Both the position numbers and the translations under genes were made by a program. Under the pieces are notes generated by a model. The model had not been told where the DNA came from. It was given only the letters and a program-made list of their open reading frames with translations, and searched no databases. A stretch of DNA of 64,000 nucleotides from Flavobacteriaceae bacterium (GTDB lineage Bacteria; Bacteroidota; Bacteroidia; Flavobacteriales; Flavobacteriaceae): the NCBI GenBank assembly GCA_947446865.1, contig CANFHX010000011.1, forward strand, positions 1-64,000, read 5' to 3'. Each line of letters begins with the position of its first letter. The first letter of the stretch is position 1. Shown here in pieces: positions 1 through 64,000 of the stretch.

Positions 1-114
1 CAATTAAAAAAGGAAATAAATGAATATATAAAGTATTATAACAATGACAGAAGTAAGTCAAATTTAAACAAAATGAGCCCGATACAATATCGAGCTCATT
101 ATTATCAAAATTAA
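1..114 (+). CDS. IS3-family (IS150-like) transposase OrfB, C-terminal fragment truncated by window edge
   Basis: Frame 1 from base 1 translates as QLKKEINEYIKYYNNDRSKSNLNKMSPIQYRAHYYQN*, the typical IS3-family transposase C-terminus; TAA at 112-114. Confidence 0.88.
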   Translation, partial: QLKKEINEYIKYYNNDRSKSNLNKMSPIQYRAHYYQN

Positions 115-123
115 TTATAAATT

Positions 124-148
124 TGTCCAAACTTTTGGGTGCAGTCTA
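124..148 (+). mobile_element. Probable right terminal inverted repeat of the IS3-family element
   Basis: TGTCCAAACTTTTGGGTGCAGTCTA just after the transposase stop; reverse complement TAGACTGCACCCAAAAGTTTGGACA resembles IS3/IS150-type ends. Confidence 0.7.
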
Positions 149-242
149 TTAAGAAATGGGATTTTGTATTTTATATAAACTGCTCACTAAAAACTGATTA
201 CTGAGCACCGAATACTGAGCAACGAATACTGAACACTGAATA

Positions 243-662
243 CTAAAACTGCTCTCTTCCAGCAAAATGGAAAGCACCTTCAATAGCAGCATTTTCATCA
301 GAATCAGATCCGTGAACTGCGTTTTCTCCAATAGAAGTTGCATATTTTTTACGGATAGTTCCTTCGGCAGCATCAGCAGGATTAGTAGCACCAATTAAGT
401 TTCTAAAATCTTCAATTGCATTTTCTTTTTCAAGAATTGCAGCAACGATTGGTCCACGAGACATGAATTCAACTAATTCACCATAAAAAGGTCTTGCAGC
501 ATGAACAGCATAAAATGCTTGAGCATCAGCAACCGTAAGTTGTGTTAATTTCAAAGAAATAATTTTGAAACCACCTTCTGTAATCATGTTTAATATTCCA
601 CCAATATGTCCGTTTTGCACAGCATCTGGTTTAATCATTGTAAATGTTCTATTTGTAGCCAT
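243..662 (-). CDS. ndk: Nucleoside diphosphate kinase
   Basis: [24 protein letters not shown]...[15 protein letters not shown]; conserved active-site NAVHGSDS. Confidence 0.97.
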
Positions 663-682
663 TTTGTACTTTTTGTATTAAA

Positions 683-690
683 TTCGGTGC
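683..690 (-). promoter_or_regulatory. Bacteroidota-type -7 element (TACTTTTG) upstream of ndk, approximate position
   Basis: gcaaaagtagtc on + strand = gacTACTTTTGC on - strand just upstream of the ndk start. Confidence 0.5.
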
Positions 691-763
691 AAAAGTAGTC
701 AATTTTGTTTAAACACAAAAGTTTAGATGTTTAAAATTTTGGAGCGAATGGTTTGGGCTTTTT

Positions 764-858
764 TGGTTTCCCTTTTCCTGCTGCAGGAACTCGCTTTGCC
801 ATTTTTTAAAGAAAAAAATGACAAGAGCTCACACAATTCCTGCATCAGGGCTAGCAGG
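764..858 (-). repeat. Dispersed palindromic intergenic repeat, variant (AGCCCTGAT...GCAGGAAAAGGGAAA)
   Basis: Minus strand: ctAGCCCTGATgcaggaattgtgtgagctcttgtcatttttttctttaaaaaatggcaaagcgagttcctgcaGCAGGAAAAGGGAAA; terminal and central similarity to 32545-32626. Confidence 0.6.
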
Positions 859-894
859 TTATGTCTTTTGTAAAATTCAAAATTTTAATACAAA

Positions 895-1179
895 CTATTT
901 ATTTTTTGGATTCCTAGAGGTATGAAATACTGCTGCAATAATTATTAACGAATCTATGATTTCATAAACTACTACATATGGAAATTTTTTTAAAGGTGCT
1001 TCTCTAAAAAAATCAAATTTAACTTGAAATAAAAAAGGATTACTTTTAATATATGCAGAAGTATGCTGTAATTCGGTATAGAATTTTTCGCCTAATTTTG
1101 GTTGAATTTCATCATAAAATTCGATTGCTTTTTCAACTTCAATTAAGGCTTTTTTACTCCATAAAATCTTAAAATCCAT
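895..1179 (-). CDS. ParE/RelE-superfamily toxin
   Basis: KILWSKKALIEVEKAIEFYDEIQPKLGEKFYTEL... KKFPYVVVYEI. Confidence 0.85.
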   Translation of the reverse strand: MDFKILWSKKALIEVEKAIEFYDEIQPKLGEKFYTELQHTSAYIKSNPFLFQVKFDFFREAPLKKFPYVVVYEIIDSLIIIAAVFHTSRNPKNK

Positions 1180-1396
1180 ATTTCAGTCGAATAGAATCCA
1201 TAAACTCATTTTCAGAAAGCAATTCATTTGGATTTTTCAAATAGGCTACTCTACGATCCCTAACTTCATTTTGTTGCTCTAATGTTAAAGCAGATTCACT
1301 ATGTTCTAAAATAGAAATTATTTTAGTCAAAACATCATGGTTTTCAACAGAAATTATTTTATCAATGATAAATTGTTTCTCTTCAGTATAACTCAT
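1169..1396 (-). CDS. Putative antitoxin of the overlapping ParE-like toxin
   Basis: Small acidic protein overlapping the toxin start. Confidence 0.65.
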   Translation of the reverse strand: MSYTEEKQFIIDKIISVENHDVLTKIISILEHSESALTLEQQNEVRDRRVAYLKNPNELLSENEFMDSIRLKYGF

Positions 1397-1441
1397 AGAA
1401 TTTAGTTTTTATTCGAATAGTAAAGATACTAAAAATTTGAT

Positions 1442-3034
1442 TTATAATACAATAACTTTAAATTCTTGGTCTAATGGTTTCAATTCGGATAGTATTTTCT
1501 TTAGAAAAGTATCTCCATATTCTAAATAAAACTCGCTAAAATTGGCTTTGCGTTCCTGTAAACTTTGATTTGGAAAAATTTCATTTTGTAATACTAAAAT
1601 CCGTTGCAAACGATCTTTATGAATTCGTTTTTCGGCTTTTAGTAATCTTTTTTCTAGATTTTCTAAACCTTTTATTTGTTTAATTTCTTGTGCTTTAACT
1701 GCTCCAGAAAAGGATTTATCGGTTTGATTAGCAATTGCATATAATACTTCAAATTGTTTTTTCAGAACCTCTTTTTGTTCCGAAAAATCAATAGTAAAGG
1801 AAGAAAATTCTTTGGTTTTTCGGTCAAATAATTCTTGTTGGTTTGCAAATAAATCGGCATAACTCAACTCTAGTTTGTCTGCTTTTTCCACTTGTTTGGC
1901 AGTAGCAGTTACAACGGAATTTCGTAGCAACAGCATCGGAAAAGTTACATTATTGGCATCAAAATTAGATTTCAATTCCAACCAATACGCCAGTTCGCCA
2001 CCACCACCAATATAGCATAAATTAGGTAAAATAACTTCTTGGTACAAAGGTCTTAAAATCACATTAGGACTAAATTTTTCCGGATGATTTTCCAGTTCTG
2101 CTAGGATTTCTGTTTCGGTAAAAGTTGTATTGGTGTTGTTAACTTTGTAAATTCCGTTTTCTAAGATAATCCGTTCGCGTAAAGTATCTTCAATATAAAA
2201 AAGATTAATTTCACGAGGGTTGACCTGTATTTTATAATCAGTTAATTGGCTAGCAGTTTCGGATACTTTCTGAAAAGAAGTTTGCTGCAGCAGCTCCTCT
2301 TTTACATAGGGAACAAATGTTTTTTTCAACGCAAAAGAATCTCCATCTAAAATAACCAATCCTTCTTCTTTGAATAATTCATTGGCCAAATAGCGCGTAG
2401 CTTCTGCTAAATTGGAATGATTTAAATACGATTTTTCAAACAATTCTTTTAGAAAATTTGCATTTTCGCTAGTGTCAACTTCGTTAGAAAATTGTGATAG
2501 AACCTCCTTTAAACCTTCGGTAGATAATCTTCCAACTGGCCCCGAACTTTCTCTTTGCCATTGAATTTTTTTATTTTTGAAATTAAAATAATTAATCTCT
2601 TCAAAATCGTGGTCTTCGGTTGCCATCCAATACACAGGAACAAAATCTTGATTTGGATATTCCTTTTTTAATTGTTTGCAAAGGTTTATGGTTGAAACAA
2701 TTTTATAGATAAAATACAAAGGCCCTGTAAATAAATTCAGTTGATGCCCCGTAGTTACGGTAAAAGTATTCGAACTATTTAAGAGTTTAATATGGTTTTT
2801 TGTAGCATCTGAAATTTCAAAATTGGCATATTGCTTTTCAAGTTCGGAAACTAATATTTCCCTTTTGTTATTGCTATTGTAATTGAAACTTTTCTCTTCA
2901 ATTTGCTCTTTAAAATTTTCTAATTTTGGAAAACGATTATACAACGACTTTAGTTCTGGTTTTTCATCTAAATAATCAATGATTAATTTGGTGAAATATC
3001 CCGATTTTTGATAGGTTATACAGTCGCTTGGCAT
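1442..3034 (-). CDS. bshC: Bacillithiol biosynthesis cysteine-adding enzyme BshC
   Basis: 530 aa; TVTTGHQLNLFTGPLYFIYKI, PVYWMATEDHDFEEIN, YIGGGGELAYWLELK. Confidence 0.95.
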   Translation of the reverse strand: MPSDCITYQKSGYFTKLIIDYLDEKPELKSLYNRFPKLENFKEQIEEKSFNYNSNNKREILVSELEKQYANFEISDATKNHIKLLNSSNTFTVTTGHQLNLFTGPLYFIYKIVSTINLCKQLKKEYPNQDFVPVYWMATEDHDFEEINYFNFKNKKIQWQRESSGPVGRLSTEGLKEVLSQFSNEVDTSENANFLKELFEKSYLNHSNLAEATRYLANELFKEEGLVILDGDSFALKKTFVPYVKEELLQQTSFQKVSETASQLTDYKIQVNPREINLFYIEDTLRERIILENGIYKVNNTNTTFTETEILAELENHPEKFSPNVILRPLYQEVILPNLCYIGGGGELAYWLELKSNFDANNVTFPMLLLRNSVVTATAKQVEKADKLELSYADLFANQQELFDRKTKEFSSFTIDFSEQKEVLKKQFEVLYAIANQTDKSFSGAVKAQEIKQIKGLENLEKRLLKAEKRIHKDRLQRILVLQNEIFPNQSLQERKANFSEFYLEYGDTFLKKILSELKPLDQEFKVIVL

Positions 3035-3085
3035 TGTTTTATTTTTTTGTAAAAATACTCAAAATTAAATGGAACTGAATTTGCT

Positions 3086-6000
3086 TTAACGTTTTAAAGC
3101 AAAATGAGCTCTGTGTTCTTGTCCATTTTCTCTATGTACCACAAACCAATAATCATCGGAAGGCATTTGTTTTCCATTGTAATTTCCATCCCAACCTGGA
3201 GAATTTGATTTTAAAGTGGTTATTAGTTTTCCATATCTATCCAGAATAATTACTGTTAAATTAGGTTCTACTTGTGAAAATATAATTCTCCAAAAATCAT
3301 TAAATCCGTCGTTATTTGGAGTAAAAAATTTAGGGTAATTTAAAAGAAAAACGTTTTCATCTACACTACCACATTCATTTTTATCACGAACATAAACGGT
3401 ATAAAATCCGCTTAATAAACCAGTAAAAGTATTGCTGTCTTGATAATTTATTCCGTCAATAGAATATTGGTAGATTCCATTTCCAGAGGTGTTTACAATT
3501 ATTACGTTTTCAATATCGGTCCAATCTTCGGTAGTGATGGAAGTAATTGTTGCAATTTGTGAAAGTACTACGGTAAACGTTTTAGTGGAAGAACAAACTT
3601 GCAAACCATAATTTTTTGTTACGGTTACAGAATAAGTTCCAGGTATTGAAATTATAATACTTTGGGACGTTGCTCCTGTTGACCAATTGTAACTATTAAA
3701 CCCTGAACCAGCATTTACAACGATTGTTTTTCCTGAGCAAATTGGCATTATATCCTTAATTAAAATAATTGGTTTTGGAAATAACGATAAATGTAATTCT
3801 ACTACTTGATGGCATCCGTTAGTAGAATCTAATCTAACATATACGGTATGTAAACCAAGAGATAAATTATAATTTAGATTTAATTCATCCGATATAATTT
3901 GATTTTCGGCACTTGTAAAGGAAGTATAATAAGAAAAAGTAATTCCTGTTGTTGAGGCAATTAAATTTGTATTATAATTGGATAAAACCACATTTTCAGT
4001 GCCGTCATTTAAATCATCACAAAAGGATTGCGAATAATTATTGGCATTTAAAGTTGTTATCAAAGTTACGTTTACGGCTAATCTATTCACACTTTCACAA
4101 CCATTTATTGTTTGTGTGGCATATAAACTTGTGCCATTAATTAATGCAGTTGTATTTGGCAAAATAGTTGTACTGGTGTTAGTAGCATACCAATTTATTG
4201 CTGTTCCAGAGATGTTAATAGAACTTAAAGTAGGATTTGTATTGGAACATAATATTTGATTAGCAGCCCCATTTGGTGCTGGGGTATTTTGAATTGAAAT
4301 GGTTACAGGAACTCTTAAACTTTCGCATCCATTTATTGTTTGAGAGGCAAAATAAGTCGTTCCGTTTACTAATACAGTAGAATTTGTTAATAGATTTCCA
4401 CCAGTTGCTGCATCATACCATTTAATATTAGTGCCTGAAATTATAATAGAACTTAATGTTGCATTTTGTTGAATACAGAAAGTTTGAGGAGAATTTATAT
4501 TTGGCAAGGCAACCGAATTTATTGTTACGGATTGGGTTTGCGTTTCAATATTTCCGTTACCATCATTATAATTCCAATGGATAGTATAAGTTCCTGGTAG
4601 CGAATAACTCAATGGATCTGAAGTTGTTGCTGTTATGGTTCCAGCACAATTGTCTAAAGCAGTTGGTGCAGTAATAGAGGTAGTGCAATCTCCAGTAATT
4701 GTTGGTAGTGGATTAATATTTGGAATTGGTTTTGTAATGTCTTCAACGATAATATTTACAGTTTTTATTCCATCACAACTGCTAGAACCTGTAATCATGC
4801 AAGAATATTGACCACTATTAGTTGAGTTAACATTAGTTATTGTCGGATTTTGTTGATTAGAAGTGAACCCATTTGGTCCTGTCCAAGAATAGTTTGTTCC
4901 TCCATTTGCGGTTAAGCTTAAATTACCTCCTATGCAGGTTGGAGAGTTTGATGAAACATTAATCACATTTGGACTATTTTCTAGAAACTTCATAGAATAG
5001 TAATTTAATAAACCTAGCATATTTTGTTGATGACTATTACTATCTGTTATTAAGTTATTGGAACTGGTTATTCCAGAAACATAAATATTGTTGCTATTAT
5101 CAATAGATAATTTTGTTGCATAATCAATAACAAAACCACCATTCATTGCATCCCCACCAAGAAATGTACCCCAAATAAACGCACAATTTTTTGAAAATTT
5201 ACCTATGTATCCCAAACTTTCACTATTAAGATTTCTATTGAAAGAACAATAATTTGTAAGATCTTGATTGTTTGAGCTTCCAGTTGCTCCAAGATAAATA
5301 GAGTTGTTTTTAAATATAATTGAATAAACATTTAAATCATCTAAGTAGGAACCCCAAAGTCTTGCTCCAATAGTAGACAATTTAGCGAAAAATCCTTTGT
5401 ATAATTCTTGACTTGAAAATTGAAAACTTCCTGATGTTGTCATGTTGGAGCTACTGGCTGTTTGACCTCCAATATAAATATTATCGTCATCATCAATTTC
5501 TACAGAAAGAATTTCTTCTATATTGTCACCACCGTAATATGATGACCATAATCTGTTTCCGTTATTCGAAAATTTATAAATCATACCATCAATTTGTCCA
5601 TTTGGATATATAGACTCTTGAAATACTCCATTTGTTGAAATATTAGTCTCACTTCTGGTGTAACCAACCGCTGCTATTTGATTTCCTTTAACTACTACCG
5701 CATTAAAACTTTCAAAATTTTCTCCACCCGCATAAGTACTCCAAATAATTGTTCCTGTCGAATCGAATTTTGCTATAAATGCATCACCATAACCCGAAAT
5801 ACTTTGAAATAATTGTGATTGAAAATTAGAATTGTAAGCAATACCTGAAACACTTGAAGTGCCACCTACAATGTAAATGTTATTTAAATTATCTATATCT
5901 AAACCGAAAGCGAAGTCATCACTATTTCCGCCTACATAAGTACCCCAAACTCTGACACCTAATTCATTAAATTTAACAATGTAAGCATCAGTACCTCCTT

Positions 6001-7156
6001 GATTATTTTCTTGATGAGATCCAAATGTACTGATATTTGTTGGGGACTGTGTTCGTCCAGCTATAACAATATTATTTTGCGAGTCTGCTTTTATGCCACG
6101 AATGTCGTTATAATTTATTCCACCGTAGTATGTACCCCATAACCTTGTTCCATTTGGATCAAATTTTACAATAATACCATTTGTACATAAATATTGTGAA
6201 GTTGGAATATAATTTTGATGAGCTCCAGCAGTAGCAAAAGAAGAATTTGAAGCTGAAGTTGAACCGGACATATATAAATTGCCATAAGAATCTATTGTAT
6301 TATTTACGGTTCCCAATGAATAATAATTATTAGTTTTATCTCCGTATAATGTCCCCCAAAGCCTCATAGGCACAGGGTCAATAACAACTTTTTTATTGTT
6401 TAAATCCTCCGAACTTTCAAATCCATAAACATTTTTTTCTATCTTTTTATAACCAACGGTAATTTCCTTTTTAGCACCATCAATTTCTGTCCAACTCAAT
6501 GGCATCGTTTCTTCCATTTGTCCAAATCGAACATTCATTTTGATTTTGTTATCAACCAATTCGGTTTTAACGCCATTAAATTTTAATTGAATATCGGATA
6601 TTTTCCCACCTTCGTTTACTATAAAATTATACTCAACTGATTTTGATTTATCCTCGGGCATAAAGAACACAACATCAATATTGTTGTAAATATTTTTATA
6701 TGTTATTTTTTGAAATTTATGAACCTCCAAAATTCCATTGGGTTCGTTTGGAATGTTGTAATAATTATCATAATCACTTGATTTTTCTTCGGCAATTAAT
6801 TTTACAGTACTATTGGAATTCTCAAAATCAATATCAATTCGGTGGTAAATATATTCTAGCGTATAATTTGGATTTTTTAAAGTATCTTCTTTTATAAAAC
6901 GAGATGGATAAAGACGTTCCTTTTGTTTCTTGGTTAAAGGATGCTTCTTGGTTTCATAAATATCGTAAGAAAATCCATTTTCTCTTAATTGAACATTTAA
7001 ACCAGAAGTATTTAAAAGATATTTTACGGCATTATTTTTTCTGCCTTTTTGGTCCACTATTTGTCCTTTGTTTTCAATAAAACCAAAAGTTTTATTTTGT
7101 TTTTGACTGTAGATGTTCAAAAAAAACAAAAGTGAAAAGATGTAATAGAATTTCAT
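3086..7156 (-). CDS. Large secreted protein with SBBP-type propeller repeats, Ig-like/HYR domains and gliding-motility-type (T9SS type B) C-terminus
   Basis: Repeated (L/V)WGTYxGG...D...NNIYIxGxT units; HYR-like DNCAGTITATTSDPLSY; C-term FFTPNNDGFNDFWRI...DRYGKLI...GWDGNYNGKQMPSDDYWFVV. Confidence 0.9.
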   Translation of the reverse strand: MKFYYIFSLLFFLNIYSQKQNKTFGFIENKGQIVDQKGRKNNAVKYLLNTSGLNVQLRENGFSYDIYETKKHPLTKKQKERLYPSRFIKEDTLKNPNYTLEYIYHRIDIDFENSNSTVKLIAEEKSSDYDNYYNIPNEPNGILEVHKFQKITYKNIYNNIDVVFFMPEDKSKSVEYNFIVNEGGKISDIQLKFNGVKTELVDNKIKMNVRFGQMEETMPLSWTEIDGAKKEITVGYKKIEKNVYGFESSEDLNNKKVVIDPVPMRLWGTLYGDKTNNYYSLGTVNNTIDSYGNLYMSGSTSASNSSFATAGAHQNYIPTSQYLCTNGIIVKFDPNGTRLWGTYYGGINYNDIRGIKADSQNNIVIAGRTQSPTNISTFGSHQENNQGGTDAYIVKFNELGVRVWGTYVGGNSDDFAFGLDIDNLNNIYIVGGTSSVSGIAYNSNFQSQLFQSISGYGDAFIAKFDSTGTIIWSTYAGGENFESFNAVVVKGNQIAAVGYTRSETNISTNGVFQESIYPNGQIDGMIYKFSNNGNRLWSSYYGGDNIEEILSVEIDDDDNIYIGGQTASSSNMTTSGSFQFSSQELYKGFFAKLSTIGARLWGSYLDDLNVYSIIFKNNSIYLGATGSSNNQDLTNYCSFNRNLNSESLGYIGKFSKNCAFIWGTFLGGDAMNGGFVIDYATKLSIDNSNNIYVSGITSSNNLITDSNSHQQNMLGLLNYYSMKFLENSPNVINVSSNSPTCIGGNLSLTANGGTNYSWTGPNGFTSNQQNPTITNVNSTNSGQYSCMITGSSSCDGIKTVNIIVEDITKPIPNINPLPTITGDCTTSITAPTALDNCAGTITATTSDPLSYSLPGTYTIHWNYNDGNGNIETQTQSVTINSVALPNINSPQTFCIQQNATLSSIIISGTNIKWYDAATGGNLLTNSTVLVNGTTYFASQTINGCESLRVPVTISIQNTPAPNGAANQILCSNTNPTLSSINISGTAINWYATNTSTTILPNTTALINGTSLYATQTINGCESVNRLAVNVTLITTLNANNYSQSFCDDLNDGTENVVLSNYNTNLIASTTGITFSYYTSFTSAENQIISDELNLNYNLSLGLHTVYVRLDSTNGCHQVVELHLSLFPKPIILIKDIMPICSGKTIVVNAGSGFNSYNWSTGATSQSIIISIPGTYSVTVTKNYGLQVCSSTKTFTVVLSQIATITSITTEDWTDIENVIIVNTSGNGIYQYSIDGINYQDSNTFTGLLSGFYTVYVRDKNECGSVDENVFLLNYPKFFTPNNDGFNDFWRIIFSQVEPNLTVIILDRYGKLITTLKSNSPGWDGNYNGKQMPSDDYWFVVHRENGQEHRAHFALKR

Positions 7157-7230
7157 AGTAAAAATTTATGCCCAAACAAATATAAGAATCTCAATCGAGA
7201 AAATATAACTAGATTATTTTAAATTTCGCT

Positions 7231-7238
7231 TACTTTTG
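7231..7238 (+). promoter_or_regulatory. -7 promoter element TACTTTTG
   Basis: tTACTTTTGcaaaaac upstream of the radical SAM gene, matching TAnnTTTG. Confidence 0.5.
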
Positions 7239-7253
7239 CAAAAACAATTCCCA

Positions 7254-9434
7254 TTGAAAGATACATTTTTACTAACACCTCCCTTCACCCAACTAAATAC
7301 GCCATATCCGGCAACGGCATATATTAAGGGGTTTTTGAAAACCAAAAATATTTCGGCTTTTCAAATGGATTTAGGCATAGGAGTTATCTTACAATTGTTT
7401 TCTAAAAAGGGAATAAGTACCCTAATTCCAAAAGAGGAAATTGAAAATTACTCTTCAAATAGCCAACGAATATTTGCATTAAAAGGCGAATATGTAAAAA
7501 CAATTGATTCGGTAATTTCTTTTTTGCAAGGAAAAAAACCATCTATGGCGCGTCAAATATGCAGTGGAAATTTCCTTCCCGAAGCCTCTCGGTTTGCACA
7601 ACTTGACGATATGGAATGGGCTTTCGGAACTATGGGAATGCAAGACAAAGCCAAACATTTGGCAACTTTGTATCTTGAAGATTTATCCGATTTTATTGTA
7701 GAATGTGTCGATGAGAACTTTGGTTTTAGTCGTTATGCAGAACGCTTGGGCAGAAGTGCCAACTCGTTTGATGAATTGTATTTGCATTTGCAAAAAGAAC
7801 TAACTTATATTGACCGAATTACTTTAGAAATTCTAAACGAACGAGTGGCTGAAATCCAACCCAAATTGGTGTGTATTTCGGTTCCGTTTCCGGGAAATTT
7901 GTATAGCGCCTTTCGTTGTGCTCAATTTATAAAAACTAATTTTCCGAATATAAAAATCGCTATGGGTGGCGGTTTCCCTAACACCGAACTCCGAGAATTG
8001 AAAGACGAACGTGTTTTTGAATTCTTTGATTTTATTTCTTTAGACGATGGAGAACTTCCATTAGAGTTGCTAATTTCCAATGTTCAAAATCCAAATTCCA
8101 ATGAATTTAAGAGAACGTTTATCTTGGAAAACGGAAAAGTTACTTACAAAAATAATTCCACAAAACCCGATTACAAACAAAGTGAAGTAGGTACTCCCGA
8201 TTATTCGGATTTACTTTTGGATAAATACATTTCGGTAATTGAAATTGCCAATCCTATGCATAGTTTGTGGAGTGATGGCAGATGGAATAAACTCACTATG
8301 GCCCATGGATGTTATTGGGGAAAGTGCACATTTTGCGACATTTCATTAGATTACATCAAATTATACGAACCCATAGCTGCTAAAACGTTAGTAGATAGAA
8401 TGGAAGAAATGATCGCGCAAACGGGCGAAAATGGATTTCATTTTGTAGATGAAGCAGCACCTCCGGCTTTAATGCGGGAAGTTGCCCTAGAAATTCTCCG
8501 ACGAAAATTAGTAGTTACTTGGTGGACCAACATTCGATTTGAAAAAAGTTTCACTGCCGATTTAACTGTTTTACTGAAACAATCCGGTTGTATTGCTGTT
8601 TCGGGTGGATTGGAAGTTGCTTCCGACCGACTTTTGAATTTAATTAAAAAAGGAGTTACCGTTGAACAAGTTGCTCAAGTTACTAGAAACTTCACCGAAA
8701 GTGGGATTATGGTGCATGCTTATTTAATGTATGGCTATCCTACCCAAACGATTCAAGAGACCATCGATAGTTTGGAAATGGTGCGTCAAATGTTTGAATC
8801 AGGAATCTTACAATCTGGTTTTTGGCATCAATTTGCTATGACAGCCCATTCTCCCGTTGGAATGTTTCCCGAAGAATTTGGCGTAATTCCAGAAAAAAAT
8901 AAAATTACATTTGCCAATAACGACATTAATTTTAAAGATAAAACAGGAATTGACCACGATAAATTTAGTTTTGGATTGAAAAAATCATTGTTCAATTTTA
9001 TGCACGGAATCTGTTTCGATTATCCGTTGCAAGATTGGTTTGAATTTAAAATTCCGAACACTAAGATTCTTCCAGATTATATAGTTTCCTGTTTAGAAAA
9101 AGAATCCGATTTTAATACAAAAGCTTCCGCTAAAATTATTTGGATAGGCGGTAAGCCTTCTACTAAAACATTTTCAAAATCTAAAAAAGGGCAATCTTGG
9201 CAAATGCTACAGCTAACTTTCCAAGATAAAATAGACACTTTTGAAATTTCATTAGAAGAAGATAAAGCCAAATGGTTGGTAAAAATATTGGAATTACTTT
9301 CCATAAATAACGAAAATTCGTACACTTTTACTACCCTAAAAACTAATTTCGAAACTAATTTTGAAGACTTCGAATTGTTCTGGCACTCCAAGCCATTACT
9401 GCAATTGCGGGAGCATGGACTATTAGTTTTATAG
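7254..9434 (+). CDS. B12-binding-type radical SAM protein
   Basis: MKDTFLLTPPFTQLNTPYPATAY...; radical SAM motif CYWGKCTFCDIS; track start 7236 overlaps the -7 box so TTG at 7254 preferred. Confidence 0.85.
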   Translation: MKDTFLLTPPFTQLNTPYPATAYIKGFLKTKNISAFQMDLGIGVILQLFSKKGISTLIPKEEIENYSSNSQRIFALKGEYVKTIDSVISFLQGKKPSMARQICSGNFLPEASRFAQLDDMEWAFGTMGMQDKAKHLATLYLEDLSDFIVECVDENFGFSRYAERLGRSANSFDELYLHLQKELTYIDRITLEILNERVAEIQPKLVCISVPFPGNLYSAFRCAQFIKTNFPNIKIAMGGGFPNTELRELKDERVFEFFDFISLDDGELPLELLISNVQNPNSNEFKRTFILENGKVTYKNNSTKPDYKQSEVGTPDYSDLLLDKYISVIEIANPMHSLWSDGRWNKLTMAHGCYWGKCTFCDISLDYIKLYEPIAAKTLVDRMEEMIAQTGENGFHFVDEAAPPALMREVALEILRRKLVVTWWTNIRFEKSFTADLTVLLKQSGCIAVSGGLEVASDRLLNLIKKGVTVEQVAQVTRNFTESGIMVHAYLMYGYPTQTIQETIDSLEMVRQMFESGILQSGFWHQFAMTAHSPVGMFPEEFGVIPEKNKITFANNDINFKDKTGIDHDKFSFGLKKSLFNFMHGICFDYPLQDWFEFKIPNTKILPDYIVSCLEKESDFNTKASAKIIWIGGKPSTKTFSKSKKGQSWQMLQLTFQDKIDTFEISLEEDKAKWLVKILELLSINNENSYTFTTLKTNFETNFEDFELFWHSKPLLQLREHGLLVL

Positions 9435-9515
9435 CATTTCTCTCCAAAAAAAATCCTCTTTTTTTTTACATTTATATTTTATTTTTTTAGATTTATGGAA
9501 ATTAAGCCTGAAAAA

Positions 9516-10031
9516 ATGAAGTATATTCTTTTCCTTATTTTTTTTATTAATACAAATACAATTTATTCTCAACCAAAGAATTGTTTTGATATTGCGAGAA
9601 AAGGAACTCTAGACGAAATTATTACGGAATATTCTAGTAATAAAAAAGTTATTGATTCTGTCGATACAAATTCCACTAGTATGTTGATTCTTGCTTGTTA
9701 TAGAGGCAATGACGATGTGGCTAAATTTCTTATAGAAAAAAAAGCAAACATCGATTATGTTAGTGGTAATGGAACTGCTTTAATGGCTTGTGTTGTAAAA
9801 GGTAATGATGAAATGGCGAATATTTTGTTAAAAAATAAAGCAAACCCTAATTTAGCAGACGCTAATGGAATTACTGTATTAATGTATGCAGTTCAATTTC
9901 AAAATGAAAAAATAGTTCACTTACTATTAGAAAATAAAGCAGATAAACGTATTACAGACAAACAAGGTAAAACGGCTTTCGAATATGCTGTTTTCTCAAA
10001 AAACGAATTAATTATTAATCTTTTAAAATAA
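9516..10031 (+). CDS. Secreted ankyrin-repeat protein
   Basis: Signal peptide MKYILFLIFFINTNTIYS; ankyrin repeats such as NGTALMACVVKGNDEMANILLKNKANPNLADANGITVLMYAV; track start is 9495. Confidence 0.8.
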   Translation: MKYILFLIFFINTNTIYSQPKNCFDIARKGTLDEIITEYSSNKKVIDSVDTNSTSMLILACYRGNDDVAKFLIEKKANIDYVSGNGTALMACVVKGNDEMANILLKNKANPNLADANGITVLMYAVQFQNEKIVHLLLENKADKRITDKQGKTAFEYAVFSKNELIINLLK

Positions 10032-10036
10032 AAACT

Positions 10037-10789
10037 ATGAAAAAAAATTTACTTTTATGTTTATCACTTGCTATTGGAAGTTTTTCCTACGCACAATTTT
10101 CAACTGGTATTGTAAATCTTACAGGTTCCACTAGAACTATTCAAATTAATACAAATACTACAACCGTTACAATGACACTTACTGGTGACAGTACGCATTG
10201 GTTAGGAGTAGGCTTTAATGGATCTACAATGGCATTAGTTACGGATATGTTTATTTGGAATGCAACTGCGAATAGGGATTATGTTGCTCCAGGCGGACAT
10301 TTTATGCCAATAGCAGATGCTTCGGGATCTCAAAGTTGGACAATTGTATCGGATACTGTTGTTGGAACTACAAGAACTGTAGTGGCAACAAGACCTTTAG
10401 TTTCTTCAGGGGATTATACTTTTTTAAATGACAATTCATCCATTTCAATTATTTTTGCTGAGGGTTCCACAACAACTTTAGGAAATCATGGAACCAATCC
10501 GCATAGTGCTCAAACCTTAACAAGAACCCAATTAGGAAACGAAAAGTTTTCTTTAGAATCTGCATCGGTTTATCCTAATCCTTCGAATGGAAATTTTACC
10601 ATAAAAACTAATTCTACATTGTCTAAAATTAATGTTTATTCCCAAACAGGCGCTTTTGTTAAAACAATTGAAGTAAGTAATGATTCTAAAGATATCGATG
10701 TAAGTATTAATGGTCTTTCATCTGGAGTATATTTATTAGAACTACAAAATAATGTTGAAAAATCATGGAAGAAAGTTGTTATTAACTAA
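10037..10789 (+). CDS. DOMON-like secreted protein with T9SS type A sorting domain
   Basis: Signal peptide; HWLGVGFNGSTMALVTDMFIW; C-term VYPNPSNGNFTIK...GVYLLEL...KKVVIN. Confidence 0.75.
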   Translation: MKKNLLLCLSLAIGSFSYAQFSTGIVNLTGSTRTIQINTNTTTVTMTLTGDSTHWLGVGFNGSTMALVTDMFIWNATANRDYVAPGGHFMPIADASGSQSWTIVSDTVVGTTRTVVATRPLVSSGDYTFLNDNSSISIIFAEGSTTTLGNHGTNPHSAQTLTRTQLGNEKFSLESASVYPNPSNGNFTIKTNSTLSKINVYSQTGAFVKTIEVSNDSKDIDVSINGLSSGVYLLELQNNVEKSWKKVVIN

Positions 10790-10826
10790 ATAAATTTGCA
10801 ATTTCATTCCGTTAAAAATAAATATT

Positions 10827-10862
10827 TTAGGAGGGTTTATTAGAGTCCTCCTAATTTTTTTT
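10827..10862 (+). terminator. Rho-independent terminator
   Basis: TTAGGAGG-N12-CCTCCTAA followed by T-run. Confidence 0.85.
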
Positions 10863-11273
10863 TTAAAAATTAAAGATTTTGAATTATTATGGAATTCGAA
10901 ATAACTATTAATAGATTTGGGCTTATTTTTTTGCTTAAACAATTCTTAATGGTTAGTTTTTGCAACAAACATACCTTCGATATTTATAATTATTATTAAT
11001 ATTAGGGGTTAAAATAGATATTTAAAACAATTAAAAGCCATTTTTTTAATTATTTAATAATTATGTAAATTTCTGATAAACATTTTTTAACTTATTGATA
11101 TTCAATTAATTATTAATAAATCTTCCTAAAACAAAATTAAGATAATATTAAGAAATTTTTCTTTGCCAAATTATCTTATACTTTATATTTGCAACGAATA
11201 ATATATAAATTATATGAATTAACGATGTCTTGTTGATTTCAATAATTATCAATTAAACAAATTGTACAATAAT

Positions 11274-11696
11274 ATGAACAAAAAAATGAAAATAGTATTA
11301 ATCATTATCGGAGCTTTAATTTTAGGTGGCGTTATAGCCGGGCCTAAGATTAAAGATTATATGGTTAATAATTTAGGAAAAAGAGATTTGCAATCGGAAG
11401 AGGCTGCTTTCACTTTGAAAACTAAAGATATTTTGGCAGAATTTACAGTAAATGAAGCTGCTGCTAACAAAAAGTATCTTGAAAAACCGGTTGTTATATC
11501 GGGTGTAATTACTTCAGTTAATGGAAAAGAAGTAATTATTGATGAAGTTGTGGTTTGTGGTTTTACAACTGCAGATGCTTCTTTAAAAGCAGGACAAGCC
11601 GTTACTGTTAAAGGTCGTGTAACAGGTTATATTAACCTAACTGATATGGGAATGGCAAGTACTGTAAATATGGATCAATGTTCAATAAATAAATAA
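11274..11696 (+). CDS. OB-fold (tRNA_anti-like) membrane-anchored/periplasmic protein
   Basis: N-terminal TM MKIVLIIIGALILGGVIAG; KKYLEKPVVISGVITSVNGKEVIID...GQAVTVKGRVTGY; track start is 11262. Confidence 0.7.
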   Translation: MNKKMKIVLIIIGALILGGVIAGPKIKDYMVNNLGKRDLQSEEAAFTLKTKDILAEFTVNEAAANKKYLEKPVVISGVITSVNGKEVIIDEVVVCGFTTADASLKAGQAVTVKGRVTGYINLTDMGMASTVNMDQCSINK

Positions 11697-11707
11697 CTAA
11701 ATTAAAA

Positions 11708-12577
11708 ATGAAATTACTAAAAATCACACTTTCAGTTTTCTTTCTTTTTTGTTTTGGCTTAGCCAATGCACAAGATGATTTGATGAACGAATTAAATGCT
11801 ACTAAATCTGACAAGAAAGAAATTTCTTCAGCAGCTTTTAAAGGATTGCAAGTTGCTAACATGCAGTCTACTAAACTTCCTGCTAAAGGAGAATTCTATT
11901 TTTTAGTTTCGCACCGTTTTGGAGATTTAACAGATGGAATTAATAACTTTTATGGTTTAGATGCTGCAACAACAAAATTTGGCGGTATTTATGGAGTTAC
12001 AAATTGGCTTTCATTAGGAGTTGCAAGAGTAAAAAACAACAAAACATTTGAATTTGCTGCAAAATATAAATTTGCTAATCAAATGGATGGTGGTTTTCCT
12101 GTAACAATTGTTGGATATAATACAATGGATATAAGAACGGATTTAAAAACGGATGCATATCCAGATTTAAAAGCAAACGATCGATATTCTTATACTTCAC
12201 AATTGATTATTTCTAGAAAATTGAATAATTCAATATCACTTCAAGTTAATTCAATATTAGTTCATAAAAATTTATATGAAGCATTAACAGATCAAAAAAA
12301 TACTTATTTAATTGGAAGTGGTGCAAGATGCAAAATTTCAAAAAGGTTAAGTGTCAATTTAGACTATGCAGCAAGATTGAATTTACCTGAATCTTATAAC
12401 TTTGTTTACCATAATCCTATAACTTTAGGTTTGGATATTGAAACAGGTGGGCATGTTTTTCAATTGGTATTATCTAATAGCCAAACAATGAATGATGTTG
12501 CATATTACACTTCCGCATCAGGAATTAAAGGTGGTAAAGGGATTTTCTTCGGATTTAACATGTATAGAGTTTTTTAA
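11708..12577 (+). CDS. DUF5777-like outer-membrane beta-barrel protein
   Basis: Signal peptide; FYFLVSHRFGDLTDGINNFYGLDAATTKFGGIYGVTNWLSLGVAR; C-terminal FGFNMYRVF. Confidence 0.72.
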   Translation: MKLLKITLSVFFLFCFGLANAQDDLMNELNATKSDKKEISSAAFKGLQVANMQSTKLPAKGEFYFLVSHRFGDLTDGINNFYGLDAATTKFGGIYGVTNWLSLGVARVKNNKTFEFAAKYKFANQMDGGFPVTIVGYNTMDIRTDLKTDAYPDLKANDRYSYTSQLIISRKLNNSISLQVNSILVHKNLYEALTDQKNTYLIGSGARCKISKRLSVNLDYAARLNLPESYNFVYHNPITLGLDIETGGHVFQLVLSNSQTMNDVAYYTSASGIKGGKGIFFGFNMYRVF

Positions 12578-12588
12578 AAAAAATAGAT

Positions 12589-13005
12589 ATGAAAAAGATA
12601 AAATTAATTACAGCAACAATAGTATTAGTAGGAATTACTTTCTTTATTTCTTGTGATTCTAGAACATTTGATGAATTGAAACCTGCGGTTCCAGCAGCTA
12701 ACGTATCTTATGCAAATGATATCGCACCTATTTTAGATGCTAAATGTGTAAGTTGCCATAAAGATTCTCAAAATACTGGAACTTTCCCAGATTTAGATAC
12801 TTACCAAAATGTTTTAGATTACCAAAATGATAATGGTTTAAATGGATATTCTAATGGTCACCAAACACCAGTTGCAGCAAGTTTGTTGTGTAGTGTTCAA
12901 GCTAGTTCTTGTACTCAAGATAGAATGCCTAAAAGTGATTCTCCTTTAACTGATGCAAGTATAACGGCTATCCAAAATTGGATAGATAATGGTTATAAAC
13001 CATAA
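12589..13005 (+). CDS. c-type cytochrome-like lipoprotein/periplasmic protein
   Basis: Lipobox-like ITFFISC; single CVSCH heme motif in YANDIAPILDAKCVSCHKDSQ; downstream DRMPKSD. Confidence 0.8.
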   Translation: MKKIKLITATIVLVGITFFISCDSRTFDELKPAVPAANVSYANDIAPILDAKCVSCHKDSQNTGTFPDLDTYQNVLDYQNDNGLNGYSNGHQTPVAASLLCSVQASSCTQDRMPKSDSPLTDASITAIQNWIDNGYKP

Positions 13006-13046
13006 TATTAAATAAACATAAAAATTAATAATTTTAAATTAAAATC

Positions 13047-13580
13047 ATGAAAAAGATTATAGTAACAATCGTATGTTTCGTTTTCTCAACAGTAATGTTT
13101 TCACAAAAAATGATGACTCGTTCTGGAGAAATTAAATTTGACGCAACCGTTCCGGGAGCAATGGATCCTGTTATTGCAACAAATAATACCGTTTCCTCTA
13201 TATTAGATAAAACTACAGGAGATTTCGTAGTGCAAGGTTTAGTAAAATCCTTCAAATTCAAATCCCCTTTAATGGAAGAGCATTTCAATGAAAACTATAT
13301 GGAAAGTGATAAATTTCCGAAAACAAGTTTCAAAGGAAAAGTTGTTGGATATGATGGAAAATCTGGTTCTTATGAAGTAGAAGGTGATTTAACTATCCAT
13401 GGAGTAGCAAACAAAGTAAAAACTAAAATGACTGTTACTGCTACTGATAGTAAAACTGCTATTGTTGGTGCTTTTGTAATTAAATTAATTGATTACAAAT
13501 TGGAAGTACCTGCTATGGCTAAGAAAACGCTTGCAGAAACAGCTAAGATTTCAATTAAAATTGAATTAGAAAATAAATAA
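13047..13580 (+). CDS. YceI-family protein
   Basis: Signal peptide; GEIKFDATVPG..., KFPKTSFKGKV, YEVEGDLTIHGVANKVK. Confidence 0.9.
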   Translation: MKKIIVTIVCFVFSTVMFSQKMMTRSGEIKFDATVPGAMDPVIATNNTVSSILDKTTGDFVVQGLVKSFKFKSPLMEEHFNENYMESDKFPKTSFKGKVVGYDGKSGSYEVEGDLTIHGVANKVKTKMTVTATDSKTAIVGAFVIKLIDYKLEVPAMAKKTLAETAKISIKIELENK

Positions 13581-13615
13581 TAATTAATCAAAAATTAAAC
13601 TAAAAAATTAATACT

Positions 13616-14434
13616 ATGAAAAAAAATTATAAACTTGTTATTATTGCATTGCTTTTTTGTTTTGCAACATCATTAAAGGCACAGACAGCTGGAACAATGA
13701 CTTTTACTTTTACAAACCCAAAACATACAACTGGTAATTACGAAACAAATGGCCGTTATGCAATGGCTGTATGGATTGAAAGTTGTGCTACTTGTGGTGC
13801 AGGAACAACTGCAGGAACTTCTACTTATGTAAGAACAAATATGCGATACTGGGGTGGTAACACAAGTGACCATTTGCCTACATGGGTTACAAAAGCAGCA
13901 TCAAGCACTACAGGAGCAACTACTGGAGCAACCCAAACCATTTTTACTGCAAGAACAGTTACTTGGAATGGAACTAATTCTGCTGGAACTACTTTGTTAG
14001 CAGATGGAAATTATAGAGTATGTATTCAAGAAACTTGGGGTCATGGTACCGCTACAGTAACTAGATATTTTCCTTTTGTTAAAGGAGCTGTTATTTACAA
14101 TAACACTACAGATGTTACTGCAGATGCTAATTTTACTAGTATAACTTTAAACTGGACTCCAACTCTTGCTAATGATACTTTTGCTAAAGGACCAGAAGTT
14201 GTAGTATATCCAAATCCATCTAAAGGAATTTTTAATTTAGATATAAAATCTCAAATTAATAATATTACTGTTGTGAGTATTTTAGGAGCTGTTGTTTATG
14301 AAGAAAACATCGATGCTAGTTCTACCGTTACTACTAAAAGTATTGATCTTTCTAGTTTTAATAATGGTGTTTACATTATTCATGTTACCGGAGATACTGG
14401 ATCTACAAGTTATGAAGTAGTATTAGATAAATAA
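13616..14434 (+). CDS. DUF2271-like protein with T9SS type A sorting domain
   Basis: AMAVWIE...TTGATTGATQT...VTWNGTNSAGTTLLADGNYRVCIQETWGHG; C-term VVVYPNPSKGIFNLDIK...GVYIIHV. Confidence 0.78.
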   Translation: MKKNYKLVIIALLFCFATSLKAQTAGTMTFTFTNPKHTTGNYETNGRYAMAVWIESCATCGAGTTAGTSTYVRTNMRYWGGNTSDHLPTWVTKAASSTTGATTGATQTIFTARTVTWNGTNSAGTTLLADGNYRVCIQETWGHGTATVTRYFPFVKGAVIYNNTTDVTADANFTSITLNWTPTLANDTFAKGPEVVVYPNPSKGIFNLDIKSQINNITVVSILGAVVYEENIDASSTVTTKSIDLSSFNNGVYIIHVTGDTGSTSYEVVLDK

Positions 14435-14454
14435 TACAATCCATTTTTATAGTT

Positions 14455-14488
14455 AAAAGGCATTCTAATTTAGAATGCCTTTTTTTCG
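14455..14488. terminator. Bidirectional terminator between convergent genes
   Basis: AAAAGGCATTCTA att TAGAATGCCTTTT followed by Ts. Confidence 0.9.
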
Positions 14489-14489
14489 T

Positions 14490-15494
14490 TTATTTAATTT
14501 CGGTAAGTAATTTTTTAAGTTTTGGAGTTTCATAAAACTTGTAATCTCCATTGGTATCCGAATAAATTAAAAACGCTTGTAATTCTTTATGTTTTTTTAG
14601 AAACGCTTTTGCTTTTTCCAATCCCATAACTAATATTCCGGTAGCGTTTGCATCAGAGGTGATGCATTCTTTAGAAATAACAGAAACACTTAAGAGATTA
14701 TTTTTAGTAGGATAGCCAGTTTTTGGGTCAATATGATGTGAATATTTTACATTATCTTCTATAGTGAATTTTCTATAGTTACCAGATGTTGCAATGGCAT
14801 ATCCATCTAGTTTAATAATCATTAGGTCTGGATTATCTTGGGTTTTAGAATCAATTGGTTTTTCAATTCCAATACTCCATTTTTCTCCATTTGGCATTAA
14901 TCCTTTTACAAATACTTCACCACCAATTTCTACTATATAGGATGTTATTTTTTTAGAATTTAAAAAAGCAGCAATAACATCTACCGAATAGCCTTGTGCA
15001 AAAGCATTAAAATCTAAAGAAACTCTAGCATCATGCTTTATTATTGTATCTCCTTTTAATTCGATTAAATTAAACCCTACAAATTTTAAAATGCTGTCTA
15101 TTATTTTAGGTTCTATTTTTTCTTTCTTACCAGGACCAAAACCCCAGGCATTTACTAATGGATAAACGGTTGGGTCAAAAGCACCATTGGTTTTTGTATA
15201 AACTTCTTTGGCTTTTTTGAAACAAGTAATGAAATAATGATCTAAAGCAACATTTTGTTGGTTGGAATTTATTCTAGATATAATAGAATTTGGATTGTAT
15301 GTGGATACCGATAAATCAAAATCATGTAAAATACTATCTATTTCATTTTTGAAAAATCGTTCTTTTTCATCTAAATAGGTAATGTGGTAAGTTGTGCCTT
15401 GTGCAAATCCTTCAACTACCATAGGATCTATTTGACAAAAGCCTTTTATTGAAATAATAAATAGAAGGAAGGTGTATTTTAGTGTTTTTTGCAT
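14490..15494 (-). CDS. apbE: FAD:protein FMN transferase (ApbE)
   Basis: GTTYHITYLDE; LDFNAFAQGYSVDVIAAFL; EIGGEVFVKG; HHIDPKTGYP. Confidence 0.93.
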   Translation of the reverse strand: MQKTLKYTFLLFIISIKGFCQIDPMVVEGFAQGTTYHITYLDEKERFFKNEIDSILHDFDLSVSTYNPNSIISRINSNQQNVALDHYFITCFKKAKEVYTKTNGAFDPTVYPLVNAWGFGPGKKEKIEPKIIDSILKFVGFNLIELKGDTIIKHDARVSLDFNAFAQGYSVDVIAAFLNSKKITSYIVEIGGEVFVKGLMPNGEKWSIGIEKPIDSKTQDNPDLMIIKLDGYAIATSGNYRKFTIEDNVKYSHHIDPKTGYPTKNNLLSVSVISKECITSDANATGILVMGLEKAKAFLKKHKELQAFLIYSDTNGDYKFYETPKLKKLLTEIK

Positions 15495-15498
15495 GATT

Positions 15499-16713
15499 TT
15501 ATTTGCAATTAATTTTCGGATATTTTAATTTATAGATTCCGCCAAGTTGTTTCGATTTGGATATGTCTTTACAGCCTTCGCTAACTTTGGAAGTTTTTAA
15601 TAATAATTTACCTCTTTTTAGATAATATTCTGGAAGGTATTCATTGATTTCAATGGCTTTATTGAGGTTTAAAAGAGCAGATTTAAAATCATTCAATTTT
15701 TCATATTCTAAAGCAATAAAATAATAAGATTTATCATTTTTAGAATCCAATAAAAGAGACTTTCTATAATCGGAAATACTTGCTTTATGTAAGTTTAATT
15801 TTCCTTTGGCGAAAGCCCTCTGTAAATAAGCAGAGGCAAATTTTGGATTTATTTTTAATGCTTCGTCAAAATTTTGAATAGCATTTTTATAATTTTTTAA
15901 ATAACAATTCAACACTCCTTTTTTATAATAAGCGCTATCGGTTTTTGTTGTGATTTCTTCTTTATTATATTTTGATAAGGCAGGTAAAAATTCTTTATAA
16001 TTCCGTTTTAAATTGCCATAATACAAATCCTCCTCTGCAGTAGAATTATAATCTATTACTTTTTCAAAATCTATAATTGCTGCTAAATAATTCTTCTGTT
16101 GGGCTTTTATCCAACCACTATAATAATAGGCTTTATCACATTTTTTATCCAATAAAATTGCTTTATTACAATAATCTAATGCTAAATTATAGTTTTTGTT
16201 TTGGGCTTTTACAAGACCTATGTCGGCATAAACCTTATAATTATCGTCTCTTTTTTTTAATGCAGATTCAAAATCGTTTAGCGCTACAGTATTTTTTTGT
16301 AAGGCAAATTCTTGAATTCCTTTAAAATAATAAGCATCCGAATTGTTAGGCTCATACTTAATTGCCTTTATATAGTCGGCTATTGCTCCTTTTCTGTCTT
16401 TAATCTTTTCTTTAGCCATAGCCCTAAAAAAATAACTGTCTGCAAAAGTTGAATCGATTGTAATTTGAATAGAATAATCGGCAATAGCACCAGTATAATC
16501 TTTCAATATATCCCTTATAAGCCCTCTGTCATTATAGGCTGCCGAATCTTTAGGATATAAAGCAATCAATTTACTTAAACACTCAATAGATCCCTTAAAA
16601 TCATTAATGTAAAATTTCTGCGAAGTGCATTCTCGCAATTCTTCTTTGGTATTTTGTCCAAATAAATTTACAAAACCGAATAGTACAATTAATAAGATAA
16701 CTAATTTCTTCAT
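15499..16713 (-). CDS. TPR-repeat protein
   Basis: Multiple TPR units, e.g. AYYFKGIQEFALQKNTVALNDFESAL, SAYLQRAFAKGKLNLHKASISDYRKSL. Confidence 0.92.
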   Translation of the reverse strand: MKKLVILLIVLFGFVNLFGQNTKEELRECTSQKFYINDFKGSIECLSKLIALYPKDSAAYNDRGLIRDILKDYTGAIADYSIQITIDSTFADSYFFRAMAKEKIKDRKGAIADYIKAIKYEPNNSDAYYFKGIQEFALQKNTVALNDFESALKKRDDNYKVYADIGLVKAQNKNYNLALDYCNKAILLDKKCDKAYYYSGWIKAQQKNYLAAIIDFEKVIDYNSTAEEDLYYGNLKRNYKEFLPALSKYNKEEITTKTDSAYYKKGVLNCYLKNYKNAIQNFDEALKINPKFASAYLQRAFAKGKLNLHKASISDYRKSLLLDSKNDKSYYFIALEYEKLNDFKSALLNLNKAIEINEYLPEYYLKRGKLLLKTSKVSEGCKDISKSKQLGGIYKLKYPKINCK

Positions 16714-16891
16714 TTAAAATAAAAAAGCATTTATAGTTACAAAAATAAAGCATTTTCCTCATTTACCCTTTTAATATCTACTTAAATTGTTTTTTACATT
16801 TAACTATACCAATTGAGCAAATTATTTGACTTTTATCATGTCGCAATCGATTTCGTTTCCTTAATTTTACATTAAATTTAAATTATGTCTT

Positions 16892-17377
16892 ATGAGTAAT
16901 TCGTATAAGCTTTCGGTTAATCAGGCTACTACTTTTGATTTTACCGAAAATGATCTAGAAAATCTAGATGCTGTAGGGGTTGGAAATGAAAATTTTCACG
17001 TACTTAAAAACAGTATTCCGTATAAAGCAGAGATTGTTTCTGCCGATTTTCTTGCCAAAAAATATACCGTAAAAGTCAACAACAACACTTATGAAGTTGC
17101 AATTACTAATCCTTTAGATTTATTAATCAAAAGTATGGGAATTGAACGTGGCAGAACCAAAGTGGTCAATGCTATTAAAGCACCCATGCCAGGATTGATT
17201 CTTGAAATTAGCGTTTCTGTTGGTCAAGAGGTTAAAGAAAACGACCCATTATTAATTTTGGAAGCGATGAAAATGGAAAACAGTTTCCTTTCTCCTCGTG
17301 ATGGAACCATAAAATCTATTGCTGTTGTCATTGGTAATGCAGTAGATAAAGGACAATTGTTGATAGAATTTGAATAG
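16892..17377 (+). CDS. Biotin/lipoyl attachment (biotin carboxyl carrier) protein
   Basis: C-term VNAIKAPMPGLILEISVSVGQEVKENDPLLILEAMKMENSF; biotinylation motif EAMKMEN. Confidence 0.92.
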   Translation: MSNSYKLSVNQATTFDFTENDLENLDAVGVGNENFHVLKNSIPYKAEIVSADFLAKKYTVKVNNNTYEVAITNPLDLLIKSMGIERGRTKVVNAIKAPMPGLILEISVSVGQEVKENDPLLILEAMKMENSFLSPRDGTIKSIAVVIGNAVDKGQLLIEFE

Positions 17378-17470
17378 AAAATAAGTTTCAAGTTTAACAA
17401 TATTAAACCTGAAACCTGAAACCTGAAACAAAAATTTAATACACGAGATTGCTTCGTGCCTCGCAAAAAC

Positions 17471-18922
17471 ATGAAAAATATAACCAAAATATTAGTTGCC
17501 AATCGCGGTGAAATTGCCATTAGAGTAATGAAAACCGCTAAGAAAATGGGCATCAAAACCGTAGCAGTATTTTCAACTGCCGATAGAAATGCACTTCACG
17601 TGAAATATGCCGACGAAGCTGTTTGTATTGGAGAGGCTCTCTCTAGCCAATCGTATTTAAGAGGAGATAAAATAATTGAAGTATGTAAAGAACTTGGCGT
17701 AGATGCAGTGCATCCAGGCTATGGTTTCTTGAGTGAAAATTCTGCTTTCGCAGAAGAATGTGAACGAAACAACATCATTTTTATCGGACCAAAATCGAAA
17801 GCGATTGAAATGATGGGAAGCAAATTAGCAGCCAAGGAAGCCGTAATGCACTACAATATTCCAATGGTTCCTGGTATTGACCACGCCATTACTGATATTG
17901 AAGAAGCTAAAAAATCGGCTAGAGAAGTTGGATTTCCAATTTTGATTAAGGCTTCTGCCGGAGGTGGTGGAAAAGGAATGCGTGTGGTAGAACGCGAAGA
18001 AGATTTTGTTTCTCAAATGGATAGAGCCATTAGCGAAGCAACTTCTGCTTTTGGAGATGGTTCGGTTTTTATTGAAAAATACGTTACCAAACCGCGTCAT
18101 ATTGAAATTCAAATCATGGCCGATAGTCATGGTAATGTTTTATATATTTTTGAAAGAGAATGTAGTATTCAACGACGACACCAAAAAGTAGTAGAAGAAG
18201 CGCCATCTTCTATTTTAACTCCAGAAAAGCGTAAAGAAATGGGAGAAGCCGCTGTAAAAGTAGCCCGAGCCTGTGATTATCTTGGAGCTGGAACGGTAGA
18301 GTTCTTGATGGACGATAAACATAATTTCTATTTCTTAGAGATGAATACGCGTTTGCAAGTAGAACATCCGGTTACCGAAATGATTTCTGGTTTAGATTTA
18401 GTTGAATTGCAAATCCGTGTAGCGCGTGGTGAGGAATTGCCAATGAAACAAGAAGATTTAGTTATACACGGTCACGCTATGGAACTTCGAGTTTATGCTG
18501 AAGATTCTATGAATGATTTCTTGCCCAATGTTGGTTTCTTAAGTACTTATAAGTTGCCTGAAGGCGAAGGAATTCGTGTAGATAATGGAATTGAAGAAGG
18601 TATGGATGTGCCAATTTATTACGATCCGATGTTGTCAAAATTGGTTACCTATGGAAAAACTCGTGAGGAAGCAATTTCTTTAATGATAAGTGCTATAGAT
18701 AATTATCATGTAGAAGGCGTTGCAACAACTTTACCGTTTGGAAAATTTGTTATGGAGCACGAAGCATTCCGTTCAGGTGATTTTGACACTGGTTTTGTAA
18801 AAGCATATTATGACGCTGAAAAACTAAAATCTAAACTAGATACCGAAGCCGAAATTGCTGCTTTATTAGCACTAAAACAATATTTAGCAGATAAAAAAGT
18901 TTTGCGATTACCGATTGAGTAA
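17471..18922 (+). CDS. accC: Acetyl/propionyl-CoA carboxylase biotin carboxylase subunit
   Basis: MKNITKILVANRGEIAIRVMKTAKKMGIK...; ATP-grasp ASAGGGGKGMR; track GTG start 17456 lies in a repeat. Confidence 0.93.
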   Translation: MKNITKILVANRGEIAIRVMKTAKKMGIKTVAVFSTADRNALHVKYADEAVCIGEALSSQSYLRGDKIIEVCKELGVDAVHPGYGFLSENSAFAEECERNNIIFIGPKSKAIEMMGSKLAAKEAVMHYNIPMVPGIDHAITDIEEAKKSAREVGFPILIKASAGGGGKGMRVVEREEDFVSQMDRAISEATSAFGDGSVFIEKYVTKPRHIEIQIMADSHGNVLYIFERECSIQRRHQKVVEEAPSSILTPEKRKEMGEAAVKVARACDYLGAGTVEFLMDDKHNFYFLEMNTRLQVEHPVTEMISGLDLVELQIRVARGEELPMKQEDLVIHGHAMELRVYAEDSMNDFLPNVGFLSTYKLPEGEGIRVDNGIEEGMDVPIYYDPMLSKLVTYGKTREEAISLMISAIDNYHVEGVATTLPFGKFVMEHEAFRSGDFDTGFVKAYYDAEKLKSKLDTEAEIAALLALKQYLADKKVLRLPIE

Positions 18923-18999
18923 AGAATTAGTATCAAGAAATAAGTATTAAGTACTAAGACTAAAACCTGAAACTTAAAACTTGAAACAAAAAAATTAAA

Positions 19000-20541
19000 A
19001 TGGAAGATAAAATTAAAATATTAAACGATAAAATTGCCCTTGCTAAATTAGGTGGAGGCGAAATACGAATAGCATCGCACCATGCCAAAAAGAAATTAAC
19101 GGCTCGGGAGCGTGTAGAATATTTAATGGATGAAGGTTCATTCGAAGAAATAGGAATGTTGGTTACCCACCGAACTACCGATTTTGGAATGGAAAAAGAA
19201 ATCTATTATGGTGATGGTGTGGTAACGGGTTACGGCACAATTAACGGTAGAGTGGTATATGTGTTTGCACAAGATTTTACCGTTTTTGGAGGTTCTTTAT
19301 CCGAAACACACGCTGAAAAAATTTGCAAAGTAATGGATATGGCTTTAAAAAGTGGTGCGCCAATGATTGGATTGAATGATTCTGGTGGGGCTCGTATTCA
19401 AGAAGGAGTTCGCTCTCTTGGAGGTTATGCCGATATTTTTTATAGAAATGTACAATCAAGTGGGGTGATTCCACAAATATCTGCAATCATGGGGCCCTGC
19501 GCCGGTGGAGCCGTTTATTCTCCTGCCATGACCGATTTCACGATGATGGTAGAAGGTAATAGTTATATGTTTGTTACGGGTCCTAATGTGGTAAAAACGG
19601 TTACTAATGAAGAAGTAACTTCTGAAGAATTGGGTGGCGCTAGCACGCATTCAACCAAATCAGGTGTGGCACACATTACTTCTCCTAACGGAATTGAATG
19701 CTTGGAAGACATCAAAAAGTTATTGAGTTACATGCCTCAAAATAATAGAGAAACTACTCCAAAATTATCCTATGTAACCAATGATGAAGTTCGGGTTAAA
19801 TTAGACACTATCGTTCCAGATAATGCTAATAAGCCATATAACATGCTGGATGTTATTGAAAATATTATTGATGAAGATTCCTTCTTTGAAATTCATAAAG
19901 ATTTTGCTGAAAACATCATAGTAGGTTTTGCTCGTTTAGGCGGAAGAAGTATAGGGATTGTAGCCAATAATCCTAAGTTTTTGGCAGGTTGTTTGGATGT
20001 AAAAAGTTCAATAAAAGCAGCACGTTTCGTTCGTTTTTGCGATTGTTTCAATATTCCGTTATTAGTTTTGGAAGATGTACCAGGATTCTTGCCAGGAACG
20101 GATCAAGAATGGAACGGAATTATCGTTCATGGAGCCAAATTATTATACGCTTTTAGCGAAGCAACTGTGCCTAGAGTTACCGTTATTACTCGTAAAGCCT
20201 ATGGTGGAGCGTATGATGTAATGAATTCGAAACACATTGGTGCCGACATGAATTTCGCATGGCCAAGTGCTGAAATTGCGGTAATGGGAGCCAAAGGAGC
20301 ATCGGAAATTATTTTCAAAAAAGAAATTAGCGAGGCCGCTGATCCTACAGCAAAATTGTTAGAAAAAGAAGCAGAATATGCCGAGTTATTTGCAAATCCT
20401 TATACCGCAGCACAACGTGGATTTATTGATGAAGTTATTTTGCCAAGAGATACCCGAAGAAAATTGCTTAAAGCCTTTAGTATGCTAGAAAATAAAGTAG
20501 TAGATACCCCAAAAAGAAAACACGGAAACATTCCGTTGTAG
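19000..20541 (+). CDS. Acyl-CoA carboxylase carboxyltransferase subunit (propionyl-CoA carboxylase beta-like)
   Basis: [82 protein letters not shown]. Confidence 0.95.
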
Positions 20542-20558
20542 TAAATTACACTAAATTA

Positions 20559-20594
20559 AAAAACCGTCTTGTTGCAAAATGAGACGGTTTTTCC
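20559..20594 (+). terminator. Rho-independent terminator of the carboxylase operon
   Basis: AAAAACCGTCT-loop-AGACGGTTTTT. Confidence 0.9.
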
Positions 20595-20726
20595 ATTCTT
20601 TAACACCACCGAATTCTAAGTGTTTAAATTAAATTTAAGTTAAAAAACCTACTTTAAGCGCGTTTTTTTTCGTAATTTGTGCCTCCTTAAAAAGTACTCA
20701 GTAGTGCTTTAGAATAAAATAGTACC

Positions 20727-21920
20727 ATGAAACGCATCCATTTAATTTTAATATTGAGTCTTTTTTTTAGTATATCTTCCTTTTCGCAAAAAGTAATTAA
20801 ACACAAGATAAAATCAGGCGAATCTATATTAGGTTTGGCAATTAAATATGGTGTTAGTGAAAAAGATATTTACGAATTAAATCCGAAAACTAAAGGTGCT
20901 TTATTGCAATTGAATCAAGAACTTCGAATTCCGAATAAAAAATTTAAAGAAAAAGAAAAGCCTTCTAAAAAAGATAAAAAAGAACTGCTTGCAGAAAAAA
21001 ACAAGAAGAAAGAAATTCCTTCAGTTGTCAAAGAAACGCATGAAGTGTGTGTAGATCCTGCTGATGTTACAATTACCCATATCGTGCTGCCTAAAGAAAC
21101 TTTATACAGTCTTTCCAAAGAATATGGAATAACGATGGAGGCCATTTGCGAGTTAAATCCGGAGTTAAAAACTAGTAATTTAAAGAAAGGTGCCAAGCTA
21201 AAATTCCCAAATAAAAATTCTGTTAATTCCAATATAGAAAAAACTAATTCCAATCTTGAAACTACAAATAGCACCAATGATGACATAATGTCTATTACAA
21301 ATGTGGTGCATAAAGTGCTTGCAAAAGAAACATTATATGGTATCTCTAAACAATACGGGGTTTCTATTGCGGATATTGAAAAATTAAACCCAGGTATTGA
21401 AAACGGACTTCCAGTAGATTATCTTTTGATGATTAAAAAAGGGGTACATAAAGCATCCGAAGAAACAAAAGATTTTATTACAAATCTTCCAAAAGAGGAT
21501 GTAGAAGTAAAAGATGTCCCAGCAGCAAATGTTATTAAAGCTGATTATTTAATTCGAAAAGCATCCGAACATTTAGGTACTCGTTATCGAAGTGGTGGTA
21601 CTACAAGTGCCGGATATGATTGTTCGGGTTTGATGTTTGCAACATTCCAAAATGTAGATATGACTTTGCCAAGATCCTCACAAGAAATGGCTAATTACGG
21701 AATTAGAATTAACCGATCGCAAGCACAAAAAGGAGATTTGATATTCTTCGCTACTTTTGGCGGTCGTAGGGTAAGTCATGTAGGAATGGTTACCGAAGTG
21801 GTTGATGGAGTAATAAAATTCATACATTCCTCAACAGGTTCGGGTGTTATAGTTTCTTCTTTAAGCGAAGCATATTATTCTAGAACTTTCGTGCAGGTAA
21901 ATAGGGTTCTATCAGAATAA
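20727..21920 (+). CDS. LysM-repeat NlpC/P60 peptidoglycan endopeptidase
   Basis: LysM units (HKIKSGESILGLAIKYGVSEKDIYELNP, THIVLPKETLYSLSKEYGIT, HKVLAKETLYGISKQYGVS) and NlpC/P60 domain GTRYRSGGTTSAGYDCSGLM...HVGMV...FIHSS. Confidence 0.95.
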   Translation: MKRIHLILILSLFFSISSFSQKVIKHKIKSGESILGLAIKYGVSEKDIYELNPKTKGALLQLNQELRIPNKKFKEKEKPSKKDKKELLAEKNKKKEIPSVVKETHEVCVDPADVTITHIVLPKETLYSLSKEYGITMEAICELNPELKTSNLKKGAKLKFPNKNSVNSNIEKTNSNLETTNSTNDDIMSITNVVHKVLAKETLYGISKQYGVSIADIEKLNPGIENGLPVDYLLMIKKGVHKASEETKDFITNLPKEDVEVKDVPAANVIKADYLIRKASEHLGTRYRSGGTTSAGYDCSGLMFATFQNVDMTLPRSSQEMANYGIRINRSQAQKGDLIFFATFGGRRVSHVGMVTEVVDGVIKFIHSSTGSGVIVSSLSEAYYSRTFVQVNRVLSE

Positions 21921-21952
21921 ATATAAAATATTTTAGACGGTAATAAATTAAA

Positions 21953-21988
21953 AAAAACTCCTAAATAATTAAGTTTAGGAGTTTTTAT
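21953..21988. terminator. Terminator between convergent genes
   Basis: AAAACTCCTAAA-loop-TTTAGGAGTTTTT. Confidence 0.88.
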
Positions 21989-22003
21989 ATTATCGTAAAA
22001 ATT

Positions 22004-22507
22004 CTAATTTCTGGCAGACATTCTGTATTTTTCCATTCGTTCTTTTCTTTCGTCAATATATTTTTTATACTTGGTTTTTTGTTCTGGATTAAGAAAAGTA
22101 TTTATAGTTCTATCGGTTTTTTCGTTAATTGCATCTACTTCTTTTATCTTATCTTCATTAGAACTTTCCGCTTTGGTTACAGCATAAATACTCTTTACAC
22201 TAGCTTCAATTTCTTTTCTAATAACAATAACTTGAAGATCATCTAAACTCAAGTCTTTAGTAAGTTTTTCAATACTTTTATTAAGATTTTCGTCTCTTTC
22301 TTTTTCAATATCTTCTGGACTTTTATTTCTTCCATAGTTATTCGTGTTTTGCATACTTTGTTGGTTACCCATTCGGTTCATACCACCACCCATGCCACTA
22401 TTCATACCGCTACCTCCATACATGCCTCCATTACCATATTGAGCAACAGAAGTAGAACATGTAAAAATAAAAAGTCCAATAAATAAATAAAATTGTAATG
22501 TTTTCAT
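22004..22507 (-). CDS. Hypothetical secreted protein with Gly/Met/Asn-rich N-terminus
   Basis: Signal peptide then QYGNGGMYGGSGMNSGMGGGMNRMGNQQSMQN and a charged helical C-terminal half. Confidence 0.7.
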   Translation of the reverse strand: MKTLQFYLFIGLFIFTCSTSVAQYGNGGMYGGSGMNSGMGGGMNRMGNQQSMQNTNNYGRNKSPEDIEKERDENLNKSIEKLTKDLSLDDLQVIVIRKEIEASVKSIYAVTKAESSNEDKIKEVDAINEKTDRTINTFLNPEQKTKYKKYIDERKERMEKYRMSARN

Positions 22508-22550
22508 TTTTAGTTTTTTTAAAGTATAAAAATAATAAAAAAATGTTTAA

Positions 22551-23852
22551 TTATACAGGTTCCCCGTATAAATCATATTCAGTGGCATCTGTGATTTTAA
22601 CATCCACAAAATCTCCAGTTTTTACATAAAATTTAGAGGCATCAATCAATACTTCATTATCCACATCGGGGCTATCAAATTCAGTTCTTCCAATAAAGTG
22701 TTCTCCTTCTTTTCTGTCAATAACACATTTAAAAGTGCGCCCAATTTTCTCCTGATTCAAATCCCAAGAAATTTGCGATTGCAAATCCATTATTTCAGCT
22801 GCACGTGCTTTTTTTACTTCTTCAGGAACATCATCTACTAATACAAAAGCACCTGTATTTTCTTCATGCGAATAGGTAAAACAACCCAAACGTTCAAATT
22901 TCATTTCCTGCACCCAGTCGCGCATAATTTCAAAATCTTCTTGCGTTTCACCAGGATAACCCACAATCAAAGTAGTTCTTATGGTCATTCCAGGAACTGC
23001 TTCCCTAAAATCTTTCAATAATTTAGTGGTTTTCTCTTTCGTAGTTCCACGTTTCATCGATTTCAAAATTTTATCGGAAATATGTTGCAACGGAATATCA
23101 ATATAATTACAAATCTTCGGTTCGTTTCGCATCAATTCCAAAACATCCATTGGGAAACCAGTAGGGAAGGCGTAATGCAAACGAATCCACTCAATACCTT
23201 CTACTTTCACTAAGTTTTCTAGTAATTCGGCAAGATTACGTTTTTTATAAATATCCAAACCGTAATAAGTCAAATCCTGAGCGATAAGAATCAATTCTTT
23301 AACGCCGTTTTTAGCCAAACCTTCGGCTTCTTTTACCAGTTTTTCAATGGTTTGCGAAACGTGCTTGCCACGCATTAACGGAATAGCACAAAAACTACAA
23401 GGTCTATCGCAACCTTCGGCAATCTTCAAATAAGCATAATTTTTCGGAGTAGTAGTCAATCGTTCTCCAAGCAATTCATGTTTGTAATCGGCACCAAGTG
23501 CTTTCAATAAAAGAGGCAATTCGGTAGTTCCAAAATACTGGTCTACATTCGGAATCTCCTTTTCTAAATCTGGTCTGTATCGTTCCGATAAACAACCCGT
23601 TACAAATACTTTATCAACAATTCCGCGGGCCTTTTTATCGGCATATTCCAAAATAGTATTCACCGATTCTGCTTTCGCATTATCAATAAAACCACAAGTA
23701 TTAATTACAACAATATTCCCTTCCTGCTCATGCACAACATCCTTACCACTAGCTTTCAATTGCCCCATCAACACCTCACTATCGTAAGTGTTTTTAGAAC
23801 AGCCAAGCGTAATTACATTGATTTTATTTTTCTTTACCGATTTGGTTCTCAT
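22551..23852 (-). CDS. rimO: Ribosomal protein uS12 methylthiotransferase RimO
   Basis: VITLGCSKNTYDSEVLMGQL; radical SAM motif GCDRPCSFCAIPLMRG; TRAM-like C-terminus. Confidence 0.97.
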   Translation of the reverse strand: MRTKSVKKNKINVITLGCSKNTYDSEVLMGQLKASGKDVVHEQEGNIVVINTCGFIDNAKAESVNTILEYADKKARGIVDKVFVTGCLSERYRPDLEKEIPNVDQYFGTTELPLLLKALGADYKHELLGERLTTTPKNYAYLKIAEGCDRPCSFCAIPLMRGKHVSQTIEKLVKEAEGLAKNGVKELILIAQDLTYYGLDIYKKRNLAELLENLVKVEGIEWIRLHYAFPTGFPMDVLELMRNEPKICNYIDIPLQHISDKILKSMKRGTTKEKTTKLLKDFREAVPGMTIRTTLIVGYPGETQEDFEIMRDWVQEMKFERLGCFTYSHEENTGAFVLVDDVPEEVKKARAAEIMDLQSQISWDLNQEKIGRTFKCVIDRKEGEHFIGRTEFDSPDVDNEVLIDASKFYVKTGDFVDVKITDATEYDLYGEPV

Positions 23853-23926
23853 ACCTTTGTTTTATTGGGATGCAAAATTACGTTATTTATTTTAAGAAGC
23901 GAAACTTTGGGGCATTTTAGTAAACC

Positions 23927-23997
23927 AAATTCCCGCTTTCGCCTTTAGTCTCGTTCCGTTCCTCCACGAGAGCTATCGGCTCAATCGGGGCTAAAAC
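23927..23997 (-). repeat. Dispersed palindromic intergenic repeat (AGCCCCGATTG...AAAGCGGGAATT)
   Basis: Reverse complement: ttttAGCCCCGATTGagccgatagctctcgtggaggaacggaacgagactaaaggcgAAAGCGGGAATTt; same termini as 32545-32626. Confidence 0.75.
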
Positions 23998-24050
23998 GGT
24001 TAGCATTTGGAGTAAAATTCATTTTCATAACCTCTTAAGTTAATTTAGTT

Positions 24051-25109
24051 CTACTCTTTTGATTTATAATAATTCACCAACAAGTTTACAAATTTACTAT
24101 AGCCTTCCATGCCGTCTTTTTGCTGATTCATTTTTAAGAATTGATCGTAAAAAGCGTGAAATCCCTTGTCTATAAAGGTATCGTATTGTTTCCAGAAAAT
24201 AGCACTTTCTTTATAGTTTGCAATAATTCCCGGGTTAATTCTCGTTTTTAAAGCATTGAATTTTGCTTCGTCTTTCATTGCAATATTCATCATGCAATAC
24301 CGCAATGCATTGCTATACGCCGAATATTGAAAATACAAATCGTTGTTTTTTATCCCAGCCAAAAATCCAATAAAGTTGCATTCACTTTCACTGGCATAGC
24401 CAATTTGATGTGCCATTTCATGGCAAACTACATTTGGAAAACTCACCATTGGTAATTTAGCATTTACCTGTGCTTCATTGGTAAACGGATTTAAATAACC
24501 CGCAAATCCCATATAAGTTAAAGGCAAACTCAATAATGATTTCTTCTTACTCGGAATGGAATAATTAAAAAAAGCATATTCTTTTGCTAAAGTTGTGTAC
24601 CCATTTTGCGCCGTAATCAAAACCGAATCCTGTGAATTTGGATTAGTAACTTTTAAATTTCGGTTGTGCGTAATTTCCAAATGTAGGGCATTGGTTTTAG
24701 CAATTAATTTTTCGGTAAATGTTTCCAAATCGGTGTCCGAATACTCCCGTTGGATGTTCATTTTTTCAAAAAGAGGCACTCTATAATAATTGAAAGCCCA
24801 AAACAAATGAAATAAAAAATAGGCAATTGAAAGAAAACTAGTAACCTTCAATACATTGTTTTTCCATTGCAATTTCCATGATTTTTTAGTTTTCCAAGTC
24901 TGAATTAAAAGATATATTATTAAAGTTCCATAAAGAATATCTCCTACAGAAAAAGGAATCCATCCTAAAACAGTTCGGGAAATTTTAGAAATAACCAAGT
25001 ACAAGCTATTACTGTAAAATCGTTCGACCATTTCAGGAAAAAAGGCAAGGACTTTCAGCAATAAAATCTGAACTATTAGAAATAGGGGAAGGATGTATTT
25101 GCGTTTCAA
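24051..25109 (-). CDS. DUF3810-like membrane protein with zinc-metalloprotease-like motif
   Basis: N-terminal TM segments; VVCHEMAHQIGYASESECNFIGFLA. Confidence 0.82.
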   Translation of the reverse strand: MKRKYILPLFLIVQILLLKVLAFFPEMVERFYSNSLYLVISKISRTVLGWIPFSVGDILYGTLIIYLLIQTWKTKKSWKLQWKNNVLKVTSFLSIAYFLFHLFWAFNYYRVPLFEKMNIQREYSDTDLETFTEKLIAKTNALHLEITHNRNLKVTNPNSQDSVLITAQNGYTTLAKEYAFFNYSIPSKKKSLLSLPLTYMGFAGYLNPFTNEAQVNAKLPMVSFPNVVCHEMAHQIGYASESECNFIGFLAGIKNNDLYFQYSAYSNALRYCMMNIAMKDEAKFNALKTRINPGIIANYKESAIFWKQYDTFIDKGFHAFYDQFLKMNQQKDGMEGYSKFVNLLVNYYKSKE

Positions 25110-25226
25110 ACTAATAAATTTGCTATAAAAATACTTATAAATTAAGAACTCGTGTTAGTTTTATTGTAAATTTGTGATTCAAAAAAATCAATTACTTATA
25201 AAATAAACAACCTTAATTAATAACAT

Positions 25227-25283
25227 TACAAATTCGTGAAATTTCCATAATCAAATAAATTAGTGGAAATTCGTGAAATTTGT
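25227..25283. repeat. Imperfect palindromic repeat of the TTCGTGaaatttg type
   Basis: acaaattcgtgaaatttcca ... tggaaattcgtgaaatttgtgt. Confidence 0.55.
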
Positions 25284-25298
25284 GTCAAAAAACACACA

Positions 25299-26762
25299 AT
25301 GAGTCAAGAAATTAGAAACCTAGAACCCAAAGCACTTTGGAACAAATTTGCCGATTTAAACGCGGTGCCTCGTCCTTCTAAAAAAGAAGATAGAGTAATT
25401 GAGTTTATGAAGAACTTCGGGAATAGCCTAGGATTAGAGACCTTTGAAGACGAAATCCGCAATGTGATTATAAGAAAACCAGCAACTCCAGGAATGGAAA
25501 ATCGCAAGCCAATTGTGCTTCAAGGACATTTGGATATGGTTTGTCAGAAAAATAACGATACTAATTTCGATTTTGATACCCAAGGAATTGACATGTATGT
25601 TGATGGTGACTGGGTTCGTGCTCGCGGAACCACTCTTGGTGCCGATAATGGACTTGGAGTAGCGATGATGATGGCTATTTTAGAATCTAAAGAAATTAAA
25701 CATCCGGCTATCGATGCGCTTTTTACCATTGATGAAGAAACTGGAATGACGGGTGCATTAAACCTAAAAGGCGGAATTCTAAAAGGACAAATCCTTTTAA
25801 ATATGGATACCGAAGAAGACGACGAAATAGGTATTGGTTGCGCAGGTGGAATTGATGTAACTGCCAACAGAAGTTACAACGAAGAAGAAACTCCTGAGGG
25901 TTCTGTTGGATATACCATCACTGTTAAAGGCTTGAATGGCGGACACTCCGGAATGGATATCCACAAAGGGTTGGGGAATGCTAACAAAATCATGAACCGT
26001 TTATTGTTTGATGGTTTTGAAAATTTTGGACTACAAATTGCTGAAATTTCAGGGGGAAGTTTGCGTAATGCTATTCCTCGCGAAAGCAATGCTAAAGTTA
26101 TTGTAGCGTCGATGTATGATGAGGCTTTTGTATTTGATATGCAAGAAATGATTGCTGATATCCAAGCCGAATTCAAAACTATGGAACCTAACTTAACTAT
26201 TGAAATCGTAAAAAGCGATTTGCCTAGTAAAGTGATGGATTTAGGAGTTCAAGAAGGTTTACTTCGCGGAATTTATGCTGCTCACAATGGCGTTTATACG
26301 ATGACTGCCGACATTAAAGATTTGGTAGAAACTTCTAATAATATAGCTCGTGTAATTGTAAAAGAGGGCGAAATCACGATTCAAAATTTAACGCGTTCTT
26401 CGGTTGAAAGTTCTAAATTTGATTTAGCAAATGCTTTGCGTTCGGCTTACGAATTGTTTGGTTGTGAAGTGACTTTAGCAGGAAGTTATCCAGGTTGGAC
26501 TCCAAATGTAAACTCCGAAATACTAGACCTTTTGGTTACAATTTACGAAAAACAAAACGGAACCAAACCAAACGTTGCAGCTTGTCACGCAGGATTAGAA
26601 TGCGGAATTCTAGGAACTAATTATCCAGATATGGACATGATTTCTTTCGGACCAACCATTCACGGTGCACACAGCCCAGATGAAAGAGCAAGTATTTCCT
26701 CTTCTCAAAAATTCTGGAAATTTGTATTGGAAATTTTAGAGAATATTCCGGTTAAGAATTAA
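25299..26762 (+). CDS. pepD: Aminoacyl-histidine dipeptidase (cytosol non-specific dipeptidase)
   Basis: MSQEIRNLEPKALWNKFADLNAVPRPSKKE; GHLDMVCQKN, TLGADNGLGVAMMMAI, DEETGMTGA; track start 25263 (GTG) lies inside a repeat. Confidence 0.94.
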   Translation: MSQEIRNLEPKALWNKFADLNAVPRPSKKEDRVIEFMKNFGNSLGLETFEDEIRNVIIRKPATPGMENRKPIVLQGHLDMVCQKNNDTNFDFDTQGIDMYVDGDWVRARGTTLGADNGLGVAMMMAILESKEIKHPAIDALFTIDEETGMTGALNLKGGILKGQILLNMDTEEDDEIGIGCAGGIDVTANRSYNEEETPEGSVGYTITVKGLNGGHSGMDIHKGLGNANKIMNRLLFDGFENFGLQIAEISGGSLRNAIPRESNAKVIVASMYDEAFVFDMQEMIADIQAEFKTMEPNLTIEIVKSDLPSKVMDLGVQEGLLRGIYAAHNGVYTMTADIKDLVETSNNIARVIVKEGEITIQNLTRSSVESSKFDLANALRSAYELFGCEVTLAGSYPGWTPNVNSEILDLLVTIYEKQNGTKPNVAACHAGLECGILGTNYPDMDMISFGPTIHGAHSPDERASISSSQKFWKFVLEILENIPVKN

Positions 26763-26787
26763 GAAAATAAAAAATTTATTAAAGATT

Positions 26788-26816
26788 AAATCCCGCTGAA
26801 GAGCGGGATTTTTTTG
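26788..26816 (+). terminator. Terminator of pepD
   Basis: AAATCCCGCT gaag AGCGGGATTT followed by Ts. Confidence 0.9.
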
Positions 26817-26997
26817 CTTTATACTTTCAAAAAGGCGAGTAGCCATTAACAACTTTTGAGTTATTTTTTAACGTTTCGCAGTTTTAGAAGTGGAGATGAA
26901 CCAAGACCAATAATTAAAACTTTAAATTAAAAACCTTTTCCATTTCAAATTAATTCCGTGCTTCGCCATTTAATTATAGCGCTGTTAACCGTAGTTT

Positions 26998-27297
26998 TTA
27001 TTCTTGAATCCTGTTTTTCAAATCCATATGAGAATGTAAAAATCTCGTAATTTCAATTTCTTTCTCGCTCAGCTTTCTGTAAAATATTATATGTTGACCA
27101 GATTTATAACCAAAAATTTCAAGGCTAATCTCGTCATAGTTTTTTCCGTAGTTTTGATTGTCAGCTAATGTTTGACAATCTTCTAGAAGTTCATTATAAT
27201 ATTTGTCAGCTTGATTTTCGGACCAAACTTCATATGTGTAATCCCAAATCTTGGTTAAATCGTCAACAGCTTTGTTGGTTATGATATATTTAGCCAT
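26998..27297 (-). CDS. ParE-type toxin
   Basis: KYIITNKAVDDLTKIWDYTYEVWSENQADKYYNEL...SGQHIIFYRKLSEKEIEITRFLHSHMDL. Confidence 0.9.
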   Translation of the reverse strand: MAKYIITNKAVDDLTKIWDYTYEVWSENQADKYYNELLEDCQTLADNQNYGKNYDEISLEIFGYKSGQHIIFYRKLSEKEIEITRFLHSHMDLKNRIQE

Positions 27298-27538
27298 TTC
27301 TTTTTTTGGCTTTTAGCAATTCAAGATGTTTTTTAGGATCAAAATTTTTTGCTATTCCGCTTTCAATTCCTTCGTTTATAGCATTTTTCAAAGCAATAAT
27401 TTTACTCTCTTCTTCTTCCAATAATCTCAATCCAGCTCGAATAACTTCGCTTGCATTTTTGAATCTACCTTCCGAAACTCTGCTATCGACAAAATTTTCA
27501 AAATAGTTTCCTAGTGAAACTGATGTATTGCGTCCCAT
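27290..27538 (-). CDS. ParD-type antitoxin
   Basis: MGRNTSVSLGNYFENFVDSRVSEGRFKNASEVIRAGLRLLEEEE; track start 27568 (TTG) overlaps the operator-like dyad. Confidence 0.92.
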   Translation of the reverse strand: MGRNTSVSLGNYFENFVDSRVSEGRFKNASEVIRAGLRLLEEEESKIIALKNAINEGIESGIAKNFDPKKHLELLKAKKRNG

Positions 27539-27560
27539 AGTTTTATTGTTAATTTGTAAA

Positions 27561-27579
27561 GTTACCAAAATTCGGTAAC
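27561..27579. promoter_or_regulatory. Dyad GTTACC-N7-GGTAAC, candidate autoregulatory operator of parDE
   Basis: GTTACCaaaattcGGTAAC ending 23 bp upstream of the ParD ATG. Confidence 0.6.
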
Positions 27580-27737
27580 AATCAAAGAAAATTTTGATTT
27601 TTTGTGGATGTAAAATTTTAGTTAATGTTATGCCACTTTGAGACGGCTTGAAGTTCGTAGTCGCTCAATTTTCGGCTAAACGAAATCGTGATGCGGAACG
27701 GTAATTCCACTAAATTTCAGCTAGCTCAAAATGGCGG

Positions 27738-28337
27738 TTACCACACGTTTTTATTTTCAATTTCGTAATTAAAAGGGTTTTCAGAATCCAATTCTCCGTT
27801 ATGATAAATTAAAAATTCAGCCTTTTTTTTATTAAATTTGACGGTTTCAACTTTATAGATTCCTCTTAAACATTCATTACTATCATAAATTAGTTCTTTG
27901 TCAAATATTATAAATTTAGATGTTGTCAATCGTATAATTTCTCCACACGCTAAAAATCCTTCACGACTTACTACTATATCTGCATCATCATTTACTTTAT
28001 ACCGCCCTAAATTTTCGTAACAAAATTGAAAATAAAAACTACATAAAATTAATGGAATTAAAACTACAATCGAAATTATCTTTTGAGTTGTATTTTTATT
28101 AATTGCAAAATATAGAATACTTGTTAGAATAAAAATAAGTCCAACTATTGAGTTTGAGTATATTCCTTTCAGTTTTATTCCGTTAAATGATAATACTATC
28201 AGAATTAGAAAAGTAATTGTTATATAAATTAATAAGCGTTCGATTAGTTTTTCCGTTTTTGGAAATCTTTTTTTTGTCAACCTTGGAATTAAGTTGAAGC
28301 CAATAATTATTAATATGAAAATTATAATAGCTATCAT
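27738..28337 (-). CDS. Hypothetical multi-TM protein
   Basis: ORF of 199 aa with several hydrophobic segments. Confidence 0.6.
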   Translation of the reverse strand: MIAIIIFILIIIGFNLIPRLTKKRFPKTEKLIERLLIYITITFLILIVLSFNGIKLKGIYSNSIVGLIFILTSILYFAINKNTTQKIISIVVLIPLILCSFYFQFCYENLGRYKVNDDADIVVSREGFLACGEIIRLTTSKFIIFDKELIYDSNECLRGIYKVETVKFNKKKAEFLIYHNGELDSENPFNYEIENKNVW

Positions 28338-28430
28338 TTTTTTAAATGTGTAGTTACTTTTAGATATGCGCTACTTTGTAACGCTTTATCAAAAATATAA
28401 AAAATATTTTATAAATCGTCAAAAGTTTTT

Positions 28431-28979
28431 TTAAACAAATAACAAAACCAGCAACGGAATAATTATTCCAGCCAAAGCCAATTTCCAGCCACGTTTTTGG
28501 AAAGTGAATTTTCCTGCAGGAATCATAAAAACTCCGGTTAAGGCAATTGTTATTAAAGATAATCCAAAAATATCTCCATAATAAATCCACCAGTTGGAAG
28601 TGTTTTTATGCAACTTCATCATTGAACTGATGATTGGTGTTTTAATAAAAGTCGTGATTTCGCCTTTTCCAGTTTGTAAATCAATTTCAATATCATTCTT
28701 TTCAAAGGATATTCTAAGTTTGCCATCGTCTAATTTTTGGCGACGGAATTTATCTTCAACACCTAGTTTTTTTCCTAATTCTTCGGCATACGCATCGGTA
28801 ACTTCGCTTTCTTGAGGGATTTTGGCTACAATTAATCTGGTTTCGGTGGTGTATTTATCGGCATGAAAACTATCGCGGTGGTTCATCAAAATTCCCGAAA
28901 TTGCAAATGAAATAATTAATCCGATGTAGAAATAACCTAAATCTCTGTGAAGGTTTCTTGCTTTTAATGGTGAAATCAT
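28431..28979 (-). CDS. PepSY-associated TM helix protein
   Basis: ARNLHRDLGYFYIGLIISFAISGILMNHRDSFHADKY...KLHKNTSNWWIYYGDIFGLSLITIALTGVFMI. Confidence 0.85.
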   Translation of the reverse strand: MISPLKARNLHRDLGYFYIGLIISFAISGILMNHRDSFHADKYTTETRLIVAKIPQESEVTDAYAEELGKKLGVEDKFRRQKLDDGKLRISFEKNDIEIDLQTGKGEITTFIKTPIISSMMKLHKNTSNWWIYYGDIFGLSLITIALTGVFMIPAGKFTFQKRGWKLALAGIIIPLLVLLFV

Positions 28980-28983
28980 AGTT

Positions 28984-31170
28984 TTAAAATTTATATTTTA
29001 GTGAGGTGAATACTTGTCTTGGCGCTATAGGATTAACACTATAATTTTCATGAACCGTGTAATTCAATTCGTTAGTAATATTAGACAATTTACACAACAA
29101 TGAAAACTTTTTCCAATTATATCCTAAAGAAAAATCAATAGTGGTGTAACCTTTCAATGGAATTTCTCTTTCCCAAATTCCGCCTGGTTTTGAACTATGG
29201 TACTGGTTGTTCCAACCAGCTACTCTATTTCCAATGTAATTTCCAATTGCTCCAACAGTTAAACCTTTGAAAACACCAGATTGTAAAGTGTAAAAGAAAC
29301 TTAAGTTAGCTGTATTTGCTGGAGTTCTTGCAACTCGGTCACCTTCAATAAAACTACCATTTAAACCAGAAGTTTTTGTAAATCTCATGTCGTTATAACT
29401 ATATCCAACCATAATATTCATTGATTCTATTGGTTTTATTGTAATGTCAACTTCAAAACCCTTGCTTGTAGTTTCTCCACTCAATGATTTTACGTTGGTA
29501 TTTGTATTAATTGTACCATTTGCATTAAATTCAGCCGTCTGAGCTAAGTTACTATTAATTATTTGATAAACAGTTACATTAGTACATAAATTTCCATTCC
29601 AAAACTCTTTTTTTACACCAATTTCATATTGGTCGATAATGGATGGTTTTATCGCTTCGTTTATAATGGTTATGCCTGTATTTGGAGTGAAGGAGTTCGA
29701 ATAACTTGTAAAAAAGGAAATGTTTTTGGTAGGTTGGTAGATTAATCCAACTTTTGGAGAAAAAGCACGATCGTTTCTAATCGTTTCATCCACAACCTTA
29801 GAAGCAACTAAATCATAAGTAATAGGTTTTGTTTCTTGAATAGAATAACGAATCCCTGCCAAAACTTTGAATTTATTGGTTAGCGAAATTAAATCTTGCG
29901 CATAGACACCATATCTATTGGTTGCTGTTTTTACAATTTTGGTATTTGTTGCTTGCGGAATTGTAGTTTCTTGAGTATATAAATCTAAATTATAGATGTT
30001 GATTAAATCGTAATTGGCAGGATTAAAGACAAAAGTATAAGCATCTGCAAAAGAATTTTCAATATCTAAACCTGTAAATAATTGATGTTTTACCTTACCA
30101 GTAGATACATTTCCTTGAAGACTTAATTGTTGACTGTAAATTTCTTCTACCGCTTTGTTTTTTCCTAAAGGACGATTCCAATCTCCATTTGCAGCTGGCA
30201 AAACACGCTCGGTTCCTTCAGAAATTCTGTTATAATTTTGATAAGAAGAATTAAGATTCAACTTCCATTTGGCATTAATTTGATAGTTTACCAAAGCAGA
30301 AACGGTTGCTTGTTTGGTATTTCCATGCGACCATTTTGCACCCAAATAAGTGTTTCTAGAAAGGTCAACAATGTCTCTTCCTATAGAACCGGTTCCAAAA
30401 TCAGGTGTCCAATCATCATTAAGATAATCTCCTTGAACTATAATTTCGGTTTTGTTATTAACCTTAAAAAGAAAGGACGGATTCACATAATAACGTTCCT
30501 TTTTTACAACATCTCTAAAACTCTCCGAATTTTCATAGGTTCCAATAAAACGATAAGCAATACTTCTACTTAAAGGACCGTAAAAATCTATAGAAGGTTT
30601 ATAAAAACTATAACTACCGGCTTGCATGCTCATTTCGAAACCTTTCTTGAAAGAAGGTGTTTTTGTAACCATATTCAAAATTCCGCCAGGAGCAACATTG
30701 CCATATAAAAGTGCCGAACTTCCTTTTAATATTTCCACTTTTTCTAAAGAAGCTACTTCCGGAATGGAACCACTACTAAATCGGAAACCATTTTTAAACA
30801 TATTATTTGCAGACATATCATATCCTCGTGACCAAAAAGATTCTTGTGCACCACCTCTTGCTGACCCAACATAAACTCCGTTAGCATTTTTTATCACATC
30901 ACTTAGTCGGATGGATTGTTGTTGCTCTATTATGGCACTTCCAATTTCTTGAATGCTTTGTGGTAAATCCATTGGTTTAATTCCTGAACGTGTAACAGTT
31001 GCTTCGTTTTTTTGCTTCGTTAAAATGATAACTTCATTAAGAATTTTTCCTTTTTCCTTTTTTATAGTATCATTTATCGCATAAAGGTTGTCCGTGTTTT
31101 TGATTTCTTGCGCAAAACTTTGTGCTGTAATACTGAGGGCTAAAGCGGAATAGTAAAAATAATTAATCAT
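28984..31170 (-). CDS. TonB-dependent siderophore receptor
   Basis: Plug domain MDLPQSIQEIGSAIIEQQQSIRLSDVIKNANGVYVG...ILKGSSALLYGNVAPGGILNMVTKTP; C-terminal beta-barrel. Confidence 0.95.
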   Translation of the reverse strand: MINYFYYSALALSITAQSFAQEIKNTDNLYAINDTIKKEKGKILNEVIILTKQKNEATVTRSGIKPMDLPQSIQEIGSAIIEQQQSIRLSDVIKNANGVYVGSARGGAQESFWSRGYDMSANNMFKNGFRFSSGSIPEVASLEKVEILKGSSALLYGNVAPGGILNMVTKTPSFKKGFEMSMQAGSYSFYKPSIDFYGPLSRSIAYRFIGTYENSESFRDVVKKERYYVNPSFLFKVNNKTEIIVQGDYLNDDWTPDFGTGSIGRDIVDLSRNTYLGAKWSHGNTKQATVSALVNYQINAKWKLNLNSSYQNYNRISEGTERVLPAANGDWNRPLGKNKAVEEIYSQQLSLQGNVSTGKVKHQLFTGLDIENSFADAYTFVFNPANYDLINIYNLDLYTQETTIPQATNTKIVKTATNRYGVYAQDLISLTNKFKVLAGIRYSIQETKPITYDLVASKVVDETIRNDRAFSPKVGLIYQPTKNISFFTSYSNSFTPNTGITIINEAIKPSIIDQYEIGVKKEFWNGNLCTNVTVYQIINSNLAQTAEFNANGTINTNTNVKSLSGETTSKGFEVDITIKPIESMNIMVGYSYNDMRFTKTSGLNGSFIEGDRVARTPANTANLSFFYTLQSGVFKGLTVGAIGNYIGNRVAGWNNQYHSSKPGGIWEREIPLKGYTTIDFSLGYNWKKFSLLCKLSNITNELNYTVHENYSVNPIAPRQVFTSLKYKF

Positions 31171-31195
31171 TTATTTAGATTTAATAAAAATAATT
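31171..31195. promoter_or_regulatory. Operator-like repeat copy 1 near the receptor start
   Basis: TTATTTAGATTTAATAAAAATAATT; 21/24 identical to 31232-31255. Confidence 0.5.
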
Positions 31196-31198
31196 ATG

Positions 31199-31229
31199 CA
31201 AATATAAATAGTCCTTTTTAATTCACAAA
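31199..31229 (-). promoter_or_regulatory. Promoter of the siderophore receptor: TTTG-N19-TATATTTG
   Basis: On minus strand TTTG (31229-31226), 19-nt spacer, TATATTTG (31206-31199), fitting the Bacteroidota -33/-7 consensus. Confidence 0.65.
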
Positions 31230-31231
31230 GT

Positions 31232-31255
31232 TTATTTAGACTTAATATGAATAAT
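31232..31255. promoter_or_regulatory. Operator-like repeat copy 2 upstream of the receptor promoter
   Basis: TTATTTAGACTTAATATGAATAAT. Confidence 0.5.
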
Positions 31256-31408
31256 ATTTTTAAGAAGTTGATTTTGTTATTAATACAAACGAAAAAAACT
31301 TGCCGTGGAGCAAGTTTTAAAGACAAATTGAGCATTTTATTATCAAATTCCAAAATTAAATATTCACAGGGCCTTTTTTGGAAGGAAATCAAAATAAAAG
31401 TAAAAATA

Positions 31409-31446
31409 AAAGCTGTCTCAAAATAAATTAGGAGACAGCTTTATTT
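31409..31446. terminator. Hairpin terminator
   Basis: AAAGCTGTCTC-loop-GAGACAGCTTT followed by T-rich sequence. Confidence 0.8.
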
Positions 31447-31679
31447 TTTATTAATAATATATTTCGCCTTTCGGCTAATTGTAAACCTTTTATATTCCAA
31501 ATATAGAAAGAACTTAAATGCGAAAGTCTTAAAATTATATTAAAGTTTAAAACGTATTACATTTTAGTTGTTTTTTGTTCCATTATCATTATTTAGTGAC
31601 AATTTTCATTAGCACTCACTCGAAATAGGTTACTATTTTAACTTTGGCCATTGTGTTTTTTCTTCAAATGCTTAGTTTG

Positions 31680-32528
31680 TTATTTGTTGTAAAGTGAATT
31701 TTTTATAATTAGTTTGTAGATACTAGATTCCAAAACATCATTGTCTTTGTCTTCACAGACTAAAAATTCAATTGAATCTTTGGTTTTTTGGAAAAGGGTT
31801 ATGCCTTCTAATTTATAATTGCCTTCTATTTTTTTTGTAAAATCCAATTGCATTGTTTCAATGTCGATGCGCCCTATAATACTTCCAAGGATTTCTCCAT
31901 CGTCATAAGTAGATTCGGTATTTTCTGAAGTTGCTAAGAAATAGATTTTGTCTTCCACTAAAATAGCATCGGTAAAACTACTGCGAACGCCTTTTATTTT
32001 TGGGAGTTTATACGCGTTGGATAAAATTCGGAAATCGGTGGTAAGGTTTTTGCCGGTGATGGTGAAAACAACATTTTTATTGGTTTTTCCGTTGCCACGA
32101 TTGAAAAGAAACCAATTTTCGCCATTGTGGATGGCTCCTTCCAAATTAAAATCGTCGGGTTTTATTTCTCCAAAAGATTGCAAAGCAAGGTACAAATCGG
32201 AAACATCTTTGGTGGCAAGAACCTTTTTGGATTTGGCATCCATGTGCAGCATTTTAGTTCTGTTTTCGGTAGAACCCGAACCAAAAATATAGAGGCTATC
32301 TTTGAATTGGGTGATGGCTTCTAGATCTTGTTTTTGATTTTTTGGGATGTTTTCTTGGGCATTTTCTGTTAATGGATGTCGGTCTAGTTTTGCGGAATCT
32401 ATATGGTATTCATACAAATAGGTACTGTTGTCGCCAATAGCCAAGATGGTATTGTTTTGGTAGATTAATCCGGAGGCCGAACCAAGCCCAATGATTTTAA
32501 ATAAAAAAGAAAGTTGGAGTTTTTCCAT
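31680..32528 (-). CDS. Hypothetical protein, possibly beta-propeller-like
   Basis: MEKLQLSFLFKIIGLGSASGLIYQNNTILAIGDNSTYLYEYHID...; the track extension to 32675 is translated repeat sequence. Confidence 0.7.
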   Translation of the reverse strand: MEKLQLSFLFKIIGLGSASGLIYQNNTILAIGDNSTYLYEYHIDSAKLDRHPLTENAQENIPKNQKQDLEAITQFKDSLYIFGSGSTENRTKMLHMDAKSKKVLATKDVSDLYLALQSFGEIKPDDFNLEGAIHNGENWFLFNRGNGKTNKNVVFTITGKNLTTDFRILSNAYKLPKIKGVRSSFTDAILVEDKIYFLATSENTESTYDDGEILGSIIGRIDIETMQLDFTKKIEGNYKLEGITLFQKTKDSIEFLVCEDKDNDVLESSIYKLIIKNSLYNK

Positions 32529-32544
32529 AAGTTTGCCGATAAGT

Positions 32545-32626
32545 TTAGCCCCGATTGCAACGGAAATCCTTTTCTTTTTTTTCTTTAAAAAAAGAAAAGA
32601 TTGCAGTGTAAAGCGGGAATTGCTCC
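32545..32626 (+). repeat. Dispersed palindromic intergenic repeat (AGCCCCGATTG...AAAGCGGGAATTGCTCC)
   Basis: ttAGCCCCGATTGcaacggaaatccttttctttttttctttaaaaaaagaaaagattgcagtgtAAAGCGGGAATTgctcc. Confidence 0.78.
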
Positions 32627-32771
32627 TCAAAAATACTATTATTAGTTTTATAAATTGAAATAACTTTAAAAACAATATTTATAATCAATGTTTAATTTTA
32701 CTACTGTAATTGATTTTTGATATTGCCATTGCCATTGAATTACCTACTTTTGCAAATTCAAAAAACGCAAC

Positions 32772-34163
32772 GTGAATTTATCCCAGTATACTAAAGAGTT
32801 TCGATATAATATGCAATTGGCATACCCAGTAATTTTGGGTATGTTAGGGCATACCCTAATCATGATTGTAGATAATATCATGGTAGGGAAATTAGGTTCT
32901 ACCGAGTTGGCCGCAGTTTCACTTGGAAACAGTATGGTTTTTGTGGCGCTTTCTCTTGGAATAGGTTTTTCAACGGCTATAACGCCAATTGTAGGGGAAG
33001 CCGATGCCGAAAAAAATACCGATAAAATTCGTTCGGTTTTTCATAATGGATTGTTTTTGTGTGTCATTTTGGGCTTTGCTCTTTTTGGTTTAATTGTTTT
33101 AGGTAAACCAATTATGGAAATGTTGCACCAACCTAAAGAGGTAATTGTTTTAGCAAAACCGTATTTGGACTGGGTAGGATTTTCGTTAGTGCCGCTAATA
33201 ATTTACCAAGGCTACAAGCAGTTTGCCGATGGTTTATCGATGACTAAATACTCGATGTATGCTATTGTTATGGCGAATATTCTCCACGTAATAGTGAACT
33301 ATTGTTTGATTTATGGCTTTTGGATTTTTCCTAAAATGGGAATCCTCGGTGCCGGATTAGGAACGGTTATTTCCAGAATTGCAATGGTGGTATTTATGCA
33401 CGTAATTTTATCGAAACAAGAACGATTACAAACTTATTTTCAGAACTTTAGTTTTGCTGAAATTAAAAAGGAAACTATCCGTAAAATTGTGAGTTTAGGA
33501 ATTCCTTCTGCTATGCAAATGCTATTTGAAGTGGTACTATTTACTGCCGGAATTTGGCTTTGTGGAAATATCGGTAAAACAAGTCAGGCTGCCAATCAAA
33601 TTGCGCTGAGTTTGGCCTCAATGACGTTTATGTTTGCCATGGGATTGAGCGTAGTTTCAATGATTCGAGTGAGTAACCAAAAGGGATTGCAAGATTATAA
33701 AAACCTTGTGGTGGTGGCTCGTTCCATTTTTTTATTAGCAATTCTTATTGAAATTGTCTTTGCTTTGTTGTTTATTCTTTTACATCAAATAGTACCGCCG
33801 TTGTTTTTAGACATGAGCGATACCACACAACTTTTAGACAACCAAGAAGTGGTTACTATTGCTGCTAAATTACTTTTGGTAGCAGCAGTTTTTCAAATTT
33901 CGGATGGAATTCAAGTTGTAGTTTTAGGCGCTTTACGCGGATTGCAAGATGTGAAAATCCCTATGTATATTACCTTTGTGGCCTATTGGGTTATTGGATT
34001 TCCAATTTCGTATTACCTTGGCGAATATACCGAACTAAAAGCAGTTGGAGTTTGGATAGGATTACTTGCAGGATTGACCGCAGCGGCAGTTTTCTTATTT
34101 ATTAGGTTCCATTATTTAACCAAAAAATTGATTGTTGAAAATCCGGAACTTCCTGTTTTGTAA
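32772..34163 (+). CDS. MATE-family efflux transporter (NorM-like)
   Basis: 12-TM protein, YPVILGMLGHTLIMIVDNIMVGKLGSTELAAVSLGNS; GTG start. Confidence 0.93.
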   Translation: MNLSQYTKEFRYNMQLAYPVILGMLGHTLIMIVDNIMVGKLGSTELAAVSLGNSMVFVALSLGIGFSTAITPIVGEADAEKNTDKIRSVFHNGLFLCVILGFALFGLIVLGKPIMEMLHQPKEVIVLAKPYLDWVGFSLVPLIIYQGYKQFADGLSMTKYSMYAIVMANILHVIVNYCLIYGFWIFPKMGILGAGLGTVISRIAMVVFMHVILSKQERLQTYFQNFSFAEIKKETIRKIVSLGIPSAMQMLFEVVLFTAGIWLCGNIGKTSQAANQIALSLASMTFMFAMGLSVVSMIRVSNQKGLQDYKNLVVVARSIFLLAILIEIVFALLFILLHQIVPPLFLDMSDTTQLLDNQEVVTIAAKLLLVAAVFQISDGIQVVVLGALRGLQDVKIPMYITFVAYWVIGFPISYYLGEYTELKAVGVWIGLLAGLTAAAVFLFIRFHYLTKKLIVENPELPVL

Positions 34164-34210
34164 CAATTAATCAAAACCTACGTATAACCAATAAATTAAA
34201 ACATTAAAAA

Positions 34211-35116
34211 ATGATAGTATTAATTATTCTTGGAATTATTTTGGTTGTAGCGGGTATAACTTTAAAGGACAATGCTAATCCGTTATCTAAATTTTCGGGA
34301 ACCATCCGAATTGTTGGTTTTTTGGTTATTGTATTGGGCGTATTTTCGTCCATGTTCAAACAAATAGATGCTGGAAAAGTGGGCGTGAAATCGTTGTACG
34401 GAAATGTACAACCCGATGTATTAGAAAGTGGTTTGCATGTTATAAATCCTTTATTGGATATTACTATTTTTGATACCCAAACTCAAAACTACACCATGTC
34501 CGCAGTGCACTCAGAAGGCGCTCAAGAAGGAGATGATGCCATTCGAGTATTGTCCAACGATGGGCTAGAGGTTGTAATTGACTTAACCGTTTTATATCGA
34601 GTTTTACCTGGAGATGCACCAAAAATCCTTAAAGGAATTGGAGAAAATTATACTGATAAAATTGTTCGTCCAATAACCAGAACTCGTATTCGAGACAACG
34701 CTGTTTATTATGATGCAGTTGCTTTGTATTCTACCAAAAGAAATGAATTCCAACAACGAATTTTCAAATCTATTGAAGATGACTTTAAAAAAAGAGGATT
34801 AGTTTTAGAGCAATTGTTGATTCGAAATATTAATTTGCCAACTTCAGTAAAAGCATCTATAGAAAGTAAAATTAATGCTGAACAAGATGCTCAAAAAATG
34901 CAATTTGTTTTACAAAAAGAAAAACAAGAAGCCGAACGTAAACGAGTAGAAGCACAAGGTATTGCCGATTACCAAAGAATTATTTCGACCAATCTTACCG
35001 ATAAACAATTACAATACGAACAGATAAAAGCCCAAAAAGAGTTAGCGGCTTCCCCAAATACCAAAATTATTTTCATGGGGAAAAACAGTGGCTCGGTTAT
35101 TTTATCCGATAAATAA
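34211..35116 (+). CDS. Prohibitin/SPFH-domain protein
   Basis: IDAGKVGVKSLYGNVQPDVLESGLHVINPL...; coiled coil DAQKMQFVLQKEKQEAERKRVEAQGIADYQRI. Confidence 0.93.
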   Translation: MIVLIILGIILVVAGITLKDNANPLSKFSGTIRIVGFLVIVLGVFSSMFKQIDAGKVGVKSLYGNVQPDVLESGLHVINPLLDITIFDTQTQNYTMSAVHSEGAQEGDDAIRVLSNDGLEVVIDLTVLYRVLPGDAPKILKGIGENYTDKIVRPITRTRIRDNAVYYDAVALYSTKRNEFQQRIFKSIEDDFKKRGLVLEQLLIRNINLPTSVKASIESKINAEQDAQKMQFVLQKEKQEAERKRVEAQGIADYQRIISTNLTDKQLQYEQIKAQKELAASPNTKIIFMGKNSGSVILSDK

Positions 35117-35161
35117 AAAGTAAATTTGTTACTTTAGAAACTAATAAACCCTAAACTAATT

Positions 35162-35389
35162 ATGATATTACCAAAATTTGTTATAGCAGATAATTCTGAT
35201 TTCCCAGAAGATATTTTCATCATACACCTTGATTTTCCTCGTTTTTTAATCAATTTAAAAGACGATGAAGTAGAATTTCTTGAAGATTTAGAAGGAGAAG
35301 ATGAAACCGAATTAGAAGCCGAAATGGAGCATTTAATTACTCTTGCCGGAGAGTTTTACGATAAAGAAATGAAACTTTTTGAAGAGTAA
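35162..35389 (+). CDS. Small acidic hypothetical protein
   Basis: 75-aa ORF rich in D/E. Confidence 0.65.
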   Translation: MILPKFVIADNSDFPEDIFIIHLDFPRFLINLKDDEVEFLEDLEGEDETELEAEMEHLITLAGEFYDKEMKLFEE

Positions 35390-35425
35390 TCCTAAACTTA
35401 AATAGTGTAAAAAAAATAAAATAGT

Positions 35426-36190
35426 TTATATAATTTTTCTAATTCCAATCATTACAAAAATTAATGCACTATATGCAATGAAAAATGGCACAATATATTC
35501 AATCCAACCCATGGGTAACATTATTGCAATAATCAGCAATTGAAATCCCAATCCATAAAGTGAAAGCAGTGTCATAAACCAATTTGGGAAGGTTTTTACT
35601 TTATAGGCTTCGGGATCTAAGAGGTGAATTATTTTATCAAATATACCATAAACTAGTGTGTAAATTGCAAATAATATATCTACAGATTTTTGACTTTCTC
35701 CTGGTAAAGCTCTTGGTGATTTGTATTCAAATATTTTACTCGTAGTATCTCCACCAACTGATTTTGTTCTTAAAATCACATAGTAATAATTGTACAAAGT
35801 TCCCTGCAATTGAATTCCGATAAAGGCTAGAAATGTAATCCAAATTGTGGTTTTAGAAACATAGCAAATTGCTATCAGAAATAAAAAATTCAGAATAATA
35901 TCAAACACACTATCTAGATATCTCCCTACATAGGAAGGCGTGTTTTTTAAACGTGCCAATTCGCCATCGGCAGCATCGATTCCTGATTTTAAAACAATAA
36001 AAAAACCTGCTAACAAATAATGATTGGTTAGTATGCAATAAATAGCGATCAATCCAGTAATACCAAAGAGAATAGTAACGTGAATAGGAGTGAAGCTGGT
36101 GTTTTTAAGCTGATTTGCAAGAAATCTCCCAAAGGATCTTCCATAATCGGATAGGTCTAGAAATTTATCTTCTGCTGCAAGTTTAGACAT
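35426..36190 (-). CDS. CDP-alcohol phosphatidyltransferase family protein
   Basis: Motif DAADGELARLKNTPSYVGRYLDSVFD. Confidence 0.9.
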   Translation of the reverse strand: MSKLAAEDKFLDLSDYGRSFGRFLANQLKNTSFTPIHVTILFGITGLIAIYCILTNHYLLAGFFIVLKSGIDAADGELARLKNTPSYVGRYLDSVFDIILNFLFLIAICYVSKTTIWITFLAFIGIQLQGTLYNYYYVILRTKSVGGDTTSKIFEYKSPRALPGESQKSVDILFAIYTLVYGIFDKIIHLLDPEAYKVKTFPNWFMTLLSLYGLGFQLLIIAIMLPMGWIEYIVPFFIAYSALIFVMIGIRKII

Positions 36191-36278
36191 TTAAAGTAGG
36201 TGAGTAGAATTGTGACAATATAGTCTGGAATTTTTCAATTGCCCACGGTATAAAACGTGGGTTTTGGTTTTTAATAAT

Positions 36279-37298
36279 TTATTTGGATAATCGATGTAAC
36301 GAATAAGTCATTGCTGCTAATAAAAAGAACGCCATGGCTTGGTGTGTAACACCCAACCACATAGGAACGCTATATAATAATGTTAAAATTCCAAGAATGA
36401 ATTGCAAAAATACCAGAAAAACTAAGGCGTTCAATCCGTTTTTTTGTTCTTTAGAAAGGGAGTGTTTTTTACTTTTGAAAAACAAAAATAAAATCAAAGC
36501 TACCACTACATAAGCAATAGTTCGGTGTACAAATTGAACGCCACTTTTTCCTTCGGTAAATCGTAACAACCAAGAATCTTTTTCTACCAAAATACTTTCG
36601 TGAAAAAATTGTCCATCACTCATTAATGGCCAATGATTATGGATAAATCCTGCATCTAAACCAGCAACAAATCCTCCGTAAATTATTTGAAAAAGCAAAA
36701 AAGCTAGAGTAATTCGGGCTATTTTTTTTAAGGGAATTATAACTTCTCGTTTAGCTGGATAGATTAAATCTAAAGCTACCCAAAGCGTGTAAGCAAAGGT
36801 AATAAAGGCAAACGTTAAGTGTAACGCAAGTCTAAAATGACTCACATCCGGATTGTTTACCAATCCACTTTTTACCATAAACCAACCTAAAAATCCTTGA
36901 AAAGCACCCATTCCCAAAAGGATACCGCATTTTTTTAGGGTTTCAGCGTCTAATTTTTTCTTTATCAAAAAATACACAAACGGAATAATGAAAACAAACC
37001 CAAGAATTCGTCCAATAAATCGGTGGAACCATTCCCAAAAATAAATAAATTTATAATCGGCTAGTTGAAAATTATTATGAATATTGACTAATTTGTATTC
37101 TGGAAATTGTTTGTAAGTATCAAATGCCTGTTGCCAAGCTACCTCTGTTAAAGGAGGGAAAGTGTCGGTTACCAAATGCCAATCGGTCATGGAAAGTCCG
37201 GAATTAGTTAGGCGCGTGATGCCACCGACTACTACCATTACAAACACTAAAAAACATCCAGATAAAAGCCAGATTATTACAGATTTATTTTGTTTCAT
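36279..37298 (-). CDS. ctaA: Heme A synthase, COX15/CtaA family
   Basis: VVVGGITRLTNSGLSMTDWHLVTDTFPPLT; EWFHRFIGRILG; GGFVAGLDAGFIHNHWPLM; VQFVHRTIAYVV. Confidence 0.94.
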   Translation of the reverse strand: MKQNKSVIIWLLSGCFLVFVMVVVGGITRLTNSGLSMTDWHLVTDTFPPLTEVAWQQAFDTYKQFPEYKLVNIHNNFQLADYKFIYFWEWFHRFIGRILGFVFIIPFVYFLIKKKLDAETLKKCGILLGMGAFQGFLGWFMVKSGLVNNPDVSHFRLALHLTFAFITFAYTLWVALDLIYPAKREVIIPLKKIARITLAFLLFQIIYGGFVAGLDAGFIHNHWPLMSDGQFFHESILVEKDSWLLRFTEGKSGVQFVHRTIAYVVVALILFLFFKSKKHSLSKEQKNGLNALVFLVFLQFILGILTLLYSVPMWLGVTHQAMAFFLLAAMTYSLHRLSK

Positions 37299-37300
37299 TT

Positions 37301-37606
37301 TTATTTAATTGGAAAATTTTGGGGATTTTGTCTTGTGTCCCAGATGTCTAGAACCTTTATCGTGAATTCATTAATTTCAAAAATTAAATAATAATCTCGA
37401 ACTAAAACGGCTCTGATATTTTCGGCATTTGTAGCAATAGATGCTTCGGGATTAATAGCAATTCTTTCTATTGTTTCAGTGAAATAAATATTAAGTTTTT
37501 TACTGTAAACTTTTGATTTGTTCCTAGTATTCCAATATTCAAAAATAGAATTTCTAGTTTTCCTAGCAAATGAAGTCCAAATTATTTTTCTTGCTCTTGA
37601 AACCAT
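37301..37606 (-). CDS. ParE/RelE-superfamily toxin
   Basis: VSRARKIIWTSFARKTRNSIFEYWNTRNKSKVYSKKLNIYFTETIERIAINPEAS...VLVRDYYLIFEI. Confidence 0.82.
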   Translation of the reverse strand: MVSRARKIIWTSFARKTRNSIFEYWNTRNKSKVYSKKLNIYFTETIERIAINPEASIATNAENIRAVLVRDYYLIFEINEFTIKVLDIWDTRQNPQNFPIK

Positions 37607-37869
37607 TTTTCTAATTCTAATTGATCTTCTTCATGCGAAATAAAATCCCCATTCTCAATTTGTTTTAGAGAAATATCAATTCTAGCTTGCTGCCATTCAT
37701 TTAGAATTAGAACTTTTTCGGTTTTAATATAAGTAGTTGGTGGTTCATTTACCTCATGAATTGTTTGTTGAATATTGTTTAAAACAGCTTCAATTTTCAT
37801 CAAAGTTTCTAAATCATTCGTGTGAATAATTTTTGCTATCAAATCTAATTTTAGTTCCCCGATATTCAT
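37582..37869 (-). CDS. Putative antitoxin
   Basis: Small acidic ORF overlapping the toxin start; ISLKQIENGDFISHEE. Confidence 0.65.
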   Translation of the reverse strand: MNIGELKLDLIAKIIHTNDLETLMKIEAVLNNIQQTIHEVNEPPTTYIKTEKVLILNEWQQARIDISLKQIENGDFISHEEDQLELEKWFQEQEK

Positions 37870-37926
37870 AGTACCTAATTTTTTATAAAATTATAATTTT
37901 TTTCATTTAGAAGAAAAAAACAATAG

Positions 37927-39342
37927 TTAAACTTTCTGTAAGCCTAATTTCTCAGCCCGTTTCAAAACAAAATCATAAGCAGCTTGGTATTCATTCGGAA
38001 TTTTACCATCTAGAATTGCTTCTTTCACGGCTTCTTTTAGCATTCCAATTTCACGGGAAGGTTTTAAATTAAAGATTTCCATAATTTGTTCCCCCGAAAT
38101 TGGTGGCTGAAATTGTCGCACATGATCGCGTTCTTCTACTTCAATTATTTTCTTACGAACAACATCAAAATTGTTATGGTATTTCTTAAATTTTGCAGGA
38201 TTTTTAGTAGTAATATCCGCCTCACATAACGTCATTAAATCATCTACATCTTCTCCAGCATCAAATACCAAGCGTCGCACAGCCGAATCGGTTACAATTT
38301 CTTGAGCCAAGACAATAGGTCTGGAACTCATCATCACCATTTTTTGTACAAATTTCAACTTGTTATTTAAAGGCATGTGCAGACGTTCGAAGATTTTCTT
38401 TGCCATTTTTCCTCCTAAAAACTCATGTCCATGAAAGGTCCAGCCTTGTTTTTTGGAGAATTTTTTAGTTGGTGCTTTTCCAATATCATGCAGTAAAGCC
38501 GACCAACGCAACCAAACATCTTCGGTATTTGGACAAATATTATCTACCACTTCCAAGGTATGGTAAAAGTTGTTTTTATGGGTATGTCCTTCAATTTCTT
38601 CTACATTATTTAAAGCAGTTAATTCTGGTAAAATAATATCTAAAAGCCCAGTTTTATATAAATGTAGAAATCCAATGGACGGTTTGTCTGTAGAAAGAAT
38701 TTTGTTTAATTCCTCTACAATCCGTTCGCCAGAAATAATGTTAATACGTTCTTTATTGCGTTCAATTGCCGTTAACGATTCGGCTTCTATTTCAAAATCT
38801 AATTGGGTAGCAAATCGAATTCCTCTCAACATTCGTAAAGGATCATCCGAATAGGTAATATCAGGGTTTAAAGGAGTTCGGAGTAGTTTATTTTCTAAAT
38901 CTAACAATCCATTAAATGGATCTACTATATCTCCGTAATTTCTTAAATTCAAAGAAAAAGCCAATGCATTAATGGTAAAATCCCGACGGTTTTGGTCATC
39001 CTCCAGAGTTCCATTTTCTACAATTGGATTGCGACTGTCTTGGTTGTAACTTTCTTTTCGGGCTCCTACAAATTCAATATCAATTTCTTTATAGCGCAAC
39101 ATTGCCGTTCCATAATTCTTAAAAACTTGAACTTTTGGTTTGTTAGGTAGTAATTCGGATACCTTTAAAGCCAAATCAATTCCGGAGCCAATAGCAACAA
39201 TGTCAATATCTTTTTTAAAATCGCGTTGCAATAAAAAATCGCGAACAAAACCGCCAATCACATAACTATCCACGTTAAGTTTTTGGCTTGCTTGTGCAAT
39301 GATTTTAAATATAGGGTTATTTAGTGCTTTAGTGTAGTTCAT
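37927..39342 (-). CDS. cca: CCA tRNA nucleotidyltransferase / HD-domain polyA polymerase family
   Basis: YVIGGFVRDFLLQRDFKKDIDIVAIG; RRDFTINALAFSL; HD motif WSALLHDIGKAPTKKF. Confidence 0.92.
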   Translation of the reverse strand: MNYTKALNNPIFKIIAQASQKLNVDSYVIGGFVRDFLLQRDFKKDIDIVAIGSGIDLALKVSELLPNKPKVQVFKNYGTAMLRYKEIDIEFVGARKESYNQDSRNPIVENGTLEDDQNRRDFTINALAFSLNLRNYGDIVDPFNGLLDLENKLLRTPLNPDITYSDDPLRMLRGIRFATQLDFEIEAESLTAIERNKERINIISGERIVEELNKILSTDKPSIGFLHLYKTGLLDIILPELTALNNVEEIEGHTHKNNFYHTLEVVDNICPNTEDVWLRWSALLHDIGKAPTKKFSKKQGWTFHGHEFLGGKMAKKIFERLHMPLNNKLKFVQKMVMMSSRPIVLAQEIVTDSAVRRLVFDAGEDVDDLMTLCEADITTKNPAKFKKYHNNFDVVRKKIIEVEERDHVRQFQPPISGEQIMEIFNLKPSREIGMLKEAVKEAILDGKIPNEYQAAYDFVLKRAEKLGLQKV

Positions 39343-39360
39343 TTTTTTTGTTTAAGGCTT

Positions 39361-39411
39361 CAAGTTTAAGGTTTCAAGTTTACTAACCTTAAACTTGAAA
39401 CCATAAACTTG
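39361..39411. repeat. Inverted repeat of AAACTTGAAAC-type units
   Basis: caagtttaaggtttcaagttta (39361-39382) vs taaacttgaaaccataaacttg (39390-39411), 21/22 complementary. Confidence 0.75.
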
Positions 39412-39419
39412 AAACTTTA

Positions 39420-40016
39420 TTATTTTCGTATAATCTTAACCTGATTATTTAATGAAAGTTTTATTATTGTTGACGGGTTTTTACAAACCTTGTCTTGCTG
39501 CAAATTTACTACATAGTCCACACCTTTTATAATTTCAGGAGTAATTTCTTTAAAAGTTTTAGGTGCAAACATTCCAGAAATATTAGCCGAAGTTGAAACT
39601 AAAGGTCTTTTCATGCGTTCCATTAATTTAAAACAAAAAGGTTCTTTTACAATTCTAACTCCGAGAGTTTTATCTTCTGCTATTAAATTGGCAGCCACAT
39701 TTCTTGGGTTATCCAATATTAAAGTGGTTGCTTTTTGTTTCTCTAGTTCATCATCATTTGGATTCGATAAATCCCATATTTCCCAGGCTAAATCTGGAAT
39801 TTCCTTAAAAACATTGTACATCATTTTGTCGCCATTCATTAGCACAATCATGCTTTTAGAATCTAAGCGTTGTTTTAGTGCATAAATTTTGGCAACAGCC
39901 TCTTCGTTAGTAGCATCGCAGCCAATTCCCCAAACTGTATCCGTAGGATAAAGAATAATTCCGCCATTTTTTATGACTTCGTAAGCATTGTGAACTTCGG
40001 TATTAATATCGCTCAT
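39420..40016 (-). CDS. L-threonylcarbamoyladenylate synthase (Sua5/YrdC/YciO)
   Basis: NGGIILYPTDTVWGIGCDATNEEAVAKIYALKQR; PLVSTSANISG. Confidence 0.93.
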   Translation of the reverse strand: MSDINTEVHNAYEVIKNGGIILYPTDTVWGIGCDATNEEAVAKIYALKQRLDSKSMIVLMNGDKMMYNVFKEIPDLAWEIWDLSNPNDDELEKQKATTLILDNPRNVAANLIAEDKTLGVRIVKEPFCFKLMERMKRPLVSTSANISGMFAPKTFKEITPEIIKGVDYVVNLQQDKVCKNPSTIIKLSLNNQVKIIRK

Positions 40017-40264
40017 AATTTTATTTTCAAGTTTGCAAAGATATTAACTTTACTAGCTAAATTATTAAAGTGCTTTATTTTCTTGAATCATTAGTTTTTT
40101 TTTCTTAAAAAAATTATCTTTGTTGTTAGATAATAAGGAATAAAATTTCAAAATTATTATTTCTTTTGTTAAGATTTTCAATTCTTTACATGTTTTTTGT
40201 GTAAAATAATTTTAATTAATAGCATTATAAAAATGTTGATTTAAAAATAAAATAATAAATAGTT

Positions 40265-41005
40265 ATGAGATTAAAATTTCGTTTTCTTCAAAAGTTCAAA
40301 AATAAATTTTACTACGATGATTTGAAGGAACTTATTAAACAAAAAGGAAGTGACACTTCTTTTCCTTTTGGAAATAAATTTCCAATTCTAAATGAGCGTT
40401 TTGAATCTTCAGGTATTTTATCAGGGCATTATTTTCATCAAGATTTACTAGTTGCTAGAAAAATATTTGAAAATAATCCAGGAAACCATCTTGATATTGG
40501 ATCTAGAACAGACGGTTTTGTTGCTCATATTGCTGTTTTTAGAAAAATTGAGGTGATGGATATCAGAGAATTAGATAGTAAGGTTAAAAATATTGAATTT
40601 ACACAAGCTGATTTGATGCAATTACCAGATAATATGTTAAATAAATACGATTCAATTTCAACTTTACATGTTATTGAACATTTTGGTTTAGGACGTTATG
40701 GAGATCCAATAGATTATTATGGCCATGTAAAAGCAATAGATAATATTACAAAAATGTTAAAGTCTGGAGGTAAACTTTACTTTTCTACTCCAATCGGACC
40801 ACAAAGAATAGAATTTAATGCACATAGAGTTTTTTCCATAGAGTATTTGCTTAATATGTTTAACGAATCCTATGCAGTTGATTCTTTTTCCTATGTGGAT
40901 GACAAAGGTGATTTGTATGAAAATGTAGCCCTAGAAAGCAATAAGGTTCGTAGTAATTTTGACTGTCATTATGGATGTGGAATTTTTGAATTTACTAAAA
41001 AGTAA
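40265..41005 (+). CDS. DUF268/SAM-methyltransferase-like protein
   Basis: NHLDIGSRTDGFVAHIAVFRKIEVMDIRELDSKVKNIEFTQADLMQLP...STLHVIEHFGLGRYGD. Confidence 0.82.
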   Translation: MRLKFRFLQKFKNKFYYDDLKELIKQKGSDTSFPFGNKFPILNERFESSGILSGHYFHQDLLVARKIFENNPGNHLDIGSRTDGFVAHIAVFRKIEVMDIRELDSKVKNIEFTQADLMQLPDNMLNKYDSISTLHVIEHFGLGRYGDPIDYYGHVKAIDNITKMLKSGGKLYFSTPIGPQRIEFNAHRVFSIEYLLNMFNESYAVDSFSYVDDKGDLYENVALESNKVRSNFDCHYGCGIFEFTKK

Positions 41006-41019
41006 ATTTTTAATTTAAA

Positions 41020-41910
41020 TTGTTTATGTTTAAAAGAAAAAAAACCGTAATTGCAAAATTACAGGGCGGTTTGGGAAATCAAATGTTTCAATATGCTGTT
41101 GCTAAAGGTGTTGGATTTGAAAGAGTCTTTTTTGATTTAAGTTTTTTAAAAAAGCATTCTGTATCTACAAATGATTTTACGGCTAGAGAATTTGAACTTT
41201 TAATTTTTAAAAACATTAAGGTTAAAGAAATTATTAAAAGACATTTTAAATTTCTAAAATCAAAAAAGCTAAATAAACTATTGGGATTCAAATTCAATTT
41301 TATTACTCAAATTGAAAACGAGCTTGTTGCTATCGATAAAAATACAGACGTAATCTATTTAGATGGTTATTTTCAGTCTGAAAAATATTTTTCGCATTGT
41401 AGAGAATTAATTCTTAAAGATTTTGAATATCCTGAATTGGATTCCAAAAATCTTTTAATAAAGAATCAAATTTCCTCTTTTGAAAATTCTGTAAGTGTGC
41501 ATATTCGAAGGGGTGATTTTATAAAGTCCAAAGCAATTCTAGATATTCATGGCGTTGTTCCTTTAGAATTTTACCATACTGCAATTGATAAATTAATTGA
41601 AACATATGGCGATATAAAGTTATATTTCTTTTCAGAGGATATGAATTTTGTTAAAGAAAATTTTAAATCGTATTCTAATATATTTTTTGTAGAAGGAAAC
41701 CAAGGCTCTGATAGTTGGAAGGATATGGCTTTGATGAGTTCTTGTAAACATCATATAATTGCAAACAGTAGTTTTAGTTGGTGGGCTGCATGGCTTTCTT
41801 TAGAAGATGGGATTACATTTGCTCCAAGACACTTTTTTAATCCAAAAGTTAAGTATGAAATTAATGATTTTATGCCTGAAAGATGGCAGATAATAGATTA
41901 TGATTTTTAA
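41020..41910 (+). CDS. Alpha-1,2-fucosyltransferase-like glycosyltransferase (GT11)
   Basis: LQGGLGNQMFQYAVAKG; VSVHIRRGDF; IIANSSFSWWAAWL. Confidence 0.93.
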   Translation: MFMFKRKKTVIAKLQGGLGNQMFQYAVAKGVGFERVFFDLSFLKKHSVSTNDFTAREFELLIFKNIKVKEIIKRHFKFLKSKKLNKLLGFKFNFITQIENELVAIDKNTDVIYLDGYFQSEKYFSHCRELILKDFEYPELDSKNLLIKNQISSFENSVSVHIRRGDFIKSKAILDIHGVVPLEFYHTAIDKLIETYGDIKLYFFSEDMNFVKENFKSYSNIFFVEGNQGSDSWKDMALMSSCKHHIIANSSFSWWAAWLSLEDGITFAPRHFFNPKVKYEINDFMPERWQIIDYDF

Positions 41911-42926
41911 TTTTTTGAAAATCTAAAAAGCGACTTTAAAAATATTTTTATTTTCAAGGTTAGTTTTATTTTATTAAAATTATTTTTTTCATTTTTATAA
42001 AAATATAAAAATAATTTTAAATTAAAATCTTTACACTTTGAGAATGTTCGTATTGCAGTTAAATTAAGTTGTTTTTCAAAAAGGTCAAAATCATATTTTT
42101 TGATGATTCTATTTTGATGAATTAGAAATTTTTTGTTTTCTAAAATCGTAAAGATATCCTTTGAAGAGTATCTTTTACGGTAAAAAATAGTGTCTAAAAT
42201 TAGGTTTAAATTAGGAGTATTTAAATCAATACCAAATTCTTTTAATTGATTAGTGAATACTATTTGGTGCATTTTCTTGCTGTTTTCTTCTTTTGATTTG
42301 GTAATATTCGTTTCATGCCATCTATATCTTAAAAGTGATTCTTGAATGTTATAAAATTTTGTAATATTTATTAATCTAGTCCATAAATCATAATCTTCTA
42401 TTGGAACCATTTCAGGATTGTATTTTTGATTATGTAATACACTTTTTCTAATCATTGCTGTTGGATTTCCAATACAACTTTCGTATAATAATTTTACTTT
42501 AATAGCTTCATGAAACTCATTTTGTTTGAATTCATATTCCACTATGTTCTCTCCAAACATTGTATACCATGTTCCACAAACACCTATTTCACTGTTATTA
42601 TTAAAAACTGCAATTTGTTTTTCAAACCTTTTAGGATGAGCAATATCATCGGCATCCATTAAGGCAATAAATTCTCCTTTAGAACTTTCAAAGCCTTCAT
42701 TTCTTAAAAGAGCTGGGCCAATATTTTGATCTTTATTTTTTAAAATGATTCGATTATCATTTTTAATAAAATCTTGAATAATTTCTAAACTATCATCTGT
42801 AGAGTTGTCATTAAGTATTAGTAGTTCAAAATCACTAAATGTTTGATTTAAAATACTTTGAATTGCTTCGTGTAAATATTTTGAAGCATTATATACAGGC
42901 ATTACTACCGAGATTTTAGGCTTCAT
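41907..42926 (-). CDS. Glycosyltransferase family 2
   Basis: ISVVMPVYNASKYLHEAIQSILNQTFSDFELLILNDNSTDDSLEI; ALMDADDIAHP. Confidence 0.92.
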   Translation of the reverse strand: MKPKISVVMPVYNASKYLHEAIQSILNQTFSDFELLILNDNSTDDSLEIIQDFIKNDNRIILKNKDQNIGPALLRNEGFESSKGEFIALMDADDIAHPKRFEKQIAVFNNNSEIGVCGTWYTMFGENIVEYEFKQNEFHEAIKVKLLYESCIGNPTAMIRKSVLHNQKYNPEMVPIEDYDLWTRLINITKFYNIQESLLRYRWHETNITKSKEENSKKMHQIVFTNQLKEFGIDLNTPNLNLILDTIFYRKRYSSKDIFTILENKKFLIHQNRIIKKYDFDLFEKQLNLTAIRTFSKCKDFNLKLFLYFYKNEKNNFNKIKLTLKIKIFLKSLFRFSKN

Positions 42927-44121
42927 TTTCTTTGTTTTTGTGATTGATTATTGCATCATTATAATAATCGAGAGTTTCTTTTACAAGTTTATTTTTATTG
43001 AATTTTTCTACAATTGTTTTCCTTGCATTTATTTCAATATCCTTAGAGGCTTCTTTGTTTTCAAATATCAATCGAATTGCATTCACATATTCTTGAATGG
43101 AGTTTGCAATAAATCCATTTTCACTATTGATTATAAGTTCACTAAACGACGGAATATTAGAACAAATCAATGGTTTAGAAAGTGACATCATTTCTAGTGC
43201 TGCCAAACTAAAATTTTCTCCTCGAGATGGTAATATTACGATTTCCGCTTTTGACATAATTTTAATTATTTCATCCGATAATTTGAAACCATGAAAAATG
43301 ACTTTATTTAAAATATTGTTTTCTATTAATATATTTTCAATTGTATTATTATAATTTGTATTTCTGCCAACAAAATTTAACGTAGCGGTGGTTTCAAATT
43401 TTAGTACTTCAATTAAAACAGAAACTGCAATATCGGCACCTTTTTCATAAGAAACATTTCCGAAAAAAAATATTGATTTTGGGATAATAGCAACATCTTC
43501 AGAAATTCGGAATTTATCTGTGTCAATTCCATTATATATTACTTGTGATTTTTCTAAATTAAACAATTTATGATTAATTGATTGAGAATATTTAGAGACC
43601 ATAATGAAATTTTTTGCCTTTTCAATTGCCTCCCTTTCAAAGTCTAATTTATACTTTGCAAATTTAAAATTAAAGTAATTATGGAAAAAATTGTAATTTC
43701 CATGACACCGAATTACAACTGGTATTTTATTGTCAAGATATAATGATAATCCTTCAAAGTCATGTGTTTCAATGATATCAATTTGCAAATTATTTATTGA
43801 AATAAACTTATTTAATTCTGATGCTATTTTTTTTAATTCCATTCTTAGTATTGGCAAATAATATTTTCTCAAAAATGGAACTTTTTTTGTTATAGATCTT
43901 GCTAATTTGTAAATAGGATTTCTAGATAAAGTATCTTTTACAAAGGTTACTTTTACTCCAAAATCATCAATATAAATAGATTTTTTTTCTACACCAAAAA
44001 CAAAAACAGTATGTCCTTCGTTTACTAATGATTTAGATAAACTTGATATAAAACTACCCGTGCCTCCGCTACTTGGAAGCTTCTCATGATAATATTCTTT
44101 GGTTAAAAAAAGTATATTCAT
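42916..44121 (-). CDS. Glycosyltransferase family 4
   Basis: SGGTGSFISSLSKSLVNEGHTVFVFG; FFGNVSYEKGADIAVSVL; ILPSRGENFSLAALEMMSLSKPLICSNI. Confidence 0.92.
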   Translation of the reverse strand: MNILFLTKEYYHEKLPSSGGTGSFISSLSKSLVNEGHTVFVFGVEKKSIYIDDFGVKVTFVKDTLSRNPIYKLARSITKKVPFLRKYYLPILRMELKKIASELNKFISINNLQIDIIETHDFEGLSLYLDNKIPVVIRCHGNYNFFHNYFNFKFAKYKLDFEREAIEKAKNFIMVSKYSQSINHKLFNLEKSQVIYNGIDTDKFRISEDVAIIPKSIFFFGNVSYEKGADIAVSVLIEVLKFETTATLNFVGRNTNYNNTIENILIENNILNKVIFHGFKLSDEIIKIMSKAEIVILPSRGENFSLAALEMMSLSKPLICSNIPSFSELIINSENGFIANSIQEYVNAIRLIFENKEASKDIEINARKTIVEKFNKNKLVKETLDYYNDAIINHKNKENEA

Positions 44122-44122
44122 C

Positions 44123-44989
44123 TTAAATTAAGTTATGTAGTTTCCCCATTTTTTTATTGTTAAAATCGTCCACCGCTTTTCTTTTATATTTTAATATGGT
44201 GAAAAACTCATTAGAATATTTAATGTTTTTGTTAACCTGATGTTTTTGATTTTTTACAAATTCCTTTATGATATCTGGAATTACATTTTCATATTTATTT
44301 TTAATGTAAAGCATATTTCTATACATATAATAAACTCTTAATGAAGAATGTACAGACACATTTTTTTTAATCAAATATAAAGTAAAAATAGAGCCTCTTC
44401 TAGTTCGAACACCTAAGGAATGATTAAAGAAATTACGTGCAAATTTTATGTTTTTAAAACCTTTGGTCAATGCCGAATAGCAATAATCAATATCAACCCC
44501 ATCTATAAAAAGATTTTCATCAAAACCTCCAATCTCATTGTAAAGTTTTAAATTCATCACTGATGCAGAGGTAATTAAATGATCTACTTCAATATAATTT
44601 TCGGTGGTATCGTTTATGTCGTTTTTAGAATATTCTAAACCATAAAGGGCTACTTTTTCTTTTCCTTTAAAATTTAAAATGTCCTTGAAATAACGATCAA
44701 TATTTTCTTCTAAAAAGGAAGAATCTTGATCCATTGTAAGCAAATAATCAAAATTATCGGCAATTGCTCTTTGGCAAGCTTCATTTAATCGAATAGATAA
44801 ACCTTTGTTTTCGCCATCCCAAAAGTAGCTAACGTTTTCCATACCAATAAAAATTTTTTCATTGCTTTTCCCTTCAGTATTGTCAAAAATATAAACCTTT
44901 TCTACTTTAGAACAATAAGTAAAAAGATTGGCAATATCTTCTTTTTTAGGATGGTATAGTATTACACAAGCAGCAAAGTTACTTTTCAT
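44123..44989 (-). CDS. Glycosyltransferase family 2 (rhamnosyltransferase-like)
   Basis: AACVILYHPKKEDIANLFTYCSKVEKVYIFDNTEG; LLTMDQDSSF; DGVDIDYCYSALTKGFKN; track start is 45010. Confidence 0.88.
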   Translation of the reverse strand: MKSNFAACVILYHPKKEDIANLFTYCSKVEKVYIFDNTEGKSNEKIFIGMENVSYFWDGENKGLSIRLNEACQRAIADNFDYLLTMDQDSSFLEENIDRYFKDILNFKGKEKVALYGLEYSKNDINDTTENYIEVDHLITSASVMNLKLYNEIGGFDENLFIDGVDIDYCYSALTKGFKNIKFARNFFNHSLGVRTRRGSIFTLYLIKKNVSVHSSLRVYYMYRNMLYIKNKYENVIPDIIKEFVKNQKHQVNKNIKYSNEFFTILKYKRKAVDDFNNKKMGKLHNLI

Positions 44990-44990
44990 T

Positions 44991-45941
44991 TTATAAGGTT
45001 CTTTTTCCAAGAAGGGTATCTATTAAAGAAGTTATTTTATATTGTATTGGAAATGCTTTTTTAGTCTTTTCTGTTAATAATTTCCATTCTAAAAGATTGT
45101 CATTTTGTAATTTTTTAAAATCTATAAATGCAAAATTATATTTTTGGAAATTTACTAACTCTTTCTGTTTTAGAAATATTTTTTTTAACAAAAATCGATA
45201 TTCCGAGAAACTTTTGGGAGTTTCTAAGCCTATAATAATTCGCTTTTTTCGAGTGATTTCTTCCATTTTATCTAAGTTTTTCATGCCAACTTGTTGGTTT
45301 TCATGAATTCGATAAGAAATTAAATTTTCAGTAGAATAATATAGAGTATTTCTAAAAGCCAATAAGGATGCAATCCATTCGTCGTGTAAGTTATCCTCCG
45401 AAAAAGGAAAAATAAAAGATTTCACTTCTTTTTTAATACAAAGTGTAGCACCTGTTACTATATTTCCATTTTTGAAAATAATATCTAAAAAATCTACCGG
45501 TTTTGGCATTTCTTTTTCAAAGAAAAAAACCGAATCCCAGATGGTTTTATTGGATAGTATTATGCCGTTATCATCAATTAAATCCGCATTTGAAAACACA
45601 CCTTCGGCAGTAGGATTTTCTTTAAAAATGGCTAGTGTTTTGGCTACTTTTTCAGTATTCCAAAGATCATCTTGATCGGCTAAAAAAATATATTCGCCAG
45701 AGCAAAGTTGGATTGCTTTTTCAAAATTTTTAGTGCTTCTTAAATTGATTTCATTTTCAATAATTACAATGCAGGGATTTGCAACTTGAAGTTCCTTTAG
45801 AATTGAAACCGTAGCATCGGTAGATTTATCGTCGCACACAATTATTTCATCTACTTTAATGGTTTGATTTAAAATAGAATTTATTTGCTGTTCAATAAAC
45901 TTAATTCCATTATACGTACAAAGTGCTACAGATAGTTTCAT
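44991..45941 (-). CDS. Glycosyltransferase family 2
   Basis: LSVALCTYNGIKFIEQQINSILNQTIKVDEIIVCDDKSTDATVSIL; FLADQDDLW. Confidence 0.92.
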   Translation of the reverse strand: MKLSVALCTYNGIKFIEQQINSILNQTIKVDEIIVCDDKSTDATVSILKELQVANPCIVIIENEINLRSTKNFEKAIQLCSGEYIFLADQDDLWNTEKVAKTLAIFKENPTAEGVFSNADLIDDNGIILSNKTIWDSVFFFEKEMPKPVDFLDIIFKNGNIVTGATLCIKKEVKSFIFPFSEDNLHDEWIASLLAFRNTLYYSTENLISYRIHENQQVGMKNLDKMEEITRKKRIIIGLETPKSFSEYRFLLKKIFLKQKELVNFQKYNFAFIDFKKLQNDNLLEWKLLTEKTKKAFPIQYKITSLIDTLLGKRTL

Positions 45942-45942
45942 C

Positions 45943-46866
45943 TTATATTTCTTTGATTATTTGTTTTACTTTCAATGATTTAGAAAGTGGTGCGCCTGCC
46001 AAAAGCACTTTTAATAAATACCAGTATTTCGGTTTGAAAATAGAACTAAAAACATAGTTTATTCTTAGATAATTCAATAAAAAATAAAACGAAAGAAACC
46101 CATAATGTTTTCTTATAATGTATAATAAAGAAATTTTTAGTTCGGTTTTTATCGTGATATTTTGAGGGGTACTAGCACCGTGGTAATGAATGTATTTGGC
46201 TTCGGGAATCAAGAAACACGACTTACCCAATTTGGCTAAACGCATGCACAAATCGGTTTCTTCATAATATAAAAAGATGTTAGTATCAAATCCTCCAACG
46301 GTATTAAAATCTTCGGTTCTAACCAACATAAAACTACCTTGAACATAGTTCACTTTTATTGGATTAGTATATTCTAATTTCCGTTTTGGATATTTCTTAG
46401 GATTTGTTTTTTCTAGAAAATCACGCCCAAATAATTCTTTGGATATAGATGCGAAATGGTCAAAAGCAACCATTTGTTTCCCTGTTTCACTATACGATTG
46501 ACCACCGACCATTGCAATAGAGTTGTCTTTCTCAACCGCATTTTTTAAAATAGAAAAGCAATCGTTTAAAAATACCGTATCGTTATTTACAAAGGCAATA
46601 TATTTAGCATTTGCAAAATGAAAACCCGCCATATTTCCGCCGCCAAATCCAGTGTTGATTTTACTTCGAACTAGTTGTAAATTAGTAAACGGATGCGAAT
46701 CGCAAAAGTGTTTTAAAGCTAAATAATCTTCTTTTTCTGAACAATTATCTACCACAATAATTTGATAATTAAGGGAAGGATTTGTTTTGGAAATAATGCT
46801 ATTAATACATTCTTGAGTAAGTTTACTCGAATTGTAATTAATAATAATTGAGGCTATATCAAACAT
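45943..46866 (-). CDS. Glycosyltransferase family 2
   Basis: IASIIINYNSSKLTQECINSII...VVDNCSEKEDY; YIAFVNNDTVFLND; YYEETDLCMRLAKLGK; start set at MFDIAS. Confidence 0.9.
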   Translation of the reverse strand: MFDIASIIINYNSSKLTQECINSIISKTNPSLNYQIIVVDNCSEKEDYLALKHFCDSHPFTNLQLVRSKINTGFGGGNMAGFHFANAKYIAFVNNDTVFLNDCFSILKNAVEKDNSIAMVGGQSYSETGKQMVAFDHFASISKELFGRDFLEKTNPKKYPKRKLEYTNPIKVNYVQGSFMLVRTEDFNTVGGFDTNIFLYYEETDLCMRLAKLGKSCFLIPEAKYIHYHGASTPQNITIKTELKISLLYIIRKHYGFLSFYFLLNYLRINYVFSSIFKPKYWYLLKVLLAGAPLSKSLKVKQIIKEI

Positions 46867-46879
46867 TCGAATATTTTTA

Positions 46880-47650
46880 TTAATCAATTTTTCTATACAG
46901 CATCCAAAGTTGTAAATACCTTTTGAACACCGAAAAAGAGTGAATATACGCTAAAATAAATCCCTCTTTTCCATCAAGAATTCCCAACCTAAAAATGTAC
47001 TGCCATAAAAAACGGTAAATAGGTCTGAAAATAAGATGGTAGGCATTGGGTTTAACTTTTTTATTATATAAATTTTCAGCTTGTAATTTGCTGTATAAAT
47101 TTAGTTTATCATTATAATTATCAAAATTTTTGTAGCTGTGGTGATTTAGTGCATTTTTCAAAACACCAATAGCTCCATTAGCTTTTACTTCTTCATGAAC
47201 CAAATTTCCGTTGTATTTACAGAAATTTTTATTGAAAAGTCGCACTGCTTTGTCGTTTTGCCAACCTCCAAATTGTATCTTTTTCCCCATGAAAAAGAAG
47301 TTTCTTTTTACAAAAAAAGCTACTTTAAATTTTGGATTTACTACAGTGTTTACTATTTCTTGCTCTAATTCTTTGGTGATAATTTCATCCAAATCAAAAA
47401 ACACAATCCAATCATTTTTAGCCTGACTGATAGCGAAATTTCGTTGCTCGGAGAAGTTAGTGAATTCTCTTTCTATAACTTGAACTCCTAATTTCTTAGC
47501 AAATTCAACAGTTTGATCCGTGCTTTGGGAATCTATAATGATAATTTCATCTGCAAAGGACAAACTTTGTACATATCTTTCTACATTTTCTTCTTCGTTA
47601 AAAGTAATTGCTAGGGCGCTTATTTTAGGAATAATGGTATTTTGTGACAT
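46880..47650 (-). CDS. Glycosyltransferase family 2 (WaaE/KdtX-like)
   Basis: SALAITFNEEENVERYVQSLSFADEIIIIDSQSTDQTVEFAKKLG...WIVFFDLDEIIT; start set at MSQNT. Confidence 0.9.
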   Translation of the reverse strand: MSQNTIIPKISALAITFNEEENVERYVQSLSFADEIIIIDSQSTDQTVEFAKKLGVQVIEREFTNFSEQRNFAISQAKNDWIVFFDLDEIITKELEQEIVNTVVNPKFKVAFFVKRNFFFMGKKIQFGGWQNDKAVRLFNKNFCKYNGNLVHEEVKANGAIGVLKNALNHHSYKNFDNYNDKLNLYSKLQAENLYNKKVKPNAYHLIFRPIYRFLWQYIFRLGILDGKEGFILAYIHSFSVFKRYLQLWMLYRKID

Positions 47651-47716
47651 ATAAATAGATGAAATATGATACAAATATAATATTTTTACACCAATAGTAT
47701 TTTCAAAATCTAAATA

Positions 47717-48430
47717 GTGTCAAGATTACCCATTTTAATGTACCATAATATTACTCTAAACGATAGCAATAGCATAGGGTTAACGCTTGCTGTATCAAAA
47801 TTTGAAGAACAATTAAAATATTTGAGAGATAAGAATTTTCATACTTGCTTTGTATCTGATTTGATTGATAAAACAATTATTACACATAAATCGGTTGTAG
47901 TAACTTTTGATGATGTAACCGAAAATCAATTACTTTTTGCACTTCCATTATTGAAAAAATACAATATTAAGGCTACCTTTTTTATTCCTTTTTCGTATGT
48001 TGGAAAGGCAGATTTATGGAATGAAGGAAGCGAAAAAATAATGACCGTAGACCAATTGAAATCCCTTGATACGGAAATTATTGAACTTGCTCACCATTCG
48101 TATTATCATCGAAAATACAGCACTTTAACTCCTATAGAAATTCAAGAGGATTTGGATAAAAGTTTCGAATTTATTTCTGCAAATGAATTAAAAGTTACTC
48201 CCGCAATAGCCTATCCCTATGGAAATTATCCTAAAAAGGGAATTACCAAAGAAGTTTTCTTTCAAATTTTAGAAAAGAATAATATTCAAATGGCTTTCCG
48301 AATTGGAAATAGAGTAAATAAATTTCCGTTTAAAAATAAATTTGAAGTGCAACGAATCGATATCAAAGGAGAAGACAGTTTGTTTGCCTTTAAATGGAAG
48401 TTACGCTTAGGGAAACTGCGATTATTTTAA
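47717..48430 (+). CDS. Polysaccharide deacetylase
   Basis: LPILMYHNITL; VVVTFDDVTENQLLFALPLLKKYNIKATFFIPFSYVGK; ELAHHSYYHRKYSTLT. Confidence 0.9.
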   Translation: MSRLPILMYHNITLNDSNSIGLTLAVSKFEEQLKYLRDKNFHTCFVSDLIDKTIITHKSVVVTFDDVTENQLLFALPLLKKYNIKATFFIPFSYVGKADLWNEGSEKIMTVDQLKSLDTEIIELAHHSYYHRKYSTLTPIEIQEDLDKSFEFISANELKVTPAIAYPYGNYPKKGITKEVFFQILEKNNIQMAFRIGNRVNKFPFKNKFEVQRIDIKGEDSLFAFKWKLRLGKLRLF

Positions 48431-49159
48431 ACCTTTATCAATCAAAATCATCTTCACATATCTGGAGAAAACGCCATAAGCATCAATAGATGCAACGGCT
48501 AAACCGGGAATGCCATCCATGAATCCTCTTCGGATTATGTAGGTGTGAAAAAATCTATAAAAAGGTTTGAAAACTAAATGAAAATAATTGGCCGATTTGT
48601 TTCTGTCTTTAGCCATTTTTGCCTGAAACCAAGCGTAAGAATCTTTCTTTTTGATATAATGAAACAACCCTTTGTAGGTGTAATGAATCATGAAATTGTG
48701 CAACAAACCAACCGTTCCAGGATGGATTAATTTTTCGTGGACCAATCCTTCAAAATGAATATCAGTATTCTTTACCAACCGAACTACTTTATTTTCAGTA
48801 TGGTATAAAAAACGATTCATGTAAAAATGTGGAAACTTAATCTTATAAGCATCGTGCTTCGGATTATTTATGGTTTCCAAAATTTCGAATTTCAATTTTT
48901 GGGTAACTCGTTCGTCGGCATCAACAAATAAAATCCAATCGGAAGTGGCATGTTTTATGGCTTCGTTTTTTTGATTGGAAAAATTATCAAACTTGCGTTG
49001 TAGGATTTCACAATTAAATTTTTGAGCAATTTCAACAGTGTTATCGGTACTAAAAGAATCAATAAGAATAATCTGATTTGCAAAAGAAACCGATTGCAAA
49101 CAGTCCTGAATGTAGTCTTTTTCGTTATAAGCAGGAATTATTACTGTGATGGTTTGCAT
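48422..49159 (-). CDS. Glycosyltransferase family 2 (WaaE/KdtX-like)
   Basis: ITVIIPAYNEKDYIQDCLQSVSFANQIILIDSFSTDNTVEIAQKFN...WILFVDADERVT; paralog of 46880-47650. Confidence 0.91.
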   Translation of the reverse strand: MQTITVIIPAYNEKDYIQDCLQSVSFANQIILIDSFSTDNTVEIAQKFNCEILQRKFDNFSNQKNEAIKHATSDWILFVDADERVTQKLKFEILETINNPKHDAYKIKFPHFYMNRFLYHTENKVVRLVKNTDIHFEGLVHEKLIHPGTVGLLHNFMIHYTYKGLFHYIKKKDSYAWFQAKMAKDRNKSANYFHLVFKPFYRFFHTYIIRRGFMDGIPGLAVASIDAYGVFSRYVKMILIDKGLK

Positions 49160-49211
49160 AGTCTAATTGTAGAGTTCAAACTTAAAAAAAATATTTTATC
49201 TTTGCAACGCA

Positions 49212-50030
49212 ATGAAGAAAGATATTTCAGTTATTATAAGCACCTATAATTCGCCCGAATGGTTGAAAAAAGTGCTTTATGGATACAATACCCAAACCTA
49301 TAGAAATTTTGAAGTAATCATTGCCGACGATGGTTCGGACGAAAGAACCAAAAACTGCATTGCTGAAATTCATAAGGAGGTTTTTTTTCCAATAATTCAT
49401 GTTTGGCATGAAGATAATGGCTTTCAAAAAACAATCATTCTCAACAAAGCCATTCTTGCCACTACTACCGATTATATTTTGATGACCGATGGCGATTGTA
49501 TTCCTCGAGAAGATTTTATTGAACAACACATTAAGCAACGCGAAGAGGGGTATTTTTTATCTGGAGGATATTATAAATTACCAATGGATTTATCGGAAAA
49601 TATTACCAAAGAAGATATTTATTCGGGTAAATGTTTTGATATCAAATGGTTGAAAAACAACGGAATTAATTGTTCTTTTAAAAATAGTAAGTTTATTCCT
49701 AACGGATTGCGAAGTTCGTTATTAAACTCTATTACACCTACTACTGCTAGTTGGAACGGACATAATGCATCAGGTTGGAAAAAAGATTTTTTTGCTGTAA
49801 ATGGCTTTGACGAACGCATGCAATATGGTGGAGAAGATCGTGAATTTGGAGAACGATTATTGAATCTTGGCATCCAAACCAAACAAATAAGATATTCCAC
49901 TGTTTGTATTCACTTAGATCATGCTCGTGGCTACGTTAAGCCCGATATGATTGAAAAAAACTTGCAAATCCGTAAAGAAACCAAAGATTTAAAAAGCACT
50001 TGGACCGATTTTGGGATAGTGAAAAAGTAA
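49212..50030 (+). CDS. Glycosyltransferase family 2 with galactosyltransferase-like C-terminus
   Basis: ISVIISTYNSPEWLKKVLYGYNTQTYRNFEVIIADDGSDERT; LMTDGDCIPREDFIEQH; GGEDREFGERLLNLG. Confidence 0.93.
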   Translation: MKKDISVIISTYNSPEWLKKVLYGYNTQTYRNFEVIIADDGSDERTKNCIAEIHKEVFFPIIHVWHEDNGFQKTIILNKAILATTTDYILMTDGDCIPREDFIEQHIKQREEGYFLSGGYYKLPMDLSENITKEDIYSGKCFDIKWLKNNGINCSFKNSKFIPNGLRSSLLNSITPTTASWNGHNASGWKKDFFAVNGFDERMQYGGEDREFGERLLNLGIQTKQIRYSTVCIHLDHARGYVKPDMIEKNLQIRKETKDLKSTWTDFGIVKK

Positions 50031-50050
50031 TTTTTAAATAGATTTTTTTT

Positions 50051-50114
50051 ACCATTAAGATATTAAGGTTCATTAAGTAATTTCTGCTTAATGAAACTTA
50101 ATTCCTTAATGGTT
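50051..50114. repeat. Long imperfect inverted repeat, likely bidirectional terminator
   Basis: accattaagatattaaggttcattaag (50051-50077) / cttaatgaaacttaattccttaatggt (50087-50113), 24/27 complementary, T/A tracts on both sides. Confidence 0.75.
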
Positions 50115-50130
50115 TAATTTTTTTTAAATA

Positions 50131-51201
50131 TTAATTTAATTGTAAGTTATCTTTCAAAAAGGAATCCAGTTCAGGTAAAATCATTTCTGGAGTTAATTTC
50201 AAATACAATTCCCTCGGATTTCTCTCAATTTCTTTGTTTTGCTCATAAGACAATTCCGAAATGGCATTGGGTAAAAAATCCAATAAATGAACCGATTTAT
50301 GGAATTTTCCATCTTCAAAACTACTCCAATCGTCCTTGTTGATGTAGGGTGAAAATAGGGTGAAGGTTGGTTTGTTTAATGCTTTGGCAATATGAACAGT
50401 TCCTCCTTCATTAGAAACCAAAACCGCGCATTGGTTCATCAATACTGCAAAATCCCGAATGCTTGGCGCATAAATATCCAAAATGATATTGGATTTATTT
50501 TGACATAAAGCATAAATTTTATCGGCTTCTTCTTTCTGATTTGGAGCATAATTAAAAAGCAAATAACAATCAAAAGTACTGGCAATATGGTCTATAATTT
50601 GAGCAATATATTCATAAGGCATTGATTTTTGAGGCGTGCTTCCTAAGATGCCGAGCATGATTATTTTTTTGTCTTGGTACTTCTCTGGAACTCGAAATTG
50701 CTTTTCTTCTTCCGTAAGGAAAATTGTAGGTTCGTAGTTTATATTTTCAAAAGTATCCACCTGTTGCAATAAATGAATGCGATCTTCAATGGCTTTTCCA
50801 CAAATTTGAGTCTTTGTTTCTAAAATCCCAACAGGGTGGGTGTAATAGCCTAAATTTCCAATTTTCTTGCGACTTTTATGTCCCACGGTTTGGGTTGCTC
50901 CTCCAAATTTACAAATCAATCTGCTTTGTAATTTAGAATACGGATCAAAAATAATATCATATTTTTCGCGACGAACTTGGAAAATCATTTTAATTAAATT
51001 GCCGAATTTCTTCAACTCTTTTTCGTTGATAGAAATGATTTTATCAATATTTGGATTGTTCTGAACCACCCCATGAGTAAAGTCGTAAGCCATTAAATGC
51101 ACTTCGCTATCTGGGTATTTTGCTTTGTAATTATTTGCAATAACCGAACTGATGAGTACATCGCCAATTCGTTTGTTTTGTATGATTAAAATTTTCTTCA
51201 T
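50131..51201 (-). CDS. Glycosyltransferase family 9 (heptosyltransferase-like)
   Basis: KKILIIQNKRIGDVLISSVIANNYKAKYPDSEVHLM; MNQCAVLVSNEGGTVHIAKALNKPTFTLF. Confidence 0.9.
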   Translation of the reverse strand: MKKILIIQNKRIGDVLISSVIANNYKAKYPDSEVHLMAYDFTHGVVQNNPNIDKIISINEKELKKFGNLIKMIFQVRREKYDIIFDPYSKLQSRLICKFGGATQTVGHKSRKKIGNLGYYTHPVGILETKTQICGKAIEDRIHLLQQVDTFENINYEPTIFLTEEEKQFRVPEKYQDKKIIMLGILGSTPQKSMPYEYIAQIIDHIASTFDCYLLFNYAPNQKEEADKIYALCQNKSNIILDIYAPSIRDFAVLMNQCAVLVSNEGGTVHIAKALNKPTFTLFSPYINKDDWSSFEDGKFHKSVHLLDFLPNAISELSYEQNKEIERNPRELYLKLTPEMILPELDSFLKDNLQLN

Positions 51202-51265
51202 AAAAGTAATTCTTGGTGCAAAGTACTATTTTTTATACTTTTAACCCAAATAAAAGAGAAACATT

Positions 51266-52021
51266 GTGCGAATTACCATTCATCCAAAATATAAAAATCA
51301 AGAAGAGGCTATTCTTCAATTAGTTAAAACTTTTTTTGGCGAAGGGGATTTGGTTGTGAAAGGTTCGCGCAATACCATAAAAACTAACTTTCTGGGAACG
51401 GAAAAGGTAAGTATCAAGTTTTTTCAGAAACCTGGATTTTTTAAATCGCTTATTTATTCTTTTTTTAGAAGTACCAAGGCCAAACGATCGTTTGATTATG
51501 CCAATTATTTATTGGATCATGCTATTCCAACTCCATTTCCTGTTGCTTTTATTGAAGAACAAAGTCCTTTAGGATTGCTAGGAGAGAGTTTCTATATCTG
51601 CCAACAACTGGATTATGATTTTACGATTAGGGAGTTAATTCACGATCCGTTATTTCCAGAACGAAAGGAAATTTTAGAGCAATTCACCGAATTTACTTTT
51701 AAAATGCACGAAGCAAATGTCAATTTTCTAGACCATTCTCCAGGAAATACTTTAATTGTAAACAAAGGCAATAGTCAATATGATTTTTTTCTAGTGGATT
51801 TAAACCGCATGAAATTTGAAAATTTATCTATAGAACAACGAATGGATAATTTCAAAAAAATGTGGTTGTCTAAATTAATGGTTCCAATTATTGCTAAAAA
51901 ATATGCAAAATTATGTAATGAATCCGAAGATAAATTGTTATCCATTTTAATGGAAAAATCCCAACATTTTAAAAGAAAAACGGCAAGGAAAAAGTATTTA
52001 AAGCGGAGATTAGGGAAGTAG
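51266..52021 (+). CDS. Lipopolysaccharide kinase (InaA/KdkA-like)
   Basis: Kinase-like fold; FKMHEANVNFLDHSPGNTLIVN and FFLVDLNRMKF; GTG start. Confidence 0.82.
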   Translation: MRITIHPKYKNQEEAILQLVKTFFGEGDLVVKGSRNTIKTNFLGTEKVSIKFFQKPGFFKSLIYSFFRSTKAKRSFDYANYLLDHAIPTPFPVAFIEEQSPLGLLGESFYICQQLDYDFTIRELIHDPLFPERKEILEQFTEFTFKMHEANVNFLDHSPGNTLIVNKGNSQYDFFLVDLNRMKFENLSIEQRMDNFKKMWLSKLMVPIIAKKYAKLCNESEDKLLSILMEKSQHFKRKTARKKYLKRRLGK

Positions 52022-52025
52022 TTTT

Positions 52026-52085
52026 CAGAAAGCAGATTTCAGAAAGCAGATTTTAGAAGAAAAATCATCTAAAATCTGCTTTCTG
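52026..52085. repeat. 14-bp tandem repeat plus exact 18-bp inverted repeat between convergent genes
   Basis: CAGAAAGCAGATTT x2 (52026-52053); CAGAAAGCAGATTTTAGA (52040-52057) vs TCTAAAATCTGCTTTCTG (52068-52085). Confidence 0.85.
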
Positions 52086-52097
52086 CATTCTAAATTC

Positions 52098-52913
52098 TTA
52101 AACAGCCACATCGTACTCTCTTAAAGCATCATTTAAAGATGTCTTTAAGTCGGTGGAAGGTTTGCGTTGTCCGATGATTAAAGCGCAAGGAACTTGAAAA
52201 TCTCCTGCGGCAAATTTCTTAGTATAACTTCCAGGAATTACCACCGAACGAGCCGGCACATATCCTTTATATTCAATAGGTTCACTTCCGGTAACGTCAA
52301 TAATTTTAGTAGAGGCTGTAAGGCAAACATTGGCGCCAAGAACGGCTTCTTTTTCAATGCGAACACCTTCCACTACGATACATCTGGAGCCAATAAACGC
52401 ACCGTCTTCAATGATTACTGGAGCCGCTTGTAATGGTTCAAGAACACCACCGATACCAACACCACCAGATAAATGTACGTTTTTACCAATTTGAGCACAA
52501 CTTCCTACGGTTGCCCAGGTGTCTACCATCGTTCCTTCGTCTACATAAGCACCAATATTTACATAACTAGGCATTAAAATCACTCCTTTAGAAATATAGG
52601 CACCATAACGAGCAACGGCTGGAGGAACTACTCGAATTCCTTTTTCGGCATAGCCTGTTTTCAATAGCATTTTATCATGGTATTCAAAAATGCCTACTTC
52701 ATGAGTTTCCATTTTTTGAATAGGAAAATACATAACCACTGCTTTCTTTACCCATTCGTTAACCTGCCAACCTTTCTCTGTTGGTTCAGCAACTCGTAAA
52801 GTACCATTGTCTAAAGCGTAAATAACTTCTTTAATGGCGTTTATGGTAGTTTCTTCTTTAAGTAATTCTCGGTTTTCCCAAGCCTTTTCTATGGTAGGTT
52901 GTAAATGAATCAT
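52098..52913 (-). CDS. dapD: 2,3,4,5-tetrahydropyridine-2,6-dicarboxylate N-succinyltransferase
   Basis: Hexapeptide repeats; GAYVDEGTMVDTWATVGSCAQIGKNVHLSGGVGIGGVLEPLQAAPVIIEDG. Confidence 0.96.
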   Translation of the reverse strand: MIHLQPTIEKAWENRELLKEETTINAIKEVIYALDNGTLRVAEPTEKGWQVNEWVKKAVVMYFPIQKMETHEVGIFEYHDKMLLKTGYAEKGIRVVPPAVARYGAYISKGVILMPSYVNIGAYVDEGTMVDTWATVGSCAQIGKNVHLSGGVGIGGVLEPLQAAPVIIEDGAFIGSRCIVVEGVRIEKEAVLGANVCLTASTKIIDVTGSEPIEYKGYVPARSVVIPGSYTKKFAAGDFQVPCALIIGQRKPSTDLKTSLNDALREYDVAV

Positions 52914-52986
52914 GGTTTATATTTTTCACAAAGATAGGATTTTTAACCAAAATCAAAACCCAAATTGACTCGAAAATGTTATATAT

Positions 52987-53247
52987 TTGTATTTTAAAAT
53001 TTTGATTATGGAAGTAATTAGATTAGAATTTCAGCCCCAAATTAAAGACAAAATCTTAGAGTTTTTAAATTCTTTTTCATCAGAGGAATTGAAAATTGTT
53101 AGGGAAGACCCTTTTTTTGAAGAAAATAAAAAAAAGTTGGAGGCTTCATTAGAAAAAATCAATAATGGAACTGCAAAACTTTATACGTTGGAGGAGTTAG
53201 ATGAAATTTTAGAAGAAACTATTTCAAAGCATGAAAATAAAATTTGA
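52987..53247 (+). CDS. Antitoxin-like protein, copy 1
   Basis: EVIRLEFQPQIKDKILEFLNSFSSEELKIVREDPFFEENKKKLE...; overlaps toxin start; likely start MEVIRLE at about 53008. Confidence 0.75.
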   Translation: MYFKILIMEVIRLEFQPQIKDKILEFLNSFSSEELKIVREDPFFEENKKKLEASLEKINNGTAKLYTLEELDEILEETISKHENKI

Positions 53248-53512
53248 AGAAGAATTTTTACTTTCTTTAAAAGATCAAGTTCATTTTATTTCTAAAGATA
53301 AGCCACGAGCAGCAAGAAAATTTAAATCGGATTTGATAAAGAATTTACAGAAAGATTTAAAACAGCCATTTCATTATAAGAAATCCATTTATTTCAACGA
53401 CGAAAACATAAGAGATTATGTATTTAAAGGATATGTTTCCGTGTATAAGATTGATGTAAAAAACAATCTAATTATTGTCTTCGGATTTATTAAATACAAA
53501 CAATCTTTGTAG
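53231..53512 (+). CDS. RelE/ParE-superfamily toxin, copy 1
   Basis: MKIKFEEEFLLSLKDQVHFISKDKPRAARKFKSDLIKNLQKDLKQPFHYKKSIYFNDENIRDYVFKGYVSVYKID. Confidence 0.85.
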   Translation: MKIKFEEEFLLSLKDQVHFISKDKPRAARKFKSDLIKNLQKDLKQPFHYKKSIYFNDENIRDYVFKGYVSVYKIDVKNNLIIVFGFIKYKQSL

Positions 53513-53563
53513 ACATAGTTTACGGAACAACAAGACTCCTATCGACCCTAAAATAGTATATAT

Positions 53564-53827
53564 TTGTACATTAAAATTTTGATTATGGAAGTAATTAGAT
53601 TAGAATTTCAGCCCCAAATTAAAGACAAAATCTTAGAATTTTTGAATTCTTTTTCATCAGAAGAATTGAAAATTGTTAGGGAAGACCCTTTTTTTGAAGA
53701 AAATAAAAAAAAGTTGGAGGCTGAATTGGCAAATATTAAAAATGGAACTGCTGAATTTTGCTCCCTGGACGAGTTAGATTTAATGATGGATGAAATTTTT
53801 GCCGAAAATGACAATAAAATTAAGTAA
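53564..53827 (+). CDS. Antitoxin-like protein, copy 2
   Basis: N-terminal half identical to copy 1; diverges after KKKLEA. Confidence 0.75.
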   Translation: MYIKILIMEVIRLEFQPQIKDKILEFLNSFSSEELKIVREDPFFEENKKKLEAELANIKNGTAEFCSLDELDLMMDEIFAENDNKIK

Positions 53828-54089
53828 ACAGTTTCAATTGGATTTGATAAGTCAAGTTCATTTTATTTACAAAGATAAACCTTAGGCAGCCTTAAAATTC
53901 AGAAAAGATATTATCAAAAATTTGAGAAAAGATTTAAAGCATCCTTTTTTGTTTAAAAAATCTATTTATTTTGATAATGAAACTATTAGAGATTATGTTT
54001 TTAAAGGCTATACTTGTGTTTATGAAATTGATGTCAAACAAAATGTAGTAAATGTCTTCGGATTCATCAAATACAAACAATTTTTATAA
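53808..54089 (+). pseudogene. RelE/ParE-superfamily toxin, copy 2, interrupted by in-frame TAG
   Basis: MTIKLSKQFQLDLISQVHFIYKDKP*AALKFRKDIIKNLRKDLKHPFLFKKSIYFDNETIRDYVFKGYTCVYEIDVKQNVVNVFGFIKYKQFL*; TAG at 53883-53885. Confidence 0.9.
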
Positions 54090-54095
54090 ACCAAT

Positions 54096-54515
54096 ATGCC
54101 AAGAATATTAGCCATTGACTACGGAATGAAACGCACCGGAATTGCCGTTACGGACGAATTACAAATCATTGCTTCGGGATTAACTACCATTCCATCAGAA
54201 ACTGCTATTGCTTTTTTGAAAGACTATTTTGCTAAAGAAAAAGTGAGCAAAGTCTTAATTGGTGAACCCAAACAAATGAACGGACAACCTTCCGAAAGTA
54301 CAGAAATCATTGAGAAATTTGTATCTAAATTTAAAAAAGAATTTCCGGATATGTCACTAGAACGTTCGGACGAAAGATTTACATCTAAGATGGCATTCCA
54401 AACCATGATTGATAGTGGACTCAATAAAAAACAACGTCAAAACAAAGCCTTAGTTGATGAAATTGCTGCGACGATAATGCTTCAAGATTATTTATTGCGA
54501 TTTAAAATTACCTAA
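54096..54515 (+). CDS. ruvX: Holliday junction resolvase RuvX/YqgF
   Basis: MPRILAIDYGMKRTGIAVTDELQIIASGLTTI; DERFTSKMA; KQRQNKALVDEIAATIMLQDYL. Confidence 0.95.
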   Translation: MPRILAIDYGMKRTGIAVTDELQIIASGLTTIPSETAIAFLKDYFAKEKVSKVLIGEPKQMNGQPSESTEIIEKFVSKFKKEFPDMSLERSDERFTSKMAFQTMIDSGLNKKQRQNKALVDEIAATIMLQDYLLRFKIT

Positions 54516-54677
54516 TTCAACTCTTAGTGTTCTATTAATAGTTATCGTTTCCTCTATATTGAATATCAAATTTTAATTTATTCGTTCTAAATTAAATCAC
54601 GCATTCTTTCCAACTAAATGCGTTTTTTTGTTACTTTTGCACTTCGATTTCAAAAAAAATAAAAATAATATCAGAAA

Positions 54678-55265
54678 ATGATACTACCAATATACGGTTA
54701 TGGTGATCCTGTTTTAAGAAAAGTAGGCGAAGATATTTCGGCTGAATACCCTAATTTACAGGAAATTATCGTTAATATGTACGAAACTATGTACAATGCT
54801 TATGGCGTTGGATTGGCGGCTCCACAAGTTGGATTGGCAATTAGGTTGTTTGTTATTGATACCGAACCTTTTAGCGACAGCGAAGACCTAACTACGGAAG
54901 AGCAAAACCAATTAAAAGGGTTTAAACAAACCTTTATTAATGCCAAAATGCTTAAAGAAGAAGGCGAAGAATGGGGTTTTAACGAAGGTTGCTTGAGTAT
55001 TCCAGACGTTCGGGAAGATGTGTATCGTCAAGAAAAAATTACTTTAGAATTTTATGACGAAAATTTTATTAAAAAAACTGAAGTTTATGATGGCTTAGTT
55101 GCTCGCGTAATTCAGCACGAATACGATCATATTGAAGGGATTCTTTTTACCGATAAAATCGCAATGTTGAAAAAGACCTTGATTAAAAAGAAGTTACAAA
55201 ATATTATGGATGGTAAAGCCCGTCCGGATTACAGAATGAAATTTTGCAATAAAAAAGGAAGATAA
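54678..55265 (+). CDS. def: Peptide deformylase
   Basis: GVGLAAPQVGLAIRLFVID; EGCLSIPDVREDV; QHEYDHIEGILFTDKI. Confidence 0.97.
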   Translation: MILPIYGYGDPVLRKVGEDISAEYPNLQEIIVNMYETMYNAYGVGLAAPQVGLAIRLFVIDTEPFSDSEDLTTEEQNQLKGFKQTFINAKMLKEEGEEWGFNEGCLSIPDVREDVYRQEKITLEFYDENFIKKTEVYDGLVARVIQHEYDHIEGILFTDKIAMLKKTLIKKKLQNIMDGKARPDYRMKFCNKKGR

Positions 55266-55360
55266 TTTAAGAAACTCAATTATTGAAATTTTGTTATTGC
55301 AATTGCTATTGTAATTGAACTTTTATAATATATTTACCACCTATTAAATACTTTTAGAAA

Positions 55361-55831
55361 ATGAATGTAGAAAAAATATTAGCCATTTCAGGCAAGCCAG
55401 GATTATATGAATTGAAAGTACAAACGCGTTCTGGATTTGTAGCCGAGTCAATGTTAGACGGAAAAAGAATTACTGTTGGAATGCGAAGTAACGTAAGTTT
55501 GTTGTCTGAAATTTCTATGTATACCCATAGCGAAGAGAAACCTTTAGTTGAAATTATGCGTGCAATTGCAGTTAAAGAAAACGAAGGTCCTGCTATTTCG
55601 CATAAAGAAGATACTGCTAAATTATTAGAATATTTCAAGCAAATCGTTCCAGATTACGATGAAGATAGAGTGTACCCATCCGACATTAAAAAAGTCTTGA
55701 ATTGGTATAATATGCTTCAAGCAAAAGGAATGGTTTCTAAAGAAGAGCCTAAAGTTGAAAATGCAGAGTCTGTAAAAGAACAAGTAGTAGAAGAGGTTAA
55801 GGCTAAAAAGAAAACAGCTAAAAAAGAATAA
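55361..55831 (+). CDS. DUF5606-like conserved protein
   Basis: MNVEKILAISGKPGLYELKVQTRSGFVAESMLDGKRITVGMRSNVSLLSEISMYT. Confidence 0.78.
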   Translation: MNVEKILAISGKPGLYELKVQTRSGFVAESMLDGKRITVGMRSNVSLLSEISMYTHSEEKPLVEIMRAIAVKENEGPAISHKEDTAKLLEYFKQIVPDYDEDRVYPSDIKKVLNWYNMLQAKGMVSKEEPKVENAESVKEQVVEEVKAKKKTAKKE

Positions 55832-55854
55832 TTTAATTTTATAGCATAAAATTT

Positions 55855-55889
55855 AATCCTGTCAAGAAGATTTCCTGACAGGATTTCTT
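55855..55889 (+). terminator. Hairpin terminator
   Basis: AATCCTGTCA-loop-TGACAGGATT followed by T-rich sequence. Confidence 0.8.
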
Positions 55890-55911
55890 ATTTTTACACA
55901 AATCAAAAATC

Positions 55912-56691
55912 ATGAATACTAGACAACAACAACTCGACGCTTTTGGAAGATTACTTGATATTATGGACGATTTGCGTGAAAAATGTCCTTGGGATAAAAA
56001 GCAAACGCTTGAAAGTTTACGGCATTTAACCATAGAAGAAACCTATGAATTGGGGGATGCTATCTTAAATAACGACTTGCAAGAAATTAAAAAAGAACTT
56101 GGCGATGTATTGTTGCATATTGTTTTTTATGCCAAAATAGGCAGCGAAACCAACGACTTTGATATTGCCGATGTTTGTAACGAAATTTGTGAAAAATTGA
56201 TTTTCAGACATCCACATATTTATGGCGATGTAGTGGTTGCTGATGAAGAAGAAGTAAAACAAAACTGGGAAAAACTGAAACTTAAAGAAGGTAAGAAATC
56301 CGTTTTAGAAGGTGTTCCTAAAGGATTACCAGCCTTAGTGAAAGCGAGTAGAATTCAAGATAAAGTAAAAGGAGTAGGGTTTGATTGGGAAGAACCGCAC
56401 CAAGTTTGGGATAAAGTACAAGAAGAACTTCAAGAATTGCAAGTGGAAGTAGCGGCAGGCGATCAAGATAAAATAGAAGCCGAATTTGGGGATGTATTAT
56501 TTTCGATGATTAATTATGCCCGATTTTTGAAAGTAAATCCCGAAGACGCTTTGGAACGAACCAATAAAAAATTCATCAAACGTTTTCAATATTTAGAAAG
56601 CAAAGCTGGGGAATTAGGAAAACCATTAATGGACATGACCCTTGCAGAAATGGATATTTTTTGGGAAGAAGCGAAGCGACTTCCTAAATAA
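55912..56691 (+). CDS. mazG: Nucleoside triphosphate pyrophosphohydrolase MazG
   Basis: MDDLREKCPWDKKQTLESLRHLTIEETYELGDAI; KELGDVLLHIVFYAKIG. Confidence 0.95.
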   Translation: MNTRQQQLDAFGRLLDIMDDLREKCPWDKKQTLESLRHLTIEETYELGDAILNNDLQEIKKELGDVLLHIVFYAKIGSETNDFDIADVCNEICEKLIFRHPHIYGDVVVADEEEVKQNWEKLKLKEGKKSVLEGVPKGLPALVKASRIQDKVKGVGFDWEEPHQVWDKVQEELQELQVEVAAGDQDKIEAEFGDVLFSMINYARFLKVNPEDALERTNKKFIKRFQYLESKAGELGKPLMDMTLAEMDIFWEEAKRLPK

Positions 56692-56762
56692 ATTAGTAAT
56701 TAGAAAATCTTTGATTTTCAAATTACTAATTTGGAAGAAGCGAAGAAATTATAAAAAAAGTT

Positions 56763-56832
56763 GCCACGAATTACACAAATTTACACGAAAATTAAATAAT
56801 AATAATTTGTGCAAATTTGTGTAATTCGTGGC
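56763..56832. repeat. Long palindromic intergenic repeat (GCCACGAATTACACAAATTT...)
   Basis: gccacgaattacacaaatttacacg vs reverse complement of tgtgcaaatttgtgtaattcgtggc; near-perfect 24-25 bp arms. Confidence 0.85.
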
Positions 56833-56841
56833 TGTTTATTA

Positions 56842-58656
56842 TTAAACCATTTCCAACTTTGGAATTTCAATAGTAAAAATTGAATTTTTATAGTTGTGCA
56901 ATTGGTTTTGAATTTTCACATAATCCATTTTAAAGAATTGTGTTTCGGAGAATAATTTAGAGTAATAATCAATTCCTTCCAATAAATTATTTTTAAACGA
57001 TTGCAGTTTTTTAATCTGCCCTGCAGTAATATCCGAAGTTGTTTCTTCAATTTCGTTTTTCAAATAATCTACATACATTTTCAATTCATTTATAAACAGA
57101 TTTGGACGGTTTATAGAACCATTAACAGAAGTATTTCCATAAATATGTTGCACCATGTTAGAAAGTGAAACTTCTTTATCAAAATAGGCTAAGTTGGGGC
57201 CAGGACAAATTACAACGCCTTGTTCTTCGCCTTTAATTTTAATACTATTTTCAATATATGCAGCATTCACTAAACCAACACAAAGACAGGATTTTTCAGT
57301 AATTTTTGTTTTTTTCTTCTCATAATCACGCAAAGAAATAGCATCTTTTTGAGCATCTAATTCTTCTAATTTTATGTCTTGGTATTTTCTGGAAGCGGTA
57401 CAAATTCCTTGATTGGAAAACTCTTTGCTCAACGCCAATAGTTTTTTAGGGCATGGACTTCCTGATTTATTTTCTACAATTCTATTTTGTTTAAATACTT
57501 CATTGGTTGTGCCTCTAACCGTGTTAAACGGAATTCCCAAAGGAGAAATTTGACTGATATAAAAATCTTTTTCTACCGATTTTGCTAACAATTCTCTAGT
57601 TGCTGCATCTACCGAAGTTGCTTCTGGAACCAATAAAAACGGCGAACCCCATCCCACAGAATCCATTTGATAATGATCCAATAAAAATTGGTGTTCTTCT
57701 GCGGTTCCAACGCCGCCTTGCACGGTGATTTTTAATTCTAAAGGACTTTCTGGTATTGGCATTTCTTTTATGGTCAATGCTTTAACCATCAATTCATGAG
57801 CCGATTGTATTAATTGTTCTTTCTTTTGATGAAATTCTTCTAAAATTGGTCCCAATAAAAATCCATCCGTTGCAAAGGCATGTCCACCACAATTCAATCC
57901 CGATTCTATTCGATATTCTGAAACCCAAAGCCCTTTTTTGGCTAAGAAATTCCCCTGAATCATTGCCGAACGGAAGTCGCTTACCTTCAAGATAATTTTC
58001 TTTTTTAGCGTACCATTTGCATCCGGAAAGAAGTCTTTGAAATTTTCAAAATAACTGTACAATCTAGGATTCATCCCTGCAGATAATACCACCGAAGAAG
58101 TTAGATTGCTATTTGCAAATCCTCTTAATGAAGCATGAGCATCATTAAAAATAACCGGTAATTGTTCGTTTTTAATGAAATTGTCTTTGTCGACTTTGGT
58201 CATGATATTTACATCAATTTCACCAGCAGATAAATTATTTTCTAAATAATTCATTACATTTTCTTTAAATGCAATGCCATCTTCCAGTAGATTTTGCAAT
58301 CCTTTTTTAAGTTCTGATTTGTTAGGAAGCATCGCAATATAATTGTTTAACGCTTCTTTACTTTCGGCTAATTCTTGTTTGAAAGCTTCAAATTTTTGTT
58401 GTACTACGGTATCTACCATATTTAAATAGGAGGTAATTCGTAATGCTCTGTAATCTTGAATTTTGTTAGAAATTCCTTCATAATTAAAATGGAATTTTTT
58501 ACTATAAAAAGTATGCATTTTTTCTATTACTTCATCATCTATGATAGAAATAACAGACGATATGCCATATTGTGCCACTCTAATAGGGCTATCTATAGTA
58601 TAGGCCAATCCCATGACAGGAATGTGAAAAGTATGTATAGTTTGGTTTTTTGCCAT
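56842..58656 (-). CDS. Uncharacterised 604-aa protein, FMN/TIM-barrel-like, with Cys-containing C-terminal region
   Basis: FHIPVMGLAYTIDSPIRVAQYGISSVISIIDD; ITVQGGVGTAEEHQFLLDHYQMDSVGWGSPFLLVPEATSVD; C-terminal Cys in SGSPCPKK, QGICTASRK, KSCLCVGLV, VVICPGPN; start set at MAKNQ. Confidence 0.6.
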   Translation of the reverse strand: MAKNQTIHTFHIPVMGLAYTIDSPIRVAQYGISSVISIIDDEVIEKMHTFYSKKFHFNYEGISNKIQDYRALRITSYLNMVDTVVQQKFEAFKQELAESKEALNNYIAMLPNKSELKKGLQNLLEDGIAFKENVMNYLENNLSAGEIDVNIMTKVDKDNFIKNEQLPVIFNDAHASLRGFANSNLTSSVVLSAGMNPRLYSYFENFKDFFPDANGTLKKKIILKVSDFRSAMIQGNFLAKKGLWVSEYRIESGLNCGGHAFATDGFLLGPILEEFHQKKEQLIQSAHELMVKALTIKEMPIPESPLELKITVQGGVGTAEEHQFLLDHYQMDSVGWGSPFLLVPEATSVDAATRELLAKSVEKDFYISQISPLGIPFNTVRGTTNEVFKQNRIVENKSGSPCPKKLLALSKEFSNQGICTASRKYQDIKLEELDAQKDAISLRDYEKKKTKITEKSCLCVGLVNAAYIENSIKIKGEEQGVVICPGPNLAYFDKEVSLSNMVQHIYGNTSVNGSINRPNLFINELKMYVDYLKNEIEETTSDITAGQIKKLQSFKNNLLEGIDYYSKLFSETQFFKMDYVKIQNQLHNYKNSIFTIEIPKLEMV

Positions 58657-58712
58657 AATGAGATATTGTTTTAATAATTCGCAAATGTTGCCAAAGCAGT
58701 TAAATAAAAAAC

Positions 58713-58724
58713 TGATAATTGTCA
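58713..58724. promoter_or_regulatory. FNR/CRP-like dyad TGATAATTGTCA
   Basis: Near-palindromic TGAT-N4-GTCA in the divergent intergenic region. Confidence 0.5.
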
Positions 58725-58751
58725 TATCTGTCGTATTAATACAAAAAAATG

Positions 58752-58759
58752 TATATTTG
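58752..58759 (+). promoter_or_regulatory. -7 element TATATTTG of the APC permease gene
   Basis: Matches TAnnTTTG, 17 bp upstream of ATG. Confidence 0.55.
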
Positions 58760-58776
58760 AAATTATAAAAATAATT

Positions 58777-60222
58777 ATGTCGGATACAAAACACGAATTA
58801 AAACGCTCTTTAGGCCTTATTGATGCCACCAGTTTAGTAGCAGGATCTATGATTGGATCTGGAATATTTTTAGTAACTGCAGCAATGGCAAGAGACGTAG
58901 GTTCGGCCGCTTGGATCTTAATCATTTGGCTGGTTACGGGATTATTGACCATGTCGGCAGCGTTGAGTTATGGCGAATTAGCAGGTATGATGCCTAACGC
59001 TGGAGGTCAATATGTTTATATCCAGCGTGCTTACGGAAAATTAATTTCCTTTTTATACGGATGGACGGTTTTCACCGTAATTCAAACAGGAGTTATTGCT
59101 GCAGTCGCTGTTGCTTTCGCAAATTATTCGGCAGTATTTTTTCCTTTTTTAGAAAATAAAATTTTCACAATTGGCGAAAGTTTTGTGTTTACTAACAAGC
59201 AAGTTTTAGCAATGTTCAGTATTATTTTGCTTACCTATATTAATACGAAAGGAGTTAAAAACGGAAAAATCATTCAGTTGGTTTTCACATCTGCAAAGTT
59301 AATTGCCCTTTTTGCTTTAATTATTTTCGGATTGTATGTTGGTTTTCATACCAATACGTTTTCTACTAATTTCTCCAATATGTGGGATGCAAGTAAAACC
59401 GTTCTAAATGAAAACGGAACTTTAACCATTACTAAATTATCCGGAATTGCTTTACTTGGAGCGATGGGAGCAACCATAATAAACTCCTTATTTTCTAGTG
59501 ATGCTTGGAACAACGTAACTTTTATTGCTGGAGAAATTAAAGAGCCCAAAAAGAATATTCCACGAAGTTTATTTTTAGGGACTTTAATAGTTACTGTGAT
59601 TTATATTTTGGCAAACGTTGCGTACTTGGCTCTATTGCCATTACATGGAACTCCAAATGGTTCTATTATGCAAAACGGAATTATGTTTGCAAGTCAAGAT
59701 CGAGTAGGAGCCGCTGCCGCTAGTGTGATTATGGGAAATATTGGTGTTTTTGCAATGGCAGGATTAATCATGGTTTCTACCTTTGGGTGCAATAGTGGCT
59801 TGATTTTATCTGGAGGAAGATTGTTTTATGCCATGGCCAAAGATGCTTTATTTTTTAAAGACGCAGGAGAATTAAACCAACACGATGTTCCTGCTAAAGC
59901 CTTGTGGTTCCAATGTGCTTGGGCATGTATATTGTGTGTTTCAGGGAGGTATAGCGATTTGCTTACGTATGCAACATTTGCATCCTTACTATTCTACATA
60001 TTAACTATCGGAGGACTGTTTATACTTCGTAAAAAAGAACCTGATGCCGAAAGACCTTATAAAGCATTCGGATATCCAGTAATTCCGATGCTATATATAG
60101 TGATTACTGCAGCAATATGTTTGACCTTATTAGTTTACGATACTCGAAACACCGGACTTGGATTATTTATAGTAGCCTTAGGAATTCCGGTATACTATTT
60201 ATTTTTAAACAAGAAAAAGTAA
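58777..60222 (+). CDS. APC-family amino acid permease
   Basis: LGLIDATSLVAGSMIGSGIFLVTAAMARDVGSAAWILIIWLVTGLLTMSAALSYGELAGMMPNAGGQYVYIQRAYG. Confidence 0.94.
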   Translation: MSDTKHELKRSLGLIDATSLVAGSMIGSGIFLVTAAMARDVGSAAWILIIWLVTGLLTMSAALSYGELAGMMPNAGGQYVYIQRAYGKLISFLYGWTVFTVIQTGVIAAVAVAFANYSAVFFPFLENKIFTIGESFVFTNKQVLAMFSIILLTYINTKGVKNGKIIQLVFTSAKLIALFALIIFGLYVGFHTNTFSTNFSNMWDASKTVLNENGTLTITKLSGIALLGAMGATIINSLFSSDAWNNVTFIAGEIKEPKKNIPRSLFLGTLIVTVIYILANVAYLALLPLHGTPNGSIMQNGIMFASQDRVGAAAASVIMGNIGVFAMAGLIMVSTFGCNSGLILSGGRLFYAMAKDALFFKDAGELNQHDVPAKALWFQCAWACILCVSGRYSDLLTYATFASLLFYILTIGGLFILRKKEPDAERPYKAFGYPVIPMLYIVITAAICLTLLVYDTRNTGLGLFIVALGIPVYYLFLNKKK

Positions 60223-60232
60223 TTTAAAAGAA

Positions 60233-60258
60233 AATGGCTGATTAATTAATCAGCCATT
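60233..60258. terminator. Perfect 26-bp palindrome between convergent genes, probable bidirectional terminator
   Basis: AATGGCTGATTAATTAATCAGCCATT. Confidence 0.8.
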
Positions 60259-60926
60259 CTCTTTAATTTATTTCGGTCTACTATCGTTATCTTTTTTCCT
60301 GTAAGATCAATTATACCACTTTTATTCAATTCGGATAAAAGTCTAATACAACTTTCGGTTGCCGTTCCTATCATTCCGGCAAGTTCTTCACGAGATAATT
60401 GAATATGTAAAGATCCATCTTGGTTTTTTCCGAAAGCATCTTCTAGATAAAGTAAGGTTTCTGCCAAACGTTCTTTTACGTTTTTTTGTGCCATAGAAAC
60501 CATGTGATCATCAGCTTCTTTCAAATCGCCACAAATGGTTTTCATTACATTCATTGAAAATTGGTTATTCTGATTGAAGAATCCCATTATTTCCGTTTTC
60601 GGAATGAAACATACTTCCATATCCTCTAATGCTACGGCACTTAAATTGGCAGGTTCATCACTTATCAAAGATCGTTGGCCAAGTAATTCTCCTGGTTTAA
60701 CCAATTTTACAATTTGATCTTTACCGTTAGCACTAAGTTTGGATAGCTTACAAACGCCATCTTTAATACAAAAAATACCATTTACACTTTCTCCCTCCTC
60801 AAAAATAGGTTCCCCTTTTTTAATTGTAAAAGAAGTTTTACAATCTGCCATTTGCAAAAGTTCCTCTTTTCCAAGGGCTTTCAGCGAGCTAAATTCACGG
60901 ACAATACATTGTTCACATTTACTCAT
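60246..60926 (-). CDS. Crp/Fnr-family transcriptional regulator
   Basis: MSKCEQCIVREFSSLK...; cNMP-binding-like EPIFEEGESVNGIFCIKDGVCKLSKLS; HTH QLSREELAGMIGTATESCIRLLSELNKSGII; start set at MSKCEQ. Confidence 0.93.
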   Translation of the reverse strand: MSKCEQCIVREFSSLKALGKEELLQMADCKTSFTIKKGEPIFEEGESVNGIFCIKDGVCKLSKLSANGKDQIVKLVKPGELLGQRSLISDEPANLSAVALEDMEVCFIPKTEIMGFFNQNNQFSMNVMKTICGDLKEADDHMVSMAQKNVKERLAETLLYLEDAFGKNQDGSLHIQLSREELAGMIGTATESCIRLLSELNKSGIIDLTGKKITIVDRNKLKRMAD

Positions 60927-60968
60927 ATAGAGTGAGTTTAATTTTGAATACAAACTTACAAATTTGTA

Positions 60969-60980
60969 TGACAAATATCA
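60969..60980. promoter_or_regulatory. FNR/CRP-like dyad TGACAAATATCA
   Basis: TGAC-N4-ATCA between the crp/fnr-like gene and ccoI. Confidence 0.55.
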
Positions 60981-61023
60981 TTTTTTCGATAAAATATATA
61001 TTAGACTTTTGCATTAGGTAAAA

Positions 61024-63417
61024 ATGAGCAAATTTATGGATACAAATAATTGTTTCCATTGTGGGTTAAATATTATAAAAAAAGAAGAAATAATCTTTGA
61101 TGAAAAAAGTTTCTGTTGTAATGGTTGCAAGACTGTTTATGAGATTTTTTCTATTAATGACATGTCTTGTTATTATGATTTTCAAGCATCCCCGGGTGCT
61201 ACCCCATTGGATATTAACGGAAAATATGATTTCTTAGAAAATGAAAATATTGTTTCAAAACTATTGGAATTCCAAGAGAATTCAACACATATTATTTCAC
61301 TCTACATTCCTCATATACACTGTAGTTCGTGTATTTGGATTTTGGAAAATCTACAAAAGCTTCAGCCAGGAATAGGAACTTCGCAAGTAAATTTTCCCGA
61401 AAAGAAAGTCAGAATTACTTACAATCCCGAAAAAACTTCCTTAAAAACAATCGTGGAACTGCTTTGTTCTATTGGTTACGAACCCTACATTAGTTTGGAC
61501 AACTATGAAGAAGGTGCAAAAGTTGTGGATAGAAGTTTGGTCTATAAAATTGGAGTTGCCTTTTTCTGTTTCGGAAATATCATGTTGCTTTCGTTTCCAG
61601 AATATTTTGAAGTAAATGAATTTTGGATCAACCAATACCGTGGATTTCTTCGTTGGTTGATATTTGCCATATCACTACCTTCCTTTTTATATTCTGCTAG
61701 TGGCTATTATGTTTCTGCTTGGAAAAGTATTAAAGCTGGGATGTTAAATATTGAAATCCCTATTGCTTTAGGTATTATTGTAATGTTTATTCGAAGCACG
61801 GTTGATATTATTTTTGATTATGGTCAAGGATTTTTCGATAGTATGTGCGGATTAATTTTCTTCATGCTTTTGGGAAAATTATTCCAACAAAAAACCTACA
61901 GTTTCCTTTCGTTCGAACGCGATTATAAATCGTATTTTCCTATTGCGATTACTAAAATTTTATCGGACGGAAGTGAAATTCCAGTGCAGGTTTATGACAT
62001 TGAAAAAGGAGATAGGCTCTTAATTAGAAATCAAGAATTAATTCCAGTAGATGGGATTCTAATTTCCGATAAGACTTCTGTGGATTATAGTTTTGTTACG
62101 GGAGAGGCCGTTCCGATAGAAAAAAAATCGGGAGATAAACTTTTTGCAGGTGGAAAACAATTAGGTAGAGTTATTGAAATGGAAGTGTTGTTTTCGGTTT
62201 CCCAAAGTTATTTAACCCAATTATGGAGCAACGATGTTTTTCAGAAAAAGTTCGATATTAAACACAAAACCATTACCGATAAAATTAGTAGGTATTTCAC
62301 TCCGGCCTTATTAGGACTTGCATTAGTTCCCTTTTTATATTGGATTTTCATTAGCACCGATACCGCTTTTAATGTATTAACAGCAATTTTAATTGTAGCC
62401 TGTCCTTGTGCTTTGGCCTTAACAGCACCTTTTACACAAGGAAACGTCTTGCGCATTATGGGAAATAGAAAATTGTACCTTAAAAATGCAATGGTTATTG
62501 AGCAATTGGCCAAAGTAGATACCCTAGTTTTTGATAAAACAGGAACCATTACCACTAATAAAAAAACGTCGATAACTTATGAAGGTGCAGCGTTAAATGA
62601 ATTGGAATTAAAATTATTAAATAATGCGTTACGAGGTTCTAACCATCCTTTGAGTAGAAGGCTGTATGATTTTATTCCGAAACAAGAGAATATGGAGCCT
62701 TTACATTTTGAAGAAATAATTGGTAAAGGAATTTTTGCAGAATTTGAAGAAGGAACGGTTAAATTAGGTTCTTCTCAATTTTTGGAACACTTGAGTGAAA
62801 ACACGCACAAGAAAACCAAAGTGCATGTTGAAATAAATGGTGTTTACAAAGGGAGTTATGTTTTTAACAACCAATATAGAGAAGGGTTGGAACAACTATT
62901 TGAACGTTTATCCAAAAAGTACAAATTGATTGTTTTGTCTGGAGATAACGATGGGGAGCGTCACATTTTAGAAAAAATGCTTCCAGCAAATGCAACTTTA
63001 GTATTTAACCAAAAACCAGAGCAGAAACTTGAATACATTGAAAATCTTCAAAATGAAGGCAAAAATGTAATGATGGTAGGAGATGGCTTAAACGATTCTG
63101 GAGCATTAGCACAAAGCAATGTAGGTATTTCAATATCCGAAAATGTGAATGTTTTTTCCCCTGCTTGTGATGGAATTTTAGATGCTTCCCAATTTAAAAA
63201 AATCGCATTTTTTATGCAGTATTCCAAAAATGCAATGAAAATAATTTATATGAGTTTTGGACTTTCTTTATTATATAATGTAGTTGGATTGAGCTATGCA
63301 GTAACAGGCAATTTACATCCAATTGTAGCGGCTATCATAATGCCATTGAGTACTATAACGATTGTTAGTTTTGTTACAATAATGAGCAATATTTATTCTA
63401 AAGTAAATAATAAATAG
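61024..63417 (+). CDS. ccoI: Heavy-metal translocating P-type ATPase (CcoI/FixI-like)
   Basis: N-terminal CFHCGLN...CCNGCKTVYEIF; HMA-like HCSSCIWIL; VACPCALALT; DKTGTIT; MVGDGLNDSGALAQSNVGIS; adjacent to ccoS/ccoN. Confidence 0.93.
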   Translation: MSKFMDTNNCFHCGLNIIKKEEIIFDEKSFCCNGCKTVYEIFSINDMSCYYDFQASPGATPLDINGKYDFLENENIVSKLLEFQENSTHIISLYIPHIHCSSCIWILENLQKLQPGIGTSQVNFPEKKVRITYNPEKTSLKTIVELLCSIGYEPYISLDNYEEGAKVVDRSLVYKIGVAFFCFGNIMLLSFPEYFEVNEFWINQYRGFLRWLIFAISLPSFLYSASGYYVSAWKSIKAGMLNIEIPIALGIIVMFIRSTVDIIFDYGQGFFDSMCGLIFFMLLGKLFQQKTYSFLSFERDYKSYFPIAITKILSDGSEIPVQVYDIEKGDRLLIRNQELIPVDGILISDKTSVDYSFVTGEAVPIEKKSGDKLFAGGKQLGRVIEMEVLFSVSQSYLTQLWSNDVFQKKFDIKHKTITDKISRYFTPALLGLALVPFLYWIFISTDTAFNVLTAILIVACPCALALTAPFTQGNVLRIMGNRKLYLKNAMVIEQLAKVDTLVFDKTGTITTNKKTSITYEGAALNELELKLLNNALRGSNHPLSRRLYDFIPKQENMEPLHFEEIIGKGIFAEFEEGTVKLGSSQFLEHLSENTHKKTKVHVEINGVYKGSYVFNNQYREGLEQLFERLSKKYKLIVLSGDNDGERHILEKMLPANATLVFNQKPEQKLEYIENLQNEGKNVMMVGDGLNDSGALAQSNVGISISENVNVFSPACDGILDASQFKKIAFFMQYSKNAMKIIYMSFGLSLLYNVVGLSYAVTGNLHPIVAAIIMPLSTITIVSFVTIMSNIYSKVNNK

Positions 63418-63442
63418 AAGTTTTGAAATACAAATCCATTTA

Positions 63443-63454
63443 TGATAATTATCA
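63443..63454. promoter_or_regulatory. FNR/CRP-like perfect palindrome TGATAATTATCA
   Basis: TGAT-N4-ATCA upstream of ccoS-ccoN. Confidence 0.6.
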
Positions 63455-63477
63455 TTTTTTAAGAATAGTAACAAAAG

Positions 63478-63485
63478 TAATTTTG
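63478..63485 (+). promoter_or_regulatory. -7 element TAATTTTG upstream of ccoS
   Basis: Matches TAnnTTTG; 20 bp upstream of ATG. Confidence 0.5.
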
Positions 63486-63504
63486 TAACACATTTAATAT
63501 AGGT

Positions 63505-63711
63505 ATGAGTGTCATTTATTTATTAATCTCCATAAGTATTTTCGTTGCAGTTGGTTTCTTGTATGCTTTTATTAGAGCAGTACGAAGTGGCCAATATGAT
63601 GATGACTATACGCCATCAGTTCGAATGTTATTTGATGATGAATTAGTGCCTAATACCCAGATTAAAACCAAAATAATAACAAACAAAAAAGAAGAACCAA
63701 AACCAAATTAA
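63505..63711 (+). CDS. ccoS: cbb3-type cytochrome oxidase assembly protein CcoS
   Basis: MSVIYLLISISIFVAVGFLYAFIRAVRSGQYDDDYTPSVRMLFDDE. Confidence 0.95.
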   Translation: MSVIYLLISISIFVAVGFLYAFIRAVRSGQYDDDYTPSVRMLFDDELVPNTQIKTKIITNKKEEPKPN

Positions 63712-63713
63712 TT

Positions 63714-64000
63714 ATGGAAATGCAACAATTTTATTACGACAACAAAATTGTAAAGAAATTCCTTTACGCCAGTATCGTATTCGGTGTAGTAGGAATGTTA
63801 GTGGGGCTATTATTAGCCATACTATTTCTCTTCCCAGCCTTAACACACGGAATATCGTTTTTAAGTTTCGGAAGACTGAGACCTTTACACACCAATGCAG
63901 TTATTTTTGCCTTTGTAGGTAATGCCATGTTTGCAGGGATTTATTATTCCTTGCAACGGTTACTTAAAGCAAGGTTATTTAGCGATTTTTTAAGTAATCT
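63714..64000 (+). CDS. ccoN: cbb3-type cytochrome c oxidase subunit I (CcoN), truncated by window end
   Basis: MEMQQFYYDNKIVKKFLYASIVFGVVGMLVGLLLAILFLFPALTHGISFLSFGRLRPLHTNAVIFAFVGNAMFAGIYYSLQRLLK... Confidence 0.93.
   Translation, partial: MEMQQFYYDNKIVKKFLYASIVFGVVGMLVGLLLAILFLFPALTHGISFLSFGRLRPLHTNAVIFAFVGNAMFAGIYYSLQRLLKARLFSDFLSN

Follow-up and report, generated by a model that had tools for sequence, protein, structure and literature searches.

Proteins of the DUF2271 family are demonstrated substrates of the flavin transferase ApbE, with [S/T]GA[S/T] as the modified site, and an interchange between cytochromes and flavins has already been proposed for such systems (Meheust et al., 2021; PMC8238504). 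Neither the T9SS nor Bacteroid* nor YceI is named in the main text of the study. A locus in a 64,000-nt stretch of Flavobacterium DNA (hereafter, the window) resembles the PepSY-DUF2271-DUF4198 systems described there in that its exported ApbE is encoded next to a DUF2271-like protein carrying a candidate [S/T]GA[S/T] site. Its DOMON protein shares the fold and Met/His ligand pattern of the DOMON cytochromes (the CDH cytochrome domain, ethylbenzene dehydrogenase gamma and Nxr gamma), and the locus has in common with MtrCAB-type porin-cytochrome conduits an outer-membrane barrel, a c-type cytochrome and a putative surface redox protein. A paralogue of its CytC-DUF5777 pair lies, in the same genome, inside an operon of the NrfD/4Fe-4S quinol oxidoreductase type. 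The protein set of this locus is widespread but unstudied.

Results

Organization of the Locus

The first-pass annotation of this DNA described six consecutive plus-strand genes meeting apbE head-on. The genes it named all lie where it placed them (Table 1), but the plus-strand genes form two adjacent units rather than one, and their encounter with apbE is convergent, tail-to-tail. The first unit comprises the ankyrin and DOMON-T9SS genes (9495-10789), and the second is an operon running from OB through DUF5777, monoheme cytochrome c and YceI to the DUF2271-like T9SS gene (11274-14434), convergent with a TPR-ApbE pair (16713-14490). Both the ankyrin partner of the DOMON gene and the TPR partner of apbE thus lie beyond the interval 10037-15494 originally delimited. 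Because a terminator-like hairpin and a promoter match separate the DOMON and OB genes, the two units are probably transcribed separately, and the six plus-strand genes probably do not constitute a single transcription unit. The promoter match is the only intergenic plus-strand occurrence of its pattern in the locus; across the window, 11 matches were observed against 5.1 in block shuffles. The OB start is placed at an ATG, the reading-frame list having used a TTG at 11262.

Table 1. Coordinates, strand and supporting evidence for the features of the locus (window positions).
Feature	Position	Strand	Evidence
Exported ankyrin-repeat protein	9495..10031	+	Pfam Ank E 5.7e-24; 5-bp gap to DOMON gene
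DOMON-T9SS protein, predicted surface heme-b cytochrome	10037..10789	+	PF03351 in relatives; Por_Secre_tail; AlphaFold/PDB matches
Intrinsic terminator-like hairpin, end of ankyrin-DOMON unit	10827..10854	+	12-pair stem and T run
Candidate promoter TTG-N18-TATATTTG upstream of OB	11163..11191	+	Bacteroidota-type promoter match
Membrane-anchored OB-fold protein (tRNA_anti-like)	11274..11696	+	PF12869 E 2.6e-14
DUF5777 outer-membrane beta-barrel	11708..12577	+	PF19089 E 1.7e-78; last residue Phe
Monoheme cytochrome c lipoprotein	12589..13005	+	CVSCH at 12745-12759; predicted distal Met113; lipobox Cys22
YceI-family lipocalin-like exported protein	13047..13580	+	PF04264 E 8e-15
DUF2271-like T9SS protein, predicted FMN-carrying surface protein	13616..14434	+	Relatives match PF10029; hhalign; Por_Secre_tail
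TGAT codons, predicted flavinylation site, Thr106	13922..13933	+	Motif column in homologues
Terminator-like hairpin between convergent units	14455..14483	+	13-pair stem and T run
ApbE FAD:protein FMN transferase with signal peptide	14490..15494	-	PF02424 E 1e-81; conserved motifs
Exported TPR-repeat protein	15499..16713	-	TPR match; 4 bp before apbE

A Conserved Core with a Variable Flank

The first-pass annotation had named a gene order confined to this strain as grounds for rejecting its reading. Gene order is conserved in Flavobacteriia, and the reading therefore survives its main check. Across 80 Flavobacteriia loci, OB-DUF5777-CytC-YceI forms a near-invariant core, and the recurrence of the neighbourhood in dozens of genomes makes the association more than a matter of chance. 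In distant Bacteroidota, DUF5777 recurs with YceI and/or CytC (25/30 and 24/30 short loci, respectively); the YceI gene adjoins DUF5777 across the phylum, and DUF5777 itself is present in 116 of 297 Bacteroidota genomes sampled. The core cytochrome has a single CxxCH motif, and Cys22, CxxCH and Met113-Pro114 are each kept in at least 90% of 80 homologues, which gives it the class I cytochrome c pattern of CxxCH plus distal Met; its Pfam cytochrome c matches are weak and below the cut-off. Two Cys of the OB protein, C95 and C136, are conserved among homologues. The YceI family binds polyisoprenoids, and we know of no electron-transfer function for DUF5777; in the literature searched, neither DUF5777 nor its combination with YceI is mentioned. 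The second CytC-DUF5777 pair of this genome sits inside a diheme c/4Fe-4S/NrfD/cytochrome c operon, an arrangement also seen in three other genomes.

One flank of the core is variable, and holds ankyrin and DOMON genes, DUF2271-like and ApbE genes, a T9SS-tailed cupredoxin of the plastocyanin type, a Rieske protein or a diheme c, while some core loci carry no recognisable extra carrier. Judged by their families, the neighbours that recur in this flank are small carriers of heme, flavin, copper or iron-sulfur type. A given core normally has either the DOMON or the DUF2271/ApbE unit, with at least six switches between them on the core tree, and the window, which carries both, is a rare double (2/81). 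Their mutual exclusivity loses significance when phylogeny is taken into account (phylogenetic pair test, p 0.25); the significance given by a Fisher test (p 2.6e-7) was set aside, since that test treats related loci as independent. A whole-protein profile that included the T9SS tail was of no use, with matches in 323 of 398 genomes, and tail-free cores were used thereafter; one locus labelled DOMON-like (L147) was a tail artefact, in which Pfam finds the sorting tail alone. Directly upstream of the core, several Flavobacterium loci carry a FecI-FecR-TonB receptor set; in two relatives a Crp/Fnr regulator takes the place of FecIR, and in one genome a ferritin gene lies 3' of the core.

The T9SS-Tailed Putative Carriers

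The products of the genes at 10037 and 13616 match Por_Secre_tail (E 1.7e-14 and 1.9e-13), and the genome encodes a full-length SprA of the T9SS; both proteins thereby combine the C-terminal sorting domain and the host secretion system that characterize type IX cargo. PF03351 (DOMON) matches 36 of 37 relatives of the first protein, the window core itself scoring under the curated cut-off (E 1.8e-6). Its predicted axial ligands, Met65 (codon 10229-10231) and His151 (codon 10487-10489), are invariant in 40/40 relatives. The AlphaFold model (pLDDT 89) has the DOMON fold as well as the domain, with PDB matches to the cytochrome domain of cellobiose dehydrogenase (CDH), ethylbenzene dehydrogenase gamma and DBH, the first two being the top structural matches (Foldseek: 4qi3, E 1.2e-4; 2ivf_C, E 3.9e-4; probability 1.00). 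The structural check proposed in the first-pass annotation thus returned heme-b DOMON cytochromes, and because the Met/His pair is invariant and these are its structural matches, the protein is predicted to bind heme b and not sugar, which that annotation had also entertained. An ankyrin gene adjoins the DOMON gene in almost all DOMON-bearing loci.

The DUF2271-like protein of the window does not match PF10029 at E 1, but the family matches 10 of 14 motif-keeping relatives (best E 3.9e-6). The "-like" labels originally given to this and the DOMON protein were well chosen, although family evidence was needed to show it. The weak PF10029 matches seen in other classes (L171-L181) consisted largely of FlgD and unrelated reading frames. 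Alignment by hhalign brings the site of the window family together with that of true DUF2271 at E 0.0014 and low probability (18%), and TGAT at Thr106 sits at the DUF2271 flavinylation column. At that column [S/T]GA[S/T] is found in 17 of 28 homologues, compared with 8 occurrences elsewhere in 7881 residues; the idea that the window TGAT had arisen by chance, considered when several close relatives proved to be without the motif, was dropped on this wider set. A Foldseek search with the model returned no significant match, a result that weighs little against DUF2271 identity because for true DUF2271, too, sequence comparison turns up no relative of solved structure. The ApbE motifs HHIDPKTG and SDANAT are in register with homologues, and in related genomes TPR and ApbE are fused, as in the single 562-aa TPR-ApbE reading frame at L020 5389-7077. 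The DUF2271-like protein is predicted to be an ApbE substrate; the window genome has no FMN_bind protein, and its other ApbE adjoins DUF3570. True DUF2271 clusters in Bacteroidota contain ankyrin and PepSY genes, in Spirosoma also with ApbE and a siderophore receptor nearby.

Discussion

Computation establishes gene content and order, their conservation, the swapping of carriers, the ligand residues, the modification site and the DOMON fold. On balance, and with moderate confidence, we favour reading the locus as an electron-transfer module of the envelope, with terminal carriers that the T9SS brings to the surface. A redox role is likely because the outermost carrier swaps among heme, flavin, copper and iron-sulfur proteins; cofactor loading, surface location and electron flow through the locus proteins are what we infer. 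The constant inner part, made up of the lipoprotein monoheme cytochrome c, the DUF5777 barrel, YceI and the small membrane-anchored OB protein, would connect electron pools of the periplasm or membrane with the outer membrane, and the replaceable small redox proteins would act as outer, surface-side carriers. In the window, two T9SS-exported proteins would fill this role, one a DOMON protein with heme b and the other a DUF2271-type protein to which ApbE would attach FMN, at Thr106, in the periplasm before export. The flavin/heme envelope redox module with two T9SS-exported parts suggested by the first-pass annotation fits the comparative evidence well, save that it was drawn as a single locus where the units are alternatives (2/81 doubles). 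A bolder and more doubtful proposal is that DUF5777-CytC(-YceI-OB) might be a Bacteroidota-wide, undescribed outer-membrane electron-transfer conduit with plug-in carriers of the heme b, FMN or blue-copper kind delivered to the surface by the T9SS. Against the envelope module itself, the DUF5777 barrel (~250 residues) probably lacks the room to enclose a cytochrome in the manner of MtrB, and the window locus has no inner-membrane quinol oxidoreductase gene.

The main counter-evidence to the envelope-module interpretation is motif decay: 11 of 25 ApbE-adjacent DUF2271-like proteins no longer have [S/T]GA[S/T] at the site, and the motif is also missing in all three genomes (G002, G014, G026) whose sole ApbE adjoins the DUF2271-like gene. 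Such losses would be expected if the protein were no longer flavinylated in this lineage and served as a structural or ligand-binding surface protein, with ApbE a remnant or acting on other proteins, and the same is suggested by two paralogues elsewhere in the window genome, without ApbE or motif, and by the resemblance of its C-terminal half to FlgD Ig-like domains. We nevertheless think this unlikely, given that ApbE stays intact and adjacent even in motif-decayed loci, that the site Thr is kept in 25 of 28 homologues, with the full TGAT in the window copy, and that the three sole-ApbE genomes encode no FMN_bind or DUF3570 protein as an alternative substrate. A comparably small chance attaches to a specific role in iron acquisition, as a surface reductase of ferric (or heme) iron, in which Fe(III) would be reduced ahead of TonB-dependent or porin uptake. 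The upstream FecI-FecR-TonB receptor sets, the ferritin gene that follows one core and the company kept by true DUF2271 all agree with such a role, as does the upregulation under iron limitation, in R. anatipestifer, of a TonB-ankyrin-"predicted periplasmic protein" set and a YceI gene, putative counterparts of those discussed here (PMC5429918). The window locus, however, contains no iron gene, FecIR systems serve other substrates too and give way to Crp/Fnr in two relatives, and most of the carriers are themselves iron-dependent.

That these are unrelated envelope genes sharing a stable neighbourhood is improbable. Neighbour conservation alone is no proof of shared function, and within clades the housekeeping genes alongside keep their places too, but the core order persists while its flanks change and recurs across families, the replaceable neighbours belong to one functional class, and the CytC-DUF5777 pair turns up again within a respiratory operon. 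YceI and some periplasmic ankyrin proteins have been linked to stress in other bacteria, which could suggest a defence or repair module in which YceI and the cytochrome detoxify oxidants near the outer membrane. The redox-stress role raised by the first-pass annotation nonetheless found no specific support; no peroxidase, catalase, Msr or thioredoxin gene was present among the locus genes scanned or recognised as a recurrent neighbour, and we consider it the most improbable of these explanations.

If the envelope-module interpretation is correct, ApbE flavinylation and heme-b DOMON proteins extend to T9SS surface cargo, and the conduit proposal, if true, would give the Bacteroidota a surface redox route of their own without multiheme cytochromes. 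DUF5777 (116/297 genomes) and the divergent T9SS-tailed DUF2271-like and DOMON proteins gain a testable function, and the exchange, in nature, of heme, flavin, copper and iron-sulfur carriers on one conserved core is useful for asking why bacteria choose particular redox cofactors.

Comparison with Known Systems

The likenesses to described systems are in each case partial. Unlike the PepSY-DUF2271-DUF4198 systems, the window locus is without DUF4198 and has no PepSY transmembrane protein among its nine genes (9495-16713); its DUF2271-like domain is divergent and bears a T9SS sorting tail, and its core is DUF5777-CytC-YceI-OB. Whereas the DOMON cytochromes named above are domains or subunits of dehydrogenases, the window protein is stand-alone and T9SS-tailed. 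The NrfD/4Fe-4S operons contain an NrfD and a ferredoxin subunit that are absent here. Compared with MtrCAB, finally, the window combines a monoheme cytochrome with a small barrel and, in place of a multiheme surface cytochrome, predicted carriers of b-heme or FMN.

Results

Organization and conservation of the locus

The window comes from a 3.07-Mb genome of the genus Flavobacterium, and every gene named by the first-pass annotation is present and intact. The locus extends from 9495 to 16713 and is probably split into three transcription units, with promoter and terminators predicted from consensus matches; the intergenic gaps of Unit B are, in gene order, 11, 11, 41, and 35 bp. In three other loci (L020, 5389-7077; L025; L030), an exported TPR protein and ApbE, the FAD:protein FMN transferase, apparently form a single fused reading frame, which suggests that the window TPR protein is a functional partner of ApbE.

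Features of the window locus and of related loci (L-numbers)
Feature	Location	Strand	Remark
Unit A: exported ankyrin protein	9495-10031	+	5 bp before DOMON gene
Unit A: DOMON-T9SS protein	10037-10789	+	
Unit A end: terminator-like hairpin	10827-10854		12-pair stem; consensus match
Candidate promoter, TTG-N18-TATATTTG	11163-11191		ahead of Unit B; consensus match
Unit B: OB, DUF5777, cytochrome c lipoprotein, YceI, DUF2271-like T9SS protein, in order	11274-14434	+	
Terminator-like hairpin	14455-14483		after Unit B; 13-pair stem; consensus match
Unit C: exported TPR protein	15499-16713	-	with ApbE, 4 bp between
ECF sigma factor, FecR, TonB-dependent receptor	L101 5453-9454; also L093, L096, L098, L092, L074		adjoining core upstream
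Plastocyanin-type cupredoxin	L188 7222-7797; L152 2351-2938		T9SS sorting tail
Rieske 2Fe-2S proteins	L092 8984-9406; L185 8093-8527; L187 8725-9171		just upstream of DUF5777 core, usual carrier's position
Second CytC-DUF5777 pair, own genome	L182 4787-10944 (contig 15)		diheme c, CytC, DUF5777, 86 aa, 4Fe-4S (dicluster), NrfD, MG-like, cytochrome c

Among 80 DUF5777 loci from species-level genomes, annotated by blastp against the window proteins, the cytochrome c lipoprotein (CytC) and YceI lie downstream of DUF5777 in all but 1-2, and OB lies upstream in nearly all, contig-end-cut loci aside. DUF5777 was found in 116 of 297 sampled Bacteroidota genomes; YceI falls within 1.5 kb of it in 25 of 30 short loci and CytC in 24, and across 20 longer loci drawn from many families the DUF5777-CytC-YceI trio is seen again. 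Core order is thus shared beyond the window strain, contrary to the lack of conservation that the first-pass annotation had named as refuting its proposal.

The conserved lipobox Cys22, CxxCH, and Met113-Pro114 of CytC indicate a His/Met monoheme lipoprotein. The OB protein keeps two Cys, and DUF5777 terminates in YRVF, a frequent ending of outer-membrane barrels. The second CytC-DUF5777 pair of this genome sits inside an NrfD/4Fe-4S/diheme c operon, so that CytC-DUF5777 is placed in a respiratory setting that is probably quinol-linked; this operon is conserved in two relatives (L220, L221), and a diverged version of it from another family (L222) includes a hexaheme cytochrome.

The DOMON and DUF2271-like proteins

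Known heme-binding DOMON members use Met/His or similar ligands, and Met65 and His151 of the DOMON protein are invariant (40/40 homologues). PF03351 matches 36 of 37 relatives (best 1.4e-11); the window core scores 1.8e-6, under the curated cut-off. The AlphaFold model (pLDDT 89) matches the cellobiose dehydrogenase cytochrome domain, the ethylbenzene dehydrogenase heme-b gamma subunit, the dopamine beta-hydroxylase DOMON, pyranose dehydrogenase cytochrome b, and Nxr gamma, and the structure search gave no convincing match outside these proteins. Of the two ligands first proposed, heme or sugar, heme b is therefore likely and sugar less so.

DUF2271, whose [S/T]GA[S/T] site is conserved, has been shown by experiment to be a substrate of ApbE (PMC8238504). 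The window DUF2271-like protein has no PF10029 match by itself; 10 of its 14 motif-keeping relatives do. Profile-profile comparison aligns the D-A-L-T-G-A-T-R type site of these relatives with the D-A-I-T-G-A-S-V of true DUF2271 (E 0.0014, probability only 18%); in the window protein, the predicted flavinylation site reads G-A-T-T-G-A-T. The motif occupies the aligned column in 17/28 homologues, occurring elsewhere 8 times in 7881 residues, and the site Thr is retained in 25/28. Against flavinylation, the motif is lost in 11 of 25 ApbE-adjacent copies; the copies that lack it, within these 11 or apart from them, include those of genomes G002, G014, and G026, each with one ApbE adjoining the DUF2271-like gene and neither FMN_bind nor DUF3570 proteins found. 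There, ApbE either accepts a degenerate site or has some other substrate. Besides the ApbE gene of this locus, the window genome has one other, adjoining DUF3570, and no FMN_bind protein was found in it. A tandem pair of DUF2271-like paralogues with T9SS tails (L019, 8295-9952; contig 1 of the window genome) lacks both a nearby ApbE and [S/T]GA[S/T] at the site.

Carrier switching beside the core

The core is flanked by ankyrin and DOMON genes or by a DUF2271-like gene, which in most cases is accompanied by a convergent ApbE gene. Of the 54 loci with sufficient flank, 31 carry DOMON only, 15 DUF2271-like only, one both, and seven neither; the only loci with both are the window and L034. Parsimony on the concatenated-core tree requires at least six switches between DOMON and DUF2271-like. 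Both doubles fall in a DUF2271-like clade, and the window DOMON protein is 37% identical to that of L034 and 76% to that of L068, from another clade, which suggests that DOMON was gained twice independently. The apparent mutual exclusion yields a Fisher p of 2.6e-7 with loci treated as independent, and is not significant with relatedness allowed for (0 pairs one way, ~3 the opposite, p 0.25); we therefore claim repeated switching, and not proven exclusion.

Discussion

Electrons most likely travel between the quinol/periplasmic pool and the cell surface. Cytochrome c and DUF5777 would constitute the outer-membrane electron step, YceI would perhaps handle a quinone-like ligand, and a T9SS-exported heme-b or FMN protein would act as carrier outside the cell, FMN being attached in the periplasm before export. 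The strongest argument that the core serves electron transfer, being independent of any single family label, is that its recurring extras are small redox proteins: the cupredoxin between OB and DUF5777 (L188/L140, L152), diheme c lipoproteins (L045, L061, L082), and the Rieske proteins.

Among specific roles for the module, iron reduction is the leading candidate. FecI-FecR-TonB genes lie immediately upstream of the core in several loci, pointing to putative surface-signalling control there; a ferritin gene lies near the core in one genome; and the ankyrin/'predicted periplasmic protein' and YceI genes of R. anatipestifer, putative counterparts, respond to iron (PMC5429918). Because other genomes carry Crp/Fnr regulators, iron reduction remains a rival to the general reading of electron transfer to and from the surface.

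Two genomes encode PF03640 secreted-repeat proteins close to the DUF5777 core (L186, 9891-11498; L162, 297-698). True Bacteroidota DUF2271 clusters (L208, 2390-6624; L163-L170) show an ankyrin-DUF2271-PepSY arrangement, in L208 with ApbE and a siderophore receptor nearby as well; ankyrin proteins therefore accompany both kinds of redox cluster.

DUF5777 was not found in the literature searched, subscription journals being outside its scope. An interchange of flavin and cytochrome has been described before, in other systems; the novelty here lies in a core built around DUF5777, in the predicted export of both types of carrier by the T9SS, and in the breadth of carrier kinds on a single core.
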